A DNA stretch of 64,000 bases from NCBI GenBank assembly GCA_021372895.1, contig JAJFTP010000078.1:1-64000 (forward strand), written 5' to 3'. Both the position numbers and the translations under genes were made by a program. The notes under the pieces were generated by a model, which searched no databases, was not told the origin of the DNA, and saw only the letters and a list, made by a program, of their open reading frames with translations. Positions 1 to 64,000 of the stretch are shown piece after piece. Numbering within the stretch: position 1 is the stretch's first letter; each line of letters starts with the position of its first letter. Source of the stretch: Synergistaceae bacterium (lineage in GTDB: Bacteria; Synergistota; Synergistia; Synergistales; Synergistaceae).

Positions 1-3
1 GAG

Positions 4-1185
4 ATGGATCCCAATTTGAAATCTCACGACCGTTCAAAGGTCGTGAGAAAATTCCGTATCTATCCGCTGTCATCTATTGAAAATGTAAGAACGGAGCCCG
101 ATGTCTCCAATGAGACGCCCATAGTCCTCATTCCGTTTAAAACTCTTGTGTCCTATCCATTCTCATTCCCTTTCGGAAAAAAGGGCAGTATCCGCGATGC
201 ATTGACGCTAAATTTACGCCCTGTACTGGGAAACAGTGATACTTCTCTTATACTTGTCCCGCAGGTTACAGAACAGACATCAGATCTTACAAGGGGCGTT
301 GCATGGTTAGCTGCGAAATCTGAGATAGCGGAATGGGAATCCAGGATCGGCACCGCCGCTGTCTTCTGGCCTGCCCCTATTGCCTTTGTCTCAGAAGTCA
401 ACGGCTCCGGTATAGTAGTCTGGTGTGACGACGAGGGCTCGTCAGCGATCTGGTTTGATGACGGCGAACCGATATTCTACCATTGGATGCCGGACAGCGA
501 GGGCGGTGCGGCACAGCTTGCAGAGTGGGTATTGAAGTATGCTGAATCTAATGGCAGGAAGATAGACTCCGTAAAGATATTCAGGGACGGAGATGTCTCG
601 CAGAAGGACGTTCAATTTTGCGGGGAGGCTGCCATCGCATCATTAAAAGGCCTTGACATGCTGGATCTCTCAAGTCGCGGCGCTGATATGGCAGAACAGA
701 CCGAGGCTTTCTTCAATACCGCCTTTAAGACCGCTAAGACTCTTTCTATACTGGGAGTTATGTTCGTAGTGTTTTCCGCCATGCCTCTTATTCAGGGTTT
801 AATTTATAAAGGATCCTTCGACAGGGCCCCGGCACAGATATACAGGAGGATATTCGGCGAGGAGAGCGGAAGCCCTCTGATGTCTGTAAACAGAAAGCTT
901 AAGATGCTGACGGGCAACGGCACACAGATGACACTGGAACAGACGCTCAGCAACTTTTCTGCAGCATGGAAGGATAATCCTTCATCTGCCGGCATGAAGC
1001 TGGACTCATTGCGTTATGGCGCAGAGCGTACTGAGATACAGGGACTCGCGGGCTCAATGGACTCAATACAGTCCCTTCGTGATTTGCTGAACAGGAACGG
1101 ATTTACCGCCAAGGTCGGTGAAGTACAGCAGGTCCCGGGCTCAGGCATGCGATTTTCGATCTCGCTTACGGGTGCAAAACAATGA
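4..1185 (+). CDS. gspL: GspL-like inner-membrane assembly protein of type II secretion (start may lie upstream)
   Basis: In type II secretion systems GspL docks the cytoplasmic ATPase GspE to the inner-membrane platform. This 393-residue product has a cytoplasmic N-terminal region with actin-fold-like character, one hydrophobic membrane segment at about residues 244-267, and a small periplasmic C-terminal domain, which is the GspL layout. Assignment rests mainly on that layout and on its place at the head of gspM-N-C-D-E-F, because GspL sequences are divergent. It overlaps gspM by an ATGA junction. The reading frame is open to the window edge, so the true start could be upstream of the ATG at position 4. 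A PilM/PilN-like origin is the alternative. Confidence 0.7.
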   Translation: MDPNLKSHDRSKVVRKFRIYPLSSIENVRTEPDVSNETPIVLIPFKTLVSYPFSFPFGKKGSIRDALTLNLRPVLGNSDTSLILVPQVTEQTSDLTRGVAWLAAKSEIAEWESRIGTAAVFWPAPIAFVSEVNGSGIVVWCDDEGSSAIWFDDGEPIFYHWMPDSEGGAAQLAEWVLKYAESNGRKIDSVKIFRDGDVSQKDVQFCGEAAIASLKGLDMLDLSSRGADMAEQTEAFFNTAFKTAKTLSILGVMFVVFSAMPLIQGLIYKGSFDRAPAQIYRRIFGEESGSPLMSVNRKLKMLTGNGTQMTLEQTLSNFSAAWKDNPSSAGMKLDSLRYGAERTEIQGLAGSMDSIQSLRDLLNRNGFTAKVGEVQQVPGSGMRFSISLTGAKQ

Positions 1186-1652
1186 TCAGCTTTCAGGAAC
1201 TGAAAAGCATGCCCGAGGCGAACAGGCTGTGGAAACTTGTTTTGTTTGCTCTGCTGGTCTGGCTTCTTGGTTTGATCCTTCTGTTGAATGCCAAAGGCAT
1301 ATCCCGTCAGAACAAAGAGCGGCTTGGCGAAACTGACAGCATTATGAACGCGGCAGTTACAATCAAATCATACCCAAAACAGGATACATCACCTGGAAGA
1401 GAACCTCTTACGGCTGTATCGTCCATAATAGACTCCCTCGGCCTGAAAGACAGGGTTGGCCAGATGAATTCAGGAACGTCCGGAATCGTGCTGCAGGTGA
1501 ACGGCATTTATCCCGACGAGCTTACGAACTTCATTGAGGCTATATTGCGCAACAGGCTCTCCATTAAGACTGCTGAAATAAGGGCAATGTCTTCCGGCAA
1601 AGAGGGACGGCTTATAAATGTGACGGTCGCGCTGGAGGCCGCGGCTCAATGA
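1182..1652 (+). CDS. gspM: GspM-like inner-membrane protein
   Basis: GspM partners GspL in the type II secretion platform. The 156-residue product starts with a short cytoplasmic tail, has one membrane helix at about residues 18-38, and ends in a small ferredoxin-like periplasmic domain, matching GspM in size and topology. It overlaps gspL and gspN through ATGA start/stop junctions, indicating translational coupling. Primary sequence similarity is weak, so the call depends on order and topology. Confidence 0.65.
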   Translation: MISFQELKSMPEANRLWKLVLFALLVWLLGLILLLNAKGISRQNKERLGETDSIMNAAVTIKSYPKQDTSPGREPLTAVSSIIDSLGLKDRVGQMNSGTSGIVLQVNGIYPDELTNFIEAILRNRLSIKTAEIRAMSSGKEGRLINVTVALEAAAQ

Positions 1653-2248
1653 AGCCATTCAGGAGATCTATTCTTATCCTATGCGGGATCCTCGGCTTTT
1701 TCGTGGGACTGCTGATATTCCTTCCTTTTGATGCAGTCTGTGACTATCTTATGGTCAAGGTGCTGGGCCGCGCCGCTGAAAACGGTATCTATGCTTCAGT
1801 ACAGTACCATTCTGCGGAGGGCATCTTCAACAAAGAGTTTGTCTGCAGGGGAATCCAGGCGGACTTTCCTGTGTTCAGGTTTTCGTCAAGCGAGGTGCGA
1901 ATTGCCCCGTCCTTTATCCGAAGCTTATTATCCGGATCTCGTATCTGCACTGTTTCTACGGGCAGAGGCGATATGGTATCAGTTATGAGGCAGAAGCTGG
2001 AATGGACCGAAGGCAAAGCCGACGTCGCAGTTGACGATGACAAAGTATCAATTAGTAATATAGAGTTAAATGGGAATTTTTCAGTAAGGGGTTTTATAGA
2101 ATTTTCAGCAGCGACAGGCGTCATGGAGCATGCAAATCTCATGATAAAAGTGCCCGGCGAGATGGACCGGGCGCTGCAGATGCTCGGCAGCGGAGGAATG
2201 ATCCCCATAAGCAGGATCAAAGAGGGCGAATGGAAGGTGGAAAAATAA
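1649..2248 (+). CDS. gspN: GspN-like secretion protein
   Basis: A 199-residue protein with one N-terminal membrane helix (about residues 7-27, followed by an extended beta-rich periplasmic region). Position between gspM and gspC, size, and a single-anchor periplasmic topology fit GspN, an accessory inner-membrane component of type II secretion whose exact role is unsettled. Start ATG overlaps the gspM stop; the stop overlaps the gspC start. Function is inferred from context rather than from a distinctive motif. Confidence 0.55.
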   Translation: MKPFRRSILILCGILGFFVGLLIFLPFDAVCDYLMVKVLGRAAENGIYASVQYHSAEGIFNKEFVCRGIQADFPVFRFSSSEVRIAPSFIRSLLSGSRICTVSTGRGDMVSVMRQKLEWTEGKADVAVDDDKVSISNIELNGNFSVRGFIEFSAATGVMEHANLMIKVPGEMDRALQMLGSGGMIPISRIKEGEWKVEK

Positions 2249-3240
2249 TGTCTGCCGGAAGACATGAAGTTTCTTACTTTTCCATAAAGAAGTATTTTTT
2301 CGGACTGCACGGAGATCCTGCAGTGCAAGGATCCGGCGGTAAGCTTCAAAGGCGCGCCATCGCTCTTTTCAGCCAAAAAGCTGATGTCAGAGAGGGTCGC
2401 GCGAGTTCTTTCCCCCTTGCGCTCACTGTGTTTATTTCGGCACTGCTGGCAGCTTTCTGCTTATGTTTGATGGCAGAGACGGCAATAATGTCGCTTTCGC
2501 TTGCCGCAAGATTTTCTCTTGCTGAGGATATTGCAAATCGTCCTCCGTCGTTTGCAAACGCAAAAACAGGCAGAGGCATGGATAGCTTCACTGAATTGAA
2601 TCCCTTTGGGGCGTCCCGGCGTCAGGCGGCTGATAAGGAGAGCTCTTACTCTGCCGCTTCCCTGGTTCTCGCAGGCACTCTGCCGCAGATCGGCGCGTGG
2701 ATAAGAGACGACGCAGGAACACACCTGGTCCTGAAGGGACAGGTTATCCGTGGAAGCAGACTTGAGGATATAAGTTACGGACGGGTCCTGTTGTCGCAGA
2801 ATGGAAACATCTATCCACTCTATCTGACTCTCTCAGGCGGCAAAGCAGCTTCTCCCCCGCCCCCGCCTCCGGCCGCTGGCGGAAAACAGGGCAGCGGGGC
2901 GGATCTCTCGGAGATCAAGCCTGCGTCGGAGGGGCAGGAGGGAGTTGTACCAAGGGAGCTTGTCGACAAACTTGTTATGGACCCTTATGACGAGCTGAGC
3001 AAGATGAGGATGGTTCCCGCAGAAGGCGGCGGGATGCAGCTTCAGAGAATAGCACCAGACAGCGTGCTTGGGGTTGTAGGCGTATCACAGGGTGATGTCA
3101 TAAAGGCGATAAACGGCGTGAATATATCAAACCTCAGCGATGCGGCGAACGCAGTCAACTCCCTGATGTCCGGTACAAGATTTGACGTTACGGTGGAGAG
3201 AGATGGGAAACCTCTGTCCCTCAAGTACCAGGTAAAATGA
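2248..3240 (+). CDS. gspC: GspC-like protein with PDZ domain
   Basis: GspC connects the inner-membrane platform to the secretin GspD. The ATG at 2248 is preferred to one at 2230 because AAGGTGG sits seven bases before it and it overlaps the gspN stop. The product (about 330 residues) has one membrane helix near residues 58-80, a homology-region-like segment around 145-200 (VLAGTLPQIGAWI, then a GNIYPLYL strand), a linker with a run of prolines (PPPPPP), and a C-terminal PDZ domain with a GDVIKAINGVNI core. This is the standard GspC plan. Last base overlaps the pseudopilin gene. Confidence 0.8.
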   Translation: MSAGRHEVSYFSIKKYFFGLHGDPAVQGSGGKLQRRAIALFSQKADVREGRASSFPLALTVFISALLAAFCLCLMAETAIMSLSLAARFSLAEDIANRPPSFANAKTGRGMDSFTELNPFGASRRQAADKESSYSAASLVLAGTLPQIGAWIRDDAGTHLVLKGQVIRGSRLEDISYGRVLLSQNGNIYPLYLTLSGGKAASPPPPPPAAGGKQGSGADLSEIKPASEGQEGVVPRELVDKLVMDPYDELSKMRMVPAEGGGMQLQRIAPDSVLGVVGVSQGDVIKAINGVNISNLSDAANAVNSLMSGTRFDVTVERDGKPLSLKYQVK

Positions 3241-3737
3241 GCGTTGTAAGGCGCCGCTCGGCGCGGGGAGCTTTTACTCTGATTGAAGTTCTGGTCGCGG
3301 TCGTAATTCTGGCTTTTACCGCAGTCGCAGCGCTGAAGCTTGTTATTTTGGCGCAAAACGGACTTGGCGAGGCAAGAAAAAAGCGGATGATACTGGATGA
3401 AGCCCAATCACTGCAGACCGAAATAAAACTTGGGAAAGCTGAATCGTTCGGAGTGAGCGGGGATATCACATGGGATACAGTTGAAAAAAAGCAGGATATT
3501 CTCGGGGAAAATTTTGGAAAACTTGATTTCGACAAAAGCGGAGATAAAAGAAACGAGACAGATTTCGGCGACGTACGATGGAGGGAACTCACCGTCAAGT
3601 ATAAAGACGGAGAAAAAATAATACTTTATATTCCCTCAGGAACGGATAACATTAAGTGGAAGGATGAAGAAGCCTCCGGCGATACGGCAGCAGATCCAGG
3701 CAGTAAAAGCAAAAATAACTCCCGTTTCCATAAATGA
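3237..3737 (+). CDS. Type II secretion pseudopilin (GspI/GspH-like)
   Basis: The N-terminus RRSARGAFTLIEVLVAVVIL is a class III prepilin signal: a basic leader, cleavage expected between Ala and Phe, Glu at mature position 5, then a long hydrophobic helix that packs in the pseudopilus. The 166-residue length and a short C-terminal domain ending in a polar Ser/Lys-rich tail suit a minor pseudopilin such as GspI or GspH; the sequence does not let me choose. No prepilin peptidase or major pseudopilin gspG is present here; they probably lie upstream of the window or elsewhere. Confidence 0.8.
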   Translation: MSVVRRRSARGAFTLIEVLVAVVILAFTAVAALKLVILAQNGLGEARKKRMILDEAQSLQTEIKLGKAESFGVSGDITWDTVEKKQDILGENFGKLDFDKSGDKRNETDFGDVRWRELTVKYKDGEKIILYIPSGTDNIKWKDEEASGDTAADPGSKSKNNSRFHK

Positions 3738-3777
3738 TCAGATTCTGTTTCAGGTCTAACCTAAGGAGTGGTCGTCA

Positions 3778-5829
3778 ATGTTTGGAAAGAATAAACTGCT
3801 TTATATTATTATTTTATTGCTTGTTATATCAGCTACAGGGTCAGCCCGTGCGCAGACGCCGGAAGATGTACAGGATGAACAGAACCTTGTTCAGGCCGCG
3901 CGCCAGATGCGCAGTACCGGGCGCATTCAGCTGAATTTCAAGGATCTGGAGATGTCGAAATTCATACGTTTTATGTCGGAGCTCCTCGGCGAGAATATAC
4001 TTGTGGATCCTGCGGTAGGCGGCAAAGTCTCGGTGGTTTCCCCGAAGCCTATATCGATCAAAGAGTCCAGACAGGTATTGCTATCCGTGCTGGAAATGAA
4101 CAACCTTGCAATGCAGGACATGGGCGGATATTCCAAGGTCCTTCCATTAAGTGCGGGCCCTACCGCGAGCAACACTGTTATAAAGGGGGATATGAGCATC
4201 CAGCCGGGCGAGGCGCTTACCGTGCAGGTCGTCCCGCTGAGCTATGTCAAGGTCGGGTACGTCGTTGCGCCGCTTAAGTCGGCATTGCCCGCGGTGCAGG
4301 TAACTCTTCTGGGAAGCGGCAATTCCGTCATGCTGGTCGGCAAGGCGGCGTTCCTCAACCGCGCGGTCAGCATCATACGAGCTCTTGATGCGCCCGACAG
4401 CATAAGGACGATAAAGATATTCTCGCTTGCCTATGCAGACGCCAAGCTCCTCGAAGGACATATGAACGCAATGTCGAAGGACTCCTCTTCGAAACTTGCA
4501 GGACTTTTTGCTATAGGCGACGAGCGTACGCGCCGCATAATACTCATCGGCAGCAGCCAGAACCTCAGGGAAGCAGAACGTCTCATGAAGGGGCTCGATG
4601 TCCGATCTCGCACAGAGAATTTTCACGTGTATAAGCTTGTGAATGCGGATGCGAAAACCGTAGCCGAACAGCTGAGCCAGATACTCGCGGTGGCGGCGAA
4701 GCTGTCGCCTGATCCAAAGGGCGCGATGCCGTCAACCGTCGTTCCCGACCTGCCGACGAACAGCCTTGTCTTCACCGCAAATCAGGAACAGTTCGATTCC
4801 CTCAAGGACATACTTGCCCAGCTTGACACGCAGCCGAAACAGGTGCTCCTGCGCGGACTCATCGCCGAGGTCAACCTCAATAAGCTCAACAGCGCCGGAA
4901 TAGACTGGGCGGCATGGGGAGGCTCAGTAGTCGGAGACGCGGTAGTTGCAGGCAGTGCCCAGCTTGGTACGACAGGAGTGCCTGAAGATGTGCTCAGTCT
5001 GTACCAGAGCCTGATTACGAAGGAAGAACTGGTTGACAGAAATGGCAGCACTTATTCGGTGACAAACACTCAAGGAAAAGGCCTGATGTATGCTTATGTA
5101 AAGCTTCTCAACAAATACGATGCGATAAACGTCCTTTCAATGCCGAGGCTTATGTGCACCGATAACCTTCAGAGCTATCTTCAGGTCGGTCAGGTCATAC
5201 CTCAAATGAAGGGGAGCCTTACGGATACGACTAACCCGGGTGCAGTTCAAAACAGCTATGAGTACAAGGATGTCGGCCTGATACTTACGGTCACGCCCCA
5301 CGTGCGCAGCGGCAACCTTGTCGCCCTTGAGATAGAGCAAAGGGTAGAAGATCTGCTCACCACAGCAGGTTCAACGACGCCTGTGACCTCCAAGCGCGAG
5401 ATAAAGACGAACGTGCTTGTGGCGAACGGTGAAACGGTAGTCCTCGGAGGACTTATCAAAGAGGCGGAAAAGTCCTTGAAGAACAGGGTCCCATTCTTCT
5501 CATACATTCCGCTTGTCGGGAACCTCTTCAGATCAAATGAAAAACAGCGCGAAAAAATAGATCTCATGATATTCCTCACCCCGTATATCCTTGAGACGCC
5601 GCAGCAGGCATCGAAGATAACAAGAGAGATCATCGGCGATGGGCAGCAAATGAGCGAAGCGGAAAGAGAGCTTCTGATGCGCAACCACAGTAATTATCAG
5701 AAATCGATCGAAAAGCAGGATATTACGAAAGAGCTGCTTGATCAGAACAGTATGGAAGAGCAGTCCGGGGGACAGAAAAAAGAGCAGGGAAAGCAGTCGG
5801 GGCCGGTTGAGGTGAAGATCGACCGATGA
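3778..5829 (+). CDS. gspD: Type II secretion secretin (outer-membrane pore)
   Basis: GspD oligomerises into the outer-membrane channel of type II secretion. The 683-residue protein has a signal peptide (hydrophobic core at about residues 8-22, cleavage after ARA), then N0/N1-N3 periplasmic repeats (LNFKDLEMSKFIRFMSELLG near residue 50; repeated RIILIGSSQNLREAERLMK-type motifs), and a secretin core with the conserved NVLVANGETVVLGGLI strand and the VPFFSYIPLVGNLFR signature near residues 565-580. A Gln/Lys-rich tail follows. Start ATG is preceded by TAAGGAG. No pilotin gene is visible nearby. Confidence 0.93.
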   Translation: MFGKNKLLYIIILLLVISATGSARAQTPEDVQDEQNLVQAARQMRSTGRIQLNFKDLEMSKFIRFMSELLGENILVDPAVGGKVSVVSPKPISIKESRQVLLSVLEMNNLAMQDMGGYSKVLPLSAGPTASNTVIKGDMSIQPGEALTVQVVPLSYVKVGYVVAPLKSALPAVQVTLLGSGNSVMLVGKAAFLNRAVSIIRALDAPDSIRTIKIFSLAYADAKLLEGHMNAMSKDSSSKLAGLFAIGDERTRRIILIGSSQNLREAERLMKGLDVRSRTENFHVYKLVNADAKTVAEQLSQILAVAAKLSPDPKGAMPSTVVPDLPTNSLVFTANQEQFDSLKDILAQLDTQPKQVLLRGLIAEVNLNKLNSAGIDWAAWGGSVVGDAVVAGSAQLGTTGVPEDVLSLYQSLITKEELVDRNGSTYSVTNTQGKGLMYAYVKLLNKYDAINVLSMPRLMCTDNLQSYLQVGQVIPQMKGSLTDTTNPGAVQNSYEYKDVGLILTVTPHVRSGNLVALEIEQRVEDLLTTAGSTTPVTSKREIKTNVLVANGETVVLGGLIKEAEKSLKNRVPFFSYIPLVGNLFRSNEKQREKIDLMIFLTPYILETPQQASKITREIIGDGQQMSEAERELLMRNHSNYQKSIEKQDITKELLDQNSMEEQSGGQKKEQGKQSGPVEVKIDR

Positions 5830-7364
5830 ATGGGAGCATGTCGCCACAGGATAATCAGGCAGAAGACAGACAGACGTCTATTTCCTATCTGGCCGAGGCT
5901 ACAGCCGAAGGTATCCTTGAGCTCATACCGGCAGGAATAAGCATTGACGTCCTGAGGGATAAGGGCTTCCTGCCTGTGCGTAGGGAAGATGACGTCCTCA
6001 CTGTCGTGATGTCCGACTTATCCGCGGTGCCGGATGCGCAGATTCTTGCGGCTGGTATGGGCTGCAGCGTCAGCATAGAACTCTGCCCTGCGGAAGAGAT
6101 ACAGAACCTCATACGACGCCTCTATGACATAAAGAGCGGCGTCGGCCAGGATACGCTGAACGCGATAGAAGAGATCGATGACCTCTCCGAGCTTGTCCGC
6201 CAGGAAGTAATGAGCGATACCGTGGATGCCCCTGTAGTGCGCCTTGTAAACGGCATAATGATGGAGTCGCTGCGTGAGCGCGCCACAGATATACATATAG
6301 AGCCGTATGAGGATAGGGTCGTTGTGCGATACCGGATCGACGGGGTCCTTGAGAACCGCTACAGCCTATCTAAAGGACATCAGTCGCCGGTAACGAGCCG
6401 AATAAAGGTCATGGCAAACATGGATATTGCGGAACGCTTTGTGCCGCAGGACGGCAGGATCGGAATAAGCCTCGGCGAGCGTATGGTGGACATACGAGTC
6501 AGCTCCCTCCCGACGCAGCACGGGGAGCGCTTGGTTCTGAGGCTTCTTGACAAGGCCCGCGGTCTTCTTACGCTCGAAGATCTCGGCATGAAGGCTGACG
6601 AGCGGGAGCGGCTAGAGACGCTTATACGCAGGCCGAACGGGATGATACTCTTCACCGGACCGACAGGTTCAGGCAAGAGCACAAGCCTTTACGCGATCCT
6701 TCAGGCTCTTGCGCGTCCCGAAGTGAACATAATAACGGTAGAAGACCCGATAGAATATGACCTTCCGGGAGTAGGCCAGGTCCAGGTCAATGAAAAAGCA
6801 GGGCTGACATTTGCCTCGTCGCTTCGCTCCATACTTCGTCAGGATCCGGACATAATAATGATCGGGGAAATGCGTGACTTCGATACGGCACACATAGGAA
6901 TACAGTCGTCTCTGACGGGTCACCTTGTGCTTTCGACGCTCCATACCAACGACTCCATAAGCGCTGTGACGCGGCTTTCGGACATGGGCATAGAATCGTA
7001 TCTCATCGCGGGTTCCCTGCTCGGTGTTGTCGCGCAGCGTCTTGTACGCCGGGTATGTCCACACTGCTCCGAGGAGGTCCCCACATCCGGAGTTGTACTG
7101 AGAAACGGCGTGACTAAGGCCCGGCGCGGACGCGGCTGTGAAAAGTGCGGTCATACCGGTTACAGGGGGCGCTTTGGCCTCTATGAGCAGTTCAACGTTA
7201 CTCCCGAAATACAGGAAGCTATAGCGGCGGGGGCTCCATCGGCGGAGCTTCGCAGGCTTGCCGGGCTCTCCGGCTTTTACACTCTGCTTGAACTGGGACT
7301 CAAGGCCGTGGAAAACGGTGAAACTACGCCGGAAGAGATGCTCCGTGTCGTAGGAGAGGTGTAA
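5826..7364 (+). CDS. gspE: Type II secretion ATPase
   Basis: Cytoplasmic secretion ATPase that powers pseudopilus assembly. 512 residues: N-terminal GspE/PilB N domain (about 40-110), then the catalytic half with Walker A GPTGSGKST at residues 278-286, the Asp-box region ending GEMRD, and the His-box HLVLSTLHTN. A zinc-binding tetracysteine module (Cys411/Cys414 and Cys438/Cys441) is intact, typical of GspE/PilB rather than of retraction ATPases such as PilT. ATGA overlap with gspD; gspF starts four bases downstream. Confidence 0.95.
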   Translation: MNGSMSPQDNQAEDRQTSISYLAEATAEGILELIPAGISIDVLRDKGFLPVRREDDVLTVVMSDLSAVPDAQILAAGMGCSVSIELCPAEEIQNLIRRLYDIKSGVGQDTLNAIEEIDDLSELVRQEVMSDTVDAPVVRLVNGIMMESLRERATDIHIEPYEDRVVVRYRIDGVLENRYSLSKGHQSPVTSRIKVMANMDIAERFVPQDGRIGISLGERMVDIRVSSLPTQHGERLVLRLLDKARGLLTLEDLGMKADERERLETLIRRPNGMILFTGPTGSGKSTSLYAILQALARPEVNIITVEDPIEYDLPGVGQVQVNEKAGLTFASSLRSILRQDPDIIMIGEMRDFDTAHIGIQSSLTGHLVLSTLHTNDSISAVTRLSDMGIESYLIAGSLLGVVAQRLVRRVCPHCSEEVPTSGVVLRNGVTKARRGRGCEKCGHTGYRGRFGLYEQFNVTPEIQEAIAAGAPSAELRRLAGLSGFYTLLELGLKAVENGETTPEEMLRVVGEV

Positions 7365-7367
7365 CGG

Positions 7368-8546
7368 TTGCCTCTTTACAGAGCTGAGGTATATACGCGT
7401 AAAGGAGAAAAAAAACAGCTCCGCAAGGAGGCTGCCAATGAAAATGACCTGCTGCGCGACCTTCTCGCCCAAGGCTTCACAGTCATGAACGTAAAAGAAG
7501 AAACTTCCCGCAGCTGGTCGGTGCGGTCATTTGGAGGCAAGGGCAAAACCAGGCCGCTGAAACTTGAAGAACAGTACCTCTTCTGTACGACCCTCTGCTC
7601 GTTCATGAGAAGCGGGCTTTCTATAACAGAAGTACTTAAACTTCTCCAGAGACAGACCCGCGACAAAAGACTCAAGCCCATCTTCACACAGCTTCGGGAA
7701 TCGGTGGAGTCGGGACGTTCTCTTGCGTCGTCCATGCAGTCACTCGGAGTGTTCAGGCAGAGCCTTGTGGGAATGGTGGAATCAGGAGAAAAATCCGCTT
7801 CGCTTGCAGATATACTCGAAAAGGCAGGAGAACTCATCCAGAATGAAATAAAACTCCGCAGAAAAATACAGTCATCGCTTACCTACCCGATACTGATGCT
7901 TTGCGTTGGTATTGCTGTTGTGATATTCCTGCTCAGCTTTGTAGTCCCGCGGCTCACAGAACTCGTAGTAGACTCAGGCGCAGAGCTTCCGTTTGTTACG
8001 AGACTGCTCATCCTCATATCGCATGCGGTGCGCGTCGGCTTTATCCCGTTCTTATGCATTGTGGCGGCAGCCATCTTCTGGTGCCGCAGAAGCAACAAAA
8101 AAATACAGCTTCCAATGTTTCAGGACGTGCGGAACAACATTGCATTTGCCATGATATTCTCCCAGACCGGAACGCTCATAAGAGCCGGGATCCCGCTTGT
8201 CCAGGCACTGAAGCTCACATCCCCCCTTGACCCGGTCAAAGGACGCCTCGGGGTAGTTGCTGATCATATAAGACAGGGGTACCGCTTTTCTCAGGGGCTG
8301 GAAAAAGAGGGCTCTTTCCCGGAGGAAATAGTTACTATTGTCCGTGTCGGAGAAAGCGGGGGCAACCTGCCCGATTGCCTCATACGGCTTGGGAACAACT
8401 GCTGGGATTACGCCCAGTCGTCAATGCAGAGATGGGCAACGCTTGCCGAGCCTATGATCATACTTGTCATGGGTTTCCTCGTAGGTTTCGTTGTCATAGC
8501 CGTATTGCTTCCGATATTTGATCTATCGACACTGGTGAATAAGTAG
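7368..8546 (+). CDS. gspF: Type II secretion inner-membrane platform protein
   Basis: GspF is the polytopic core of the inner-membrane platform contacted by GspE. The 392-residue product has the two-fold T2SSF domain: cytoplasmic bundle with FCTTLCSFMRSGLSITEVLK (about 65-85) and its repeat IFSQTGTLIRAGIPLVQALK (about 263-283), and membrane segments near 170-195, 215-240 and 365-388. Start is a TTG directly after the gspE stop. It is the last gene of the operon, followed by a hairpin. Confidence 0.92.
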   Translation: MPLYRAEVYTRKGEKKQLRKEAANENDLLRDLLAQGFTVMNVKEETSRSWSVRSFGGKGKTRPLKLEEQYLFCTTLCSFMRSGLSITEVLKLLQRQTRDKRLKPIFTQLRESVESGRSLASSMQSLGVFRQSLVGMVESGEKSASLADILEKAGELIQNEIKLRRKIQSSLTYPILMLCVGIAVVIFLLSFVVPRLTELVVDSGAELPFVTRLLILISHAVRVGFIPFLCIVAAAIFWCRRSNKKIQLPMFQDVRNNIAFAMIFSQTGTLIRAGIPLVQALKLTSPLDPVKGRLGVVADHIRQGYRFSQGLEKEGSFPEEIVTIVRVGESGGNLPDCLIRLGNNCWDYAQSSMQRWATLAEPMIILVMGFLVGFVVIAVLLPIFDLSTLVNK

Positions 8547-8610
8547 CTAAAATTGTATCAAGCTTAAGGGATGCGATTTCCAGGCTTGGAATTTTAGGGT
8601 AATATTTTTT
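8547..8610 (+). terminator. Probable terminator of the gsp operon
   Basis: Immediately after the gspF stop, CTAAAATT (8547-8554) pairs with AATTTTAG (8590-8597), enclosing an inner CAAGC/GCTTG stem (8559-8563 with 8584-8588); a run of six T follows at about 8605. The long loop makes it weaker than a textbook terminator. Confidence 0.5.
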
Positions 8611-8681
8611 AAAAGTTCCGACGGAGGTACAGTTTATCTGATCATAAGTAAGAGGAACGGCAATACGCGGGGGTAGTAGAT

Positions 8682-9698
8682 ATGAATATAATTGAGATAC
8701 TGCCTGAACTTGACATAGGCGGGGTCGAGCGCCATGTGATAGATCTCTCGAACGAGCTTGTAAAGAGGGGTCATAATGTGATGGTCGTCTCTGCCGGCGG
8801 ACAGATGCAAGCTCAGTTGTCCGATAAAGTTGAGCATAGGAAGTTACCTGTACATAAGAAAAATCCATTCACCGGATGGATGTGCGCCCGTAAAATTTCA
8901 GGATGGATAAAAGACGAGGACTGGCAGATCATACACGCACACTCCAGAGTTCCTGCCTGGATAGCGGACTGGGCGTCATCAATGGCTGGAGTCCCGTTCA
9001 TTGTAACTGCGCATGGGTATTTCGGGAACAAAAAACTTTGGATATACAGGCCATATCGCAGAGCTTCAAGGGTCATCTGTGTCAGTAATGCTGTAAGAGA
9101 AGAGATGAAGGACTGTTTTTATGAAAATACCCAGGTAGTGCTGAACGGACTTGATGAGCCTAAATACAAATGGTCTAAACCACAGAAGCCGCCAGTGAAA
9201 TTTCTTTTTGTCGGCAGGTTGTCTCCTGGAAAGGGGCTTCAGGATGTATTGAAGGCTATGCCAGGCGTTTGCGGCTGGACACTGGATGTTCTTGGAGACG
9301 GGCCGATGAGGGGCGAACTGGAAGAACTGACGAAATCCCTTGGCTTGTCTGACAAAGTTATATTCCATGGCTATTCTGATCAGGCCGACATGTTTATGGC
9401 GAACTCGTCATGCCTTTTATTTCCGTCATATATTGAAGGCATGCCGCTTACTCTTGCCAGGGCCGTACAGATCGGCATTCCTGTCATAGCATCCGATATT
9501 GCTCCAGTGGCAGAAATGGCCGGTTCTTCCGAGGGATTGTTGCCGGCCGGGGATGTGGCTGCATGGAGGAACGCGATAGTCGACTTTATTGAAACAGACA
9601 ATACAAAGATAAATATTCCGGTGTCGAACATCCCCACCCTTGATAAAATGGTCGATGCGGATGAGTTGATATACAGAGAGTTGCTGGCTGAGCGGTAA
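8682..9698 (+). CDS. GT4-family glycosyltransferase (LPS core)
   Basis: A 338-residue GT-B glycosyltransferase. The N-terminus has the ELDIGGVERHVIDLSNELVKRGH motif region typical of family 4 enzymes, and the C-terminal half carries the donor-binding FVGRLSPGKGLQDVLKAM and the E-x7-E region around SYIEGMPLTLARAVQIGIPVIASD. It opens a row of LPS-core genes. Start ATG follows GGGGGT. Donor and acceptor cannot be read from sequence; a core hexose or heptose transferase is most likely from context. Confidence 0.85.
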   Translation: MNIIEILPELDIGGVERHVIDLSNELVKRGHNVMVVSAGGQMQAQLSDKVEHRKLPVHKKNPFTGWMCARKISGWIKDEDWQIIHAHSRVPAWIADWASSMAGVPFIVTAHGYFGNKKLWIYRPYRRASRVICVSNAVREEMKDCFYENTQVVLNGLDEPKYKWSKPQKPPVKFLFVGRLSPGKGLQDVLKAMPGVCGWTLDVLGDGPMRGELEELTKSLGLSDKVIFHGYSDQADMFMANSSCLLFPSYIEGMPLTLARAVQIGIPVIASDIAPVAEMAGSSEGLLPAGDVAAWRNAIVDFIETDNTKINIPVSNIPTLDKMVDADELIYRELLAER

Positions 9699-9735
9699 CA
9701 GACAGATCGTTCATCAGATGCAGGGAGAGTCTTTT

Positions 9736-10698
9736 ATGAGTGAGAGACAAAAACGTGTGCTGTTCCTGAGGTTTTCATCTCTGGGGGATGTGATTATTTC
9801 CAATTTTAGCGCGATGAAGCTCAAAGATAGACATCCTGATTGGAATATTACGTGGCTTGTTGATTCTGCTTATGCGGGCCTGGTGAAATATCAGCCGTGG
9901 GTCGATGATGTGATTGAATGGGATAGAAGAAAAGATGGTAATATTGGTTTTTTAAAAGTCCTGAAAGAAGTCAGGCTACGCAGATTTGATATCCTGTTGG
10001 ATATGCATCATAGCGACAGAAGCAGTCTTTTTTCATTGTTATCCGGTATCCCACTGAGATACAGCGGCCGGAGAAGGTTCCCATTTGCTCATAACCGTTA
10101 TTCTTTTGACGATATCTGGGATGTCGGGCAAAAGTTATCCTCTTGTTCAAGGTTCTTATACTCTCCGCCCACATCTGACAGAATAAGGAACCTGCTGAAG
10201 CGGGGGACGGACGGACGTTCCTTGGTACTTGCCATAGGGGCAAGCTATGCAATAAAGCGCTGGCCGGTAAAGAGCTGGATAGGATTTTGCATGGGAGCAT
10301 CAAGAGCCGGATATTTTTTGTATCTTGTCGGTGATGGCAAGGATGAGGTAAAGAGTGCGGAAGATATAACCACTGCCGTTAGATCCGACAGGCTGGTGAA
10401 TCTTGTTGGGAAGCTTTCAATTTCAGAACTTGTCCAGGTGATCAATGAAACGGATGGGACAATATCAGGGGACACCGGCGCTTTGCACATCGCACGGGCA
10501 TTGGGCAGACCCGTTGTCGGGCTTTTCGGCCCGAATGTTTCGGATCATAATTACATAAGTAGTTTATCTAAGGTTTTTTACTGTAAATGTCCTGATTTGG
10601 GATGTAAAAACTGGCAGTGTGACAAGGCATGCCTTGAAACCATACAATATTCCGAAGTACTTGACGGTGTCAATGAGATCATGAAAAGAGGTAAATAA
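9736..10698 (+). CDS. GT9-family heptosyltransferase
   Basis: Heptosyltransferases of family 9 (WaaC/WaaF/WaaQ) transfer L-glycero-D-manno-heptose from ADP-heptose to the LPS inner core. The N-terminus RVLFLRFSSLGDVIISNFSA is the typical start strand and loop, and the ADP-heptose-binding SGDTGALHIARALGRPVVGLFGPN is present at about residues 250-273. I chose ATG 9736 because AGGGAGAG lies six bases upstream; an earlier ATG at 9718 lacks a ribosome site. Four genes for ADP-heptose synthesis follow directly. Which heptose it adds is not determined. The C-terminus is Cys-rich (CKCPDLGCKNWQCDKAC). Confidence 0.88.
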   Translation: MSERQKRVLFLRFSSLGDVIISNFSAMKLKDRHPDWNITWLVDSAYAGLVKYQPWVDDVIEWDRRKDGNIGFLKVLKEVRLRRFDILLDMHHSDRSSLFSLLSGIPLRYSGRRRFPFAHNRYSFDDIWDVGQKLSSCSRFLYSPPTSDRIRNLLKRGTDGRSLVLAIGASYAIKRWPVKSWIGFCMGASRAGYFLYLVGDGKDEVKSAEDITTAVRSDRLVNLVGKLSISELVQVINETDGTISGDTGALHIARALGRPVVGLFGPNVSDHNYISSLSKVFYCKCPDLGCKNWQCDKACLETIQYSEVLDGVNEIMKRGK

Positions 10699-10701
10699 AA
10701 T

Positions 10702-11667
10702 ATGAAATTTGTCGTAACAGGGGGAGCCGGTTTTATTGGCAGCTGTGTCGTTCGCACCTTGAATGATATGGGATACGAAGACATTATCATAGTTGACAAT
10801 ATCGACTCTACTGATAAATGGAAGAACATCAGAAACAAGCACTTTTGCGACTATATCCATAAGGATAAGTTTCTGGATATCTTGCCGACACTATGTGATG
10901 TCACGCACGTGATACATATGGGTGCCTGTTCGTCGACAACAGAGAAAAATTTTGATTACCTCTACACAAATAACTTTGAGTATTCCAGACGGCTTTGGGA
11001 TTATAGTACCGAAAAAGGAATTTCTTTCTTATATGCGAGCAGCGCGGCAACATATGGCAATGGGGCATCCGGATTCAGCGACAATATGGATATCCGTCGG
11101 TTGTTGCCGTTAAATGGCTATGGGTACTCCAAGCAGCTATTTGACCTCTGGACGCATAAACAGGACAGGCATCCCAGGCAGCATGTCGGGATGAAATTTT
11201 TCAACGTGTACGGCCCGAACGAATATTGTAAGTGCGGTATGGCAAGTGTTATATATCATGCTTATTGCGAAATCAGACAGGAAGGAAAGATCCGCCTTTT
11301 TAGATCGTATCGTGAAGAATATGCCGATGGGGAGCAAAAAAGAGATTTTCTATATGTAAAAGATTTGTGTAATGTAATAAGATTCTTTATTGAAAATCCG
11401 GCAATAAGCGGACTGTTCAACGTGGGGACTGGAAATGCGGAGACATTTAACGATCTGGCACTTGCTGTGTTTGATGCACTGGGAAAGGCCCCGGTCATAG
11501 AATATATTGATATGCCGGAGTCTATTCGAGAAAAATATCAGTATTTTACCCAAGCTGATATCAGCAAGTTGGCAGCTGTTGGCTATGATCGTCCGTTTCA
11601 TTCGCTCAAGCATGGAATCAAGGATTATGTGCAAAACTATCTCGAGAAGGAATTCATGGTTTACTGA
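10702..11667 (+). CDS. hldD: ADP-L-glycero-D-manno-heptose 6-epimerase
   Basis: Last step of ADP-heptose synthesis: epimerises ADP-D-glycero-D-manno-heptose to the L-glycero form used by heptosyltransferases. 321 residues, an extended short-chain dehydrogenase with GGAGFIG nucleotide-binding loop at residues 7-13, the HldD-characteristic VDNIDSTDKWKNI after the second strand, HMGACSSTTE, the catalytic YGYSK (Tyr140, Lys144), and KFFNVYGPNEY. Three bases separate it from the heptosyltransferase upstream; hldE follows after a short AT-rich gap. Confidence 0.95.
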   Translation: MKFVVTGGAGFIGSCVVRTLNDMGYEDIIIVDNIDSTDKWKNIRNKHFCDYIHKDKFLDILPTLCDVTHVIHMGACSSTTEKNFDYLYTNNFEYSRRLWDYSTEKGISFLYASSAATYGNGASGFSDNMDIRRLLPLNGYGYSKQLFDLWTHKQDRHPRQHVGMKFFNVYGPNEYCKCGMASVIYHAYCEIRQEGKIRLFRSYREEYADGEQKRDFLYVKDLCNVIRFFIENPAISGLFNVGTGNAETFNDLALAVFDALGKAPVIEYIDMPESIREKYQYFTQADISKLAAVGYDRPFHSLKHGIKDYVQNYLEKEFMVY

Positions 11668-11745
11668 CAATTGCAAATGAAAATTAATGATACAGCCTCC
11701 GGGATAAATCCATTATAAAAATATTTGCAGGTGAGTGGTATAAAA

Positions 11746-13284
11746 ATGAGGGATAACGGTAATATTTTGTTTATAAAAAAAACTGAGATGTCAGTTAAAG
11801 AAAACATCCGCAAGTTCTGTTCCGGAGGGTTAAGTCAGTTACACGTTGCCGTAATAGGAGACTATATGCTTGACCGGTATATATATGGCGATGCTTACCG
11901 GATCTCTCCGGAGGCCCCGGTTCCCGTTGTAAAATTTTCCGAGGAAAAAATTGTTCCTGGCGGCGCTGGGAATGTCGTTGCAAACCTTATCGGGATGGGG
12001 CTCTCGGTGACCGCCATAGGCAGAGTTGGCAATGATTTGTATGGAGAGGCTCTTATTAAGATTCTTTCTTCTTTGATGCGGGCTGAAGTTTCTTCAATAC
12101 TGATATCCGGCGGTACTATCGTAAAAACAAGGATCCTTGGTGGCGGGCATCAGCAGATGCTGAGGCTTGATCAGGAAGAGATAGTTTCTCCCAGCGAGGC
12201 AGAAATAGAAAAAATATTACATAGTCTGGGAGAACTCATTCGCTCAGGGTTAAAGAGTGTGGTGATTTCTGATTATGGGAAGGGGTTCTGTACCCCGGAA
12301 CTGTGTCATCGTGTCATAGAACTTTGCCGCCGATACAGTATCCCCGTTTTCGTTGATCCTAAAGATAAAGACTGGCTGCATTACAGCGGTGCTTTCTTGG
12401 TAACGCCTAATATGAAGGAGCTCAGACTTATTGCCGGAGCGGATATAGCGAATGAGGATGAAGAAATAGTTTATTACGGAACTGAAATTATGCGTAAATT
12501 TAGATTAGACAACCTGCTTGTTACCCGTTCCGACAAGGGGGCGACCTTGATCAACAGCTCGGGGTCCAGGCATGAGAGGGCCAGCGCCGTCGAAGTATAT
12601 GACGTCTCCGGCGCCGGGGATACGATGATAGCAACTGTCGCGGCCTTTTTTACAGCAGGTCTGCCTCTGCCGGAGTGTGTATCGATAGCAAACATCGCAT
12701 CGCAGATAGTGGTGGGCAAGATCGGCACATACCCAATCAAATCGGAGGACTTATTGCAGGCAGTGCTGGAACCTGATTTCTCCGCAGAAGAAAAAAACGG
12801 ATATTATACCAGGGTAAGTCCTGAGGATAAAATTGCAAGCCGGAGCCAGGCGAAATCTATATGTGACAAATGGAAAAAAGAAGGCAGAAGAGTCATATTC
12901 ACAAACGGATGTTTCGATATACTGCACGTTGGGCATATTGACCTTTTGGTTGATGCTAAAAAACTGGGGGACCGTCTTGTGATAGCTGTTAATTCGGATG
13001 ATTCGGTCCGCAGGCTGAAGGGAGCCGGAAGGCCTGTCAATCCCGGCCATGCACGTGCGAAGGTCCTTGCCGCGCTTGAGGCGGTGGATCTCGTTGTTAT
13101 GTTCGACGAAGATACTCCCGCGGAATTGCTTTCGCAACTTCGCCCGCACGTAATAGTCAAAGGCGGGGACTATAGAAAGGAAGATGTCGCCGGACGCGAG
13201 TATTCCGACGAGGTGGTTATATTACCGCTTACGCAGGGATATTCGACGACGGAGACTATCGAAAAGATGGGCTATACAAAGTGA
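11746..13284 (+). CDS. hldE: Bifunctional D-beta-D-heptose 7-phosphate kinase / 1-phosphate adenylyltransferase
   Basis: HldE phosphorylates heptose-7-phosphate at C1 and, after GmhB removes the 7-phosphate, adenylylates heptose-1-phosphate. Using ATG 11746 (AGGTGAG eight or so bases upstream; a TTG at 11725 is less likely) the product has 512 residues. The ribokinase-fold domain spans about 30-340 with GGAGNVVANL near 72 and the DVSGAGDT signature at 286-293. The nucleotidyltransferase domain follows with TNGCFDILHVGH at 386-397 (HxGH). Both halves look intact. Overlaps gmhB by four bases. Confidence 0.95.
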   Translation: MRDNGNILFIKKTEMSVKENIRKFCSGGLSQLHVAVIGDYMLDRYIYGDAYRISPEAPVPVVKFSEEKIVPGGAGNVVANLIGMGLSVTAIGRVGNDLYGEALIKILSSLMRAEVSSILISGGTIVKTRILGGGHQQMLRLDQEEIVSPSEAEIEKILHSLGELIRSGLKSVVISDYGKGFCTPELCHRVIELCRRYSIPVFVDPKDKDWLHYSGAFLVTPNMKELRLIAGADIANEDEEIVYYGTEIMRKFRLDNLLVTRSDKGATLINSSGSRHERASAVEVYDVSGAGDTMIATVAAFFTAGLPLPECVSIANIASQIVVGKIGTYPIKSEDLLQAVLEPDFSAEEKNGYYTRVSPEDKIASRSQAKSICDKWKKEGRRVIFTNGCFDILHVGHIDLLVDAKKLGDRLVIAVNSDDSVRRLKGAGRPVNPGHARAKVLAALEAVDLVVMFDEDTPAELLSQLRPHVIVKGGDYRKEDVAGREYSDEVVILPLTQGYSTTETIEKMGYTK

Positions 13285-13832
13285 GGGAAGGCAAAAAGTG
13301 GATAATCCTTGATCGGGACGGGACAATAATTGCCGAGAAGGGTTATCTGCACGATCCGGACGAAGTAGAGATATTACCCGGTGTGATCGAGGGTTTGACT
13401 AAACTAAAAGAAGCAGGTTATAAACTTATCGTTCTTACGAATCAATCAGGAATCGGACGCGGTTATTACAGTGAAAACGACATGGAAGCCGTGCATTCCA
13501 GGATCTCGGCTCTGTTGTCGGAGCAGGGGATAGAAATTGCCGGGTACTATCACTGTCCGCACACGCCCGATGACGGATGTGGATGCAGGAAGCCTAAGAC
13601 CGGCCTTGCGGGCGAAGCTGCAAATGAACTTGGTTTTGACCTTGTTGAAATTGCATGTGTCATCGGTGACAAAAGATGCGATGTCGAACTTGCCCGGAAC
13701 CTCGGTGTTCCGTCTATCCTTGTAAAGACCGGTTATGGTGCGGAGGAATATGCTGAGGGTGTATGCGCTTTACATACGGTACAAAATTTAAACGAAGCAG
13801 CAGAGATTGTCTTGAATGTCGATGGAGGCTGA
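13281..13832 (+). CDS. gmhB: D-glycero-beta-D-manno-heptose 1,7-bisphosphate 7-phosphatase
   Basis: HAD phosphatase acting between the two activities of HldE. 183 residues with the nucleophile motif DRDGTIIAEKGYL near residue 10, LTNQSGIGRGYY, the zinc-binding loop with CPHTPDDGCGCRKPKTG (Cys/His ligands) and C-terminal VIGDKRCDVELARNLG. These are the features of the GmhB/HisB-N family; the flanking hldE and gmhA decide for heptose. The GTG start overlaps the hldE stop (GTGA). Confidence 0.93.
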   Translation: MREGKKWIILDRDGTIIAEKGYLHDPDEVEILPGVIEGLTKLKEAGYKLIVLTNQSGIGRGYYSENDMEAVHSRISALLSEQGIEIAGYYHCPHTPDDGCGCRKPKTGLAGEAANELGFDLVEIACVIGDKRCDVELARNLGVPSILVKTGYGAEEYAEGVCALHTVQNLNEAAEIVLNVDGG

Positions 13833-13836
13833 TGTA

Positions 13837-14427
13837 ATGGGGAATAATGACATATTCTTCAAAAATCTGACGGAGCACGGGAATGTCCTCCAAAGGATGG
13901 ATGCGGTCGCTGATATCATCTCAAATGCAGGCAATATAATAGCCGGCGCCATTCTCTCAGGAGGGAGGATTTTTTTCTGCGGGAACGGCGGCTCTGCATC
14001 AGATGCCCAGCATCTGGCGGCAGAATTCTCGGGACGTTATCTGAAAGAGCGCAGGCCGTTTGACGGAATAGCCCTGCACTGCAATGCGTCGGCACTTACA
14101 GCCATAGGCAATGACTATTCATTCAGCGAGATTTTCGCACGTCAGCTTCTTGCACACGGACGAAGAGGGGATGTCCTTGTCGCGATCTCCACAAGTGGAA
14201 ACAGCATGGATATTATCAGGGCTGCGGAGACAGCAAAAGAGATCGGGATTTTTACGATCGGGATGACTGGCGCTGACGGAGGCAAGCTGAGGAGTGCGGT
14301 TGATGCACTTATCGCCGTTCCGTCCGATTCTACTCCCAGGATCCAGGAGATGCACATTTTGGTCGGGCATGCCATATGTGAGATAGTCGAAAACAGAGTG
14401 ATCCTCTCTGAGAGGGATGGGGATTGA
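13837..14427 (+). CDS. gmhA: Sedoheptulose-7-phosphate isomerase
   Basis: First step of heptose synthesis: converts sedoheptulose 7-phosphate to D-glycero-D-manno-heptose 7-phosphate. SIS-domain protein of 196 residues, the usual GmhA length. Visible motifs are FFCGNGGSASDAQHLAAEFSGRY (phosphosugar and metal site), LTAIGNDYSF, and ISTSGNSMDIIRA; a C-terminal EMHILVGHAICEIVE helix carries further metal ligands. ATG 13837 is preferred since GGAGG lies eight bases ahead; earlier in-frame ATGs overlap gmhB. Completes the hldD-hldE-gmhB-gmhA set. Confidence 0.94.
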   Translation: MGNNDIFFKNLTEHGNVLQRMDAVADIISNAGNIIAGAILSGGRIFFCGNGGSASDAQHLAAEFSGRYLKERRPFDGIALHCNASALTAIGNDYSFSEIFARQLLAHGRRGDVLVAISTSGNSMDIIRAAETAKEIGIFTIGMTGADGGKLRSAVDALIAVPSDSTPRIQEMHILVGHAICEIVENRVILSERDGD

Positions 14428-15547
14428 ATTGATAAAAGAAATAAAGGCCGGTTTAGACTCGCGGCCGATCAGGATCCTCCATTATGTCGACGAAAACTGT
14501 CTGGCCTGGGGTGAAACATGGATCCGGCTGATAAAGGAACTGAACTCTCAGGGGACAGAAAATCACGTCGTCTGCAAATCCGGCGGGACTTTGGCAGGAA
14601 GGCTGAAGGATGAGGGATTATCGTTTGACACTTTCGATGTGCCTGTATCATGGCTGCCGTGGACTGGGCTGAAGCTTGGCAGGATCATAGATGATTTTTC
14701 TCCGGATATTTTACACACAAGGCTTTCGGCAGCGGCCCGGATCGGCGGCTATTGGGGCAAACGCAAAGGGTTGACAGTTGTTCAAACAGTGGACAAATAT
14801 CCTAAGGCTTATTACCATAAAGATGCGGATTTTCTCATACCATGTTCAGAATCTATAAAAAAACACATGCTGTCGTTGGGTTTTTCTGGTGAGAATATGC
14901 TCGTTGTCCCCAATTCTTTAGATGTCTGCAGATATAAAATAGATATTACCGTAAGGGATTCTCTTAGAAGAAAACTGGGAATAAGTGAAGAACAGACGGT
15001 TATCCTCGCTGCCGGCAGGTTTGTGGAGTGGAAGGGATTTGATATTTTGCTGCAGGCGTATGCCGGAATAATTTCCTCTATGCCTGTGATATCTGAAAAA
15101 ACATCATTGCTCCTCATAGGCGACGGAGAAGAAAAAGACAAGCTGACCGCCATGACACGCTGCTTAGGCATCGAAGAAAAAGTTATTATGCCTGGGTTTG
15201 TTGATGATATCCGCCCTTATCTTTGGGCGTCGGATATTTTTGTTATTCCTTCGAAAACCCCTGAACCGTTTGGGATAATCCTCATAGAGGCTATGGCGGC
15301 AGGACTTGTCCCTATTGCAACAAGAGGGGGCGGGCCTTTGGATATTATTGAAGACGGTGTCAGCGGGTGGCTCGTGGAAATCGGTGACAAGATGGCAATG
15401 GCGGAAAAACTGGGCATGCTTATTTCCGACAAAAACAAATGGGCCCAGATTGCTAAAGAAGCTGTCAGGCGTGCCGGAGATTTTAATGTTTCCAAAATCG
15501 CAAAAGAAACTATTGAGATTTATCGAAATGTATTAAAAAAGAAATGA
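14417..15547 (+). CDS. GT4-family glycosyltransferase (LPS core)
   Basis: A 376-residue GT-B enzyme ending the core operon. Motifs: DILHTRLSAAARIGGYWG in the acceptor half, then LAAGRFVEWKGFDILLQAY and KTPEPFGIILIEAMAAGLVPIATRGGGP, the family 4 donor-binding signature. It overlaps gmhA by 11 bases; the start could be ATG 14417 or a TTG at 14429. It ends exactly where the opposing GT2 gene ends, with no spacer. Specific sugar not predictable. Confidence 0.85.
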   Translation: MGIELIKEIKAGLDSRPIRILHYVDENCLAWGETWIRLIKELNSQGTENHVVCKSGGTLAGRLKDEGLSFDTFDVPVSWLPWTGLKLGRIIDDFSPDILHTRLSAAARIGGYWGKRKGLTVVQTVDKYPKAYYHKDADFLIPCSESIKKHMLSLGFSGENMLVVPNSLDVCRYKIDITVRDSLRRKLGISEEQTVILAAGRFVEWKGFDILLQAYAGIISSMPVISEKTSLLLIGDGEEKDKLTAMTRCLGIEEKVIMPGFVDDIRPYLWASDIFVIPSKTPEPFGIILIEAMAAGLVPIATRGGGPLDIIEDGVSGWLVEIGDKMAMAEKLGMLISDKNKWAQIAKEAVRRAGDFNVSKIAKETIEIYRNVLKKK

Positions 15548-16558
15548 TTAAAAATATTTTTGATAATGCCTCCAAAAGATATTCGGCAGCAACAGTAACA
15601 TCAGTGATTTTAAAAACACATCAGGTTTTTGTAAAAAAGACCTGCGGCTTTTCCATAGGATGTTCCTGATGCCGGTATTTGTTCGGATTTTATTGAATCG
15701 CTGATTATTGTTTTCAGCAGCATATATAGATAGTTCCCGTAAAATTATCTGTGGTATCAGCAAGACATTTGTTATTTTCCTTAACTCTGTATCCGTGGCA
15801 TACCGCAACAGATAGCCTGCCGTTCTGGCATGGGCTTCCGTGTTGTGTTTGTAGCGCAAGAGCTTTTTTTGGCTCGTATCGGCATTTTTCCTGCTTCCCA
15901 TATCATTATGTTGCATATATATATAGGGGCAATTTGGTGAAAATGCAAGTTGTCTGCATAATACAAGCGATTTAATGACAAATTCGATGTCTTCACCGCC
16001 CGTACATCCATCAAAAAAATTCAAATCAATTGATTTTAAATACTCTGTTCGGTAAAGAGCCCCCACACATATCAGTGTAATTTTATTTACCATGTATAAC
16101 GCCGCAATTTGTTGAGGAGTTTTGCCTGAAGCGATCGATACAGGAATGGAATACTTTTTTTCTGTCCCGTTTGGTTCCTCACGCGTACGATATCCGCAAA
16201 AAGCGATATCATTCTGGTCTTTCGTGCCGGATATCGCCCTAAAAAGTGTTGAAATAAAATCACTGTCAGCTAAGTCGTCTCCGTCCCAGAAAAGCAGAAA
16301 TACACCATTTGCCGCTTTCATGCCTGAATTTCTGGCGGCAGAGACACCTGAATTAAAGCGGTGCGATATGATATGTGAGGTTATTTTTGCTCCGGACAGT
16401 GTTTCGCGTACAATTTCAACCGTGTTGTCACAGGAAGCATCATCTACAACGATTAACTCGATATTTTTATGATCCTGGTTAAGGACGCATTCCAATGTCG
16501 CTCTTATGCGTGTTTCAAGGTTATAAACAGGAATAATAACGCTGATCAAAGGCAACAC
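15548..16558 (-). CDS. GT2-family glycosyltransferase
   Basis: 336-residue GT-A enzyme: SVIIPVYNLETRIRATLECVLNQDHKNIELIVVDDASCDNT-type opening, DxD-like DGDDLAD near residue 95, and a C-terminal hydrophobic stretch (LKSLMLLLLPNIFW) that may associate with the membrane. It converges tail-to-tail with the LPS-core operon, so it is probably a separately transcribed core or O-chain transferase. GTG start is preceded by AGGAGAG. Somewhat more AT-rich than its neighbours. Confidence 0.85.
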   Translation of the reverse strand: MLPLISVIIPVYNLETRIRATLECVLNQDHKNIELIVVDDASCDNTVEIVRETLSGAKITSHIISHRFNSGVSAARNSGMKAANGVFLLFWDGDDLADSDFISTLFRAISGTKDQNDIAFCGYRTREEPNGTEKKYSIPVSIASGKTPQQIAALYMVNKITLICVGALYRTEYLKSIDLNFFDGCTGGEDIEFVIKSLVLCRQLAFSPNCPYIYMQHNDMGSRKNADTSQKKLLRYKHNTEAHARTAGYLLRYATDTELRKITNVLLIPQIILRELSIYAAENNNQRFNKIRTNTGIRNILWKSRRSFLQKPDVFLKSLMLLLLPNIFWRHYQKYF

Positions 16559-16678
16559 TGTAATCTCTCCTGTAATGGTCTTGTTTATTTGACATGAGTT
16601 AGGTGTTAGTTGCTGTTAACAGGGAATTATCCTTACTCCAGCAATACATCCAATACATCTCACAGACAACACAAAACA

Positions 16679-16713
16679 GCCGGGCGGCGATGTTCCGCTC
16701 GATCCTGCCCGGC
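16679..16713 (-). terminator. Terminator after the flavodoxin-like gene
   Basis: GCCGGGC (16679-16685) pairs with GCCCGGC (16707-16713). Read on the minus strand it follows the flavodoxin-like gene's stop and is followed by TGTTTTGTGTTG; read on the plus strand TGTTTT follows as well, so it may act both ways. The rest of 16559-16678 holds no recognisable feature. Confidence 0.55.
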
Positions 16714-16724
16714 ATGTTTTAAAA

Positions 16725-17288
16725 CTATAATGACCTGCCGAGCTCCTTTGCTTTTTCAAGCCACTTTTGGCCTTTTGTCTCCATATCGCCGCGGGCGTAG
16801 ATATCCAATGCGCAGATTTGGCCGAGTACTTTCCATCCTAGGAAGTTTGTAGCGTTTTTAAACGCCGCGGTCATTCCTTCAAATACGCCCTCATCTTTAT
16901 CTCCCGCAGCCGCAAGAAGTATGACTTTTTTAGCGGGGGTCGTTCTGAGCGCGCCCGGCATGTAGTATGGCAGAAGGCGATCCCATACCGGCTTGATCTG
17001 CGACGACCATGAGTAGAAGTAGAGAGGTGATACGAAAGCGATGACGGAAGCGGCCTCAATGTCCGCATAGACCTTGTCCATGTCGTCGTTTTGTATGCAC
17101 GGGTCGCCTGTGCTCCAGCATTTTCGGCAATCAATGCAGCCTTTGAGTTCAAGTGAGGCAAGGCGGACCTTGCGGATCTCGTAGCCCTTTTCCCTAGCCC
17201 CTTCTGCCAAAGCATCGGCCAGTTTCTCCGTGTTGCCCCCTATTCTTGGGCTTCCAAGCAGCAGAGTCAGTACTTTGTTGTCTTCCAT
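16725..17288 (-). CDS. Flavodoxin-fold NAD(P)H-dependent FMN reductase / iron-sulfur flavoprotein-like
   Basis: 187 residues with a flavodoxin-like fold. LLLGSPRIGGNTEKLADAL is the FMN-phosphate loop, and KGCIDCRKCWSTGDPCIQNDD is the Cys-rich loop found in the iron-sulfur flavoprotein-related group and in many anaerobe multimeric flavodoxins. VSPLYFYSWSSQIKPVWDR is the next conserved element. Likely a soluble redox protein; partner unknown. It follows the aldolase gene in the same direction with a 34-base gap, so the two are probably co-transcribed. Confidence 0.85.
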   Translation of the reverse strand: MEDNKVLTLLLGSPRIGGNTEKLADALAEGAREKGYEIRKVRLASLELKGCIDCRKCWSTGDPCIQNDDMDKVYADIEAASVIAFVSPLYFYSWSSQIKPVWDRLLPYYMPGALRTTPAKKVILLAAAGDKDEGVFEGMTAAFKNATNFLGWKVLGQICALDIYARGDMETKGQKWLEKAKELGRSL

Positions 17289-17322
17289 CAGTTATTCCTC
17301 CCCGGATATTATCGTCTCAGCT

Positions 17323-18222
17323 TTATTGTCTCCATGTCTCATATTTATCAAGGCCGGATTTCTCAAGTATGTCGAGTATCTCTTTCCTGACTTGTTCCGA
17401 TACATGCGACAGAGGCGCCCTGCACGGACCGCCGACCATGCCGCGGGTCTCGAGTGCCGCTTTGAGCCCGGGAACTCCGTAACGGCTTGTTATCGCATCG
17501 CTGACCGGTAATAGTTTTGCCTGAAGTTCCATTGCCTCTGTCATTTTATTCTCTTTGAACGCCGAGAAGATCCTCCGGCATGTATCCGGATACAGTATGG
17601 ATGCGGCCATTGTACCCCCGCAAGCACCCATTGCCAGCGCGGCAAGGAACCAATTGCCCGTGCCGCCGAATACTGCAAAATCTTCATCTGCGGCGGCTGC
17701 GAGATAGCCTAACCTGGTCATGTTTCCTGACGTATCCTTTATGCCCCTTATATTCGGATGTTTCGACGCCGCGAGTATAGTGTCCAGCTCCATGTCTACG
17801 CCGGTGTTGGCAGGCATATTGTACATAAATATAGGTACCGGCGATCCATCTGCTATATCCTCAAAGTATTTGAGTATCTCGCTTTGACTCACTTTGAAGT
17901 AGTGGGGCGGAAGGAGCAACAGGCTCTGAGCCCCGGCCTCGCCGAGAGCTTTTGCACAAGCTATAGTCTCCCTCGTAGAGGGAAAGTGCGTTCCCGCCAT
18001 CAGGTAAAGTCTGCCGCGGGTCTCTTCTGCCGCTATCTTTGTGAGCAGCACGCGCTCCTCCAGCGTCATGAACGGCAGTTCGCCGTTTGAGCCGCATATT
18101 ACGATGCCGTCAAGAGATGAACGGCTCCATATCCGGAGGTTGTTCCTCCATCCGGTTTCATCTATCGAGCCGTCTTCATTGAACGGCGTCGGGACAGGAG
18201 CAAAGATACCAGTCAATTTCAT
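17323..18222 (-). CDS. DapA/NAL-superfamily aldolase, 4-hydroxy-2-oxoglutarate aldolase (HOGA1)-like
   Basis: 299-residue class I aldolase. Schiff-base Lys162 lies in GIKDTSG, catalytic Tyr134 in YNMPANTG. The Arg of true dihydrodipicolinate synthases (YNVPxRTG) is replaced by Asn139, and the pyruvate loop is GSNGE rather than GTTGE, so lysine biosynthesis is unlikely. PANTG, SKHPNI-GIKD, the TSRYGVPGLKAALE segment and the C-terminal GGPCRAPL are, from memory, close to vertebrate HOGA1, which splits 4-hydroxy-2-oxoglutarate to pyruvate and glyoxylate. ATG 18222 chosen for its GGGAG; a TTG three codons earlier is rejected. Confidence 0.8.
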   Translation of the reverse strand: MKLTGIFAPVPTPFNEDGSIDETGWRNNLRIWSRSSLDGIVICGSNGELPFMTLEERVLLTKIAAEETRGRLYLMAGTHFPSTRETIACAKALGEAGAQSLLLLPPHYFKVSQSEILKYFEDIADGSPVPIFMYNMPANTGVDMELDTILAASKHPNIRGIKDTSGNMTRLGYLAAAADEDFAVFGGTGNWFLAALAMGACGGTMAASILYPDTCRRIFSAFKENKMTEAMELQAKLLPVSDAITSRYGVPGLKAALETRGMVGGPCRAPLSHVSEQVRKEILDILEKSGLDKYETWRQ

Positions 18223-18319
18223 GTGCAACACTCCCAGCTATCTGCTAAATTATACAGCATAATTCGCAGTGTAATGGTACAATTTGCTCGTATATTATGT
18301 TGTTTTTGGAGGGCTGTCT

Positions 18320-18682
18320 ATGTTTCTTTGCAGGAAATTTAAATTTGACGCGGCTCATAATCTTGTAAATTATCACGGCAAGTGCGAGCGGCTTCACGGG
18401 CATACATACGGGCTTGCTGTGACACTTGAAGGCGAGCCCGATCCGGAGGGCATGGTTTTTGACTTTGCGGAGCTTAAGGCGGCTGTCAATGAACTTGTTC
18501 TTTCTAAGCTGGACCACGCATATATCAACGATGTGATCCGGCAGCCGACTGCGGAGTGTATATCCCAGTGGATCTTCCGCACCCTTGATGCTGCTCTAAA
18601 ACGCGATAATTGCGAGCTTTTTGAGGTGCGCGTCTGGGAAACCGAGAGCTCCTCGGCGATATGCCGCAGGAAGGATGTGTAG
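18320..18682 (+). CDS. queD: 6-carboxy-5,6,7,8-tetrahydropterin synthase
   Basis: QueD turns dihydroneopterin triphosphate into 6-carboxytetrahydropterin, the second step to 7-deazaguanine and queuosine. 120 residues. FDAAHNLVNYHGKCERLHGHTYG holds the three zinc-ligand histidines (13, 26, 28) and catalytic Cys22; KLDHAYINDV and VWETESSSA complete the active site. ATG 18320 follows GGAGGG. folE2, which supplies the substrate from GTP, starts three bases downstream, so the first two pathway steps are encoded together. queC, queE and queF are not in the window. Confidence 0.92.
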   Translation: MFLCRKFKFDAAHNLVNYHGKCERLHGHTYGLAVTLEGEPDPEGMVFDFAELKAAVNELVLSKLDHAYINDVIRQPTAECISQWIFRTLDAALKRDNCELFEVRVWETESSSAICRRKDV

Positions 18683-18684
18683 CC

Positions 18685-19458
18685 GTGCGCGATGTCCAGA
18701 GTGAGCACGATGCCAGAAACATTCCTATAGACCGCGTTGGCATAAGCAATATCTCCTGGCCTATACAGGTGCTTGACCGCAAGCACGGAACGCAGGACAC
18801 GATAGCCGATGTCAGTCTCTCAGTCTTTCTGCCTAGGGACTACCGCGGGACCCATATGAGCCGTTTTGTCGAAGTGCTTAGCGAGCAGGAGAAGCAGGTC
18901 ACGTTCCACAACATGGAGGATCTTCTGCGTTCGCTGCAGGTGCGACTCAATGCTGATGAGGCCCACGCCGATTTTGAATTTCCTTATTTTATAACCAAAT
19001 CAGCTCCGGTCAGCGGCTCTAAGGGACGTATGCGCTACGATGTCCGCTTCAGTGCCGCGCTGACAGGTGACAAATTTGATCTTGTTACGGAGCTGATTGC
19101 TCCGATCCAGACACTGTGCCCATGTTCGAAGGAAATATCGGCTTTCGGCGCGCATAATCAGCGCGCGCATGCCAGGATCGCCGCGCGTATGAAAACATTC
19201 ATATGGATAGAAGAGCTTGCCGAAATAGCGGATGCATGTGCTTCCGCTCCTGTTTACAGCCTGCTTAAACGTGAAGACGAAAAGGCGGTTACAGAGCGGG
19301 CATACAGTAATCCAAGATTTGTCGAGGATTCCGTGCGTGACCTGGCGCTTGCCATGGAGAACGACAGACGCATCACTTGGTTTCGCGTCTCCGTAACGAG
19401 CCATGAGAGCATCCACAACCACGACGCTTTTGCGAGTGTTGAGAGGAGCAAAAAATAA
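18685..19458 (+). CDS. folE2: GTP cyclohydrolase I, FolE2 type
   Basis: FolE2 (type IB) makes 7,8-dihydroneopterin triphosphate from GTP for folate and queuosine and can use metals other than zinc. The product has 257 residues from GTG 18685 (AGGAAGGA upstream). Family features: IPIDRVGISNISWPIQV near the N-terminus, LSVFLPRDYRGTHMSRFVEVL, and the metal-site region TLCPCSKEISAFGAHNQR. It is unrelated to the classic FolE fold-type sequence. rlmI follows with a one-base overlap. Confidence 0.92.
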   Translation: MRDVQSEHDARNIPIDRVGISNISWPIQVLDRKHGTQDTIADVSLSVFLPRDYRGTHMSRFVEVLSEQEKQVTFHNMEDLLRSLQVRLNADEAHADFEFPYFITKSAPVSGSKGRMRYDVRFSAALTGDKFDLVTELIAPIQTLCPCSKEISAFGAHNQRAHARIAARMKTFIWIEELAEIADACASAPVYSLLKREDEKAVTERAYSNPRFVEDSVRDLALAMENDRRITWFRVSVTSHESIHNHDAFASVERSKK

Positions 19459-20654
19459 TGCCGTCAGAGAAAAAAATTATGCGCAGGGCAGTGCTTGATG
19501 ATTCCGGTCTTGAAAGGGTCAGGGCGCTGCACCCGTGGATATTCAGGGGCAATCTGCGCCAGATCCCGCATTGCAGCCAGGGAGACCTTATCGCCTTTAC
19601 CGACAGAAGCGGGATAGTAAAGGGCTGGGGGTTATGGAGCGAGAGCGCTCTTTCTATCCGCGTCCTCAGCTACGGAACAAAAGAACCGGACCAGATGGCG
19701 CTGCTGCGTGAGCGGCTGACGCTTGCGCTTGAATGGCGTAAAACCTGGTGTGCCGGCGAAGAGGCTTTTCGATGGGTGCATGGCGAGGCGGACGGTCTTC
19801 CAGGAATAATCGCGGATCTTTATGGGGATGTGCTTTCTTTGCAGGTTTCGGTCGCCGGATGGTATCGCCATATAGATGAAGTGGCGGCGACTTTTCGCAA
19901 GGTGAGGAAGCTCTCCGCCATTGTCTTGCGAAACGAATCCAAACACCTTGAAAAAGAGGGCATACCCCATGAAATAAAGGCGCTTTTTGGGGAGATGCCA
20001 GCGGAACCTCTGAAAGTAAAGATAGGCTCCCTTTATGAGCTTGTGGATATCGCAGGCGGACAGAAGACCGGGGCATATCTTGATGTAAGGCGGGTACCAG
20101 CCATGCTGCAGCCGCTCTATAAGGATGCAAGGGTGCTCGACTGTTTCAGCTATCAGGGGCACTTTGGACTGCATGCCCTTGCGGGCGGGGCGTCCGAAGT
20201 CGTAGCTGTCGAGCAGTCTCATAACGCGATCGATGCAGCCCAAAGGAGTCTTTCTCTCAACGGACTTCCGGAGAAGATGAGCTGGTTATGCGGTAATGCA
20301 TTTGATATTATGAGGGATATGGACGCAGCCCGCGAGAGATTTGACATAGTCATAATGGATCCTCCCCCGTTCTCTCCCGGCAAGGCACAGATCGACTCTG
20401 CCAGACGCGGGTACAAGGAACTTGCAGTGCGCGGACTTAAACGCCTCCGCGAGGGCGGGTATCTCGTGTTTATCTCCTGCAGCCATGCATTCACGCGTGA
20501 AATGCTGCTTGACACGCTGAACGAGGCGGCAAAGGATGAGTGCACATCGTGCCGCATAGCGCATGAGATCCATCAGCCTCAGGATCATCCGGCACTCTCA
20601 GGGGTCCCTGAAACAGATTATCTTAAGGGTTTTGTCATGGGAGTCCGGAAGTAA
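19458..20654 (+). CDS. rlmI: RlmI-type 23S rRNA (cytosine-C5) methyltransferase
   Basis: 398 residues. An N-terminal PUA RNA-binding domain (VRALHPWIFRGNLRQ, then SGIVKGWGLWSESALSIRVL) precedes a linker with EADGLPGIIADLYGD and a SAM-dependent methyltransferase domain: QKTGAYLDVR, LDCFSYQGHFGLHAL (SAM loop), and the catalytic-region motif DPPPFSPGK. This is the RlmI/YccW family, whose E. coli member methylates C1962 of 23S rRNA. Exact target here is inferred. Overlaps both neighbours by one base. Confidence 0.88.
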   Translation: MPSEKKIMRRAVLDDSGLERVRALHPWIFRGNLRQIPHCSQGDLIAFTDRSGIVKGWGLWSESALSIRVLSYGTKEPDQMALLRERLTLALEWRKTWCAGEEAFRWVHGEADGLPGIIADLYGDVLSLQVSVAGWYRHIDEVAATFRKVRKLSAIVLRNESKHLEKEGIPHEIKALFGEMPAEPLKVKIGSLYELVDIAGGQKTGAYLDVRRVPAMLQPLYKDARVLDCFSYQGHFGLHALAGGASEVVAVEQSHNAIDAAQRSLSLNGLPEKMSWLCGNAFDIMRDMDAARERFDIVIMDPPPFSPGKAQIDSARRGYKELAVRGLKRLREGGYLVFISCSHAFTREMLLDTLNEAAKDECTSCRIAHEIHQPQDHPALSGVPETDYLKGFVMGVRK

Positions 20655-21301
20655 TGAACGAGGCTGAAAAAGAAATAATGGCTGTCCTGTTCGACTTTGA
20701 CATGACTCTAGTCGACAGCAGTTATGCAATACATCGCTGCACGAATATGCTTGCCAAACATCTCGGGTTTCGCGAGGTCTCGCGGGAAGAAGTCCTTGCT
20801 TCTATAGGACTTACGATAGAAGACAGCTGGCGTGCTTACTGGGGCGATTTCAAGCAGGAGTGGATCGACTATTACAGGTCGAACTACCGTGAAGAAGAAC
20901 AGGCTGACCTGCGCCTTTTCCCGGGAACGGTCGAGACGCTTTCGGTTTTACGCTCACGGGGGATAAAGGTCGGAGTTGTCTCAAACAGGCGTTATGCACG
21001 CCGTCCCGTGGAATCTACGGGGCTGCTGCCGTTAATGGATGTCGTAGTCGGGCTGGAGGATGTAGAGCGTGCCAAGCCGGAGCCGGATTCGCTGCTCAAA
21101 GGTTTCAGCATCCTTGGGATTAAAACTGAAAACGGCCTCTATGTCGGTGATACAGATATTGACATGAAGACATCTGTTGCGGCGTGCACAAGAGGGATCG
21201 GGATGACAACGGGCAACTTCAGCGGCAAAGCTCTGAAAGATGCGGGTGCGTGGAAGATATTCGACGACCTCAGGGATCTACTTTCGCTGACATCGGAATA
21301 G
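20654..21301 (+). CDS. HAD-family phosphatase (phosphoglycolate phosphatase-like)
   Basis: 215 residues with all HAD motifs: nucleophile FDFDMTLVDSS (Asp pair), cap helix region, GVVSNRR, and C-terminal KPEPDSLL and VGDTDIDMKTSVAA. Resembles Gph/PpaX-type phosphatases, which hydrolyse small phosphorylated metabolites. The substrate is not predictable. Coupled to rlmI by a one-base overlap. Confidence 0.85.
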   Translation: MNEAEKEIMAVLFDFDMTLVDSSYAIHRCTNMLAKHLGFREVSREEVLASIGLTIEDSWRAYWGDFKQEWIDYYRSNYREEEQADLRLFPGTVETLSVLRSRGIKVGVVSNRRYARRPVESTGLLPLMDVVVGLEDVERAKPEPDSLLKGFSILGIKTENGLYVGDTDIDMKTSVAACTRGIGMTTGNFSGKALKDAGAWKIFDDLRDLLSLTSE

Positions 21302-21319
21302 ATAAAGGTAAAATCTGGC

Positions 21320-22261
21320 ATGGTAAGACGTTTCGAAGCAGAGGAACGCAGATCTTTAAGGCCGCTTTACTGGATCGCTGTGATTACAGTCATAGCTCTG
21401 TGGGTCTTGGCGTTCAAACTATACTTTGACCGCTATGAATATCTGCACCCGGAGATCACTTGGGCTGTGCCTGGTATCGACACCCAGCTGGTAAAGATCG
21501 GGGGGGTGCTCTTGTGGAAAGAAGTACCTATACTTGCTGAAGTTGCAGGAATCGTCTCATACCCTCAGGGAACGGGGCCGGTACGTGTGCCGCGCGGTGC
21601 GGTTATAGCGAAAATCGCATACGGATCGAAAGTCAAATATCTCAAGGCGTATCAGCAGGGTTATTTTATAGCAGGTATAGACGGACTGGAATCCTCATGG
21701 CGTTATTCTGAGATATGGCCCGGTACGGATAACCTTCCGGAACCCCGTGGGCTTGTCAAAATGAAAGACGGGATATTGATCGGCAAAGGACAGCCTGTCG
21801 GAAAACTTATAGAGCAGCCGCAGGAGCTGCGCTTCGTAGGTTATTCCGATGTTGTGGGCAATATGTCGGATCAGATAAAAAATAAAAAGCTGAAAGTAAA
21901 GATGGATGAGGGAGATACCGGTTCGACGGCTGATATAAGGGTAAGCATGAAGATGGGGCATAAGGTCAAATTATATGTCACATTGCCGTGGTTCCGTCCT
22001 GAAAACCTGCTTTCAAGAAAATATACGCTTGTGATCGAAGCGGGCAGAACAGAGGGGGCTGTGGTACCTGACAGCGCACTGCTTGAGAAAGATGGCATAA
22101 AAGGCGTCTATCTGGTCAGGGGCTCGAGGGTAGTATTCAGCCTTGTTGAGGGAAAACCTGTGGAGAATGGTAAATTCCTCATTACAAAAGGAGTGTCAGT
22201 CGGCGATGCTGTCGTTGAAGACGCGAAAATGGCGAGAGAGGGAAGGATACAGCTGTGGTAG
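21320..22261 (+). CDS. Single-pass membrane protein with HlyD-like periplasmic region
   Basis: 313 residues: basic cytoplasmic tail, one membrane helix at about 15-36, then a mostly beta, periplasmic region with a biotinyl-lipoyl-like edge (ILAEVAGIVSYPQGTGPVRVPRGAVIAKI) and a C-terminal VVPDSALLEKDGIKGVYLVRGSRV / ITKGVSVGDAVV segment that recalls membrane-fusion proteins. No inner-membrane pump gene is next to it. Overlaps yggS by seven bases. Proteins like this sit beside yggS in several phyla and may serve cell-envelope or division functions; that is inference. Confidence 0.7.
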   Translation: MVRRFEAEERRSLRPLYWIAVITVIALWVLAFKLYFDRYEYLHPEITWAVPGIDTQLVKIGGVLLWKEVPILAEVAGIVSYPQGTGPVRVPRGAVIAKIAYGSKVKYLKAYQQGYFIAGIDGLESSWRYSEIWPGTDNLPEPRGLVKMKDGILIGKGQPVGKLIEQPQELRFVGYSDVVGNMSDQIKNKKLKVKMDEGDTGSTADIRVSMKMGHKVKLYVTLPWFRPENLLSRKYTLVIEAGRTEGAVVPDSALLEKDGIKGVYLVRGSRVVFSLVEGKPVENGKFLITKGVSVGDAVVEDAKMAREGRIQLW

Positions 22262-22950
22262 ATTTTATAAAACATAATATAGAAGTTATACGCGAACGGA
22301 TCGCCTCTGCGGCAAGGGGCAGCGGGCGCAGGCCGGAGGACATAAAACTGATGGCAGTCTCAAAATTCCATCCGCTTGAGATGATGCTCTCTGCCTCTGC
22401 TTTTGTTGACCTGCTGGGTGAAAACCGCATACAGGAAGCGATACGCAAGCACCAAGGCTGGCCGGAAGGCAACGGCACCCAATGGCATCTAATAGGGCAT
22501 CTGCAGAGGAACAAGGCGCGTAAAGCTCTTGAGATTTTCAGTGTGATAGAGACAGTGGACACACTGGATCTTGCCCGCGTGCTTGACAGGATACTCGCAG
22601 AGACCGACACCCCATCCTACCCTGTCTATATTGAGGTGAACATGTCGGGAGAACTCTCCAAGGAGGGGGTCGAACCATCAGAGGCTGAGTATCTGCTTGA
22701 GCGCATACTGAAATACTGTCCGAGGATTTCCGTAGAGGGACTTATGACGATAGGGCCGAATACAGATGATACTGCTGCGATACGCAAATCATTTGAGGGC
22801 CTGCGCATAATGAGGGACGCGCTTAGCCGTTCATTCGGGTTGTCTCTTAAGGAACTTTCAATGGGGATGAGCGGTGATTATGAGATTGCAATCGAGGAAG
22901 GCAGCACTATCGTAAGAATAGGCACCGCTATCTTTGGACCGAGACAATAA
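22255..22950 (+). CDS. yggS: PLP homeostasis protein YggS/PLPBP
   Basis: Pyridoxal-5'-phosphate binding protein that buffers PLP and influences amino-acid and keto-acid pools. 231 residues, alanine-racemase-like TIM barrel: KLMAVSKFHP carries the PLP lysine, followed by GENRIQEA, WHLIGHLQRNKA, VYIEVNMSGELSKEG, EGLMTIGP, and the phosphate loop LSMGMSGDYEIAIEEGSTIVRIGTAIFG. GTG start inside the end of the HlyD-like gene. Confidence 0.93.
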   Translation: MVDFIKHNIEVIRERIASAARGSGRRPEDIKLMAVSKFHPLEMMLSASAFVDLLGENRIQEAIRKHQGWPEGNGTQWHLIGHLQRNKARKALEIFSVIETVDTLDLARVLDRILAETDTPSYPVYIEVNMSGELSKEGVEPSEAEYLLERILKYCPRISVEGLMTIGPNTDDTAAIRKSFEGLRIMRDALSRSFGLSLKELSMGMSGDYEIAIEEGSTIVRIGTAIFGPRQ

Positions 22951-22961
22951 AGGTAAATAAA

Positions 22962-23900
22962 ATGGAAACTCAGCCGCTTGTCAGCATTTGCTGCACGACT
23001 TACAACCATGCAAAATATATAAAAGACGCAATCGAAGGGTTTCTGATGCAGGAGACAGATTTCCCTTATGAAATTATCATTCATGACGACGCATCAACGG
23101 ATGGTACAGTAGCTATAATCAGAGGCTACGCTGAAAAAAATCCAAATATTATTCCCATTCTTCAAAAAGAAAATCAATATTCCAAAGGTGTAAAAATATC
23201 ATCAACTTTCATATATCCTATTATACGCGGGAAATACATAGCTCTCTGTGAAGGCGATGACTTCTGGACGGATCCGAGAAAATTACAGAAACAGATCGGC
23301 TATATGGAAAAGAACCCGAAGTGTACTTTGTGTATCCACGCCTCTAGCGATATAAGCAGGACTGGGGAATTCATCAAGGAACGGCGCAGGTATAAATATG
23401 ACCGCAGTGTCCCGGCGGAGGATATCATTTTCTACGGCGGCGGTTTCTGTGCAACGGCATCTACAGTATACCCTTCCGTGTTTGCTTTTGAGAGGCCTCC
23501 GTATTTTGCAAAATCTCCCGTCGGTGATGTACCGCTGCACATATTTCTGGCCAGCAAAGGTGAGACTTATTATTTTCACGACAACATGTCAAACTATCGG
23601 GCCGGAGTTCCAGATTCATGGACATCAAGAGTCGGAGACGGCCCCTTGGAAACCCAACTGAAACACCAAGAGGCAATGGTGGATATGTATAAAAGTTTCG
23701 ATGAATTTACAGAACATAAATACCACAGGATCGTACAGTTCATGGCGGCTAAGTGCGAAATACATGCTTTTCGTATCAAGCGAAAGCTTGGAATATCGGG
23801 AACGAATATATTTATCGCTGTATGCAGCGAGCTGGCATATATCAAGTCAAAACTGTCGATTCATATCTATCGCTGCTGGCGTAAGATGACACATAAGTAA
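22962..23900 (+). CDS. GT2-family glycosyltransferase
   Basis: 312 residues. SICCTTYNHAKYIKDAIEGF, IIIHDDASTDGT, ALCEGDDFW (DxD-type metal site) and ISRTGEFI are typical of family 2 inverting enzymes; the subtype with CCTTYNH and GDDFWT is frequent in capsule and LPS outer-core clusters. It is the first gene of the accessory block wedged between yggS and divIVA. Twelve bases separate it from yggS, so it may ride on that promoter. Confidence 0.87.
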   Translation: METQPLVSICCTTYNHAKYIKDAIEGFLMQETDFPYEIIIHDDASTDGTVAIIRGYAEKNPNIIPILQKENQYSKGVKISSTFIYPIIRGKYIALCEGDDFWTDPRKLQKQIGYMEKNPKCTLCIHASSDISRTGEFIKERRRYKYDRSVPAEDIIFYGGGFCATASTVYPSVFAFERPPYFAKSPVGDVPLHIFLASKGETYYFHDNMSNYRAGVPDSWTSRVGDGPLETQLKHQEAMVDMYKSFDEFTEHKYHRIVQFMAAKCEIHAFRIKRKLGISGTNIFIAVCSELAYIKSKLSIHIYRCWRKMTHK

Positions 23901-24154
23901 ATATAAATTATAATATCCACACGTGTCCAAGATAAATTTTTACGAAGGTCGACCCCAGTAGCTATATCAAGAAAAATCAGCTATTATGCCGCGTCGGCAA
24001 CCTGATTTCAAATTTGTAAAAAATACTACAGAAAAACTTTGCTGCAACCGGATCTGTTTTTGTATATTTCGGACAGCAGTAATAATATATATATTATAAA
24101 TAATATTGCTTTATTGATAATAAATATTTTAAAAAAGTTATACTAATTAAGCAG
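23901..24154. other. AT-rich intergenic stretch at the start of the accessory cassette
   Basis: 254 bases with no open frame I can support. The right half is extremely AT-rich (runs such as AATAATATATATATTATAAATAATATT at 24081-24110) and may hold promoter elements for the next gene, but no clean -35/-10 pair with normal spacing stands out. The left half (about 23940-24000) has ordinary composition and could be a relic of a lost gene; I see no recognisable protein similarity. Confidence 0.4.
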
Positions 24155-25114
24155 GTGAAAAAAATAAAGATCAATACGATTATTCATCAGATACATAGTT
24201 ATGATAGCAGGAATAACTATTATATTATGCGTGATGATTTGATCCCTTTCTCGTTCGGAGGGAACAAAGTCAGGATTGCCCTAAAATACTTTGAGGATAT
24301 GGAACGGAAACATTGTGACTGTATAATAGCATATGGAAACAGGCAGTCAAATTTATGCAGAGCAGTGTCAAATTTGAGTGCGTCAAGAGGGATCCCCTGC
24401 TATATAGTTTCTTCAATTGAGCACATAGATAAAGAAAATGAAACAAACAACGAGGCAATGGTTAGGATGACAGGGGCAAAAATTATTTTCTGCTCAAAGG
24501 ACAATGTAGCCTTAACGATCGCACAGGTACTCTATGATTCCAGAAAATTGGGGATGGAACCATATTATGTTTATGGTGATATATATGGGAATGGCAATGA
24601 AAATATAGCCATACAAGCATACGTGGAGGCATATGCCGATATCGTGAGATACGAATCGGAAAACCATGTATTTTTTGATTATATTTTTTTGGCAAGCGGG
24701 ACTGGATTGACGCAGTCCGCGATAATATGTGGAGATTTGGCAAATGGATGCAATAAAAATATTGTCGGGATTTCCATTGCCCACAGTAAAGAACAAGGTA
24801 GAGAAAAAATTTTTAAATATATTTCAGGATATACCGGTAAAATTATAAATAAAATATATTTTGAGGATAAATATTTGTATGGGGGATATGGGAAATATTC
24901 CATAAAAATTATACAAACTGTCAAAGATGTATTTCGTCTGGATGGGATAGCACTTGATCCTATATATACAGGAAAAGCTTTTAACGGAATGATAAATTAT
25001 CTGAAGGAAAATAATGTACAAAATAAGAATATATTATTTTTGCATTCCGGAGGACTTCCGATTTTTTTCGATACAATGCAGAAAATATTATTCGATTATT
25101 CTGATAGTGAATGA
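24155..25114 (+). CDS. PLP-dependent ACC deaminase / D-cysteine desulfhydrase-family protein
   Basis: 319 residues of the fold-type II PLP family that includes 1-aminocyclopropane-1-carboxylate deaminase and D-cysteine desulfhydrase. The PLP lysine is Lys38 in FSFGGNKVR; YGNRQSNLCRAVSNLSASRGI carries the substrate-binding Asn/Ser region and ASGTGLTQSA the phosphate cradle. GTG start. Members act on D-amino acids, cyclic amino acids or diamino acids. Being first in a run of amino-acid/glycan enzymes, it may prepare an amino-acid building block; this is inference. Clearly more AT-rich than the core genome. Confidence 0.8.
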   Translation: MKKIKINTIIHQIHSYDSRNNYYIMRDDLIPFSFGGNKVRIALKYFEDMERKHCDCIIAYGNRQSNLCRAVSNLSASRGIPCYIVSSIEHIDKENETNNEAMVRMTGAKIIFCSKDNVALTIAQVLYDSRKLGMEPYYVYGDIYGNGNENIAIQAYVEAYADIVRYESENHVFFDYIFLASGTGLTQSAIICGDLANGCNKNIVGISIAHSKEQGREKIFKYISGYTGKIINKIYFEDKYLYGGYGKYSIKIIQTVKDVFRLDGIALDPIYTGKAFNGMINYLKENNVQNKNILFLHSGGLPIFFDTMQKILFDYSDSE

Positions 25115-25144
25115 TGGGTAATATTAAGAAGGAAGAATGACATA

Positions 25145-26446
25145 ATGAGCATAGGTGGGACTATACGCAGAAATCTTTATTGGTTGAACGATTTTTTCCA
25201 CGGATCGCAAGTCCGTGAACAATATCAGGATATAGAATATATATTGGACGATAAAGAAAAAGGAGAACGCCGAATCAGGCAATACCTGAATGATTTGTTA
25301 TCCCATGTCGTAACAGACACTGATTTTTATAAGGGATACGATGGGTGTAGTTTATCTGTCTATCCTGTAATGAATAGGGCATTATTATTAGAAAATAAGG
25401 CTGCTGTTATGTCAAAATGTTTTAATAAAGATTATCATGTTCAAATAACTAGTGGTTCCACCGGAATTCCATTTTCAGTTGTGCAGGATATACGAAAACG
25501 CAATCGTGTAATTGCTGAATTGAAGTTATTTGGTAAACGTTGTGGTTATAATAGTCATGAAAGAATGGCACAATTTAGAATTTGGCAAAAAGATAAAAAA
25601 TCTAGATTTGAATCTTTTATGCAAAATATATTGTGTGTAGAAATATCAACAATGACAGACAAAGAGATGTACGAGATTAAAAAAATGCTTATAAAAAAAA
25701 GAATAAGCACTATTCTTGCATATGCAACAACACTTAACGTTTTTGTAAAATGGCTTGAGTATAATATAGATACTGATGATCATTTTTATGTTAAGACTAT
25801 TATAACCGGCGCGGAAGCTTTGGACGATGCAACCAGATCCAGCCTGGAAAAAATATTTAGATGCAGCATAGTGGAACGTTATTCTAACCAGGAGAATGGT
25901 GTCCTGGGGCAGCAAATGCCGGGCGATAAAAAGTATTATTTGAATCATGGAAGTTATGTCTTTGAGATACTCAGATTAGATAATGACCATAGTGCAAATT
26001 TTGGTGAATTAGGCAGAATAGTGGTTACAGATCTGTTTAATTATGCCAATCCAATGATCAGGTATGATACTGGCGATGTAGGTATAATGATTCCCGGTAA
26101 TAAGGCAAGCAATGGCTGGCCTATATTGAGCGAATTGTACGGAAGACGGATAGATATGATATACGATACATCTAAAAGACCGGTATCGCCTCATATTATT
26201 GCCAGAAATCTTAGAATATGTAATAATGTAAGACAATTTCAATTTATACAAACAGGTTTAAGTGAATATATTTTAAAAATAAACGGTTCTCCGGCAGAAA
26301 ATATATTAGCGAAGTGCCTGGATATGCAAAGGGATTTTATCGGGCATGATGCTGTAATTAATGTTGAATATGTTGATGAGATCCCGGTGCTTGCCTCCGG
26401 TAAACGCAAGAGTGTCATTCAGGAAGCACCGCAATACAAGGAATGA
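25145..26446 (+). CDS. PaaK-like adenylate-forming enzyme (CoA ligase/synthetase-like)
   Basis: 433 residues of the phenylacetate-CoA-ligase-like (PaaK/CapK) group. The P-loop is TSGSTGIPF at 102-110, and the adenylation motif is MIRYDTGDVGIMIP near 300. It lacks the full-length C-terminal domain of classical ligases but is the normal size for the CapK-like group found in capsule and O-antigen loci. Expected chemistry is activation of a carboxylate as an acyl-adenylate; the acceptor (CoA, amine) cannot be told. ATG preceded by AAGGAAG. Strongly AT-rich with codon use unlike neighbours. Confidence 0.8.
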   Translation: MSIGGTIRRNLYWLNDFFHGSQVREQYQDIEYILDDKEKGERRIRQYLNDLLSHVVTDTDFYKGYDGCSLSVYPVMNRALLLENKAAVMSKCFNKDYHVQITSGSTGIPFSVVQDIRKRNRVIAELKLFGKRCGYNSHERMAQFRIWQKDKKSRFESFMQNILCVEISTMTDKEMYEIKKMLIKKRISTILAYATTLNVFVKWLEYNIDTDDHFYVKTIITGAEALDDATRSSLEKIFRCSIVERYSNQENGVLGQQMPGDKKYYLNHGSYVFEILRLDNDHSANFGELGRIVVTDLFNYANPMIRYDTGDVGIMIPGNKASNGWPILSELYGRRIDMIYDTSKRPVSPHIIARNLRICNNVRQFQFIQTGLSEYILKINGSPAENILAKCLDMQRDFIGHDAVINVEYVDEIPVLASGKRKSVIQEAPQYKE

Positions 26447-26452
26447 TCAGAG

Positions 26453-27934
26453 ATGAATTTATTGTTTACGTCTGTTGGGAGACGCAGTTACCTGATCCAA
26501 TATTTTAAAGAAGCTCTGAACGGAGAGGGCATCATCCATGCTGCCAACAGCGAGCCACATTCGCCAGCATTTGAATATGCCGACAGAAATGTAGTGACAC
26601 CAATAATTTATGATAAATCTTATATTCAGTTCATGTTGGATTATTGCCTTTTCAATAATATTGATGCATTGATCCCGTTGTTTGATATCGATCTCCCTAT
26701 ACTTTCGACGAACAGGCACCTTTTCGAAAATATCGGAGTACGATTGATACTTTCAGGTGAAGAGGCCATTGGGATATGCAACGATAAGTGGCACACATAC
26801 AATTTTTGTCGTGAGAATAATATTGCAGTCCCCAAAACGTATCTTTCCCTTGAAGATGCCTTATGTGATGTTGCGCAGGGAAAAATTTCTTTTCCTGTGA
26901 TAATCAAGCCCCGCTGGGGAATGGGATCTATCGCTGTCTTCGAAGCCGATGACGAGTCAGAGCTCAGGGTGTTATATCGCAAAGCTCAAAAAAAAATCAT
27001 ATCGTCATATTTGAAATATGAGACCCATAATAGATTGGATAAAGGTGTATTGATTCAGGAGAAACTTAATGGGCAGGAATACGGCATGGATGTGATTAAT
27101 GACCTTAATGGCCGTTATCAGAATACGATAGTAAAAAAAAAGTATTCTATGCGCTCAGGAGAAACTGATTGTGCAGAAACAGTTGACAATATTATTCTGA
27201 AAAATCTTGGTTGTATTTTAAGTCAGAGGCTGAAACATATTGCAATTTTGGATGTGGATTTATTTATGGTAGGCGATACCCCGTATTTGCTGGAAATGAA
27301 TGCCAGGTTCGGAGGAGGATATCCGTTCAGCCACTTGGCCGGGGTGAATTTGCCGCTGGCTATCATAAAATGGCTTAATAATGAACAAATATCCAAAACA
27401 ATTTTACATGAAAATTTTGGAATAGTATCGCATAAAAACTTGAATGTCATACAAATTTCTTCACATGGAAAATGCTATTTGGGTGATAAATATAATGTTA
27501 AAATAGTAAAATCACAATATGATATATCTAACTTATTGCTTAAATTTAATAATTATTTTTATCCTACATTGCTTGATAAAATCGAAAATCTTGATAATTA
27601 TGTTAATAAACTACAAAATAATGCAATTGTTCTTAGAATTACAGATGTTAATGATAATATAAGGGCCTTTGCTTCATTTTATGCAAATGATACCATGAAT
27701 TATATTGCTTATTTAACAATTATAGCCGTTGATGAATCAGTCCAAAGACACGGTATCGGTAAGTTGCTTTTGACTAAAGTCGAGGAAATATCAAGGACTA
27801 ATGGTATGAAGTATGTCAAATTGAGTACACATAATTTTAACACTACGGCAATAGCTTTTTATGGGAAAAATGGATATACTGTCAGCGAATATTTGGTAGA
27901 TGGCAACATATACATGATAAAAAAACTGGTATAA
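26453..27934 (+). CDS. ATP-grasp ligase fused to a GNAT N-acetyltransferase
   Basis: 493 residues with two domains. Residues 1-300 form an ATP-grasp enzyme of the CarB-like group: MNLLFTSVGRRSYL opening, FPVIIKPRWGMGS (nucleotide-binding Lys), DVDLFMVGDTPYLLEMNARFGGGYPF (metal-binding Glu/Asn). A more variable AT-rich linker follows, and about 375-490 is a GNAT domain with IIAVDESVQRHGIGKLLLTKVEEI (acetyl-CoA loop, Q/RxxGxG-like) and AIAFYGKNGY. Predicted to form an amide or peptide-type bond and then acylate an amine. Six bases after the adenylate-forming gene. Confidence 0.8.
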   Translation: MNLLFTSVGRRSYLIQYFKEALNGEGIIHAANSEPHSPAFEYADRNVVTPIIYDKSYIQFMLDYCLFNNIDALIPLFDIDLPILSTNRHLFENIGVRLILSGEEAIGICNDKWHTYNFCRENNIAVPKTYLSLEDALCDVAQGKISFPVIIKPRWGMGSIAVFEADDESELRVLYRKAQKKIISSYLKYETHNRLDKGVLIQEKLNGQEYGMDVINDLNGRYQNTIVKKKYSMRSGETDCAETVDNIILKNLGCILSQRLKHIAILDVDLFMVGDTPYLLEMNARFGGGYPFSHLAGVNLPLAIIKWLNNEQISKTILHENFGIVSHKNLNVIQISSHGKCYLGDKYNVKIVKSQYDISNLLLKFNNYFYPTLLDKIENLDNYVNKLQNNAIVLRITDVNDNIRAFASFYANDTMNYIAYLTIIAVDESVQRHGIGKLLLTKVEEISRTNGMKYVKLSTHNFNTTAIAFYGKNGYTVSEYLVDGNIYMIKKLV

Positions 27935-27938
27935 ATAT

Positions 27939-29033
27939 ATGAGACCCCGGATACTCGTAACCCGCTCGTCTATGCCACCGATGGAGGAATATGTCGAAGA
28001 AATAAGAGATCTTTGGGAGAGCCATTGGCTGACTAACATGGGAATAAAGCACAAGCGCTTTGAGGCTGAGCTTTTGCGGTATCTCGGTGCCGGGAATATA
28101 GAGCTCTTTGTCAACGGGCATCTCGCGCTTGAGAATGCGATCGCTGCGTTTGAACTTGCCGGTGAAGTCATAACGACACCGTTTACGTTTGTCTCAACTA
28201 CCCACGCTATAGTACGCAGCGGCTTGATGCCGGTATTCTGTGATATTAGTCCCGATGATTTTACGATGGACGTTACAAAGCTGGAATCTCTTATCACAGA
28301 AAAAACCACTGCGATAATCCCCGTGCATATATACGGCAATATCTGCAATGTGCATGATATCGAACGTATTGCAAAAAAACATGGGCTGAAAGTGATCTAT
28401 GATGCCGCTCATGCCTTTGGTGTGATGTCGGATGGGGTTGGGGTAGCGAATTTTGGGGATGCGTCAATATTCAGTTTCCATGCAACGAAGGTCTTTAATG
28501 CGATTGAAGGGGGGGCTGTAGTGTTTAAGGATGCAAATCTGAAAAAACGGCTGAATTGTCAGAAGAATTTTGGGTTTGCAGGGCCTGAGTCTGTCGAATT
28601 TGTCGGTGGTAACGCAAAAATGAACGAATTTCAGGCGGCTATGGGTCTTTGCAACCTCAGGCATATAGATGAGGAAATTTCAAAACGAAAAAAAGTTTCA
28701 GAAAGATATACAGAACATCTTGGTGGTGTGGAAGGTATAAGGCTTTTTAGCCGGCAAAAAGGGGTGAAAAGCAACTACGCGTATCTTCCCGTGCTTTTTG
28801 ATGGATTTAAATTTAGCCGCGATGAGGTTTATGACAAACTGAAGTCAGAGAATATATTTACAAGAAAATATTTTTATCCTCTTACAAGCAATTTTGAATG
28901 CTACAGGGGAAGATTTGACTCAAAAATTACTCCCGTTGCCCGCTATATATCTGAAAGAGTGCTTATTTTACCTATTTATGCTGATTTGGACCTGAGTGAT
29001 GTTGACATGATTTGCGATATAATATTGCAATAG
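27939..29033 (+). CDS. DegT/DnrJ/EryC1/StrS-family aminotransferase
   Basis: 364 residues of the PLP sugar-aminotransferase family that converts nucleotide-linked keto-sugars to amino-sugars. Internal aldimine Lys184 in SFHATKVFNAIEGG, PLP-contacting Asp155 in YDAAHAFG, and TTPFTFVSTTHAI near 80. All catalytic residues look intact. Composition returns toward that of the core genome in its first half, unlike the previous two genes. No sugar 4,6-dehydratase or ketoisomerase is encoded nearby, so its keto-sugar must come from elsewhere. Confidence 0.88.
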   Translation: MRPRILVTRSSMPPMEEYVEEIRDLWESHWLTNMGIKHKRFEAELLRYLGAGNIELFVNGHLALENAIAAFELAGEVITTPFTFVSTTHAIVRSGLMPVFCDISPDDFTMDVTKLESLITEKTTAIIPVHIYGNICNVHDIERIAKKHGLKVIYDAAHAFGVMSDGVGVANFGDASIFSFHATKVFNAIEGGAVVFKDANLKKRLNCQKNFGFAGPESVEFVGGNAKMNEFQAAMGLCNLRHIDEEISKRKKVSERYTEHLGGVEGIRLFSRQKGVKSNYAYLPVLFDGFKFSRDEVYDKLKSENIFTRKYFYPLTSNFECYRGRFDSKITPVARYISERVLILPIYADLDLSDVDMICDIILQ

Positions 29034-29047
29034 GAGAGACAGACCAA

Positions 29048-29056
29048 GGGGGGGGG
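29048..29056 (+). repeat. Homopolymeric G9 tract in a translation-initiation region
   Basis: Nine consecutive G lie in the 30-base gap between the aminotransferase stop and the ATP-grasp ATG (29064), seven bases before the start codon, where the ribosome-binding site should be. It is the longest G tract I noticed in the window. Confidence 0.7.
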
Positions 29057-29063
29057 AAATGAA

Positions 29064-30140
29064 ATGTCCGGTCTGACAAGATTTTTAAGTAAATGCTGTA
29101 TGCATATAAAAAAAGTTTACCGTGTATACAGAACTGAAGTAATTTTACGGAAATATGAAAAAGAGATCGGTTTGCAAATCCCAAGGTTGACGCCGGGACA
29201 AAAGAAGGAAATAGACGCATTGTATGCTAAGCACGGTTTTAATGTAGTCGATAAATATTATCGTTGGCATCATCTGCTTTATGCGACTACCGGTATCAAA
29301 TCTCCATATTTTGTTGACATTTATCTTCGAAACCAGATAGTGGCACGTTTTAATAATATAGGGCTTTCAGATGGATGGGATGATAAATCATATTACGATT
29401 TATTTTGTAAAGGGGTGAAAATGCCGCACACGGTATTGCGTAATATCAACGGTATGTTTTATGACCATGATTTTCAATTGATAACCCCTCGAATTGCTGC
29501 AGATATTTTACACAATGAAGAAAAAGTTATTGTTAAACCCTCTATTAATTCATCCGGCGGGCATAACGTAAGGTTATATGAGAAGAATGTGGATGCAGAC
29601 AAAATATTTAGTATCTATGGCAGAAATTTTGTAGTGCAGAGAGTAGTCCGGCAGCACCCGATATTGTCGGCATTCAATATGACTTCGGTGAACACAATAA
29701 GGATTATGAGCTGGTATTTTGACGGAGAGGTTAATATATTCGCCTCTATATTACGGATAGGCAAAGAAGGTTCAGTAGTTGACAACTTGTCGTCCGGCGG
29801 TATTGGATTCAAAATTGGATATGATGGGACAGTCAGACCCGGCGGATATGACGGACATGGACGGCTCATACACAATTGTAAGTCAGATGTGGCAGAAAAG
29901 GACGTTATAACAATACCTGCATATAGCAAGATCGTTGATACTATCAAAAAACTTCATCCCAGATTCCCGCATTTTGGAATCATTGCCTGGGATTTTACCG
30001 TGGATAGAGACAGCGAACCTGTATTGATAGAATATAATCTCAAAAACCCCGGAATTAATATACAATTTTGTACCGGGCCTTTTTTCGGGGAAATGTCAGA
30101 ACGGATATTGGAAGAAGCAGGCAAGAGAGATATTGCATAG
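29064..30140 (+). CDS. Sugar-transfer-associated ATP-grasp protein
   Basis: 358 residues matching the ATP-grasp group found in polysaccharide loci. A basic N-terminal region (about 1-50) precedes PYFVDIYLRNQIVARFNN, DKSYYDLFCKGVKMPHTV, KVIVKPSINSSGGHNVRL (nucleotide-binding Lys), SVNTIRIMSWYFDGEVNI, NLSSGGIGFKIGYDGTV and IIAWDFTVDRDSEPVLIEYNLKNPGIN (metal-binding residues). Family members are thought to link an amino acid or similar carboxylate to a glycan; none is characterised well enough to name the substrate. Last gene of the accessory cassette. Confidence 0.8.
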   Translation: MSGLTRFLSKCCMHIKKVYRVYRTEVILRKYEKEIGLQIPRLTPGQKKEIDALYAKHGFNVVDKYYRWHHLLYATTGIKSPYFVDIYLRNQIVARFNNIGLSDGWDDKSYYDLFCKGVKMPHTVLRNINGMFYDHDFQLITPRIAADILHNEEKVIVKPSINSSGGHNVRLYEKNVDADKIFSIYGRNFVVQRVVRQHPILSAFNMTSVNTIRIMSWYFDGEVNIFASILRIGKEGSVVDNLSSGGIGFKIGYDGTVRPGGYDGHGRLIHNCKSDVAEKDVITIPAYSKIVDTIKKLHPRFPHFGIIAWDFTVDRDSEPVLIEYNLKNPGINIQFCTGPFFGEMSERILEEAGKRDIA

Positions 30141-30263
30141 CCGCGGATGATTTTGAAAGTATACTGACATGTATCGTCTAGTATGATCAACGGGGCAAAT
30201 TATTTCTCACCATGGGATCTACGGACGGAATGTATCCGCTTATGAAAAAGGACGGTGGGGTGT

Positions 30264-30914
30264 GTGGCGGAACTTTTGACATCTCTTGATGTGGTCAATC
30301 AGTCATTCAAGAAGAGTATAAGAGGTTATGATGCGGCGGAAGTTGATGAATTCCTTGATCATATAGCCGAGACCCTTCAGGTTTATATGCAGAGGAACAA
30401 GGATCTTGAACGCGAGTTGCTTACTAAGCAGGAGAGCCTTGCCGAATACGAAAAAATGAAGGACGTGCTTCATGAAGCTCTTCTTATGGCGCAGAAGAGC
30501 GCAGATGAAAGGGTCAGAAGTGCAAAGGATCAGGCAGCCAAGATAATCTCAGACGCGGAGGCCCGCGCGGAGGAGATATGCCGCGATGCCGTCTGCGAGG
30601 CTGATAAACTCCGCGACGGGATACTTCAGATACGCAACATCAGATCTCTTTATGAGCAGGAGATCAGAGGGATACTCGCAAAGTATGAAAATCTCCTTAA
30701 CCAGTGCGTATCAGGCTCTCCACTTGCAGGGGCGGTCGAAAGTGTTCTTGAAGGCATAATGGACGAAGATGAGCCTGAGAAGTCTGTCGGGTTTGAGAAG
30801 CCTGTTGGGTTTGCACCAGAGGCAGGCAGGCGAGATCTGGAAACCGCATACAATATGCTTGGCATAGACCCTAAAATTGTGCTGAATGGACAGGACGGCA
30901 CGGAGAACGGCTGA
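30264..30914 (+). CDS. divIVA: DivIVA-domain protein
   Basis: DivIVA proteins bind curved membrane at poles and septa and organise division or envelope growth. The N-terminal lipid-binding domain is evident (LTSLDVVNQSFKKSIRGYDAAEVDEFLDHIAETL), followed by a long coiled coil rich in Glu, Lys and Ala to about residue 150 and a low-complexity tail with a repeated EKPVGF/EKSVGF. GTG 30264 is chosen because AAGGA sits 11 bases upstream; GTG 30255 is the alternative. Unusual in classic Gram-negatives. yggS and divIVA are neighbours in many genomes; here an island separates them. Confidence 0.88.
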   Translation: MAELLTSLDVVNQSFKKSIRGYDAAEVDEFLDHIAETLQVYMQRNKDLERELLTKQESLAEYEKMKDVLHEALLMAQKSADERVRSAKDQAAKIISDAEARAEEICRDAVCEADKLRDGILQIRNIRSLYEQEIRGILAKYENLLNQCVSGSPLAGAVESVLEGIMDEDEPEKSVGFEKPVGFAPEAGRRDLETAYNMLGIDPKIVLNGQDGTENG

Positions 30915-32979
30915 TCCGTCCGAGAACGATATTCTCTCCGTCCCGCTGAACTCACTGCGCGGGGTAGGGCCGAAGCGCGCTAAGCTTCTATCCGTTCTTG
31001 GCGCTGCAACGGCAAAGGATTTGCTTTGGCTTTTTCCGAGGCGTTATGAAGACAGGCGCAGCGTCTCTAAAATCAGCGGGCTTGTACCCGGCAGGGCGGC
31101 GGCAGTCTTTGCGATAGTGGACGAGATTGAACGCAGAAGTCTGCAGAAGCCGGGGCTTGAGTTGGTAGTATGTCGGTTTCACGACGAAACCGGAGTACTG
31201 TCGGCATCGTGGTTCAACAGAAAAGGCATGGAATATATTCTGAAAAAGGGGACCTTTGCAGCACTATACGGAGTCCCCTCTTTGCGTTCAGGCGGACTTG
31301 AGATGTCGAATCCTGAGTTTGAGGTCCTTAAAAATGAAGCGGAGGGCAGGAGCTTTACAGGTATAATCCCCATCTATCCTTCGACTGCAGGGCTTCCTGT
31401 CAGGTGGTTCAGGCATTTTATGGAAGATCTGCTGGATGGGATGATCCCTTCTGTGCAGGAGACTCTGCCGCCGTTCATCATGAAAAAGCGTAACCTTATG
31501 CCGCTTCGCGATGCGCTCCGGGCAATGCACCGTCCATGCTCGGGAGCGGAATGGAAAGAGGCGAGACGCAGGCTGGCTTACGAAGAGTTTTTACTGGTAC
31601 AGACAGGACTGGCACTTCGCAGGGAGTCATTAAAAAATGGGCATCCATCACCCATAATATTGCCGAACGGAGATATTTACAGAAAATTCCGTGCTTCAAT
31701 ACCGTTTGAACTGACTAAATCGCAGGAAAATGCGCTGGATGAAATTTTTGCGGACACATCGGTGAATTCTCCAATGTCGCGTATGCTGCAGGGGGATGTT
31801 GGCGCCGGCAAGACGCTTGTGGCCATAGGACTTGCTGCAGCTGCCGCAGATACAGGGGTACAGACTGCGTTGATGGCTCCCACAGAGGCTCTGGCGGAGC
31901 AGCTTTATTCTCAGTGCGTTAAATGGCTTTCTCCTTTAGGGGTCAGTTGCGTTATGCTGAAGGGAGGTCAGAGCGTGCCTGTACGCCGTGCTGTTCTTGG
32001 ATCGGTCTCCGACGGAAAAGCAATTGTGATAGTCGGCACACAGGCGCTGCTTGAGGGCGGCGTTGGATTTAAAAATCTTGGGGTCGTGATAATAGACGAA
32101 CAGCAGCGATTCGGCGTAATGCAGCGTGCGGTCATGCTGGACCGTTACCCTGCTCCGCATGTGCTCATGATGAGTGCTACGCCCATACCGCGCACACTCG
32201 CACTTTGTGTTTTCGGAGACCTTGATGTTTCTGTACTGAAAGAAAAACCAAAGGGGCGTTTTAAGACAGAGACGCGTATCATAGATGCTAAGAAGATGAG
32301 GATCCTGTTGCGGTTCATTGCGGACGAAGCGTGTGCCGGAGGACATATTTACTGGATATGCCCGAGGGTTGAATGCGACGGAACGCCTGATGTCGCTTCA
32401 GCAGAAGATAGATATTCGTTTATTGCCAGATATTTGGGGCCTCTTGGTGTAGGGCTGCTGCATGGACGCATGGACAGCGCAGAGAAAGATGCGGTTTTAA
32501 ATAAATTTCGCAGCGGTGAAATAAAGATACTTATAGGTACTACCGTAGTCGAAGTTGGCGTAGATGTGCCCGAAGCCACAGTGATAGTGATTGAATCGCC
32601 CGAACAGTTTGGACTGTCGCAGCTGCATCAGCTTCGTGGGCGGGTGGGGCGCGGTGACAGGCGCGGAGTATGTGTATTGCTTGTGCGGAGCCTTGATGGC
32701 GAGATACCGGAGCGCCTTGCTGTAATGCTGAAGACTGATGACGGTTTTGAAATCGCAGAGGCCGACCTTGCCTTTCGCGGAGCGGGGGAACTTAGCGGTG
32801 CATCACAGCACGGAATGACCGAATTCAAGGTGGCAGATCCGGCCAGGGACATGCAGCTTCTTCTTGAAGCAAGGGAGGACGCGTACGAATGGGTCGCAAG
32901 GGACCATGAGCTTTCTGAAGGCCGCCTGTTTATGGATAAGCTGCGGACGGACCTCGGGGGAACACTTGGCATAGGATAA
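30886..32979 (+). CDS. recG: ATP-dependent DNA helicase RecG
   Basis: Branch-migrating helicase for stalled forks and Holliday junctions. 697 residues: N-terminal wedge/OB domain (SLRGVGPKRAKLLSVLG, LWLFPRRYEDR), Walker A MLQGDVGAGKTLVAIG near 300, MSATPIPRTLAL, and superfamily 2 motifs V-VI (TTVVEVGVDVPEATVIVIE, QLHQLRGRVGRG). The C-terminal TRG-like segment follows. The DEQH box reads DEQQRFG, a substitution at the usual His. Starts inside the last 29 bases of divIVA. Confidence 0.93.
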   Translation: MDRTARRTADPSENDILSVPLNSLRGVGPKRAKLLSVLGAATAKDLLWLFPRRYEDRRSVSKISGLVPGRAAAVFAIVDEIERRSLQKPGLELVVCRFHDETGVLSASWFNRKGMEYILKKGTFAALYGVPSLRSGGLEMSNPEFEVLKNEAEGRSFTGIIPIYPSTAGLPVRWFRHFMEDLLDGMIPSVQETLPPFIMKKRNLMPLRDALRAMHRPCSGAEWKEARRRLAYEEFLLVQTGLALRRESLKNGHPSPIILPNGDIYRKFRASIPFELTKSQENALDEIFADTSVNSPMSRMLQGDVGAGKTLVAIGLAAAAADTGVQTALMAPTEALAEQLYSQCVKWLSPLGVSCVMLKGGQSVPVRRAVLGSVSDGKAIVIVGTQALLEGGVGFKNLGVVIIDEQQRFGVMQRAVMLDRYPAPHVLMMSATPIPRTLALCVFGDLDVSVLKEKPKGRFKTETRIIDAKKMRILLRFIADEACAGGHIYWICPRVECDGTPDVASAEDRYSFIARYLGPLGVGLLHGRMDSAEKDAVLNKFRSGEIKILIGTTVVEVGVDVPEATVIVIESPEQFGLSQLHQLRGRVGRGDRRGVCVLLVRSLDGEIPERLAVMLKTDDGFEIAEADLAFRGAGELSGASQHGMTEFKVADPARDMQLLLEAREDAYEWVARDHELSEGRLFMDKLRTDLGGTLGIG

Positions 32980-33009
32980 TCGGATTTGTCTGTTCCACTG
33001 TGTGACCAC

Positions 33010-33038
33010 TTGTGAATCCGGCATTTTTTATGTACAAT
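33010..33038 (+). promoter_or_regulatory. Candidate sigma-70 promoter for rny
   Basis: TTGTGA (33010-33015) and TACAAT (33033-33038) are 17 bases apart, with a TG just upstream of the -10. It would give a leader of about 125 bases before rny. A weak CGGATT...AATCCG hairpin with T6 (32981-33028), possibly the recG terminator, overlaps it. Confidence 0.45.
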
Positions 33039-33171
33039 ACATGGGATCGGTGTGAAACACAAAGCAACAGGCAATGATTAAATGCGGAAGATGTCAATAG
33101 AGCTTCAGAGTTTTACCTGTACATGCAAGAGATCAACCGAACCATGACAATTGAAACTGAGGTGATAAAGA

Positions 33172-34710
33172 GTGATGATAACAGTACTGTTATGTGTAAT
33201 AACAGGGCTTGCGGTCGGAGCCTTGATCGGATTTGTGTACCACAAAAATAGTTCAGAGAAGAAGTATCAGGGGGCTCTTTCCGAATCTGAGCGCATTCTC
33301 TCAGAAGCTGCAAAAAAAGCAGAACAGATAAAGCGCGATATAATTTCTGAGGGCAAGGAAGAGATCCATAGACTGAGACAGGAACTGGATCGGGATACAA
33401 AGGAACGCCGCAACGAGCTTCAGCGCTCGGAGCGTCGCCTGGAACAGAAGGAAGAGAACCTGGATAAAAAGATTGAAAATATCAGCCGCAAGGAAGAAGA
33501 ACTAAGGGCACGCCACGAGCAGGCACAGGAAAAGCTGGATCAGCTTGCCGAGCGTGAGCAGGAACTTATCACGAAGCTTGAGCAGATAGCACAGCTGACG
33601 CGCGAACAGGCAAGGGATCTGTTGCTTGCTGAGGTCGAGGCTGACGCGAATCACCTTATAGGGCTCAGACTCAAGGAGCTTGAAGAGAGGGCGAAACGTG
33701 AGGCTGACCGCAAGGCGCAGGAGATAATAGCTACGGCGATACAGCGCTGCAGTGTAGAATTTACTTCCGACGTTGTTGTCAGTGTAGTAAACCTGCCGTC
33801 TGATGAGATGAAGGGGCGCATCATCGGACGCGAAGGACGCAACATAAGGACCTTTGAAACTCTCACCGGTGTGGATTTGATTGTTGACGATACCCCCGAG
33901 GCCGTAACTTTAAGCAGTTTTGATCCTGTACGGCGCGAGGTTGCACGTCTTTCGCTTGAAAGACTTGTCGTAGATGGCCGCATCCATCCGGCCCGCATTG
34001 AGGAAATAATAGAGCGTGCCGAGAAGGATGTGCAGATACAGATTCTTGAAACGGCGGAACAGGCGTTGCTTGAGACCGGTATCAAGAATATGCATGGCGA
34101 ACTTACGAATATAATCGGACAGTTGCGCTACCGTACAAGCTACGGTCAGAATGCATTGGCACACAGCCTTGAAGTCGCGCACCTCTCCGGCATAATGGCA
34201 GCGGAGCTTGGACTTGATGAGATCAAAGCTCGCAGGGCAGGACTCCTTCACGATATAGGCAAGGCTGTCGACCATCAGATAGAGGGGCCTCATGCAAAGA
34301 TAGGTGCCGATATCGCAAAGAGGTACGGAGAAGCTCCTGATATTGTCAACGCAATTGCGGCGCACCATGAAGATGAGGAACCGCAGACTATCTATGCTGT
34401 GCTTGTCGCTGCCGCAGATGCGGTAAGCGCATCGCGCCCAGGTGCGCGTCGCGAGAGCCTTGATGCTTATGTAAAAAGGCTTGAGAAACTTGAAGAAGTT
34501 GCAAAAACGTTCAGCGGCGTGAGCAAGGCGTTCGCTATTCAGGCGGGCCGCGAGGTCCGTGTCGCGGTAGCCCCTTCTGTTACGGACGAAGGAGCTATGC
34601 AGAAGCTTGCTTATGACATTGCACGGAAGATAGAAGAAGAAATGCGGTATCCCGGACAGATCAAGGTAACGCTTATAAAGGAGACAAGGGTCGTGGATTA
34701 CGCAAAGTAG
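33172..34710 (+). CDS. rny: Ribonuclease Y
   Basis: Membrane-anchored endoribonuclease that starts mRNA decay. 512 residues, the normal length: N-terminal membrane helix (3-22), long charged coiled coil to about residue 190, KH domain with [14 protein letters not shown] near 215, and the HD domain with [11 protein letters not shown] (His360-Asp361), then [16 protein letters not shown] start following GAGGTGAT. ymdB follows 10 bases later, the same pairing seen in Firmicutes. Confidence 0.95.
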
Positions 34711-34720
34711 GTGACGCGCG

Positions 34721-35497
34721 GTGCGCATTCTTTTTATAGGGGACATAATGGGCAGTCCGGGGCGGAATGCGGTAGCGCGGACTCTTCCTGTTGTGCGTCA
34801 GGAGTTTGGGAATTTCGATTTCATCATAGCAAACGGAGAAAACAGCGCTGCCGGCTTTGGTCTTACGGAGCGTGTGATGAATGAGCTCTTTTCCATGGGT
34901 ATAGATATCCTGACAAACGGCAACCATGTCTGGGATAAAAAAGAATTTATCCCGTTTCTGAGCAGTGAACCGAGAGTGCTGCGTCCCGCGAACCACCCGG
35001 AGGGGACGGTGGGGAGAGGTTTTGCCGTCTATGAAAAAAACGGGAAACGCCTGTCCGTAATGTGTCTTCAGGGAAGGACATTCATGCCGCCGCTGGACTG
35101 TCCGTTTCGCAGGGCGGAGAGGCTTATATCTGAGTCGGAAGTTCCTGCTGTATTCGTGGACTTTCATGCGGAGGCATCATCAGAGAAGCGTGCACTTGCA
35201 TGCTGGCTTGATGGGAAGGTTTCAGCGGTTGCAGGCACACACACACATGTTCAGACGGCAGATGAGGAAGTTCTGCCGCAGGGCACGGCATTCATCTCCG
35301 ATGTGGGGATGACTGGAGGACACGCAGGCATAATAGGCATGACACTTGATTCTGTACTTCCGAAATTTCTGTACGGGATCCCGGGCAAGTTCGAAATATG
35401 CGATGAAGATGTAAGGTTCCAGGCAGTGGTTGTTGATATCGATGAAGAAACCGGGCGGGGAATGGACATTCGTCGGGTCAATATCCCTTGTCGGTAG
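34721..35497 (+). CDS. ymdB: YmdB-family metallophosphoesterase
   Basis: 258 residues of the TIGR00282 family, dinuclear-metal phosphodiesterases acting on 2',3'-cyclic nucleotides. Metal ligands appear in FIGDIMGSPGR, IIANGENSAAGFG, LTNGNHVWDKKE, VDFHAEASSEK and GTHTHVQTAD. Probably co-transcribed with rny. GTG start. Confidence 0.92.
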   Translation: MRILFIGDIMGSPGRNAVARTLPVVRQEFGNFDFIIANGENSAAGFGLTERVMNELFSMGIDILTNGNHVWDKKEFIPFLSSEPRVLRPANHPEGTVGRGFAVYEKNGKRLSVMCLQGRTFMPPLDCPFRRAERLISESEVPAVFVDFHAEASSEKRALACWLDGKVSAVAGTHTHVQTADEEVLPQGTAFISDVGMTGGHAGIIGMTLDSVLPKFLYGIPGKFEICDEDVRFQAVVVDIDEETGRGMDIRRVNIPCR

Positions 35498-35525
35498 AAA
35501 CGGTTCTTTTTAAACAATCAGTATG

Positions 35526-35570
35526 TTACGGGGGATGCCTGCTTATGGTATCTCCCGTAAATTTTTATTA
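35526..35570 (+). terminator. Intrinsic terminator of rny-ymdB
   Basis: TTACGGGGGAT (35526-35536) pairs with ATCTCCCGTAA (35550-35560) with one G-T wobble, followed directly by ATTTTTATTATTTTT. Confidence 0.85.
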
Positions 35571-35696
35571 TTTTTAAAATATTTATCGATTGTATTTACG
35601 TTTTTTATAAATATTTTAAATGAAAATTATGCGAATATCGTTTTATAATCAAAGTATATCCAATAAAATACGATTAAAAATAAATTTGTCTGACAC

Positions 35697-35725
35697 TTGT
35701 TATTCTAAAGCAGATATGATATACA
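35697..35725 (+). promoter_or_regulatory. Possible promoter for the NSS symporter
   Basis: TTGTTA (35697-35702) and TATACA (35720-35725) are 17 bases apart in an AT-rich region (35571-35793) that otherwise shows no feature. An overlapping TATGAT makes the exact -10 uncertain. Confidence 0.35.
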
Positions 35726-35793
35726 ACGTAAGCACTAAATGATTAGGGTGTTGCTGTTTTTTGTTGTTTCAAATTTTGAGAGGAGTGGTTTTT

Positions 35794-37128
35794 ATGGCAG
35801 AAAAGAGAGATCAATGGGGCAGCAGATTTGGCTTCATAATGGCTGCGGCCGGTTCTGCAGTTGGCCTTGGCAACATCTGGCGTTTTCCGTATATAACGGG
35901 AAAATATGGCGGCGCGGCCTTTGTTCTTGTATATCTTGCGGTTGTTTTAGTAATTGGGATGTCAGTTATGATTGCTGAATTTTCAATAGGACGTAAGGCA
36001 AAACTTGACGCAGTGGGGTCATTCAGGAAACTTGGAGGCGGGGCATGGCCTATTGTCGGCTGGATGGGAGTCTTTTGCGGCTTTGTAATTCTTTCATACT
36101 ACGCTGTTATTACAGGATGGGCAGTTGCATATATGTTCAAATCGTTTGGCGGTCTCATGGAATTGGCCGGCGCAGGCAAGGCCGGGGATGTATTCGGCTC
36201 CTTCGTATCTGACCCTATACAGCCTATCGCCTATCACATTCTTGTAATGGCTATAGTTGTCGGCATTGTATATAAGGGCATCAGCGGAGGGATAGAAAAG
36301 AGCTGCAAGGTTTTGATGCCGGCTCTTTTTGTCATTTTGCTCATTCTTATAGTCCGTTCTGTGACACTTCCCGGTGCGGGCGCAGGTCTCGAATTCTACC
36401 TGAAACCGGACTTTTCGAAGCTGACGGCAGAAGCGCTCCTTGCTGCATTGGGACAGGGATTCTTCTCTCTGTCGCTCGGCATGGGCTGCATGATTACGTA
36501 CGGCAGTTATCTCGATAATAAGGAATATCTGCCTACGGCGGCTCGTTCGGTTGTGCTTCTCGACACTACGGTAGCGATTCTTGCCGGTTTAGTGATATTC
36601 CCTGCTGCATTTGCGTTTGGCATAGAGCCTGGTTCGGGACCAGGACTTACCTTTGTGACCCTTCCCAGCGTCTTTGCCAAGATGCCGATGGGAGCCCTTT
36701 TCTCATTTGCATTCTTTCTGTTGCTCTTTATAGCTGCGCTTACTTCTGCTATCTCCCTTCTTGAAGTTGTTGTTACCTATGGAATCGACCAGCTTAAGCT
36801 CAGCCGTGCAAAGTCAGCCCTTGTTATGGGAATTGCGATCACCATCCTTGGTATTCCATCGGCACTTTCAGTTGGCGGACATATCCCGCAGATCGCAGGC
36901 AAAGATTTCCTCGACGTTGCTGACTTTATAACGAACAACGTAGTCATGCCGCTCGGGGGACTCTTTATTGCTGTTTTTGTCGGTTGGTTCTGGGCTGATG
37001 GAGCAAAGGCCGAGATTACAGATAACGGGAAGAGAGTATTCCCGATGTACATGGTATGGCTCTGGATCTGCCGCGTAGTTGCTCCTGTCTGTATTGCTGC
37101 TATATTCATAACAGGGCTTAGGTGGTAA
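35794..37128 (+). CDS. Sodium:amino-acid symporter, NSS (neurotransmitter:sodium symporter) family
   Basis: 444 residues from ATG 35794 (AGGAG eight bases ahead). The N-terminus RDQWGSRFGFIMAAAGSAVGLGNIWRFPY is the NSS signature with the unwound helix 1 that binds sodium and substrate. About eleven hydrophobic segments follow, the usual number for bacterial NSS proteins. Bacterial members import amino acids such as leucine, tryptophan, tyrosine or alanine/glycine. Placement directly before the glycine riboswitch and grd genes makes a Stickland substrate likely, but it has its own terminator and is upstream of the riboswitch. Confidence 0.9.
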   Translation: MAEKRDQWGSRFGFIMAAAGSAVGLGNIWRFPYITGKYGGAAFVLVYLAVVLVIGMSVMIAEFSIGRKAKLDAVGSFRKLGGGAWPIVGWMGVFCGFVILSYYAVITGWAVAYMFKSFGGLMELAGAGKAGDVFGSFVSDPIQPIAYHILVMAIVVGIVYKGISGGIEKSCKVLMPALFVILLILIVRSVTLPGAGAGLEFYLKPDFSKLTAEALLAALGQGFFSLSLGMGCMITYGSYLDNKEYLPTAARSVVLLDTTVAILAGLVIFPAAFAFGIEPGSGPGLTFVTLPSVFAKMPMGALFSFAFFLLLFIAALTSAISLLEVVVTYGIDQLKLSRAKSALVMGIAITILGIPSALSVGGHIPQIAGKDFLDVADFITNNVVMPLGGLFIAVFVGWFWADGAKAEITDNGKRVFPMYMVWLWICRVVAPVCIAAIFITGLRW

Positions 37129-37169
37129 CCTGCAGGATCGATCCCCGGAATTAACTATAACGATCTAGG

Positions 37170-37198
37170 GCCGCAGTTGACAAGACTGCGGCTCTTGT
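37170..37198 (+). terminator. Terminator of the NSS gene, overlapping the grd promoter
   Basis: GCCGCAGT (37170-37177) pairs perfectly with ACTGCGGC (37185-37192), loop TGACAAG, followed by TCTTGTT. Its arm and loop contain the TTGACA of the next promoter. Confidence 0.75.
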
Positions 37199-37204
37199 TA
37201 TACT
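37177..37204 (+). promoter_or_regulatory. Promoter of the glycine-riboswitch/grd transcript
   Basis: Consensus TTGACA (37177-37182) and TATACT (37199-37204) separated by 16 bases. The start site would be near 37211, about ten bases before the riboswitch. Confidence 0.75.
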
Positions 37205-37220
37205 TGTCATAATCATCTGG

Positions 37221-37345
37221 ATGAAAGCAGCAAGAGAGTTCCTGCCGTTGGAACGTCAGGACGCCGAAGGGGCAAGGCCGTAAGGGTTGAAACTCTCAGG
37301 CATAAGGATTGCTGCCGGACAGTACTCTGAAACCGACTCTGGCCT
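37221..37345 (+). ncRNA. Glycine riboswitch (single aptamer)
   Basis: Contains the conserved core of gcvT-type glycine aptamers: AGAGAG at the 5' side, GCCGAAGGGGCAA (37263-37275), AACTCTCAGGCATAAGGA (37290-37308), then GCTGCCGGACAGTACTCTG. P1 can form between GCAGCAAGAG (37227-37236) and ATTGCTGC...CTCT. Only one full aptamer is visible before grdX. The region 37330-37380 repeats CTCTG and TTGCTGC and is likely the expression platform. For a catabolic operon one expects glycine to turn expression on; the sequence alone does not prove the sign. Confidence 0.88.
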
Positions 37346-37411
37346 GTATTTGCTGCTGGGCGTTTTTAAGAGGACGAAGACAGAGGTATCTTGCCGAAGG
37401 GCGGGGTTCCT

Positions 37412-37843
37412 GTGGTCTTGTCTTCTTTTTCATATTCCTGTATCAGTAATAACCCCGGTCTGACGGGATGCGTCAGCCATTTGGAACTGGTTGACGGCAG
37501 TGTTCTTGCAGTGCTTACCGTATCGCGGGACAAGATTCATTCCGGGTGGCGTCTTGCCTCAAATCCTTTTTATGGAAATTTTAAACCAAACCAGCAACCG
37601 TACAGGACTCTGGTCCTATACAGAGACAGGTGCGCTGATAAAGTGTCTGTCGAGTTTGGATCACTCAAACTTATAGAGGATGCTATGGCCGCCTACAGCA
37701 ACTCCGCTGTTCTGCGGCTGCCTGGGGAGTTTTCCGAGCGCATCGACGGAGATTTCAGATATATTGATTTTACTCTTATGGAAGAGACATTCCGCCAGTG
37801 CGGAATGCTCAGTTCTGTCATGGAAAGAACTGCGGGGAGGTGA
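37412..37843 (+). CDS. grdX: GrdX family protein
   Basis: GrdX is a small protein of unknown role encoded at the head of glycine/betaine reductase operons. About 143 residues; the SCISNNPGLTG near the N-terminus is the family's N-N-P-type motif, and the size fits. I favour GTG 37412, with AAGGGCGGGG just upstream, over a TTG at 37391. It is the first gene behind the glycine riboswitch, with grdE following after 90 bases. Confidence 0.75.
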   Translation: MVLSSFSYSCISNNPGLTGCVSHLELVDGSVLAVLTVSRDKIHSGWRLASNPFYGNFKPNQQPYRTLVLYRDRCADKVSVEFGSLKLIEDAMAAYSNSAVLRLPGEFSERIDGDFRYIDFTLMEETFRQCGMLSSVMERTAGR

Positions 37844-37933
37844 GGTGTCGAAAAAAACCAAACCCGTAGCTGGAATATAAGACCCAGGATGTTATATGCC
37901 AGAGATGAAACACTGTTTGAAGGGAGGAATTCC

Positions 37934-39229
37934 ATGAAACTGGAACTGCTTAAGGCACATGTAAAGAACATAGCATGGGGCGACAGGACCGTGCTTCTGA
38001 AGGATGGCACACTGCAGGTTTCCAAAGAAGAGCTGTTGTCTCAAGTCAACGACCCGGAGTTATTCAAAAGCGTCAATGCGGATATGGCTCGTCCGGGAGA
38101 GAGTACAAGAATAGTTCCCGTCAAGGATGTCATTGAGCCGCGCTGCAAGGTTGAGGGCGGCGGAGAGGTATTCCCCGGGATGATAAGCGACGTTGAATCC
38201 GTCGGTTCGGGAAAGACTTTTGTCCTCGATGGTGCCGCCGTTGTAACCTGCGGCCGCATAGTCGGTTTCCAGGAGGGCATTGTCGACATGAGCGGCAAGG
38301 GTTCGGAGTACACTCCGTTCTCTAAGACAATGAATGTCGTTCTTGTATTTGAGGCCAAGGAAGGCATCGAGGTATATGCCTATGAAAAAGCGTGCCGTCT
38401 TGCTGGGCTGAAGACAGCGCTCTATCTTGCGAAGTGCGCATACGAAGCAGGTGCGGCGGCGGATGAGGTCAAGAGCTATGAAATCCCCCCATTTGCCGAG
38501 AGCATGAAGGCATACCCCGGGCTTCCCAAGGTTGCGTATCTCTACATGCTTCAGTCGCAGGGACTTCTGCATGACACTTATGTTTACGGAATAGACGCGA
38601 AAAGGATCCTGCCGACGATTATCCATCCGAACGAGACGATGGACGGCGCGATAGTCTCCGGCAACTGCGTTTCTGCCTGTGACAAAAACAGCACGTATAC
38701 CCACCAGAACAACCCTGTCATCCGTTCGCTCTATGAGCGTCATGGCAAGGATATCAACTTTGTGGGCGCAATAATCACGAACGAGAACGTGACCCTTGCA
38801 GACAAGCGCCGCAGCGCGGCTTACGCTATCAAAATAGCTAAGATGTTCGGCGTGGATGGTCTGGTGATAAGCGAAGAAGGTTTTGGCAACCCTGACGCGG
38901 ATTTGATTATGAACTGCCGTATAGCAGAACAGTCCGGAATCAAGACAACTCTTATTACAGATGAGTACGCGGGACGCGACGGCGCGAGCCAGTCACTTGC
39001 GGATGCGGCGGTAGAGGCGGATGCCGTGGTCTCTGTCGGCAACGCTAACATGATAATAAATCTCCCTAAGATGGAGAAAATTATCGGTTTCACGGACTAT
39101 GTTGACATCATTGCCGGAGGATTCGACGGTTCCCTGAAGGCAGACGGTTCAATCGAAGTAGAACTCCAGGCAATCACAGGATCTACATGCGAGCTTGGTT
39201 TTAATAAGCTCGGTGCGGAAACCTGGTAG
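37934..39229 (+). CDS. grdE: Glycine reductase component B, GrdE proprotein
   Basis: Substrate-specific component B subunit, made as a proprotein that is cleaved to give two subunits, one with an N-terminal pyruvoyl group that binds the amino group of glycine. 431 residues from ATG 37934 (AGGGAGG seven bases ahead). The cleavage region is SGNCVSACDKNSTYTHQNNP with Asn244-Cys245 the expected scissile bond. Assigned to glycine rather than sarcosine or betaine because of the riboswitch and grdX. Thirteen bases before grdB. Confidence 0.93.
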   Translation: MKLELLKAHVKNIAWGDRTVLLKDGTLQVSKEELLSQVNDPELFKSVNADMARPGESTRIVPVKDVIEPRCKVEGGGEVFPGMISDVESVGSGKTFVLDGAAVVTCGRIVGFQEGIVDMSGKGSEYTPFSKTMNVVLVFEAKEGIEVYAYEKACRLAGLKTALYLAKCAYEAGAAADEVKSYEIPPFAESMKAYPGLPKVAYLYMLQSQGLLHDTYVYGIDAKRILPTIIHPNETMDGAIVSGNCVSACDKNSTYTHQNNPVIRSLYERHGKDINFVGAIITNENVTLADKRRSAAYAIKIAKMFGVDGLVISEEGFGNPDADLIMNCRIAEQSGIKTTLITDEYAGRDGASQSLADAAVEADAVVSVGNANMIINLPKMEKIIGFTDYVDIIAGGFDGSLKADGSIEVELQAITGSTCELGFNKLGAETW

Positions 39230-39242
39230 GAGGGATATACCT

Positions 39243-40544
39243 ATGACATACAGAGTAGTTCATTACATCAACCAGTTCTTCGCCGGCATAGGCGGAGAGG
39301 AAAAGGCCGGCATCAGGCCTGAGTCACGTCCAGGTCCCCTGGGGCCCGGCATGGCATTTAAAGCCGTTTTCGGCAAGGATGCCGAAATTGTCGGGACAGT
39401 TATCTGCGGTGACGGATATTTTGCCGAGAACATGGATAAGGCTACTGATACCGTGATCAAAATGATATCGGAGTTCAAGCCGGATGCCGTTATCGCCGGG
39501 CCTGCTTTCAACGCCGGACGTTACGGAACGGCCTGCGGAGGGGTTTGCGATGCCGTAACGAAGATTCTTGGTATACCTGTGGTAACGGGAATGTATCATG
39601 AGAACCCAGGCGTTGATATGTTCCGCAAGACAGTTTACATCATTGAGACTTCGGACAGTGCTCGCGGCATTAAAGACGCTGTGTCCGCCATGGCAAAATT
39701 TCTTCTGAAGGCGCTCAAGACCGGATCAATCGGCAGTCCCGCCGAAGACGGCTATATGGAGCGCGGGGTGCGTGTAAACTGCTTCTATGATGTTCCCGGT
39801 GCTGAACGTGCCGTTGATATGCTTGTCAAGAAGCTTAAGGGCGAGACGTTCAAGACGGAATACCCGATGCCGCACTTCGACAGGGTCGCCCCTGCGGAGC
39901 CGATAAAGGATATGAAGAACGCTACAATAGCGCTTGTCACATCCGGCGGGATCGTTCCAAAGGGCAACCCCGACCATATCGAGGCCTCAAGCGCGACGAA
40001 GTTTGGCACTTACAGCATCGCCGGAGTTCAGAGTGCTGACGCGGTAGCCTATGCCACTGCGCACGGCGGATATGACCCGACGTATGCCAACATAGATCCA
40101 AACAGAGTCCTTCCGATAGATGTGCTCAGAGATATGGAAAAAGCAGGGGAATTCAAAAAACTTTACGACTATTTCTCAACTACCGTAGGAAACGGGACCC
40201 CCGTTGCGAATGCGAAGAAGTTCGGGACCGAGATCGGGGAGAAAATGAAAAAAGACGGGGTTGACGGCGTGATACTGACCTCCACCTGAGGAACCTGCAC
40301 TCGTTGCGGAGCAACGATGGTGAAGTCAATAGAAAGCTTTGGGATCCCAGTGGTGCACATTTGCACAATAGTACCTATCTCACAGACAGTCGGAGCAAAC
40401 AGAATAGTTCCGGCAGTGGCAATACCGCATCCCCTCGGTGATCCTACGAAGACACCGGAGGAGGAGAAAGTTATCCGCCGTGCAATTCTTGAAAAGGCAC
40501 TTAAGGCGCTGCAGACCCCTATATCCGAACAGACAGTGTTCTAA
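39243..40544 (+). CDS. grdB: Glycine reductase component B selenoprotein, in-frame UGA = selenocysteine
   Basis: 433 residues if UGA 40287-40289 is read as selenocysteine (residue 349). Upstream, MTYRVVHYINQFFAGIGGEEKAG is a GrdB start, preceded by GGAGGG. Downstream of the UGA the frame stays open for 84 more sense codons with GrdB-like sequence, and the active site reads STUGTCTRCG, the family UxxCxxC motif. A bSECIS hairpin sits 12 bases after the UGA. Conventional gene callers would truncate it at 40289. The selenol attacks the Schiff-base-bound glycine to form carboxymethyl-selenoether for transfer to GrdA. Confidence 0.95.
40302..40316 (+). promoter_or_regulatory. bSECIS hairpin of grdB
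   Basis: CGTTGC (40302-40307) pairs perfectly with GCAACG (40311-40316) around a GGA apical loop. Its position 12 bases after the UGA and a G in the first loop positions fit bacterial selenocysteine insertion elements read by SelB. Confidence 0.85.
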
Positions 40545-40557
40545 GGAATAAAAAACA

Positions 40558-40606
40558 GGGCGATCGCTGGGTTATGGCTTGGCGGTCGCCCGGCGGTCTT
40601 TTTTTA
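40558..40606 (+). terminator. Terminator or attenuating hairpin after grdB
   Basis: GGGCGATCGC (40558-40567) pairs with GCGGTCGCCC (40582-40591) with one wobble; after a further seven bases comes T7 (40599-40605). The spacer between stem and T run makes it less than ideal, so partial read-through into grdC is possible. Confidence 0.65.
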
Positions 40607-40729
40607 ATCCAGATATGCGGCACCCTATGTATTATTCAGCGGGGAGCGATAACCTGTTACGAGGGAATTTTTGTCCGCTGACCCATTAAAATTTATTCAA
40701 ATGCTGATGGATAACCTGCCCTTGCATAA

Positions 40730-40758
40730 TTGCTCGGCATTTACTTTAATGGGATAAT
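40730..40758 (+). promoter_or_regulatory. Candidate promoter for grdCD
   Basis: TTGCTC (40730-40735) and GATAAT (40753-40758), 17 bases apart, with a TGG extension before the -10. Lies between the post-grdB hairpin and grdC, giving a leader of about 55 bases. Nothing else was recognised between 40607 and 40821. Confidence 0.45.
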
Positions 40759-40821
40759 AAAATTGGAAACAACGGCCTGTATCAGGCATGATATTAATTA
40801 AATACAGAGAGGACGACCACA

Positions 40822-42360
40822 ATGCCCAATGCAGCAATCAAAGCTACAGCTTATTCGTTGAACCATACCACGGAACTTGCACTCCGTTACGGGAATACCC
40901 CGTTTATTGAGCGGGAGACGCACCCTGATTCAGACTATCTTGCTGAGTTGCCGAAATATGTACAGGACTATGATTCAGCGGCGAGGTATGCGCCGAACCT
41001 CACATACATAGGAGCTATGGAGATCGATGAATTTGAAGCCAGACAGCATCCATGGTATGTCAACCTTGAACCCGAGGCGAAGCGCTACGGCAGATACGGT
41101 GAAATCATGCCTGAGGATGAAACGATAGGATTTATCGATATATGCGATGTGTTTGACCTTGTGTGGCTTGAGAAAAGCTTCGCAGCATCTGTCAGGGAAA
41201 AGCTGGCCGGGCACCCACTCATGAGAGATGATATACTTGTGCGTCTTGAAGCCGGCCACGACATGGCGGAGATAGAGCATGAAGTCGCAGAATCAGGGGC
41301 GCTTCCCCTGTATGTTGACGGCAAAATTTCAGGATGCAGCAGACGCGGCCATGAATTTGACCCCAACCTTACCGCCTACGAACTTCTTGTCAATATGACA
41401 TCCAAGGCAAGCGCGGTCCTTTCACTGCTGCACCTCATAAAAAACAGCGGATTAAAACCGGAGGACATTGATTTTGTAATAGAATGCTCCGAAGAGGCAG
41501 CCGGCGACATGAACCAGCGCGGAGGCGGCAATTTCGCGAAAGCGATCGCTGAGATAGCAGGTTGTGTTAACTCGTCAGGATGCGATATCCGCGGCTTCTG
41601 TGCGGGGCCAGTTAATGCTGTGCTTGCCGGAGCGTCCATGGTGGCTGCCGGTGCAAGGAAGAACGTAGCGATCATAGCCGGAGGAGCGATCCCCAAGCTC
41701 TACATGAACAGCCGGGACCATGTTAAAAAAGGCCTTCCCGCGCTTGAAAACTGCCTTGGTTCTTTCGGCGTGCTCATAGTTCCTGATGACGGGACCCTTC
41801 CTGTGATACGCCTTGACACCATAGGCAAGCATACTGTCGGTGCCGGAGCTTCCCCGCAGACAGTGACAAGCGTCCTTACATGGGAGCCGCTCCAGAAAGT
41901 TGGGCTTACCTTCACAGACGTTGACAAATACGCACCCGAACTACACAATCCGGAGATAACACTTCCGGCCGGGGCGGGCAATGTTCCTGAAGCAAACTAC
42001 AAAATGATAGCGGCTCTGGCTGTCATGAAGAAGCAGATAGAAAAGACCGATATGATGAGTTTCATCAAAAAACACGGAATGATCGGTTTTGCCCATACAC
42101 AGGGGCATATTCCCTCAGGCGTTCCATTTATGGGACACGCTGCCGACGCCATAATGGCAGGTAAAATGAACAGGGCCATGATCATTGGCAAGGGAAGCCT
42201 GTTCCTCGGAAGACTTACGAACCTTGCCGACGGAGCATCTTTCCTCATTGAGAAGCCTGCGCCCATAAAGGCGGAAGCTGCCGGCGGAGTTACACGCGAA
42301 GAGGTCCGCGAACTCATACTTGATGCCCTCGGAGAACTTGCCGGCGGTCTGAAGCAGTAA
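40822..42360 (+). CDS. grdC: Glycine/sarcosine/betaine reductase component C, beta subunit
   Basis: Component C releases acetyl phosphate from the carboxymethyl-selenoether on GrdA. GrdC is thiolase/FabH-like and probably forms or hands on the acetyl-enzyme. 512 residues, the expected length; SGCSRRGHEFDPNLTAYELLVNM, FVIECSEEAAGDMNQRGGGNF, CDIRGFCAGP and GFAHTQGHIPSGVPFMGHAADAIM are family features. Shared by glycine, sarcosine and betaine systems. ATG after GAGAGGACGACCACA. Confidence 0.93.
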   Translation: MPNAAIKATAYSLNHTTELALRYGNTPFIERETHPDSDYLAELPKYVQDYDSAARYAPNLTYIGAMEIDEFEARQHPWYVNLEPEAKRYGRYGEIMPEDETIGFIDICDVFDLVWLEKSFAASVREKLAGHPLMRDDILVRLEAGHDMAEIEHEVAESGALPLYVDGKISGCSRRGHEFDPNLTAYELLVNMTSKASAVLSLLHLIKNSGLKPEDIDFVIECSEEAAGDMNQRGGGNFAKAIAEIAGCVNSSGCDIRGFCAGPVNAVLAGASMVAAGARKNVAIIAGGAIPKLYMNSRDHVKKGLPALENCLGSFGVLIVPDDGTLPVIRLDTIGKHTVGAGASPQTVTSVLTWEPLQKVGLTFTDVDKYAPELHNPEITLPAGAGNVPEANYKMIAALAVMKKQIEKTDMMSFIKKHGMIGFAHTQGHIPSGVPFMGHAADAIMAGKMNRAMIIGKGSLFLGRLTNLADGASFLIEKPAPIKAEAAGGVTREEVRELILDALGELAGGLKQ

Positions 42361-42372
42361 CGGGTGATTGCC

Positions 42373-43536
42373 ATGGCAGACAAAACAGAGACTAAGCGGA
42401 TCATAGGAGAAGTACTCTCCGAGATAATAGAAGAGGCAAAGGGCGGCGGAGGTAAAAAGATCAGGGTCGGACTCATGGCGTACGGCAGCGAGCTCGGCAG
42501 CGAAGAACTGCTGAGGGGTGCGTGTCTTGCAATGAATAATGACCCTTACCTCAGGGTTGTGCTAATAGGCCCTAAGGTTGGCGGCTATGATGACATGGAG
42601 TGGATAGAAACGCCGGCCTGCGATGCCGACATCGCACACGCGATGGAAAAAGCGCTTGATAATGGCATGATAGCCGGTGCTGTGGCCCTTCACTACCCAT
42701 TCCCGCTCGGCGTGACGACCATAGGCAAGGTGCTTACGCCGGCAAGGGCAAAGCCCTGCTTTATCGCCTCGTCTACCGGGGCGTCATCGGCAAATCGCGT
42801 CGATGCTATGCTGCGCAATGCAATATACGGGATTGCTGCCGCCAAGGCAGACGGAATTGCTGACCCCACAGTCGGGATACTTAACCTCGACGGGGCGCAG
42901 ACAGTCATCCGTGCGCTGCAGAAACTCAGTGCGGGCGGCTACAAAATCAACTTTGGAACCAGCATCCGCAAGGACGGGGGAGCGATACTGCGGGGGAACG
43001 ACCTGCTGGCCGGTGCGGTCGACGTCTGCGTGACCGACACGCTTACCGGCAACGTGCTGATGAAACTCTTCGCGGCATGGAATACCGGCGGAGACTATGA
43101 AGCTCTTGGCTGGGGCTACGGTCCGTCGGCGGGCGAGGGCTGGGACAAGGTCGTCTCGATCATATCCCGTGCATCCGGAGCTCCTGTCATAGCAGGCGCG
43201 CTTTCGCTGAACGCGAGGTGTGTCAGGAACAACCTGCCCGCAATAGTTGTCGCCGAGCTTGAGTCAGCAAAAAAAGCGGGGCTCGTTGAAATTATCGAAT
43301 CGCTGCAGCCTAAAAAAGAGGATGAGGCGGAGGATGTCAAAGCTCCTCCCGCAGAGCCCACCGACGAGGAACTCCACGGCATAGATGTCCTTGAGATAGA
43401 GACCGCCGTCAGGTTCCTCTGGAAAGCCGGTATCTATGCAGAGTCCTCAATGGGCTGCACCGGCCCGGTAATAAAGATGGCAGCAAAGAACGTTGAAAGA
43501 GCTGAAGCTTTACTCAGAGAGAACGGATACCTGTAG
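42373..43536 (+). CDS. grdD: Glycine/sarcosine/betaine reductase component C, alpha subunit
   Basis: Partner of GrdC, PlsX-like fold. 387 residues from ATG 42373 (GGGTGA six bases ahead; a GTG at 42364 lacks a good site). The N-terminus has GLMAYGSELGSEELLRGA; near the C-terminus SSMGCTGPVIK presents Cys362, equivalent to the acetyl-accepting cysteine reported for GrdD. An acidic, proline-containing linker (about 312-332) precedes that motif. Twelve bases after grdC. GrdA and the thioredoxin pair are not encoded in this window. Confidence 0.93.
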   Translation: MADKTETKRIIGEVLSEIIEEAKGGGGKKIRVGLMAYGSELGSEELLRGACLAMNNDPYLRVVLIGPKVGGYDDMEWIETPACDADIAHAMEKALDNGMIAGAVALHYPFPLGVTTIGKVLTPARAKPCFIASSTGASSANRVDAMLRNAIYGIAAAKADGIADPTVGILNLDGAQTVIRALQKLSAGGYKINFGTSIRKDGGAILRGNDLLAGAVDVCVTDTLTGNVLMKLFAAWNTGGDYEALGWGYGPSAGEGWDKVVSIISRASGAPVIAGALSLNARCVRNNLPAIVVAELESAKKAGLVEIIESLQPKKEDEAEDVKAPPAEPTDEELHGIDVLEIETAVRFLWKAGIYAESSMGCTGPVIKMAAKNVERAEALLRENGYL

Positions 43537-43638
43537 TAAAATGTCAAACGTGCGCCGGTTTGCTGTGAATAACGCGGAGTCCTTTTTGACCGGCAAACGG
43601 CTGCCATAAAGTTGCAGTATAAAAACGTTCAAATAACC

Positions 43639-43661
43639 GAGGGCGGTCAATGACCGCCCTC
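43639..43661. terminator. Palindromic hairpin between convergent grdD and metQ
   Basis: GAGGGCGGTCA (43639-43649) and TGACCGCCCTC (43651-43661) form a perfect inverted repeat. No strong T run follows on either strand, but the position between two convergent genes suggests a bidirectional terminator. Confidence 0.6.
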
Positions 43662-43700
43662 AACTCGATTAGAGAATAACAGCAAATCATCTGCCACTGT

Positions 43701-44483
43701 CTAGAACGCAGGAACTACACCCTTCGAAGATAAATTGTCTTTTATGTACTTCTTGACTTCCGGCGAGTTAAACGCTTTCGCAAGAGCTTTGATTTTTGGA
43801 CTGTCCTTGTCTCCGCTTCTTACTGCCAGGACCACCGCATAAGGAGAATCCTTATCTTCAAGCGCCAGGGCCTCTTTTGCCGGGTCAAGGCCGGCATCTA
43901 CCGCGAAGTTCATGTTGATCACGGAGATCGTCGTATCGGGAAGGCTGCGCGGCAGCTGCGGCGCTTCAAGTTCTATTATTTTCAGTTTGAGCGGGTTTTC
44001 AACTATGTCACGGGCTGTGAGCTGATTGCCCGGCTTCATCTTGAGCAGGCCCTCACGCTCAAGCAGTTTGTAGGCGCGGAAACCGTTAGTCGGATCGTTG
44101 GGTACTGCGACGACAGCGCCCTTTTTGATGTCCTTCAGCGATGTTATCTTCTTTGAGTAGATACCTATCGGAAGCATGTGTACTTTTATAAGCGGAATGA
44201 TATCAAGTTTCTTTTCTTTCTTCATGTACTCAAGATACGGTATGTGCTGGAAGAAGTTTGCATCGAGCTCCTTGTTCTGCAGTGCGTAGTTGGGCTGCAC
44301 GAAGTCAGTGAACTCCTTTATTACAAGTTCATAGCCCTCTTTCTTAAGCCCCTCTTTTGCAACAAGCGCTATGTTCTTTGCGGGGAATGGCGTTACTCCA
44401 AGCACGATTTTTTTGTCTGCGGCTGTGGCACAGGCCGGAATCAGGAGTGCTGCGAGAATTGCGATCATAATTGCTTTTTTCAT
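43701..44483 (-). CDS. metQ: MetQ/NlpA-family methionine-binding lipoprotein
   Basis: Substrate-binding protein of a methionine-type ABC importer. 260 residues from ATG 44483, preceded by GAGGAGGAAAA. The signal peptide is MKKAIMIAILAALLIPAC, with a slightly unusual lipobox (Pro at -2); an alternative is signal peptidase I cleavage after ATA. Family motifs: VLGVTPFPAKNIALVAKEGL, FTDFVQPNYALQNKELDANFFQHIPYL and NDPTNGFRAYKLLE. metN and metI are absent, so it must work with a permease encoded elsewhere. Its transcript begins with a Met-rich leader peptide and terminator, which supports methionine as ligand. Confidence 0.92.
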   Translation of the reverse strand: MKKAIMIAILAALLIPACATAADKKIVLGVTPFPAKNIALVAKEGLKKEGYELVIKEFTDFVQPNYALQNKELDANFFQHIPYLEYMKKEKKLDIIPLIKVHMLPIGIYSKKITSLKDIKKGAVVAVPNDPTNGFRAYKLLEREGLLKMKPGNQLTARDIVENPLKLKIIELEAPQLPRSLPDTTISVINMNFAVDAGLDPAKEALALEDKDSPYAVVLAVRSGDKDSPKIKALAKAFNSPEVKKYIKDNLSSKGVVPAF

Positions 44484-44579
44484 TGTATTTTCCTCCTCAG
44501 ATATAAGATATATTTTTTGATAAAAACTGCATACCATATTAAGATTTGAAAAACTTCTGCCTCCCATGTGCAGAAAGAT

Positions 44580-44614
44580 AAAAAAAGACCGAGCCCAAAA
44601 GACCGGGCCCGGTC
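44580..44614 (-). terminator. Intrinsic terminator in the metQ leader (candidate attenuator)
   Basis: On the minus strand GACCGGGCCC (44614-44605) pairs with GGGCTCGGTC (44596-44587), ten base pairs with one G-U, eight-base loop, then seven or more U. It lies 20 bases after the leader-peptide stop and about 97 bases before metQ, so transcripts must read through it to express metQ. The 5' arm can alternatively pair with GGTCCT (44662-44657) in the leader ORF. Confidence 0.85.
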
Positions 44615-44633
44615 CTGATGCGGCACAGACTGA

Positions 44634-44717
44634 TCAAACGCCGGCCGTTCCAGGAGAGGACCCACCCTTGCCGCACATTATCATAGACATCATTTCGAAT
44701 ATACAGGCATTGTTCAT
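44634..44717 (-). CDS. Met-rich 27-residue leader peptide upstream of metQ
   Basis: ATG 44717, seven bases after a strong AAGGAGG, opens a 27-codon frame ending in TGA at 44634. Residues 8-16 read EMMSMIMCG: four Met codons within six. The remainder is small and Gly/Ser-rich (CGKGGSSPG). It sits between a consensus promoter and an intrinsic terminator, 150 bases upstream of the methionine-binding-protein gene, as expected for a ribosome-mediated attenuation leader. No other function is suggested by the sequence. Confidence 0.65.
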   Translation of the reverse strand: MNNACIFEMMSMIMCGKGGSSPGTAGV

Positions 44718-44765
44718 GGTGTTTCCTCCTTCCCTTTGAGCCGGTTTTTTTATTAAGCTGCTGAG

Positions 44766-44794
44766 ATATTATCCTTTGATCGGCTAAATGTCAA
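44766..44794 (-). promoter_or_regulatory. Consensus sigma-70 promoter of the metQ leader transcript
   Basis: On the minus strand TTGACA (44794-44789) and TAATAT (44771-44766) with exactly 17 bases between. Start expected near 44759, about 40 bases before the leader-peptide ATG. The remaining 44795-44884 shows no feature. Confidence 0.85.
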
Positions 44795-44884
44795 TCGAAT
44801 GTGGACGACGTCATAATGCGAATCGAAGTGTTCCAACGCACAGCGGTTGCAAATTAACGGCGCATGGGTTCATGTCTGCTGTGA

Positions 44885-46315
44885 TTACTTAAGGGGAGAG
44901 AACATTTTGCCCGGATTCAGAATATTGAGCGGATCAAAAGCTTTCTTGATCCCCTGCATAACCTCCAGTTCAGCCTGAGATTTGCTCTCCATGAGGATAT
45001 GCTGTTTGACATACCCCACCCCGTGTTCCCCGCTTCCGACGCCGCCGAGCGCAATAGCTTCGCGGATGAGCGCCGTGAAAAATTCCTCCGAGTAGACCGC
45101 CCATTGCTCAGGAGTCATGCCCTCCGGTTTCATGGGTATCGGGTGGATGTTGCCGTCGCCTATGTGGGCAATTATACCCATCTCAAGTTTCCATTCGCTT
45201 CCTATGCGTTTTATGCGCCGGATCATTTCCGGCACCTCCGACAGAGGCACCATAAGGTCGCCTGAGCTGGATGCATACGGATCACTTGCTCTCATGCCTT
45301 CGAGCCCGTTCTGACGTACATTCCACATAGCGGCCGAATCTGTGCGGTTCTCCGCGACGAAGACTTCAAACGCACCGCAGTCCAGGCATATCTTCCCGAC
45401 TGTTTCATATCCGTCTTCCAGCTGTTTCTCAGTGTCGCCCTCGACCTGTATGAGCAGGTAGCCCTCGCTCTGTTCCTGTTCCGGCAGGCGGCAGCCGAGG
45501 TATTCTGTAGTATGCCGCACCAGGTTTTTATCCATGAATTCACATGAAATGATTTTTCTGCCTGACCCTATGACCTTTGCGACACTCTCGACCAGCGTCT
45601 CTATATCAGGGTAACAGGCGAGAAGGTTCACAGTTCTGCCCGGTTTGGGTTCTAAATTGACAATAAGCTTTGTTGTTATTGCGAGAGTTCCCTCACTTCC
45701 CGCAAGCAGGTTGAGAATGCTGTAGCCCCATGTATCCTTTCTGAAGCGTCCGCCGAGATCCAGTACCTCGCCGGAAGGCAGGACGACCTCCGCACCAAGG
45801 ACGTGGCGGCGGGTGTTGCCGTAGCGGATGACCTTGCCGCCGCCTGCGTTCGTTGCGAAGTTGCCTCCTATGAAGCTTGTCTCAGTGCTCATAGGGTAGC
45901 CTGCGTACAGTAATCCCTTCTCAGCGGCCGCACGGCAGAGGTCATTCGTTATGACGCCCGGTTCTGCGACCGCCACTCTGTTGATAGTGTCGATCTCCAA
46001 AATCCTGTTCATGCGTTCAAGCGACAGGACGATACCTCCGGCAACCGGAACAGCTCCTCCGTTAAGTCCGCTGCCTGCGCCGCGAGGAGTGACAGGTATG
46101 CGGTAACGGCTTGCGATCTTCATGATTTCGCTGACCTGTCCGGTGTTTTCAGGACGGACCACGGCCTCAGGCATGTGTCCCCACATTCGTCCTGCCTGGT
46201 CCCATGCGTAGTTATCGAGAACATCCGCATCGTCTGTTATAAATCCGCCGGAGTCCAGAGCTGACCTAAGCTCTTCGCAGATTTCGCCTGTCAGTTTTCC
46301 GTAGGGCTCCATCAT
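44885..46315 (-). CDS. glcD: FAD-linked 2-hydroxyacid (lactate/glycolate) dehydrogenase, GlcD family
   Basis: 476 residues. FAD_binding_4 domain with VTPRGAGSGLNGGAVPVAGG and TNAGGGKVIRYGNTRRHVLG, and the C-terminal FAD-oxidase domain with IAHIGDGNIHPIPM, GGVGSGEHGVGYVKQ and DPLNILNPGKMF. Oxidises lactate, glycolate or a related 2-hydroxyacid. Genes for EtfB and EtfA precede it with four-base overlaps, so the electrons most likely go to EtfAB. Similar trios include the bifurcating lactate dehydrogenase of acetogens, although bifurcation here is unproven. Confidence 0.88.
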   Translation of the reverse strand: MMEPYGKLTGEICEELRSALDSGGFITDDADVLDNYAWDQAGRMWGHMPEAVVRPENTGQVSEIMKIASRYRIPVTPRGAGSGLNGGAVPVAGGIVLSLERMNRILEIDTINRVAVAEPGVITNDLCRAAAEKGLLYAGYPMSTETSFIGGNFATNAGGGKVIRYGNTRRHVLGAEVVLPSGEVLDLGGRFRKDTWGYSILNLLAGSEGTLAITTKLIVNLEPKPGRTVNLLACYPDIETLVESVAKVIGSGRKIISCEFMDKNLVRHTTEYLGCRLPEQEQSEGYLLIQVEGDTEKQLEDGYETVGKICLDCGAFEVFVAENRTDSAAMWNVRQNGLEGMRASDPYASSSGDLMVPLSEVPEMIRRIKRIGSEWKLEMGIIAHIGDGNIHPIPMKPEGMTPEQWAVYSEEFFTALIREAIALGGVGSGEHGVGYVKQHILMESKSQAELEVMQGIKKAFDPLNILNPGKMFSPLK

Positions 46316-47319
46316 CGGATGCCCTTCCGTTCTTTTATGGTGTTTATGAGGTTTGTCAGTATCTCCATAGCATCTCCCTGTATGCTGAGGTCGGCGACAC
46401 GGAATATCGGAGCTTCAGGATCCTGATTTATAGCTATGATGGTCTCTGCACCGGACATGCCGGCGATGTGCTGCACGGCGCCGGATATGCCGAATGCCAT
46501 GTAGATGCGCGGTGTGACGGATTTGCCGCTGAGTCCCACCTGCGCCGAGTAGGGAGCCCAGCCAAGGTCGACTGCCATGCGCGACGCGCCTACAGTGCCC
46601 CCGAGAAGCAGTGCAAGTTCCTCAAGTTTTCCGAAATTCTTAGCATTTTTCATTCCTTTGCCGCCTGATATGATTATCTCCGCTTCCTGGAGCGGAAGTC
46701 CGACTGAGCGTTCCTTTTCGAATCCTATATATTTAAGCATCGAAACAAGGCCGTCCTCCGGGGCAGTGACAGTGATTATATCACCGTATCGCGACGCGTC
46801 AGGGGTGAGGGGCCGTTTAGACTTCGGCCGCACGGTGCACATCTGCGGATCGTTACCCCTGGTCTTTATATCTGCCATGACGTTGCCCCCGATTGCGGGG
46901 CGCGTCTGTATAAGCCGCCTTGTCCCAGTGTCTATGGATAGCTCGGTGCAGTCCGCGGTCAGTCCGCAGCAGAGCCTTGCGCTCAGCATCGGCATAACTG
47001 TCCTTCCGCGTGTCGTAGCGGAGGCGATAAGTATCGATGGACGGTACTCATTTACTAGTTTTTCAATGGCATTTACCATGATGTCAGCGTGGAAGTTGTC
47101 AAACTCCGGACTGTCGAGGACGTAAACTCGGTCTGCTCCGGCCCGGATGAGTTCTTTGGCGGATTCTTTTATGCCGTCTCCTATGAGCAGGCTTGCAAGC
47201 GGGGCGCCGAGATCATCGGCAAGCTCGCGTCCCCATGCCATCAGCTCCGTTGATACAGGATGGATTTTCCCGCGGCGGATCTCGGCAAGTGTCCAGACTT
47301 CACCGGTGATTTTTTTCAT
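46312..47319 (-). CDS. etfA: Electron transfer flavoprotein alpha subunit
   Basis: 335 residues. The N-terminal domain (to about 190) is nucleotide-binding-like; the C-terminal FAD domain has GGTVGASRMAVDLGWAPYSAQVGLSGKSVTPRIY, MAFGISGAVQHIAGM and IIAINQDPEAPIF. There is no N-terminal ferredoxin-like iron-sulfur extension of the kind seen in LctC of Acetobacterium. Overlaps etfB and glcD by four bases each. Confidence 0.93.
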   Translation of the reverse strand: MKKITGEVWTLAEIRRGKIHPVSTELMAWGRELADDLGAPLASLLIGDGIKESAKELIRAGADRVYVLDSPEFDNFHADIMVNAIEKLVNEYRPSILIASATTRGRTVMPMLSARLCCGLTADCTELSIDTGTRRLIQTRPAIGGNVMADIKTRGNDPQMCTVRPKSKRPLTPDASRYGDIITVTAPEDGLVSMLKYIGFEKERSVGLPLQEAEIIISGGKGMKNAKNFGKLEELALLLGGTVGASRMAVDLGWAPYSAQVGLSGKSVTPRIYMAFGISGAVQHIAGMSGAETIIAINQDPEAPIFRVADLSIQGDAMEILTNLINTIKERKGIR

Positions 47320-48128
47320 CCGGACACCTCCATGCAGTTTTTTTCTTGCAGCAGAGAGATGATTTCATCGAGTGCTTCATCAAGGTGTCCTGCCGCCGTG
47401 ATCCTGCGTCCCTGCCTTGTTACCTTTGGATACATGATGTTCACGACCTGTGTCGCAGATCCGTTCAGTCCGGTCTCTCCGGCAGCAAGTCCGACGTCAT
47501 CCGCAGAAAAAACCGGGATCTCAGTATTCTTTGCGCGGATTTTCCCACCAAGTGTGCAGAGGCGAGGGACGTTCATCTCTTTTACTGCGATCACGAATGC
47601 AGGGAGCGATGTCCCGACAGTCTCATGCCCGCCTTCTACGGAACGGACCACTCTTATCGTATCTTCTGTTATATTTTCTATTTTACTGACGTATGTCAGC
47701 GCCGGTATTTTTAAAAATTCGGCAGTCGCCGGTCCGACCTGTCCGGTCTCTCCGTCAGTCGCCCTTTCTCCCGCGAAGATCAGGTCGAACGGGCCTAGTT
47801 TTTCCAGTATTTTTGCAAGCGTACGAGATGTTGCGAGTGTGTCGGCTCCTCCGAACCTTTTATCAGATAACAGGACTCCCCGGTCACATCCCATGGCTAT
47901 AGCATACTCCGCAGCCTTTTTAGCCTGAGGGGGCCCCATTGTGATGGCTGTTATCTCAGTTTCTCCATCATGGCGGCTTTCCTTTATCCTGATGGCTGCC
48001 TCTACCGCATGAAGGTCGAGCGGATTAAGCTCAGCCTCAACTCCGTCGCGGAGCATTGTTCCTGTTGTTTCGTCGATTTTTACCGTGTCCACTGCCGGTA
48101 CCTGTTTCACAAGCACTGCGATCCGCAA
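47316..48128 (-). CDS. etfB: Electron transfer flavoprotein beta subunit
   Basis: 270 residues from TTG 48128, which has AGAGGGGG about nine bases upstream and lets the protein begin LRIAVLVKQVPAVDTVKID, the typical EtfB start; earlier in-frame starts add unrelated residues. GAELNPLDLHAVEAA-like, ITMGPPQAKKAAEYAIAMGCD and FAGERATDGETGQVGPATAEFL are family motifs, the last being the NAD/AMP-binding loop of the beta subunit. First gene of etfB-etfA-glcD, divergent from the transketolase gene. Confidence 0.92.
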   Translation of the reverse strand: MRIAVLVKQVPAVDTVKIDETTGTMLRDGVEAELNPLDLHAVEAAIRIKESRHDGETEITAITMGPPQAKKAAEYAIAMGCDRGVLLSDKRFGGADTLATSRTLAKILEKLGPFDLIFAGERATDGETGQVGPATAEFLKIPALTYVSKIENITEDTIRVVRSVEGGHETVGTSLPAFVIAVKEMNVPRLCTLGGKIRAKNTEIPVFSADDVGLAAGETGLNGSATQVVNIMYPKVTRQGRRITAAGHLDEALDEIISLLQEKNCMEVSG

Positions 48129-48239
48129 ATAAAATCCCCCTCTGCTGAGCCGTTTGTGTAATGTTATCCTCGTATCGTTACTTTTTACCACAAAAAAGAG
48201 ATATAGGCCAGAAGAACAAATTTTCTTATCGCTGTAATT

Positions 48240-48255
48240 TTAGCAAATTTGCTAA
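48240..48255. promoter_or_regulatory. 16-base perfect palindrome between divergent etfB and tkt
   Basis: TTAGCAAATTTGCTAA is a perfect inverted repeat with no spacer, in the 203-base divergent region. It overlaps a possible -35 (TTTGCT at 48248, TACAAT at 48270, 16 bases apart) for the transketolase gene. It looks like the operator of a dimeric regulator; the regulator is unknown. Confidence 0.5.
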
Positions 48256-48331
48256 TTTAAGGTTACAATTACAATGTATGCATTCTTGCAAAAATACCCT
48301 TTTTTCTTTTGACATAGAGAGGAGTTTTACA

Positions 48332-50266
48332 GTGAAAGTAACGGAAGAAATTCGAGGTTTCAAGACGGATAAGATCAGCTCAGCCGGGATCGAGGAATTA
48401 AAGGAGGCTGCGCGCATGGGTCGTATCTGGTCCGTGATCGCCACATCTGTAGCCAAAAGCGGGCATCCGGGCGGCGCGCTTTCGTCAATGGATATCTATA
48501 TGACACTTCTAGGTGCTGCGGACGTTTCGCCTGAGAAGTCCGACTGTCCTGACAGGGATCGCATCGTAGTCAGCCATGGGCACACGTCAGCGGGCTTTTA
48601 TTCGGCCCTGGCTGCCTATGGATTCTTCTCGCCGGAGGAGATGATGCCGAACTTTCGCCGTGCCTGCAGTCCATTCCAGGGTCACGTGGAACGTGAAGTC
48701 CCTGGGGTTGACTGGGGAACAGGCAACCTTGGACAGGGTCTTGCCGCCGGAGTCGGATTTGCCCTTGCGGCGCGTGCAAGAGGTTCAAATGCACACACCT
48801 GGGTCGTCACCGGCGACGGAGAACAGGTCAAGGGACAGGTCGCGGAGGCACGCAGGATCGCAGCAAAGGAAAAACTTGCGAACCTTACGGTGCTCGTTGA
48901 CTGGAATGACATACAGATAAGCGGACGACTCGAAGACGTTATGCCGGTCGATATCCCTGCACTATGGAAGGCTGACGGCTGGCACGTGACAGAGTGTGAC
49001 GGACATGATTTCAATTCTATATACCGCGCGATGAAGGTGTCCGCATTTTTTGGTGCCCCGTCGGTCGTTCTCTGCAGGACTATAATAGGCAAGGGAGTTT
49101 CCTTCATGGAAAATGTTCCCGACTATCATGGTAAGGCGGCATCCGGGGACGACATAGCGAAAGCTCTCGAGGAGCTCGGAGGCAGTATGGAGATGTTCGA
49201 AAGGGCCCGTGAAGCAAGGTCAGGGACTTTGCCTGCCGGACGCCATGTCGCCGCCGAACATGCGGTACTGGATCCCGGCACGCCGGCCACATACACGATA
49301 GACGATAAAAAGGACAACCGCAGCGCTTTTGGAAGGGCGCTGGCTGAAATAGGAGCACTGAACTATAAAAAAGCAGATCGTACACCTATACTCGTATTCG
49401 ACTGTGACTTGGCAGGATCTGTTAAGGTAGACGGTTTTGCCAAGGCATGCCCGGATAATTTTATCGAGGCCGGTATCCAGGAACACGCAACGGCCACAGT
49501 CGCCGGTGCCGCGTCTGTGGCCGGTGTGGTATCGGTATGGGCAGACTTCGGTGTTTTTGCATGTGACGAGGTGTATAACCAGCAGAGACTCAATGACATC
49601 AACAGCACCGGGACGAAGACCGTACTCACCCATGTCGGCCTTGATGTCGGAGAAGACGGCAAGACCCACCAGTGCATCGATTATGTCGGGCTTCTGCGCA
49701 ACGTCTACGGCTGGAAGGTGGTTGTTCCCGCCGACCCTAACCAGACCGACAGAGCAACACGCTGGATGCTCACCGAGCCCGGCAATGTATGCCTTGCGAT
49801 GGGGAGAAACGTTCTGCCTGTCATCCTCAAGGAAGACGGCACACCGTTCTATGGTGATGCTTATAAATTTTGCTATGGTGCGATAGATGTGCTTCGCAAC
49901 GGGAAAGACGCTGCCATCCTTGCTATGGGGCACTTTGCTGGACGCGCGGTAGCCGCGCGCGATATTCTTGCGGCAGACGGGCTCAGTGTGAAAGTACTCC
50001 ACTGCGCCGCACCTCTCGGAATGGACTCTGAAGATCTCTTTGGCCTTATAGGGGATATGCCGCTCGTAACATGCGAAGATCACAACGCAGACACCGGCAT
50101 CGGTTCAATTGCAGCTATGATGGCGGCGCGATCGGGGAGGGCGGTAAAAATGGTGAACATGGGTGTTACTCATTATGGCTGCTCCGGCCCGAGCAGCGAT
50201 GTAATGGCCGAGATGGATCTTACCCCGGAAGATATAGCCGAAACTGTCAAAGGTCTGCTGAAGTAG
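48332..50266 (+). CDS. tkt: Transketolase
   Basis: Thiamine-diphosphate enzyme of the pentose phosphate pathway, here the main source of sedoheptulose 7-phosphate for LPS heptose as well as ribose 5-phosphate. 644 residues from GTG 48332 (AGAGAGGAG ahead). Features: AKSGHPGGALSSMDIY, SHGHTSAGFYSALA, the TPP motif GDGEQVKGQVAEARRIAAKEKLANLTVLVDWNDIQI-type loop (the thermophile/archaeal-like variant rather than GDGDxxEG), EAGIQEHATATVAG and VGLDVGEDGKTHQ. Single-chain form. Confidence 0.93.
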   Translation: MKVTEEIRGFKTDKISSAGIEELKEAARMGRIWSVIATSVAKSGHPGGALSSMDIYMTLLGAADVSPEKSDCPDRDRIVVSHGHTSAGFYSALAAYGFFSPEEMMPNFRRACSPFQGHVEREVPGVDWGTGNLGQGLAAGVGFALAARARGSNAHTWVVTGDGEQVKGQVAEARRIAAKEKLANLTVLVDWNDIQISGRLEDVMPVDIPALWKADGWHVTECDGHDFNSIYRAMKVSAFFGAPSVVLCRTIIGKGVSFMENVPDYHGKAASGDDIAKALEELGGSMEMFERAREARSGTLPAGRHVAAEHAVLDPGTPATYTIDDKKDNRSAFGRALAEIGALNYKKADRTPILVFDCDLAGSVKVDGFAKACPDNFIEAGIQEHATATVAGAASVAGVVSVWADFGVFACDEVYNQQRLNDINSTGTKTVLTHVGLDVGEDGKTHQCIDYVGLLRNVYGWKVVVPADPNQTDRATRWMLTEPGNVCLAMGRNVLPVILKEDGTPFYGDAYKFCYGAIDVLRNGKDAAILAMGHFAGRAVAARDILAADGLSVKVLHCAAPLGMDSEDLFGLIGDMPLVTCEDHNADTGIGSIAAMMAARSGRAVKMVNMGVTHYGCSGPSSDVMAEMDLTPEDIAETVKGLLK

Positions 50267-51127
50267 ATGATCCAGGCAGGAGATCTTGTTTTGATCTGGC
50301 ATCCGGATAAAAGAGGGGACAGTTTTCTTGTAAAGGTCACGCCCGGGCAGTCCCAGGGGACGCATTTCGGACAGATAAAGCACACAGAGCTCATGGAGCA
50401 TGAATTCGGGGAGGGGATCACCACGCCTAAGGGTGAAACCTACTATCTGCTCCGGCCATCGCTTGCAGAGTATACACGGCGGCTGAAAAGACAGACCCAG
50501 ATAGTATTCCCTAAGGACGCCGGTTTTATACTCCAACACCTCAACATATACCCGGGATGCACTGTTGTGGAGTGCGGTACGGGATCGGGAAGCCTGTGCT
50601 GTACTTTTGCACACTTTGTAGGCGATAACGGAAAGGTGTGCACCTACGACAGGAGGGAAGATTTCTCTGCGCTGGCAAGAAAGAACGCTGTAAAGTGGGG
50701 GGTTGAACACAGGATAGAGTTTAACGTCCGCTCTCTTGACGATGGATTCAAGGAGCGGAATGCAGATGCCGTGTTCCTTGATGTGCCGACGCCGTGGGAT
50801 TACATCGGCAAGGCCCACGAGGCACTCGCACCAGGCAACCATATAGGCATACTTGTGCCGACGACGAATCAGGTCTCGGCTACGCTTGAAAAACTGGCCG
50901 AGTTTGGGTTTGCCGATGTGCAGGTTGTTGAGTTGATGCTGCGCTACTATAAGACTGACCCGAAGAGAATAAGGCCCGAGGATATAATGACAGGACACAC
51001 CGGTTTTCTTATATTCGCTGTCAAGACGCTGCCGTTGCCGGAGACCGGATCTGCAGAGACATCCGCTGTTGACATCGCGGCGGCAGATGTAGATGGCGGC
51101 GCTGGGGAGCGGATTTTTATTGACTGA
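50267..51127 (+). CDS. trmI: tRNA (adenine-58-N1)-methyltransferase
   Basis: 286 residues of the TrmI family. An N-terminal beta domain (IQAGDLVLIWHPDKR, GQIKHTELMEHEFGEGI) is followed by a Rossmann methyltransferase: VFPKDAGFILQHLNIYPGCTVVECGTGSGSL (SAM loop ECGTGSGSL), YDRREDFSALARKN, and the motif IV region AVFLDVPTPWDYI. Likely makes m1A58 in the tRNA T-loop. Starts immediately at the tkt stop. Confidence 0.92.
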   Translation: MIQAGDLVLIWHPDKRGDSFLVKVTPGQSQGTHFGQIKHTELMEHEFGEGITTPKGETYYLLRPSLAEYTRRLKRQTQIVFPKDAGFILQHLNIYPGCTVVECGTGSGSLCCTFAHFVGDNGKVCTYDRREDFSALARKNAVKWGVEHRIEFNVRSLDDGFKERNADAVFLDVPTPWDYIGKAHEALAPGNHIGILVPTTNQVSATLEKLAEFGFADVQVVELMLRYYKTDPKRIRPEDIMTGHTGFLIFAVKTLPLPETGSAETSAVDIAAADVDGGAGERIFID

Positions 51128-51683
51128 AGAAAGACTTCTTCTGCATATATGCTGTGCCCCGGATGCCACCGTTCCATGGAGCGAGCTCCAGAACGAAGGC
51201 TGGTTTACTGTTGGGTTTTTCTATGGCAGTAATATACATCCCGAAGGAGAGTTCCTGAAAAGAGCAGAGGCGGTCAAAGCACTCAGCTTAATATTGGCAA
51301 TGAAGGCGGTCATTCAGACTTATGACCCGCAATCCTGGCACGATGTGACAGCAAAGTTCGCAGATGAGCCTGAATGCGGCAAAAGATGCGCCGTCTGTTT
51401 TGCCCTGCAGCTGAAAGCAGCGGCGGAATATGCACGAGACAACGGCTTTACTCATCTCTCTACAACGCTTACGATAAGCCCGCACAAAGACCCGGTGCTT
51501 ATTAACAGGCTTGGCAGAGAAGCATCGGAACAGCATGGGCTGGTATGGATAGAGAGAGTGTGGCGCAAAAATGACGGTTTCAAGCGTTCTGTATCCGAGA
51601 GCAGGAGGCTTGGACTATACAGGCAGAACTATTGCGGCTGTATTTATTCAGAAAGGACATCGAACTATGGAACAGAGAAATAA
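51120..51683 (+). CDS. queH: Epoxyqueuosine reductase QueH
   Basis: QueH performs the final reduction of epoxyqueuosine to queuosine in tRNA, replacing QueG. 187 residues from TTG 51120 (GGGGAGCGG ahead). Cysteine pairs that bind the iron-sulfur and iron centres are all present: LLHICCAPD, CGKRCAVCFALQL and YRQNYCGCIYS, with FYGSNIHPEGEF and TLTISPHKD between. Together with queD and folE2 at 18.3-19.5 kb this indicates an active queuosine pathway. Confidence 0.93.
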   Translation: MTEERLLLHICCAPDATVPWSELQNEGWFTVGFFYGSNIHPEGEFLKRAEAVKALSLILAMKAVIQTYDPQSWHDVTAKFADEPECGKRCAVCFALQLKAAAEYARDNGFTHLSTTLTISPHKDPVLINRLGREASEQHGLVWIERVWRKNDGFKRSVSESRRLGLYRQNYCGCIYSERTSNYGTEK

Positions 51684-52656
51684 AATAATCCTATCAGGCA
51701 AACTGTCGCCGGACGCACTGAGGCGGAATGTGCTGAGCCATGTCGGATCCCCCAGGCCCGAACTTCTCATAGGGCCGGCTGTAGGGGAGGATGCGGCAGT
51801 TATCAGATGGCCGGAGGGTAAATACCTGATATTCTCGTCCGACCCGATCGTGGGGGCAGATAAGGGCGCCGGACGTCTGCTGGTTAGGATAAACTCAAAC
51901 GATATCGCAGCTAAAGGCGGTGATCCCGCATATCTTGCCGTAACACTCATACTTCCCCCGTCATGGGGTGAGGAGGGGGCGGCACGCATCATGAGCGATA
52001 TACACGAAGAGTGTCTCGCTCAGGGCATTGCTGTTGCGGGCGGTCACACGGAGTTTAACGACAGATATGAGCGCCCCGTAATAATGGGTGCTCTTATAGG
52101 AACGGCGGACATGGTGCTGCGGGCGACCGACATCAGCCCCGGCGACCTGCTTCTTGTTACGAAACACATAGGTATCGAGGGAATGTCTATACTGGCGATG
52201 GACAGGCCGGACCTTCTGAAACCCTTCATGTCAGATGCGGAGATACAAGAGATCGTTTCGTGGTCTGAGATGACCTCAGTGCTTGGAGAATCAAAAGAAG
52301 TGAGAAGCATGGCGAAATTTATGCATGATCCTACAGAGGGAGGTTTTATCGGCGGGGTTGATGAGATCTCATCCCTCAGCGGACTTACAGCCGAACTTTA
52401 CCGTGATTTGATCCCTATGCATCCCCTGACCAGACGTGCGGCTGAAAATCTCGGGTTTGACCCGCTCCGTCTCATCGCATCAGGAAGCCTTCTTGCTGTA
52501 ATTCCGCCGGGGGATGCAGAAAAAGCGCAGGCGGTCCTTGCAAAGGCTGGATTTGAATCTGTCATTGCGGGATGCATGGGCGAAAAGCTGGAACGGCCTC
52601 TGCCGGAACCTAAGGAAGAACTCTGGCGTCTGCTGAAGATGGAGGCTGTTAAATGA
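51667..52656 (+). CDS. AIR-synthase-related protein (HypE-like)
   Basis: 329 residues of the PurM/HypE/ThiL/SelD superfamily. GPAVGEDAAVIRW near residue 40 is the ATP/metal-binding motif; NDIAAKGGDPAYLAVTLILP, GIAVAGGHTEFND and FMHDPTEGG are further conserved stretches. The family's general reaction is ATP-dependent activation of a carbonyl or thioamide. No hyp genes are nearby, so a hydrogenase role is not supported and function is unknown. Overlaps queH by 17 bases. Confidence 0.8.
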   Translation: MEQRNKIILSGKLSPDALRRNVLSHVGSPRPELLIGPAVGEDAAVIRWPEGKYLIFSSDPIVGADKGAGRLLVRINSNDIAAKGGDPAYLAVTLILPPSWGEEGAARIMSDIHEECLAQGIAVAGGHTEFNDRYERPVIMGALIGTADMVLRATDISPGDLLLVTKHIGIEGMSILAMDRPDLLKPFMSDAEIQEIVSWSEMTSVLGESKEVRSMAKFMHDPTEGGFIGGVDEISSLSGLTAELYRDLIPMHPLTRRAAENLGFDPLRLIASGSLLAVIPPGDAEKAQAVLAKAGFESVIAGCMGEKLERPLPEPKEELWRLLKMEAVK

Positions 52657-53738
52657 ACGAAGATGCGCTCAAACGCACCGAAAAACTTAGAATCGCAATT
52701 GAATCCGAAGGCGCAGGTGCGTTTGTTATAATTAACGAAGAGGGCTCGAACTGGGAAAGTCTTTACTACATGAGCGGTTTCCGCGGTACGGCCGGAGCCC
52801 TTATAGTGTTCAAGGACTCTGCGGAACTCATGCTGGACTCGCGTTACGCACAGCAGGGGCGTGAACAGTCCCCCCTCACTGTTACGGAACAGCGCACGGA
52901 CCTTGTTGAAGAGGTCAGAGAGAGGCTCTTGAAGCACAAAGTGACGCATATACTTTGCGAAGCGGGAAAAACAAATCATTCAACATGGGAAAAACTGGCT
53001 GCCGGCGTTATTGACTGCCGGGACGGAGCTAAATATATAAAAGAATTGCGCCGCACAAAAGACGCGGGGGAGATCGAGTCTGTCCGCAGGGCCGCCGAGA
53101 TTGGCGCATCCGCTTTCCTTGACACGTTGGGACATGTGAAGCCTGGCATGACGGAAAAAGAATTCGAGGCCCTGCTAAACTATAAAATAACACTTGCTGG
53201 AGGAGAGGTCGGATTCGATATGATAGTTGCCTCCGGAACACGCAGTGCAATGCCGCACGGACGTGCCGGCGATAAGAAGATGTGCGTCGGAGAATGGGTG
53301 ACCGTTGACTTCGGGGCCAGGTGGAACGGATACTTCTGCGACATAACGAGGAATTTTTCCATAGGAGAGCCTGATGCCCGTGCCGCTGAGATTCATGAGC
53401 TTCTGCTCAAAACCCACAAAACTGCGGCAGATAAAATTCGTGAGGGTACCAGCGGCACGGATGTCCACAACGCAGCATTAAAAGTTCTTGAAGAAGCTTC
53501 CGTGGGACAATATTTTACGCACGGGCTCGGCCACGGATTCGGTCTTGAAATTCACGAAGCCCCGTATCTTTCATCGAGGCGCGATGATATACTTAAAGCC
53601 GGAGACGTAGTGACCGTAGAACCGGGAGTATATATAGAAGGCTGGGGCGGCCTAAGGCTTGAGGACGACTATCTGGTCACTAAGACGGGAGCACAAAGAC
53701 TGACAGATAAGCTTTATCAGTGTTTTTACCGGGTATAG
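52653..53738 (+). CDS. M24-family Xaa-Pro aminopeptidase
   Basis: 361 residues: an N-terminal creatinase-like domain (YYMSGFRGTAGALIV, LDSRYAQQGREQ) and a pita-bread catalytic domain. Metal ligands appear in order: VTVDFGARWNGYFCDITRNF (two Asp), THGLGHGFGLEIHEAP (His), VVTVEPGVYIEGWGG (Glu) and LEDDYLVT (Glu). Probably cleaves Xaa-Pro bonds in peptides, apt for an amino-acid fermenter. Four-base overlap with the previous gene. Confidence 0.92.
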   Translation: MNEDALKRTEKLRIAIESEGAGAFVIINEEGSNWESLYYMSGFRGTAGALIVFKDSAELMLDSRYAQQGREQSPLTVTEQRTDLVEEVRERLLKHKVTHILCEAGKTNHSTWEKLAAGVIDCRDGAKYIKELRRTKDAGEIESVRRAAEIGASAFLDTLGHVKPGMTEKEFEALLNYKITLAGGEVGFDMIVASGTRSAMPHGRAGDKKMCVGEWVTVDFGARWNGYFCDITRNFSIGEPDARAAEIHELLLKTHKTAADKIREGTSGTDVHNAALKVLEEASVGQYFTHGLGHGFGLEIHEAPYLSSRRDDILKAGDVVTVEPGVYIEGWGGLRLEDDYLVTKTGAQRLTDKLYQCFYRV

Positions 53739-53769
53739 TTTGTTTGCTGACCCTGATAATATAATATAA

Positions 53770-53791
53770 AGGAGCATAAATTCAGGCTCCT
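53770..53791 (+). terminator. Hairpin before the rubredoxin gene
   Basis: AGGAGC (53770-53775) pairs with GCTCCT (53786-53791), followed by ATTAAAAAA rather than T. A weak terminator for the upstream operon or an mRNA leader structure; an AT-rich TATAAT at 53760 may be a -10 for the rubredoxin gene. Confidence 0.35.
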
Positions 53792-53812
53792 ATTAAAAAA
53801 GGAGGAAAATTA

Positions 53813-53971
53813 ATGAAGAAATATGTCTGCACAGTATGCGGTTATGTTTATGATCCGGCAGCAGGGGATCCCGATTCAGGAGTTGCGCCGGGAACGGCGT
53901 TTGAAGAGATCCCTGATGACTGGGTCTGCCCGGTATGCGGAGTGGCCAAGGATATGTTCGAAGCTCAGTAG
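53813..53971 (+). CDS. rub: Rubredoxin
   Basis: A 52-residue single-iron electron carrier. Both cysteine knuckles are present: [12 protein letters not shown] and [12 protein letters not shown], with the conserved aromatic core (Tyr, Phe, Trp) in place. The ATG is preceded by AAAGGAGG. Probably serves oxygen and peroxide detoxification or other redox partners in an anaerobe; no rubrerythrin or desulfoferrodoxin is adjacent. Confidence 0.97.
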
Positions 53972-54103
53972 AAACGGACATGGACGGTAGTAACCATTAA
54001 GGGGACGCTCAATAATTAAATGCGCATGCACGAAGAATTACGCCGGCTGTTGCGCGCCTGACAAGGGCCGGTAAAGAGCGTTTCCTTAACTTTACTGCAT
54101 TTA

Positions 54104-54147
54104 AGAGAGGTTCTCTGGCGTATGAAAAACGTCTTCGGAGCCTCTCT
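54104..54147. terminator. Hairpin between convergent rubredoxin and HD genes
   Basis: AGAGAGG (54104-54110) pairs with CCTCTCT (54141-54147) across a 30-base loop, with TGTATTTAT on the plus-strand side. Possible shared terminator. 53972-54103 holds nothing else I recognise. Confidence 0.4.
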
Positions 54148-54156
54148 GTGTATTTA

Positions 54157-54918
54157 TCATCGCATAGCGTGAATTTTTTGGATCAGGGTATCTATCAGGC
54201 CATCTATGCCGTACGGCCTAAGGTCTTTGACGATCCTGTCAAAAATGCCCTCCTCCAGCAGTGTTGCTACCGATACCTGAAAGTTGAGATCGCAGCCCCA
54301 TGTGAGCTGTATGAGCCTGTAGTCCTGCAGTGAGTGTGCGTTAGAGTATGACCCTTTGCCGGTTTGCGATATCTCTTCAATAAGAGATGGAGAGAGTCCA
54401 TCGGCGGGTTTGTGTCTCGGAAGCATTTCGAATATCGTGCCGTTGTCGATGCGGTCCTGCACCATATGGAATATGTCCATCTTATCCGCATCGCGGATAA
54501 GCGAACACCAACGGTATGCCATAAGAGAAATGCTTGCCGGTACGTCTTTTTTGTTGTGATATTTGACTGATGTCAGGATGCAGCACTTCGTCTTATCCGG
54601 CAGGTTATTCCAGCAGAATTCTTTATCCAGTATTTCTTTGGCCAGATCCCCGTGGTCGATGCTCGCGCTGTCCAGAAAGGTCCCGTATTTTTTATATTGA
54701 GGGAAACGCCCTACGTCGTGCAGAAGCCCGATAGTATATGCGATCCATGCGTCTTCCTCCTCGTGCCATTCCATCGCGTCGGCGAGCATGGTGCAAAACT
54801 CGGAAACACGCCGGCTGTGACTTTTTTTCATGTCGAGCATTGGCGGAAGTTTTCCCGAAATTTTGAATTTCTCTGTATAATTTTCAAACCATTGAGTAAC
54901 ATTTTCAGTAGAAAACAC
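54157..54918 (-). CDS. HD-domain phosphohydrolase
   Basis: 253 residues. HSRRVSEFCTMLADAM supplies the first His, IGLLHDVGRFPQYKKYGTF the HD pair, and IDHGDLAKEIL and VKYHNKKDV further metal ligands. This is the usual HD hydrolase layout; substrate (nucleotide or signalling nucleotide) unknown. GTG start after GGGAGGGGACGCCA. Transcribed alone and divergent from the ZIP gene. Confidence 0.85.
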   Translation of the reverse strand: MFSTENVTQWFENYTEKFKISGKLPPMLDMKKSHSRRVSEFCTMLADAMEWHEEEDAWIAYTIGLLHDVGRFPQYKKYGTFLDSASIDHGDLAKEILDKEFCWNNLPDKTKCCILTSVKYHNKKDVPASISLMAYRWCSLIRDADKMDIFHMVQDRIDNGTIFEMLPRHKPADGLSPSLIEEISQTGKGSYSNAHSLQDYRLIQLTWGCDLNFQVSVATLLEEGIFDRIVKDLRPYGIDGLIDTLIQKIHAMR

Positions 54919-55028
54919 TGGCGTCCCCTCCCTGCAACAGAGAAAATTATATCACTCTGCGAACGTCGGGATCCGTTAAATTTGATCCGGAAGAGCTTTG
55001 ATCAGAAAATATCGGTGGTGATTATATT

Positions 55029-55835
55029 ATGGAGTGGTTCGCAGCTTTATCCGCGCCGGCCCAGGCGCTCATAGCAGGTATTTTTACCTGGAGTGTGACT
55101 GCGTTCGGTGCTTCGGGGGTTTTTCTCGCCGCAAAACCTAACCAGAAGGTCCTTGATGTGATGCTCGGCTTTGCTGCGGGAGTTATGATCGCCGCCAGTT
55201 TCTGGTCGCTTCTTGCCCCGGCTATCCTGATATCCGGATCACTTGGTTATCCGGGCTGGCTGCCTCCGGTTATAGGATTCCTTCTCGGAGGGATATGTCT
55301 TCGGATCCTTGATATGATAATGCCGCATCTTCATCCGTCTATGGCGGAGACAACTCCCGAAGGCCCACCTTCAACTTTGAGGAGGACAACTCTTCTGGTA
55401 CTTGCGATAACGCTGCACAATATACCTGAAGGTCTTGCGGTCGGGGTCGCTTTTGGTGCGATAGGACTGATTCCTGAAGCGACGCTCGCAAGTGCGCTTG
55501 CGCTTGCACTTGGCATAGGCCTACAGAATTTTCCGGAAGGACTTGCGGTATCCATGCCTTTGCGCCGCGAAGGGTTGAGCCCCGGCAGAGCTTTTCAATA
55601 TGGGCAGCTCTCGGCTGTTGTGGAGCCGGTGTTTGCCTTTCTTGGCGCGCTGCTTGTGCAGATCGCGCGTCCGCTGCTGCCTTATGCACTGTCGTTTGCT
55701 GCCGGAGCTATGATATTTGTTGTAGTTGAGGAGGTTGTGCCTGAATCCCAGTCCAGCGGGCACGGAGATCTGGCTACCATGGGTGTGCTTGTCGGTTTTG
55801 CCCTGATGATGGTCCTTGATGTTGCACTTGGTTAA
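55029..55835 (+). CDS. ZIP-family divalent metal transporter
   Basis: 268 residues, about eight membrane helices. The helix IV and V metal-binding motifs are LAITLHNIPEGLAVGVAFG and GIGLQNFPEGLAVSMPL, and a His-containing cytoplasmic loop (MPHLHPSMAETTPEG) lies between helices III and IV. Resembles the GufA/ZupT group importing zinc, iron or other divalent ions. Single gene with its own ribosome site. Confidence 0.92.
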   Translation: MEWFAALSAPAQALIAGIFTWSVTAFGASGVFLAAKPNQKVLDVMLGFAAGVMIAASFWSLLAPAILISGSLGYPGWLPPVIGFLLGGICLRILDMIMPHLHPSMAETTPEGPPSTLRRTTLLVLAITLHNIPEGLAVGVAFGAIGLIPEATLASALALALGIGLQNFPEGLAVSMPLRREGLSPGRAFQYGQLSAVVEPVFAFLGALLVQIARPLLPYALSFAAGAMIFVVVEEVVPESQSSGHGDLATMGVLVGFALMMVLDVALG

Positions 55836-55853
55836 GGCTGTTCAGCCTTAACC
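55830..55853 (+). terminator. Hairpin at the end of the ZIP gene
   Basis: GGTTAAGGCTG (55830-55840) pairs perfectly with CAGCCTTAACC (55843-55853) around a two-base spacer and includes the stop codon. No T run follows, so termination efficiency is uncertain. Confidence 0.45.
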
Positions 55854-56028
55854 CAATGGAATTTGTCCGTACAAGAGATGACGTTTTGCCGTGCATCGGC
55901 CGATACTGCGAATATGTTATACTTTCTCTTGCGTTATCAGTTCATCAGCTGAGACTAAATGCTGTTTTCGGCGTGACAATTATTATATAAATTACGATAT
56001 GCCCTATTGACGCGGGGAGGAATTTTTT

Positions 56029-56844
56029 GTGGATGACCATATTGCTCTGATCGCCGGAGAGGGATCGCTTCCCGTTGTGATAGCAAGCAGGCTTACAGAC
56101 ATGGGAAGCCCGCCGATAGTTTATTCCATAAGGGAGAATGTCGGAGAACTTTCCAAATACTCGCTTGACATAGTAAATCTCACAAAGCCTGATTTCGGCT
56201 ATACGATAAGCGATATGAAAAAGCGTGGTGTCAAGCGTATTATTATGGCGGGAACTGTATCTAAAACTTTGATTTTTAAACCGTCACTTTTTGATTTTAC
56301 AACACAGAAATTTCTTGCAGGCCTGATATTTCGCGATGACCATTCGATTCTAGGTGCCGTAGTTGATTTTCTTGAGAAGGCTGGATTTAAAGTCCTCAGC
56401 TATAAGGATATAATCCCGGATCTTATTGCGAAGGCAGGCTTCATAGCCGGGCGACGTGCGACTAAAGAGGAACTTGACGATGCGGAGTATGGTTTTTCGA
56501 TATGTAAGGTACTTGCACCGCTTTCGTTTGGCCAGACTGTAATCGTCAATAAACGTTCCGTCGTTGCTGTCGAGGCTATGGAGGGCACTGATGCGACGCT
56601 GCTTCGCGCAGGTTCGCTCTGCAAAGGGGGAACAGTCGTCAAAATGATGAGGTTTGATCAGGATGAGCGCTACGATATCCCGACAGTCGGCCCTAATACC
56701 CTGAAGCATATGGCTCAGGCAAAGCTTAACTGTCTTGCACTTCATGCAGGATGGACACTGATAATGGAGCCTGAGGAGTTTATGGCTGTTGCGGAAAAAG
56801 TGAACATTGCGGTCATAGGGATAGAACTTTGTCGCTCTTTTTAA
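56029..56844 (+). CDS. lpxI: UDP-2,3-diacylglucosamine pyrophosphatase LpxI
   Basis: LpxI hydrolyses UDP-2,3-diacylglucosamine to lipid X and UMP, replacing LpxH. 271 residues: N-terminal domain opening IALIAGEGSLPVVIASRL, a GVKRIIMAGTVSKT linker, and the DUF1009 domain with SVVAVEAMEGTDATLLRAG and DIPTVGPNTL. GTG start after GGGGAGGA. It overlaps lpxB by 16 bases and begins the lipid A/Kdo operon. lpxA, lpxC and lpxD are elsewhere. Confidence 0.93.
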   Translation: MDDHIALIAGEGSLPVVIASRLTDMGSPPIVYSIRENVGELSKYSLDIVNLTKPDFGYTISDMKKRGVKRIIMAGTVSKTLIFKPSLFDFTTQKFLAGLIFRDDHSILGAVVDFLEKAGFKVLSYKDIIPDLIAKAGFIAGRRATKEELDDAEYGFSICKVLAPLSFGQTVIVNKRSVVAVEAMEGTDATLLRAGSLCKGGTVVKMMRFDQDERYDIPTVGPNTLKHMAQAKLNCLALHAGWTLIMEPEEFMAVAEKVNIAVIGIELCRSF

Positions 56845-57959
56845 GCTCGGGAGAAGCATCAGGCGACCATTACACGGCAAAGCTTGCAGAGGCGCTCAGA
56901 AATGTGGGCTACACCGGTGATCTCTGGGGAATGGGCGGGATAGAATCCCGCAACGCTGGTGTCCGCATAGAATGGCGCGGTGAACGGCTGCAGCTTTTGG
57001 GTCTCACTGAAGTTTTTTCTGCAATTCCATCCATATTGGCGCTGATGCGTGATGTGGTAACTTATATACTGGAAAATAACCCAGAGGCAGTGATAGTCGC
57101 GGACAGCCCCGACTATCACATGCGTCTCATAGCCAAACTCCGCAAGCGCGGATATAAAGGCAGAATATTCTATATTTCTCCTCCCACAGTCTGGGCGTGG
57201 AGGAGCAGCCGAGTTAAAGACCTGAGGGCGTTTGTCGATGAGTGTCTGCCGCTGTATGGATTTGAGCATGAATATCTGCTGGCAAGCGGATGTATAAGCA
57301 GCTGGAAGGGGCATCCTCTGCTTGAGGAGTTTTCAGGGACCAAAGGCGGTAATGCTGGCGTCCCTGCGCAACTCGCTGAAGAAAGCCGTCTGGTGGCGTT
57401 TCTTCCCGGGAGCCGCGCAAGTGAAATCAGGAAGCTGCTTCCAATTATGGAAGAAGCTTCTATAGTTCTTGCTTCGCATGGCTGGCATCCGGTGTTTTCC
57501 GTAGCACCGGGGCTGGATCCAAGTATACGTGAGGAAATGATTGAGCATTTTGAAAAGAATGGGACCGACTACTATGAAGGCCCCGGCCGCGATATGATGG
57601 CGGCTGCGAAGTGTGCGATAGGAGCGAGCGGGACTATCACTGTGGAGTCCATGTTGCTTGGCTGCTATATGGTCGTGGTTTATAAATTGAACCCAATCTC
57701 CGCGTTGGTTGCCAGGTGCATCATAAAGACACGACGCTTTGCGATGGCAAACATTATTGTCGGCAATGATATGTTCCCTGAACTTCTCCAAAATATGGCG
57801 ACATCGCAGAACATTTTGAAGTATTCACTTAAATGGCTTGAAGGCAGTGAGGATGAACGGGTGCCGATAAGGGAAAAAATGGATCAGGGACGTCAGAAAC
57901 TTGGGGAGCCCGGAGCGTACCGTTATTGGGCCGAAAAAATAATGGAGGCAGTTTGGTAA
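56829..57959 (+). CDS. lpxB: Lipid-A-disaccharide synthase
   Basis: Joins UDP-diacylglucosamine and lipid X (GT19). 376 residues: SSGEASGDHYTAKLAEAL at the N-terminus, LWGMGGIESRNAGVRI, SPDYHMRLIAKLRKRGY, FYISPPTVWAWRSSRV, FLPGSRASEIRKLLPIM and ASGTITVESMLLGCYMVVVYK. TTG start inside the end of lpxI. Ordinary length. Confidence 0.95.
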   Translation: MSLFLSSGEASGDHYTAKLAEALRNVGYTGDLWGMGGIESRNAGVRIEWRGERLQLLGLTEVFSAIPSILALMRDVVTYILENNPEAVIVADSPDYHMRLIAKLRKRGYKGRIFYISPPTVWAWRSSRVKDLRAFVDECLPLYGFEHEYLLASGCISSWKGHPLLEEFSGTKGGNAGVPAQLAEESRLVAFLPGSRASEIRKLLPIMEEASIVLASHGWHPVFSVAPGLDPSIREEMIEHFEKNGTDYYEGPGRDMMAAAKCAIGASGTITVESMLLGCYMVVVYKLNPISALVARCIIKTRRFAMANIIVGNDMFPELLQNMATSQNILKYSLKWLEGSEDERVPIREKMDQGRQKLGEPGAYRYWAEKIMEAVW

Positions 57960-57960
57960 A

Positions 57961-59748
57961 ATGCTTAAACTTAAAGACAAGGCCGTCTGGGCTTCTTATC
58001 TGCGTCTGCTTGCCTATTGCAAACCCTATAAGTCACGGCTTATTATTGCGCTTGTCTGCATGGTGCTTTCGGCGCTTTTTGGCATCCTGCCTCCGTGGCT
58101 CATTAAAAATGTTGTGGACGATGTACTTATCAAAAAGCAGATGGGAATGCTCAACGTCGTTGCAGCCGGCATTGTGCTTCTGTATGTGCTCAAGGCTATT
58201 TTCGGGTATGCACATATGTATCTCATGACCTGGGTAGGACAGAAGGTAGTAATAGATATCAGGCTGGAACTTTACGACCACACTCAGAGGCTGTCGCTTG
58301 CAACTCTTTACAGCAAACGGTCCGGCGAGTTCCTTTCGCGTATCACGAATGATGTCTCAGCGCTGCAGAATATACTTGCTTCCGTAGTAGTCGACCTTGT
58401 CGTGCAGGGCTGCACATTCATCGGAATAATCTGCTTCCTCTTCTTCATAAACTGGAGGCTCTCCATTGCGGCGTTTACAATAATCCCGCTCGCTGTTTTT
58501 GTCATAGACAAGGCTTCGTCGAGTCTGCGCAAGGTGGGCAAAACAATACAGGAAAGGCTTGCAATGGTGGCAGCTATTGCCCAGGAGGCGGTATCTTCCA
58601 TCAGGATCGTACGCGCTTTTGTCACGGAAGAAGAAGAATTCTGCCGTTTTGAATCGGAGAGCAACAAGCATTTCAAGGCCTTGATGAAGGGCACGCAGAT
58701 ACGCGGCGCACTTGAGGGGATCGTCGAGATCATATTGATATCTGCCCTTGCTTTTATACTCTGGCTCGGCGGAAGGGATGTCATCAGCGGGCGTCTTACG
58801 GCCGGGGCGCTTCTTGCATTTCTGACATATATAGGGCTGCTTGCGCAGCCCATACGCGTGCTGAGTCGCGTAATCAGCAGTATACAGCAGGGTATTGCAT
58901 CGATAGACCGTGTATTTGAAATAATGGATGAGGATAACGAAGTGCCCCTTGCAGTAAATCCGATCATCCACTGCCCGATGGACGGACGGGTGACGTTTGA
59001 GAATGTATGGTTTGGCTACAGCAACTCGACGCGGGTGCTTCGGGGCATTAACTTTGATATAAAATCCGGGGAGAAGATCGCTATTGTAGGTCCGACCGGA
59101 ACAGGGAAGTCCACCATCGCTGACTTGATTATGCGTTTTTATGATCCGCAGAAGGGCCGTATATTGATCGATGGTATCGACTTAAGGGATGTTGATCTCA
59201 AAACCCACAGAAGGCAGATCGGGGTAGTGCCGCAGGATCCTGTTCTGATGAAGGGGACTCTTGCCTATAACATCAGTTACGGATATGCCGTGGCGACGAG
59301 AGATGACATGGTCAAAGCGGCCAAGATCGCCGGGATATATGATTACATAGATTCGCTGCAGGACGGGTTGGATACCGAAGTCGGAGAACGCGGCATAACG
59401 CTCAGCGGCGGACAGCGCCAGCGTATTGCCATTGCGCGTGCTGTCGTGCGCGATCCCCGGATACTCATAATGGACGAGGCTACTTCCTCTCTTGATGTAC
59501 TTGTGGAACAGCAGGTGCAGGTGGCTATGCGCAACGCAATGGAGGGACGCACGTCAATCGTCATAGCACACAGACTATCGACGATACGCGATGCTGACAG
59601 GATACTCGTTCTCTTATGCGGTTCCATTGCAGAGCAGGGGACCCATGAGGAACTTATCGCTAAGAAGGGGCAATACTACAGGCTGTTTACTGCAAGCAGC
59701 GGAGAGCATGCAGAAGAAAATGTCAAAAATACTGCGCAGCTATCTTAG
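57961..59748 (+). CDS. msbA: MsbA-type lipid A/LPS export ABC transporter
   Basis: Half-size ABC exporter that flips core-lipid A across the inner membrane. 595 residues: six-helix membrane domain (about 20-310) and ATPase domain with Walker A GPTGTGKST at 377-385, signature LSGGQRQRIAIARA from 481, and Walker B plus D-loop LIMDEATSSLD ending near 512. Context between lpxB and lpxK supports the lipid A role. One base separates it from lpxB. Confidence 0.9.
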   Translation: MLKLKDKAVWASYLRLLAYCKPYKSRLIIALVCMVLSALFGILPPWLIKNVVDDVLIKKQMGMLNVVAAGIVLLYVLKAIFGYAHMYLMTWVGQKVVIDIRLELYDHTQRLSLATLYSKRSGEFLSRITNDVSALQNILASVVVDLVVQGCTFIGIICFLFFINWRLSIAAFTIIPLAVFVIDKASSSLRKVGKTIQERLAMVAAIAQEAVSSIRIVRAFVTEEEEFCRFESESNKHFKALMKGTQIRGALEGIVEIILISALAFILWLGGRDVISGRLTAGALLAFLTYIGLLAQPIRVLSRVISSIQQGIASIDRVFEIMDEDNEVPLAVNPIIHCPMDGRVTFENVWFGYSNSTRVLRGINFDIKSGEKIAIVGPTGTGKSTIADLIMRFYDPQKGRILIDGIDLRDVDLKTHRRQIGVVPQDPVLMKGTLAYNISYGYAVATRDDMVKAAKIAGIYDYIDSLQDGLDTEVGERGITLSGGQRQRIAIARAVVRDPRILIMDEATSSLDVLVEQQVQVAMRNAMEGRTSIVIAHRLSTIRDADRILVLLCGSIAEQGTHEELIAKKGQYYRLFTASSGEHAEENVKNTAQLS

Positions 59749-62017
59749 TTATGTACACGGGGAGACATCCTTTTCTCCGTGGGCAGTCCTTTATCCGTTC
59801 CAGTTCGTCACACGTGCGTGGATGAAACTGCGCATAGAAATGTATAACAGAGGTCTCTTTTCCGTGACAGACCCGGTGCTTCCTGTTATCAGCATCGGCA
59901 ACAACAGCTTCGGCGGGACTAATAAAACTCCTATGGCTGAGCTTGTAGTCCGCCAGTTTCTTGAGGCCGGCATAGATGCGGGACTTGTCAGCCGGGGTTA
60001 CAATACCCAAGAACACGCGCCGCTTTGGGTCGGTCAGGATGAAAAAAGCCTGCGGAGGGAGATCGCCGGAGACGAGCCGCTTATGCTTGCAAGACGACTC
60101 CCAAATGTCAAGGTCGTCGTTTCAAAGGACCGAATAGAGGGTGTCAGGCTGCTTGCCTCTCTGGGAGCACAGGTCGCCGTGACCGATGACACTTTTCAGC
60201 ACAGGCGCATGGCACGTGATGTCGACATAGTACTTGTAGATTCCACATGTCCTTTCGGAAACGGAAATGTACTGCCGGCCGGCTCCATGCGCGAGCCTAT
60301 GTCGGCTTATAAAAGGGCAGATATAGTCGTGCTTACGAAATCCAATCAGGCCACGAATGAAGAACTTGAGGAGATCAGAAAAAAGCTGGATCCGTGGGTC
60401 GAGCCCGCAAAAATTTTCACCGCTGAGATAAAACTCGAATCCTGGATGCTGATCAGAGACGGAGAAGTAACGGTCACAGAAAATGAAGCGGCTCCGTCGG
60501 GGAAGTATATAGCATTTTCAGCCATAGGGAATCCGAATGGTTTTTATAAATTTATCAAAGACATGGGTGCGGATATAATCGCAGAGCGTTCCTACAGGGA
60601 CCATCATATATTCTCCCAGGAAGACATAAACGGACTGGAAGTGCTTGCCGGTACGCTTGGTGCAGCCGGTTTTATATGTACCGAGAAGGACGTCGTTAAC
60701 CTTCCGGTAAAAATGCGCATGTCATTTCCTCTTTATGTGCCGCGGATTGTGGTTTCTCTTGACGATGAGGCCGCCTTCCGCATGAAGATCGCGGCAAAAC
60801 TTAAGCCGCGCTTTATGATCGCATCAAACGGACACGGCGAGGATGCAATAGGGGTCGTCCTGGCCAAGAAGATGAAGGAACGTTTTAAATCAGCCGAGGT
60901 CTCCGCATTTGCCTTTGTCGGTTCCGGCACACACTATGAACATGAAGGGATACCTGTCATTTCCCCCCCATCTGATATGCCAAGCGGCGGTGTGATAAAA
61001 TACAGCTTTTTTGATCTCCTGAACGACATAGGGCACGGGCTTGGAGGATCGATGCGTTCACAGATAAAGGTCCTGCACTCTCTCTCCGGTTTATACAGGA
61101 CGCCTGTCTGCGTTGGCGATGTCTTTCTGCTCGTTAACGTGCTGTGGGGACAAGGGCTTAAGCCCCTGCTGATCGCGACTGCGAAATCAGTGCATCTTAG
61201 CGGCCACATGCGTGTTGAGCGCTGGCTGCTTAAAAAACGGAGCTGCCTTGTATGGACAAGGGATATTGAAACAGCGCATGAACTTCAGGCCGGGGGGGTA
61301 AATGCGGTGTTCTGCGGTAACCCTGTAATGGACCTTATAGATGAAAATACATCCTCTCCTATCCTTTGGGATGGATCCGGGGCAAGGATAATACTTCTGC
61401 CCGGTAGCCGCCCCAGGGCGTATGATGACGTGAGGCTGATACTTGGGGCGGCTGAAGAACTCTCAAAACGCATAAGATGCAGTTTTATAATGGTGCCCGC
61501 TCCTACGATAGACATTAGCAGGATGGCTGCCGAACTCAAAGGCTGGAGCCTTTCGCAGGACGGTGGAACTCTGGCTTCGGCGTCCGTATCCGTGAAAGTA
61601 TATAACGGGCAGGTTGCGGAGGTTGCGCGTGGCGCAGATTTGCTCATAGGCATGGGCGGTACTGCCAACCAGCTTTGCGCCGGTCTTGGAGTGCCGGTAG
61701 TCTCAATACTTGAGAAGGGCAAGCTGAGGCAGAAGAAACTTTTAAAGAAGGCTGAGATACTTGTCAAAGCTGATCCGTGTCAGCTGGCATCGGCGGCAGA
61801 GCATATCCTTACGACGCCGGAACTCAGGGAAGAGATGAGGGATGCCGGGATACGCAATCTCGGCGGTAACGGAGCCCTTGATCAGGTTGTAGAATATTGT
61901 GCATCCGAACTTGGCTGGGATAATCGCTGCCGTGTCTACGAGGTTTATGGCGAATATCTTGAAAGACGGAGTATTTACTGCGCTCATATTGAGAAGGAGC
62001 TGGAGCAGAATGGCTGA
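59720..62017 (+). CDS. lpxK: LpxK (tetraacyldisaccharide 4'-kinase) fused to an LpxB-related C-terminal domain
   Basis: 765 residues from ATG 59720, overlapping msbA by 29 bases; ATG 59708 is the alternative start. Residues 1-355 are LpxK: P-loop region GNNSFGGTNKTP (60-71), DDTFQHRR (156-163), VLPAGSMREP, FSAIGNPNGF and TEKDVVNLP. Both key motifs differ from the usual GGTGKTP and DDGFQH. Residues about 363-750 match the lipid-A-disaccharide-synthase-related family known from cyanobacteria: ASNGHGEDAIG (368), LLPGSRPRAYDD (559) and GMGGTANQLCAGLGVPVV (644). Normal LpxK is about 330 residues. The added domain's reaction is unknown. Confidence 0.88.
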   Translation: MSKILRSYLSYVHGETSFSPWAVLYPFQFVTRAWMKLRIEMYNRGLFSVTDPVLPVISIGNNSFGGTNKTPMAELVVRQFLEAGIDAGLVSRGYNTQEHAPLWVGQDEKSLRREIAGDEPLMLARRLPNVKVVVSKDRIEGVRLLASLGAQVAVTDDTFQHRRMARDVDIVLVDSTCPFGNGNVLPAGSMREPMSAYKRADIVVLTKSNQATNEELEEIRKKLDPWVEPAKIFTAEIKLESWMLIRDGEVTVTENEAAPSGKYIAFSAIGNPNGFYKFIKDMGADIIAERSYRDHHIFSQEDINGLEVLAGTLGAAGFICTEKDVVNLPVKMRMSFPLYVPRIVVSLDDEAAFRMKIAAKLKPRFMIASNGHGEDAIGVVLAKKMKERFKSAEVSAFAFVGSGTHYEHEGIPVISPPSDMPSGGVIKYSFFDLLNDIGHGLGGSMRSQIKVLHSLSGLYRTPVCVGDVFLLVNVLWGQGLKPLLIATAKSVHLSGHMRVERWLLKKRSCLVWTRDIETAHELQAGGVNAVFCGNPVMDLIDENTSSPILWDGSGARIILLPGSRPRAYDDVRLILGAAEELSKRIRCSFIMVPAPTIDISRMAAELKGWSLSQDGGTLASASVSVKVYNGQVAEVARGADLLIGMGGTANQLCAGLGVPVVSILEKGKLRQKKLLKKAEILVKADPCQLASAAEHILTTPELREEMRDAGIRNLGGNGALDQVVEYCASELGWDNRCRVYEVYGEYLERRSIYCAHIEKELEQNG

Positions 62018-62885
62018 AAATAAAATGTCCGGTGTGAAAATCGTCAAAGTAGGCAATCTTCCTGTCGGCGGCGACAGACTTGTAGTGGCGGCAGGACCGT
62101 GTGTGCTTGAGAGCTTTGACGGAGCGCTCTTAATTGCGGAGGAAATGAAAAAACTCTGCGCGGAGTTCGAGTTTGGCTACATATTCAAGGCATCATTCGA
62201 CAAGGCGAACCGAACGTCCATAAAAAGCTACAGGGGACCCGGAATAGAAGAAGGTCTATCCTGGCTTAAGGAGATAGGGAGGCGCCTTGATGTCCCCGTC
62301 GTTACCGACATGCACGAACCTTGGCAGGCCGAAAAGCTTGCCGGATCTGTCGACTTGCTGCAGATACCTGCATTCCTTTGCCGCCAGACGGACCTTCTCG
62401 TAGCCGCAAGCAGCACAGGCAAGCCGCTTAATATCAAAAAAGCTCAGTTCATGGCGCCGGAGGACATGAGATCCGTCGTCGGCAAATGCCGCGAGGCAGG
62501 CAATGACCGGATAATACTCTGCGAGCGCGGTACTGCATTCGGTTATCACGAACTTACCGTGGACTTTCGTTCTATTCCTGTGATGAGGAACTTAGGATAT
62601 CCTGTAATGTTTGATGCGACACACAGTGTCCAGAAACCAGGAGGACAGGGCGACAGAAGCGGAGGAGACCGTTCGTTTGTTCTGCCCCTTATCCGCGCGG
62701 CGGTAGCTGTCGGAATAGACGCCCTGTTTATGGAGGTGCACCCTGACCCTGAGGCTGCTAAGTGCGACGGGCCGAATATGGTGCCGCTGGGCAGGATGCG
62801 CGAAGTCCTGCGCCAGGCTGCGGAGATAGACAGGATAGTCAGAAAGAGCACAGGCTTTGCATCGCTCGCCTGGGCTGAGGAATAG
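62010..62885 (+). CDS. kdsA: 3-deoxy-8-phosphooctulonate (Kdo-8-phosphate) synthase
   Basis: Condenses phosphoenolpyruvate with arabinose 5-phosphate. 291 residues from ATG 62010 (GGAG ahead), overlapping lpxK by eight bases. Motifs: VVAAGPCVLESF, FKASFDKANRTSIKSYRGPG, VVTDMHEPWQ, LQIPAFLCRQTDLL, KKAQFMAP, CERGTAFGYHELTVDFRS and FDATHSVQKPGG. The metal-dependent form is suggested by Cys in GPC. Confidence 0.95.
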   Translation: MAENKMSGVKIVKVGNLPVGGDRLVVAAGPCVLESFDGALLIAEEMKKLCAEFEFGYIFKASFDKANRTSIKSYRGPGIEEGLSWLKEIGRRLDVPVVTDMHEPWQAEKLAGSVDLLQIPAFLCRQTDLLVAASSTGKPLNIKKAQFMAPEDMRSVVGKCREAGNDRIILCERGTAFGYHELTVDFRSIPVMRNLGYPVMFDATHSVQKPGGQGDRSGGDRSFVLPLIRAAVAVGIDALFMEVHPDPEAAKCDGPNMVPLGRMREVLRQAAEIDRIVRKSTGFASLAWAEE

Positions 62886-62887
62886 AT

Positions 62888-63892
62888 ATGGACCTTCCTT
62901 ACGAGCGCGAAGAAAAGAAAATTTCCGACGGAGATCTGCTTAAAGCCGGCAGGGATATACTGACTAAGGAAGCCGATGCGCTCTCGATTGCGGCGCTCCG
63001 GCTCGGACAGGAAATAGTCGAGGCCGCTCACCTGGTAAGCCGCTGCCGCGGGAGGGTGGTCGTCTCAGGGCTTGGCAAATCAGGACATGTGGGCAGAAAA
63101 ACGGCAGCCACATTTGCTTCGCTCGGGGTCCCCGCGTTCTTTCTGCATGCGACAGAGGGCGTGCACGGTGATCTCGGAATGGTGTGCCGCGAGGACGTAG
63201 GCTTCTTCCTCAGCAACAGCGGTGAGACGAGGGAAATTGTCGATATTATCCTCTATTTTAAAAGGATCGGCGCACCGATAATAGCGGTGACCGGCAATGC
63301 CGAGTCTACGCTTGCAAGGGAATCGGATATTGTACTTAACTGTCATGTAAACGGGGAGGCTGATCCGCTTGGTCTTGCTCCCACAAGCAGCACGACGCTC
63401 CAGATGGCTATCGGAGATGCGGTCGCCGGTATGGCGACGCTGTTGCTTGGACTTGGCAGGGAGGACTTTGCGCTGTTCCATCCTGGGGGGGCTCTTGGCA
63501 AAAAATTGCTCCTGCGAGTCAGGGATCTCATGGGTGCCGGCGACAAACTTCCTGTTACAAACCAGAGGGCCCTTGTACGTGAAGCCCTGTTTGATATTAC
63601 CAGCAAGGGCTATGGTGCCACGGCCATAGTCGATGACGATGGAAAGCTGGTCGGAGTCTTTACTGACGGAGACCTTAGGCGGTTGATGGAAAAAGAGGGA
63701 CTGCAGGGGCTTGAATTGCCTGTAAGTCTCGCTATGACAAGGACCCCGCGTGTAATAGCTCCGGACAGGCTGGCCGTCGAAGCCGTACGAATAGTGGAAC
63801 AGTGGGAGGTGTCCGCTATTATAGTCGTCGAGGACGGGAAGCCGGTGGGAATGGTCCATATCCATGAGATACTGAAAGCGGGGGTGGCATAA
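62888..63892 (+). CDS. kdsD: D-arabinose 5-phosphate isomerase
   Basis: Supplies arabinose 5-phosphate to KdsA. 334 residues: SIS domain with VSGLGKSGHVGRKTAATFASLGVPAFFLHATEGVHGDLG and LSNSGETREIVDII, followed by two CBS domains (about 215-270 and 280-330, with VGVFTDGDLRRLM and AIIVVEDGKPVGMVHIHEIL). Full KdsD/KpsF architecture. Starts two bases after kdsA. Confidence 0.94.
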   Translation: MDLPYEREEKKISDGDLLKAGRDILTKEADALSIAALRLGQEIVEAAHLVSRCRGRVVVSGLGKSGHVGRKTAATFASLGVPAFFLHATEGVHGDLGMVCREDVGFFLSNSGETREIVDIILYFKRIGAPIIAVTGNAESTLARESDIVLNCHVNGEADPLGLAPTSSTTLQMAIGDAVAGMATLLLGLGREDFALFHPGGALGKKLLLRVRDLMGAGDKLPVTNQRALVREALFDITSKGYGATAIVDDDGKLVGVFTDGDLRRLMEKEGLQGLELPVSLAMTRTPRVIAPDRLAVEAVRIVEQWEVSAIIVVEDGKPVGMVHIHEILKAGVA

Positions 63893-64000
63893 CTGTCGCT
63901 TCTCAGGAAACTATATCAGCCGCTTATAAATCTTGCTTTTATTTTTATATGGCCCATTCTCAGAAAAAAATATACAGAAGGCTACTCTGAGCGTCGTGGG
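63893..64000 (+). CDS. waaA: Kdo transferase, N-terminal fragment (runs off the window), probable CTG start
   Basis: The frame after kdsD encodes LSLLRKLYQPLINLAFIFIW, then PILRKKYTEGYSERRG, which resembles the membrane-anchor N-terminus of WaaA/KdtA (ending in the ERxG element), the enzyme that adds Kdo to lipid A. In this frame the kdsD TAA is immediately followed by CTG 63893; no ATG, GTG or TTG occurs before the window edge, while GGGGGTGG stands five bases upstream of the CTG. The context strongly favours waaA. Only 36 codons are visible. Confidence 0.65.
   Translation, partial: MSLLRKLYQPLINLAFIFIWPILRKKYTEGYSERRG

Follow-up and report, generated by a model that had tools for sequence, protein, structure and literature searches.

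A candidate ribosome-mediated attenuator with methionine control codons before metQ in Synergistaceae

Methionine genes are textbook examples of control by riboswitches, T-boxes or repressors, and the classic cases of ribosome-mediated attenuation are trp, his, leu and some others. In the window (the whole stretch of 64,000 nucleotides that was analysed), a short open reading frame (ORF) rich in Met codons and an intrinsic terminator precede metQ, which encodes a methionine-binding lipoprotein of the MetQ/NlpA family. This raises the question of whether metQ is controlled by translation of a leader peptide. In this study, the anatomy of the leader, its conservation and its possible RNA structures are described, and the explanations that could account for them are weighed.

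Anatomy of the metQ leader

The preliminary description of this locus listed a promoter, an AAGGAGG, a 27-codon ORF with MMSMIM at residues 9-14, a stop codon, a terminator and metQ, and all of these are found where it had placed them (Table 1). The protein encoded by metQ matches TIGR00363 (1.7e-57) and PRK11063 (9.4e-59), both below the curated cut-offs, and its nearest MetQ relatives, which place the genome of the window in Synergistaceae (Synergistota), share 81-83% identity. A promoter of the form TTGACA/T-N16-18-TAnnnT is present in 34 of 44 homologous leaders, 59-101 nt 5' of the leader start. In the window leader, the stop codon and the terminator stem are 19 nt apart, and the control Met codons number only four, broken up by Ser and Ile. 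Even so, no stretch with four Met within six residues occurs among the 20,582 residues of the long frames of the window, and Met makes up 17.3% of the internal residues of 44 leaders, compared with 2.6% in these long frames. Because the leader is also conserved, as described below, a chance origin of the Met run is excluded.

Table 1. Features of the metQ leader (window positions) and of leaders for other amino acids in Synergistota
Feature	Position	Strand	Remark
Sigma-70-type promoter TTGACA-N17-TAATAT	44766..44794	-	TTGACA 44794-44789, TAATAT 44771-44766
Shine-Dalgarno AAGGAGG of leader ORF	44725..44731	-	GG near-invariant across 22 aligned leaders
Leader peptide ORF MNNACIFEMMSMIMCGKGGSSPGTAGV, 27 codons	44634..44717	-	present in all close metQ orthologues
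Control codons ATG ATG TCT ATG ATA ATG	44676..44693	-	Met 9, 10, 12, 14 = MMSMIM
Possible protector, 5' side: GTGCGGCA at the end of the Met run	44669..44676	-	partner TGCCGCAT 44625-44618; MFE, unoccupied leader
Antiterminator 5' arm TGGGTCC-TC-TCCTGG, region 2	44649..44664	-	inside ORF, codons 18-23
Stop TGA of leader ORF	44636-44634	-	
Antiterminator 3' arm TCAGGA-CC-GGGCCCG, region 3	44604..44618	-	overlaps terminator 5' arm
Intrinsic terminator hairpin + T7, region 3:4	44580..44615	-	folding and covariation
Terminator stem arms GACCGGGCCC with GGGCTCGGTC	44614-44605 with 44596-44587	-	T7 44586-44580
metQ, regulated gene	43701..44483	-	ATG at 44483
L119, VRRTSFIPDVFSLVLVLVLLISGGSPEVADA, Val/Leu run, before ilvN-ilvC	G000:C64:33207-33314	-	window's genome
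L120, MLFKMNQNIIIIIINAAPPRRIGA, Ile6, before 2-oxoacid:ferredoxin oxidoreductase gamma subunit	G000:C81:51985-52156	+	window's genome
L121, MKIKSSTLIRAIDLSVAVYSYAHTDPPRGIGV, Tyr-type run, before PaaK-like ligase	G000:C97:17505-17624	+	window's genome
L156, Val5, before panB			other Synergistota
L158, FFFSFFF, before family-3 solute-binding-type protein			other Synergistota; Pfam: SBP_bac_3 only
L208, L209, FFF and FF/YYF, before paaK-like genes			other Synergistota
L202, IIII, before threonine-dehydratase-like gene			other Synergistota
L153, Met/Thr, before homoserine dehydrogenase			relatives
L165, Ala4, before class I/II aminotransferase			other Synergistota

Within the span that is open in frame 0, stops occur in the +1 frame of all 44 leaders and in the +2 frame of 29 of them. 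The substitutions among the 27-codon orthologues (few synonymous changes, 80, compared with 416 non-synonymous ones, and no third-position bias) indicate that the peptide beyond the Met run is free to change. This speaks against a functional Met- and Cys-rich small protein, for example a metal-binding one, that would be followed by an ordinary terminator with metQ expressed from a constant fraction of read-through. Such a protein would fit the conservation of the MMMC-type core (MMC in 37 of 44 leaders; Cys 7.6% vs 1.7%), but the codon of this Cys alternates between TGC and CGC and the remainder of the ORF is constrained by its pairing with the terminator, so this explanation was rejected as very unlikely. 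The Cys that follows the Met run may also be a second control amino acid, although the TGC/CGC alternation suggests a constraint at the RNA level instead.

Two further RNA elements are located on the plus strand of the window: a glycine riboswitch (RF00504, 62.7 bits, 37221-37321) and a SECIS_4 element (RF01990, 48.7 bits, 40290-40327) just past the stop of the ORF at 39195-40289. Selenocysteine may be inserted at this stop, so that the frame would continue downstream, as in glycine/sarcosine-reductase-type proteins.

Conservation before methionine genes

Close MetQ orthologues (73-83% identity) were gathered by MetQ similarity alone and not via the ORF. The leader is present at all 20 loci with a close metQ orthologue in related Synergistaceae (13 loci from whole genomes and 7 from public contigs, several representing the same genome twice). 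The layout consists of a promoter, a Shine-Dalgarno sequence, an ORF of 25-29 codons, a stop, 16-21 nt, an intrinsic terminator and metQ, and the ORFs contain 3-6 clustered internal Met codons with the core M-C/Y-MMM-C/R. The last control Met is located 9-15 codons before the stop (13-15 in most leaders and 14 in most metQ leaders), and 11-27 nt separate the stop from the terminator across the leaders compared. The alignment of upstream regions that had been suggested as a check thus shows that the Met codons, the position of the stop, the terminator and an antiterminator between ORF and terminator are all kept. An orthologous leader that retains the terminator and lacks Met codons, named beforehand as the refuting case, was not encountered among the metQ orthologue loci fetched.

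The leader is also found before other methionine genes. The genome of the window carries a second copy, MKHSAANSSMMMCMYTRGSSPDPVDA, followed by a terminator and by metN of metNIQ (MetN at 2.7e-84, below the equivalog cut-off). Relatives have the same leader 5' of metN, of metX (MTTRQATMMMCAMMMCGNGGSPPGRTGGC, L161) and of O-acetylhomoserine sulfhydrylase genes (L192, L198 and others). The leaders of metNIQ, metN, metX and O-acetylhomoserine sulfhydrylase are an independent tie to methionine genes.

A sequence-only model built from 22 leaders (R1, threshold E<=1e-6) has matches in 82 of 151 Synergistota genomes, and some of these matches are sister leaders for other amino acids. At the same threshold, no match was obtained in 30 genomes outside the phylum (Clostridia, Negativicutes, Desulfovibrio, Campylobacter, Paenibacillus and others) that had been picked for carrying a related MetQ. 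A weaker R1 match at 53794-53928 of the window (E 0.011) is a false positive that corresponds to the start of a rubredoxin gene.

In these outside genomes, a SAM-I riboswitch is located close to the metQ homologue in 8 of 16 scanned loci (Clostridia, Negativicutes and Paenibacillus). SAM riboswitches are common on methionine genes, and the genome of the window has two of them elsewhere, which would suit a metabolite-binding riboswitch (for SAM, Met or similar) with an aptamer that contains the ORF by chance. At the leader locus itself, Rfam returned no match, neither to RF00162 (SAM-I) nor to RF00230 (T-box), while both families occur elsewhere in the same genome; a riboswitch or T-box at the metQ leader was rejected on this ground. 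Conservation moreover tracks the ORF and its Met codons and not an aptamer, the length of the ORF varies by whole codons, and sister elements on the same chassis switch their control codons with the gene. A riboswitch at this site is therefore regarded as extremely improbable.

Alternative RNA structures and the proposed mechanism

The terminator stem comprises 10 bp with one G-U pair and extends to 13-14 bp when flanking bases are included in the fold; the 13-bp form has an energy of -22.9 kcal/mol. Covariation, which had been proposed as a further check, is evident here: over 21 leaders, 92.1% of cells are paired, compared with 28-57% when the pairing is slid, and 11 of 13 pairs have changed on both sides. 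In the columns of the antiterminator in a MAFFT alignment, 75.5% of cells are paired vs 31-54% when slid, and two-sided changes show no excess over shuffles. The absence of column covariation is probably caused by a shift of the antiterminator register between lineages.

Because column covariation does not exceed that of shuffles, the antiterminator claim rests on a swap test. In 37 leaders, the energy of the leader's own arms is -21.5 kcal/mol vs -17.0 kcal/mol for arms swapped between species (0 of 10,000 permutations), and with one leader per sequence cluster (14 lineages) p = 5e-5; looser clustering to 3 lineages leaves the test without power. The 5' portion of the ORF served as a control, and here own and swapped pairings do not differ. 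Once the 5' arm of the terminator has been made, 6-12 of its 10-15 bases are engaged by the ORF in the minimum free energy (MFE) structure of each of the 37 leaders.

As a possible antiterminator, GGTCCT (44662-44657) paired with AGGACC (44616-44611) had originally been proposed. Both segments are present, but they are a fragment of a longer helix that adopts another register; in the set of 21 leaders, 71.4% of the cells of the short helix are paired, but only 3 of the 21 keep its second pair, so it was replaced by the longer helix. In the window, this helix is extended by CGGC/GCCG and has the stop codon inside its apical loop. The terminator and antiterminator pairings are mutually exclusive. 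A transcript that ends at 44602 folds into the antiterminator (-30.2 kcal/mol), and the free full-length RNA favours the terminator with a small hairpin (-37.6 vs -30.2 kcal/mol for the antiterminator state). Antitermination must therefore be kinetic, that is, co-transcriptional, as it is in known attenuators. A possible third pairing, a protector formed by the Met run with a segment after the stop, has moderate support: its swap test gives p=0.001 over 14 lineages, and the pairing is better than shuffled in 32 of 39 leaders, with MFE showing it in part of the leaders only.

From this anatomy and its conservation, both of which are observed, we infer translation of the ORF, ribosome stalling and a response to methionine, and with high confidence a ribosome-mediated (trp-type) transcription attenuator with Met control codons before metQ. 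RNA polymerase would make the leader while a ribosome works through the 27-codon ORF. With ample Met-tRNA, the ribosome would reach the stop codon, where it would cover part of the antiterminator 5' arm; the terminator would then form and metQ would not be transcribed. With scarce Met-tRNA, the ribosome would stall in the run of control codons, leaving the antiterminator 5' arm free to pair with the 3' arm before the 3' arm of the terminator exists, with read-through into metQ as the result. Without a ribosome, the Met run could pair with the bases that follow the stop, which would favour termination. In the window, about 14 nt separate the first base of the last Met codon from the start of the antiterminator arm (6-18 nt in other leaders), and this start would coincide with the expected front edge of a ribosome stalled at that Met. 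One point against this reading is that Met also serves as the initiator, so that severe Met starvation would lower initiation on the leader as well.

Sister leaders and known systems

Partial R1 matches are leaders for other amino acids that share one chassis with the Met leader: the ORF contains a GGGTCC-CTCCTGG-like box and in many cases has G-A or G-V at its end, and a terminator follows. Three of them are located in the genome of the window and others in further Synergistota (Table 1); the protein behind L158 may be a cyclohexadienyl dehydratase. As read by eye from the codon-to-gene list, the Met leader seems to be a member of a wider family in which the control codons (Val/Leu/Ile, Ile, Phe/Tyr, Val) match the gene that follows. 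In one genome (G043), an Ile-type leader is found twice in succession (L154 and L155, G043:C8:513200-518900) with an N run, an assembly gap, in between, and a further leader is located downstream, before another small regulatory-subunit-like gene. The doubled leader may reflect either a real duplication or an error of assembly.

Leader-peptide attenuators that respond to general translation stress, such as antibiotics, are known and look alike, and the metQ leader could in principle sense such stress rather than methionine. Runs of Met, however, go with genes for Met uptake and synthesis, and other runs go with genes for other amino acids, which leaves almost no probability for stress sensing. 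The sister attenuators, with control codons fitting their genes, favour the attenuation reading, and no other explanation comes close to trp-type attenuation at Met control codons.

In four genomes, two of one genus (G041 and G058) and two of another (G048 and G056), a SAM-I riboswitch with its own terminator is located directly upstream of a Met leader and a metQ-type gene (L217, L218, L219 and L220). These riboswitches score above the gathering threshold and are located roughly 60-100 nt 5' of the Met leader. Such a tandem would act as a gate with two inputs in series, open only when SAM and Met-tRNA are both scarce. More broadly, a single modular leader-peptide attenuator, copied and re-coded (Met, Ile, Val/Leu/Ile, Phe/Tyr), is likely to serve Synergistota as a main form of amino-acid control beside riboswitches and T-boxes, with SAM-I riboswitch and Met leader in series forming a two-input gate in some genera.

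The metQ leader shares with the trp, his and leu attenuators of Proteobacteria a leader ORF with clustered control codons, a cognate gene 3' of it, mutually exclusive antiterminator and intrinsic terminator, and a possible protector that involves the control-codon region. It differs in its control amino acid, Met, in the distant phylum, in an antiterminator whose 5' arm lies wholly within the ORF and whose apical loop holds the stop codon, and in a chassis common to leaders for several amino acids. The SAM-I riboswitch (S-box, RF00162) likewise controls methionine genes via transcription termination, but by means of a SAM-binding aptamer without an ORF, and it is absent at the metQ locus of the window.

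For metNIQ of Streptomyces lividans, a Met leader peptide has been proposed, metL (MSTTSDRTPATEATTTPGARCMCRRMCAF), which has two internal Met and a leaderless transcript; a typical terminator was not seen by the authors (PMC8079986). Both peptides precede a methionine importer, and their sequences have no evident similarity. The cys operons of mycobacteria have leader ORFs with Cys codons, thus also for a sulfur amino acid, but for Cys and without an intrinsic terminator, and conserved RNA regulation of Met operons was not seen in the same survey of Actinobacteria (PMC1262725). The main text of an intergenic survey of Thermovirga lienii (Synergistota) does not mention such leaders (PMC6429828). 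The weaker metL candidate is the only comparable published Met leader that was found, and earlier reports may exist in subscription literature. The kind of attenuation is known, and what seems new here is a conserved candidate attenuator with a Met-codon leader. The preliminary description had called such a Met leader peptide unusual, which holds for bacteria at large but not for Synergistota, where these leaders are common.

A conserved Met leader sensor would mean that bacteria also exploit the stalling of ribosomes at AUG codons, even though Met is the initiator amino acid. A phylum-wide family allows the re-coding of one attenuator for different amino acids to be followed, and the tandems of riboswitch and leader would be natural two-input gates. 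In addition, these leaders can aid the annotation of amino-acid transporters and catabolic genes in Synergistota, which are poorly studied amino-acid fermenters.
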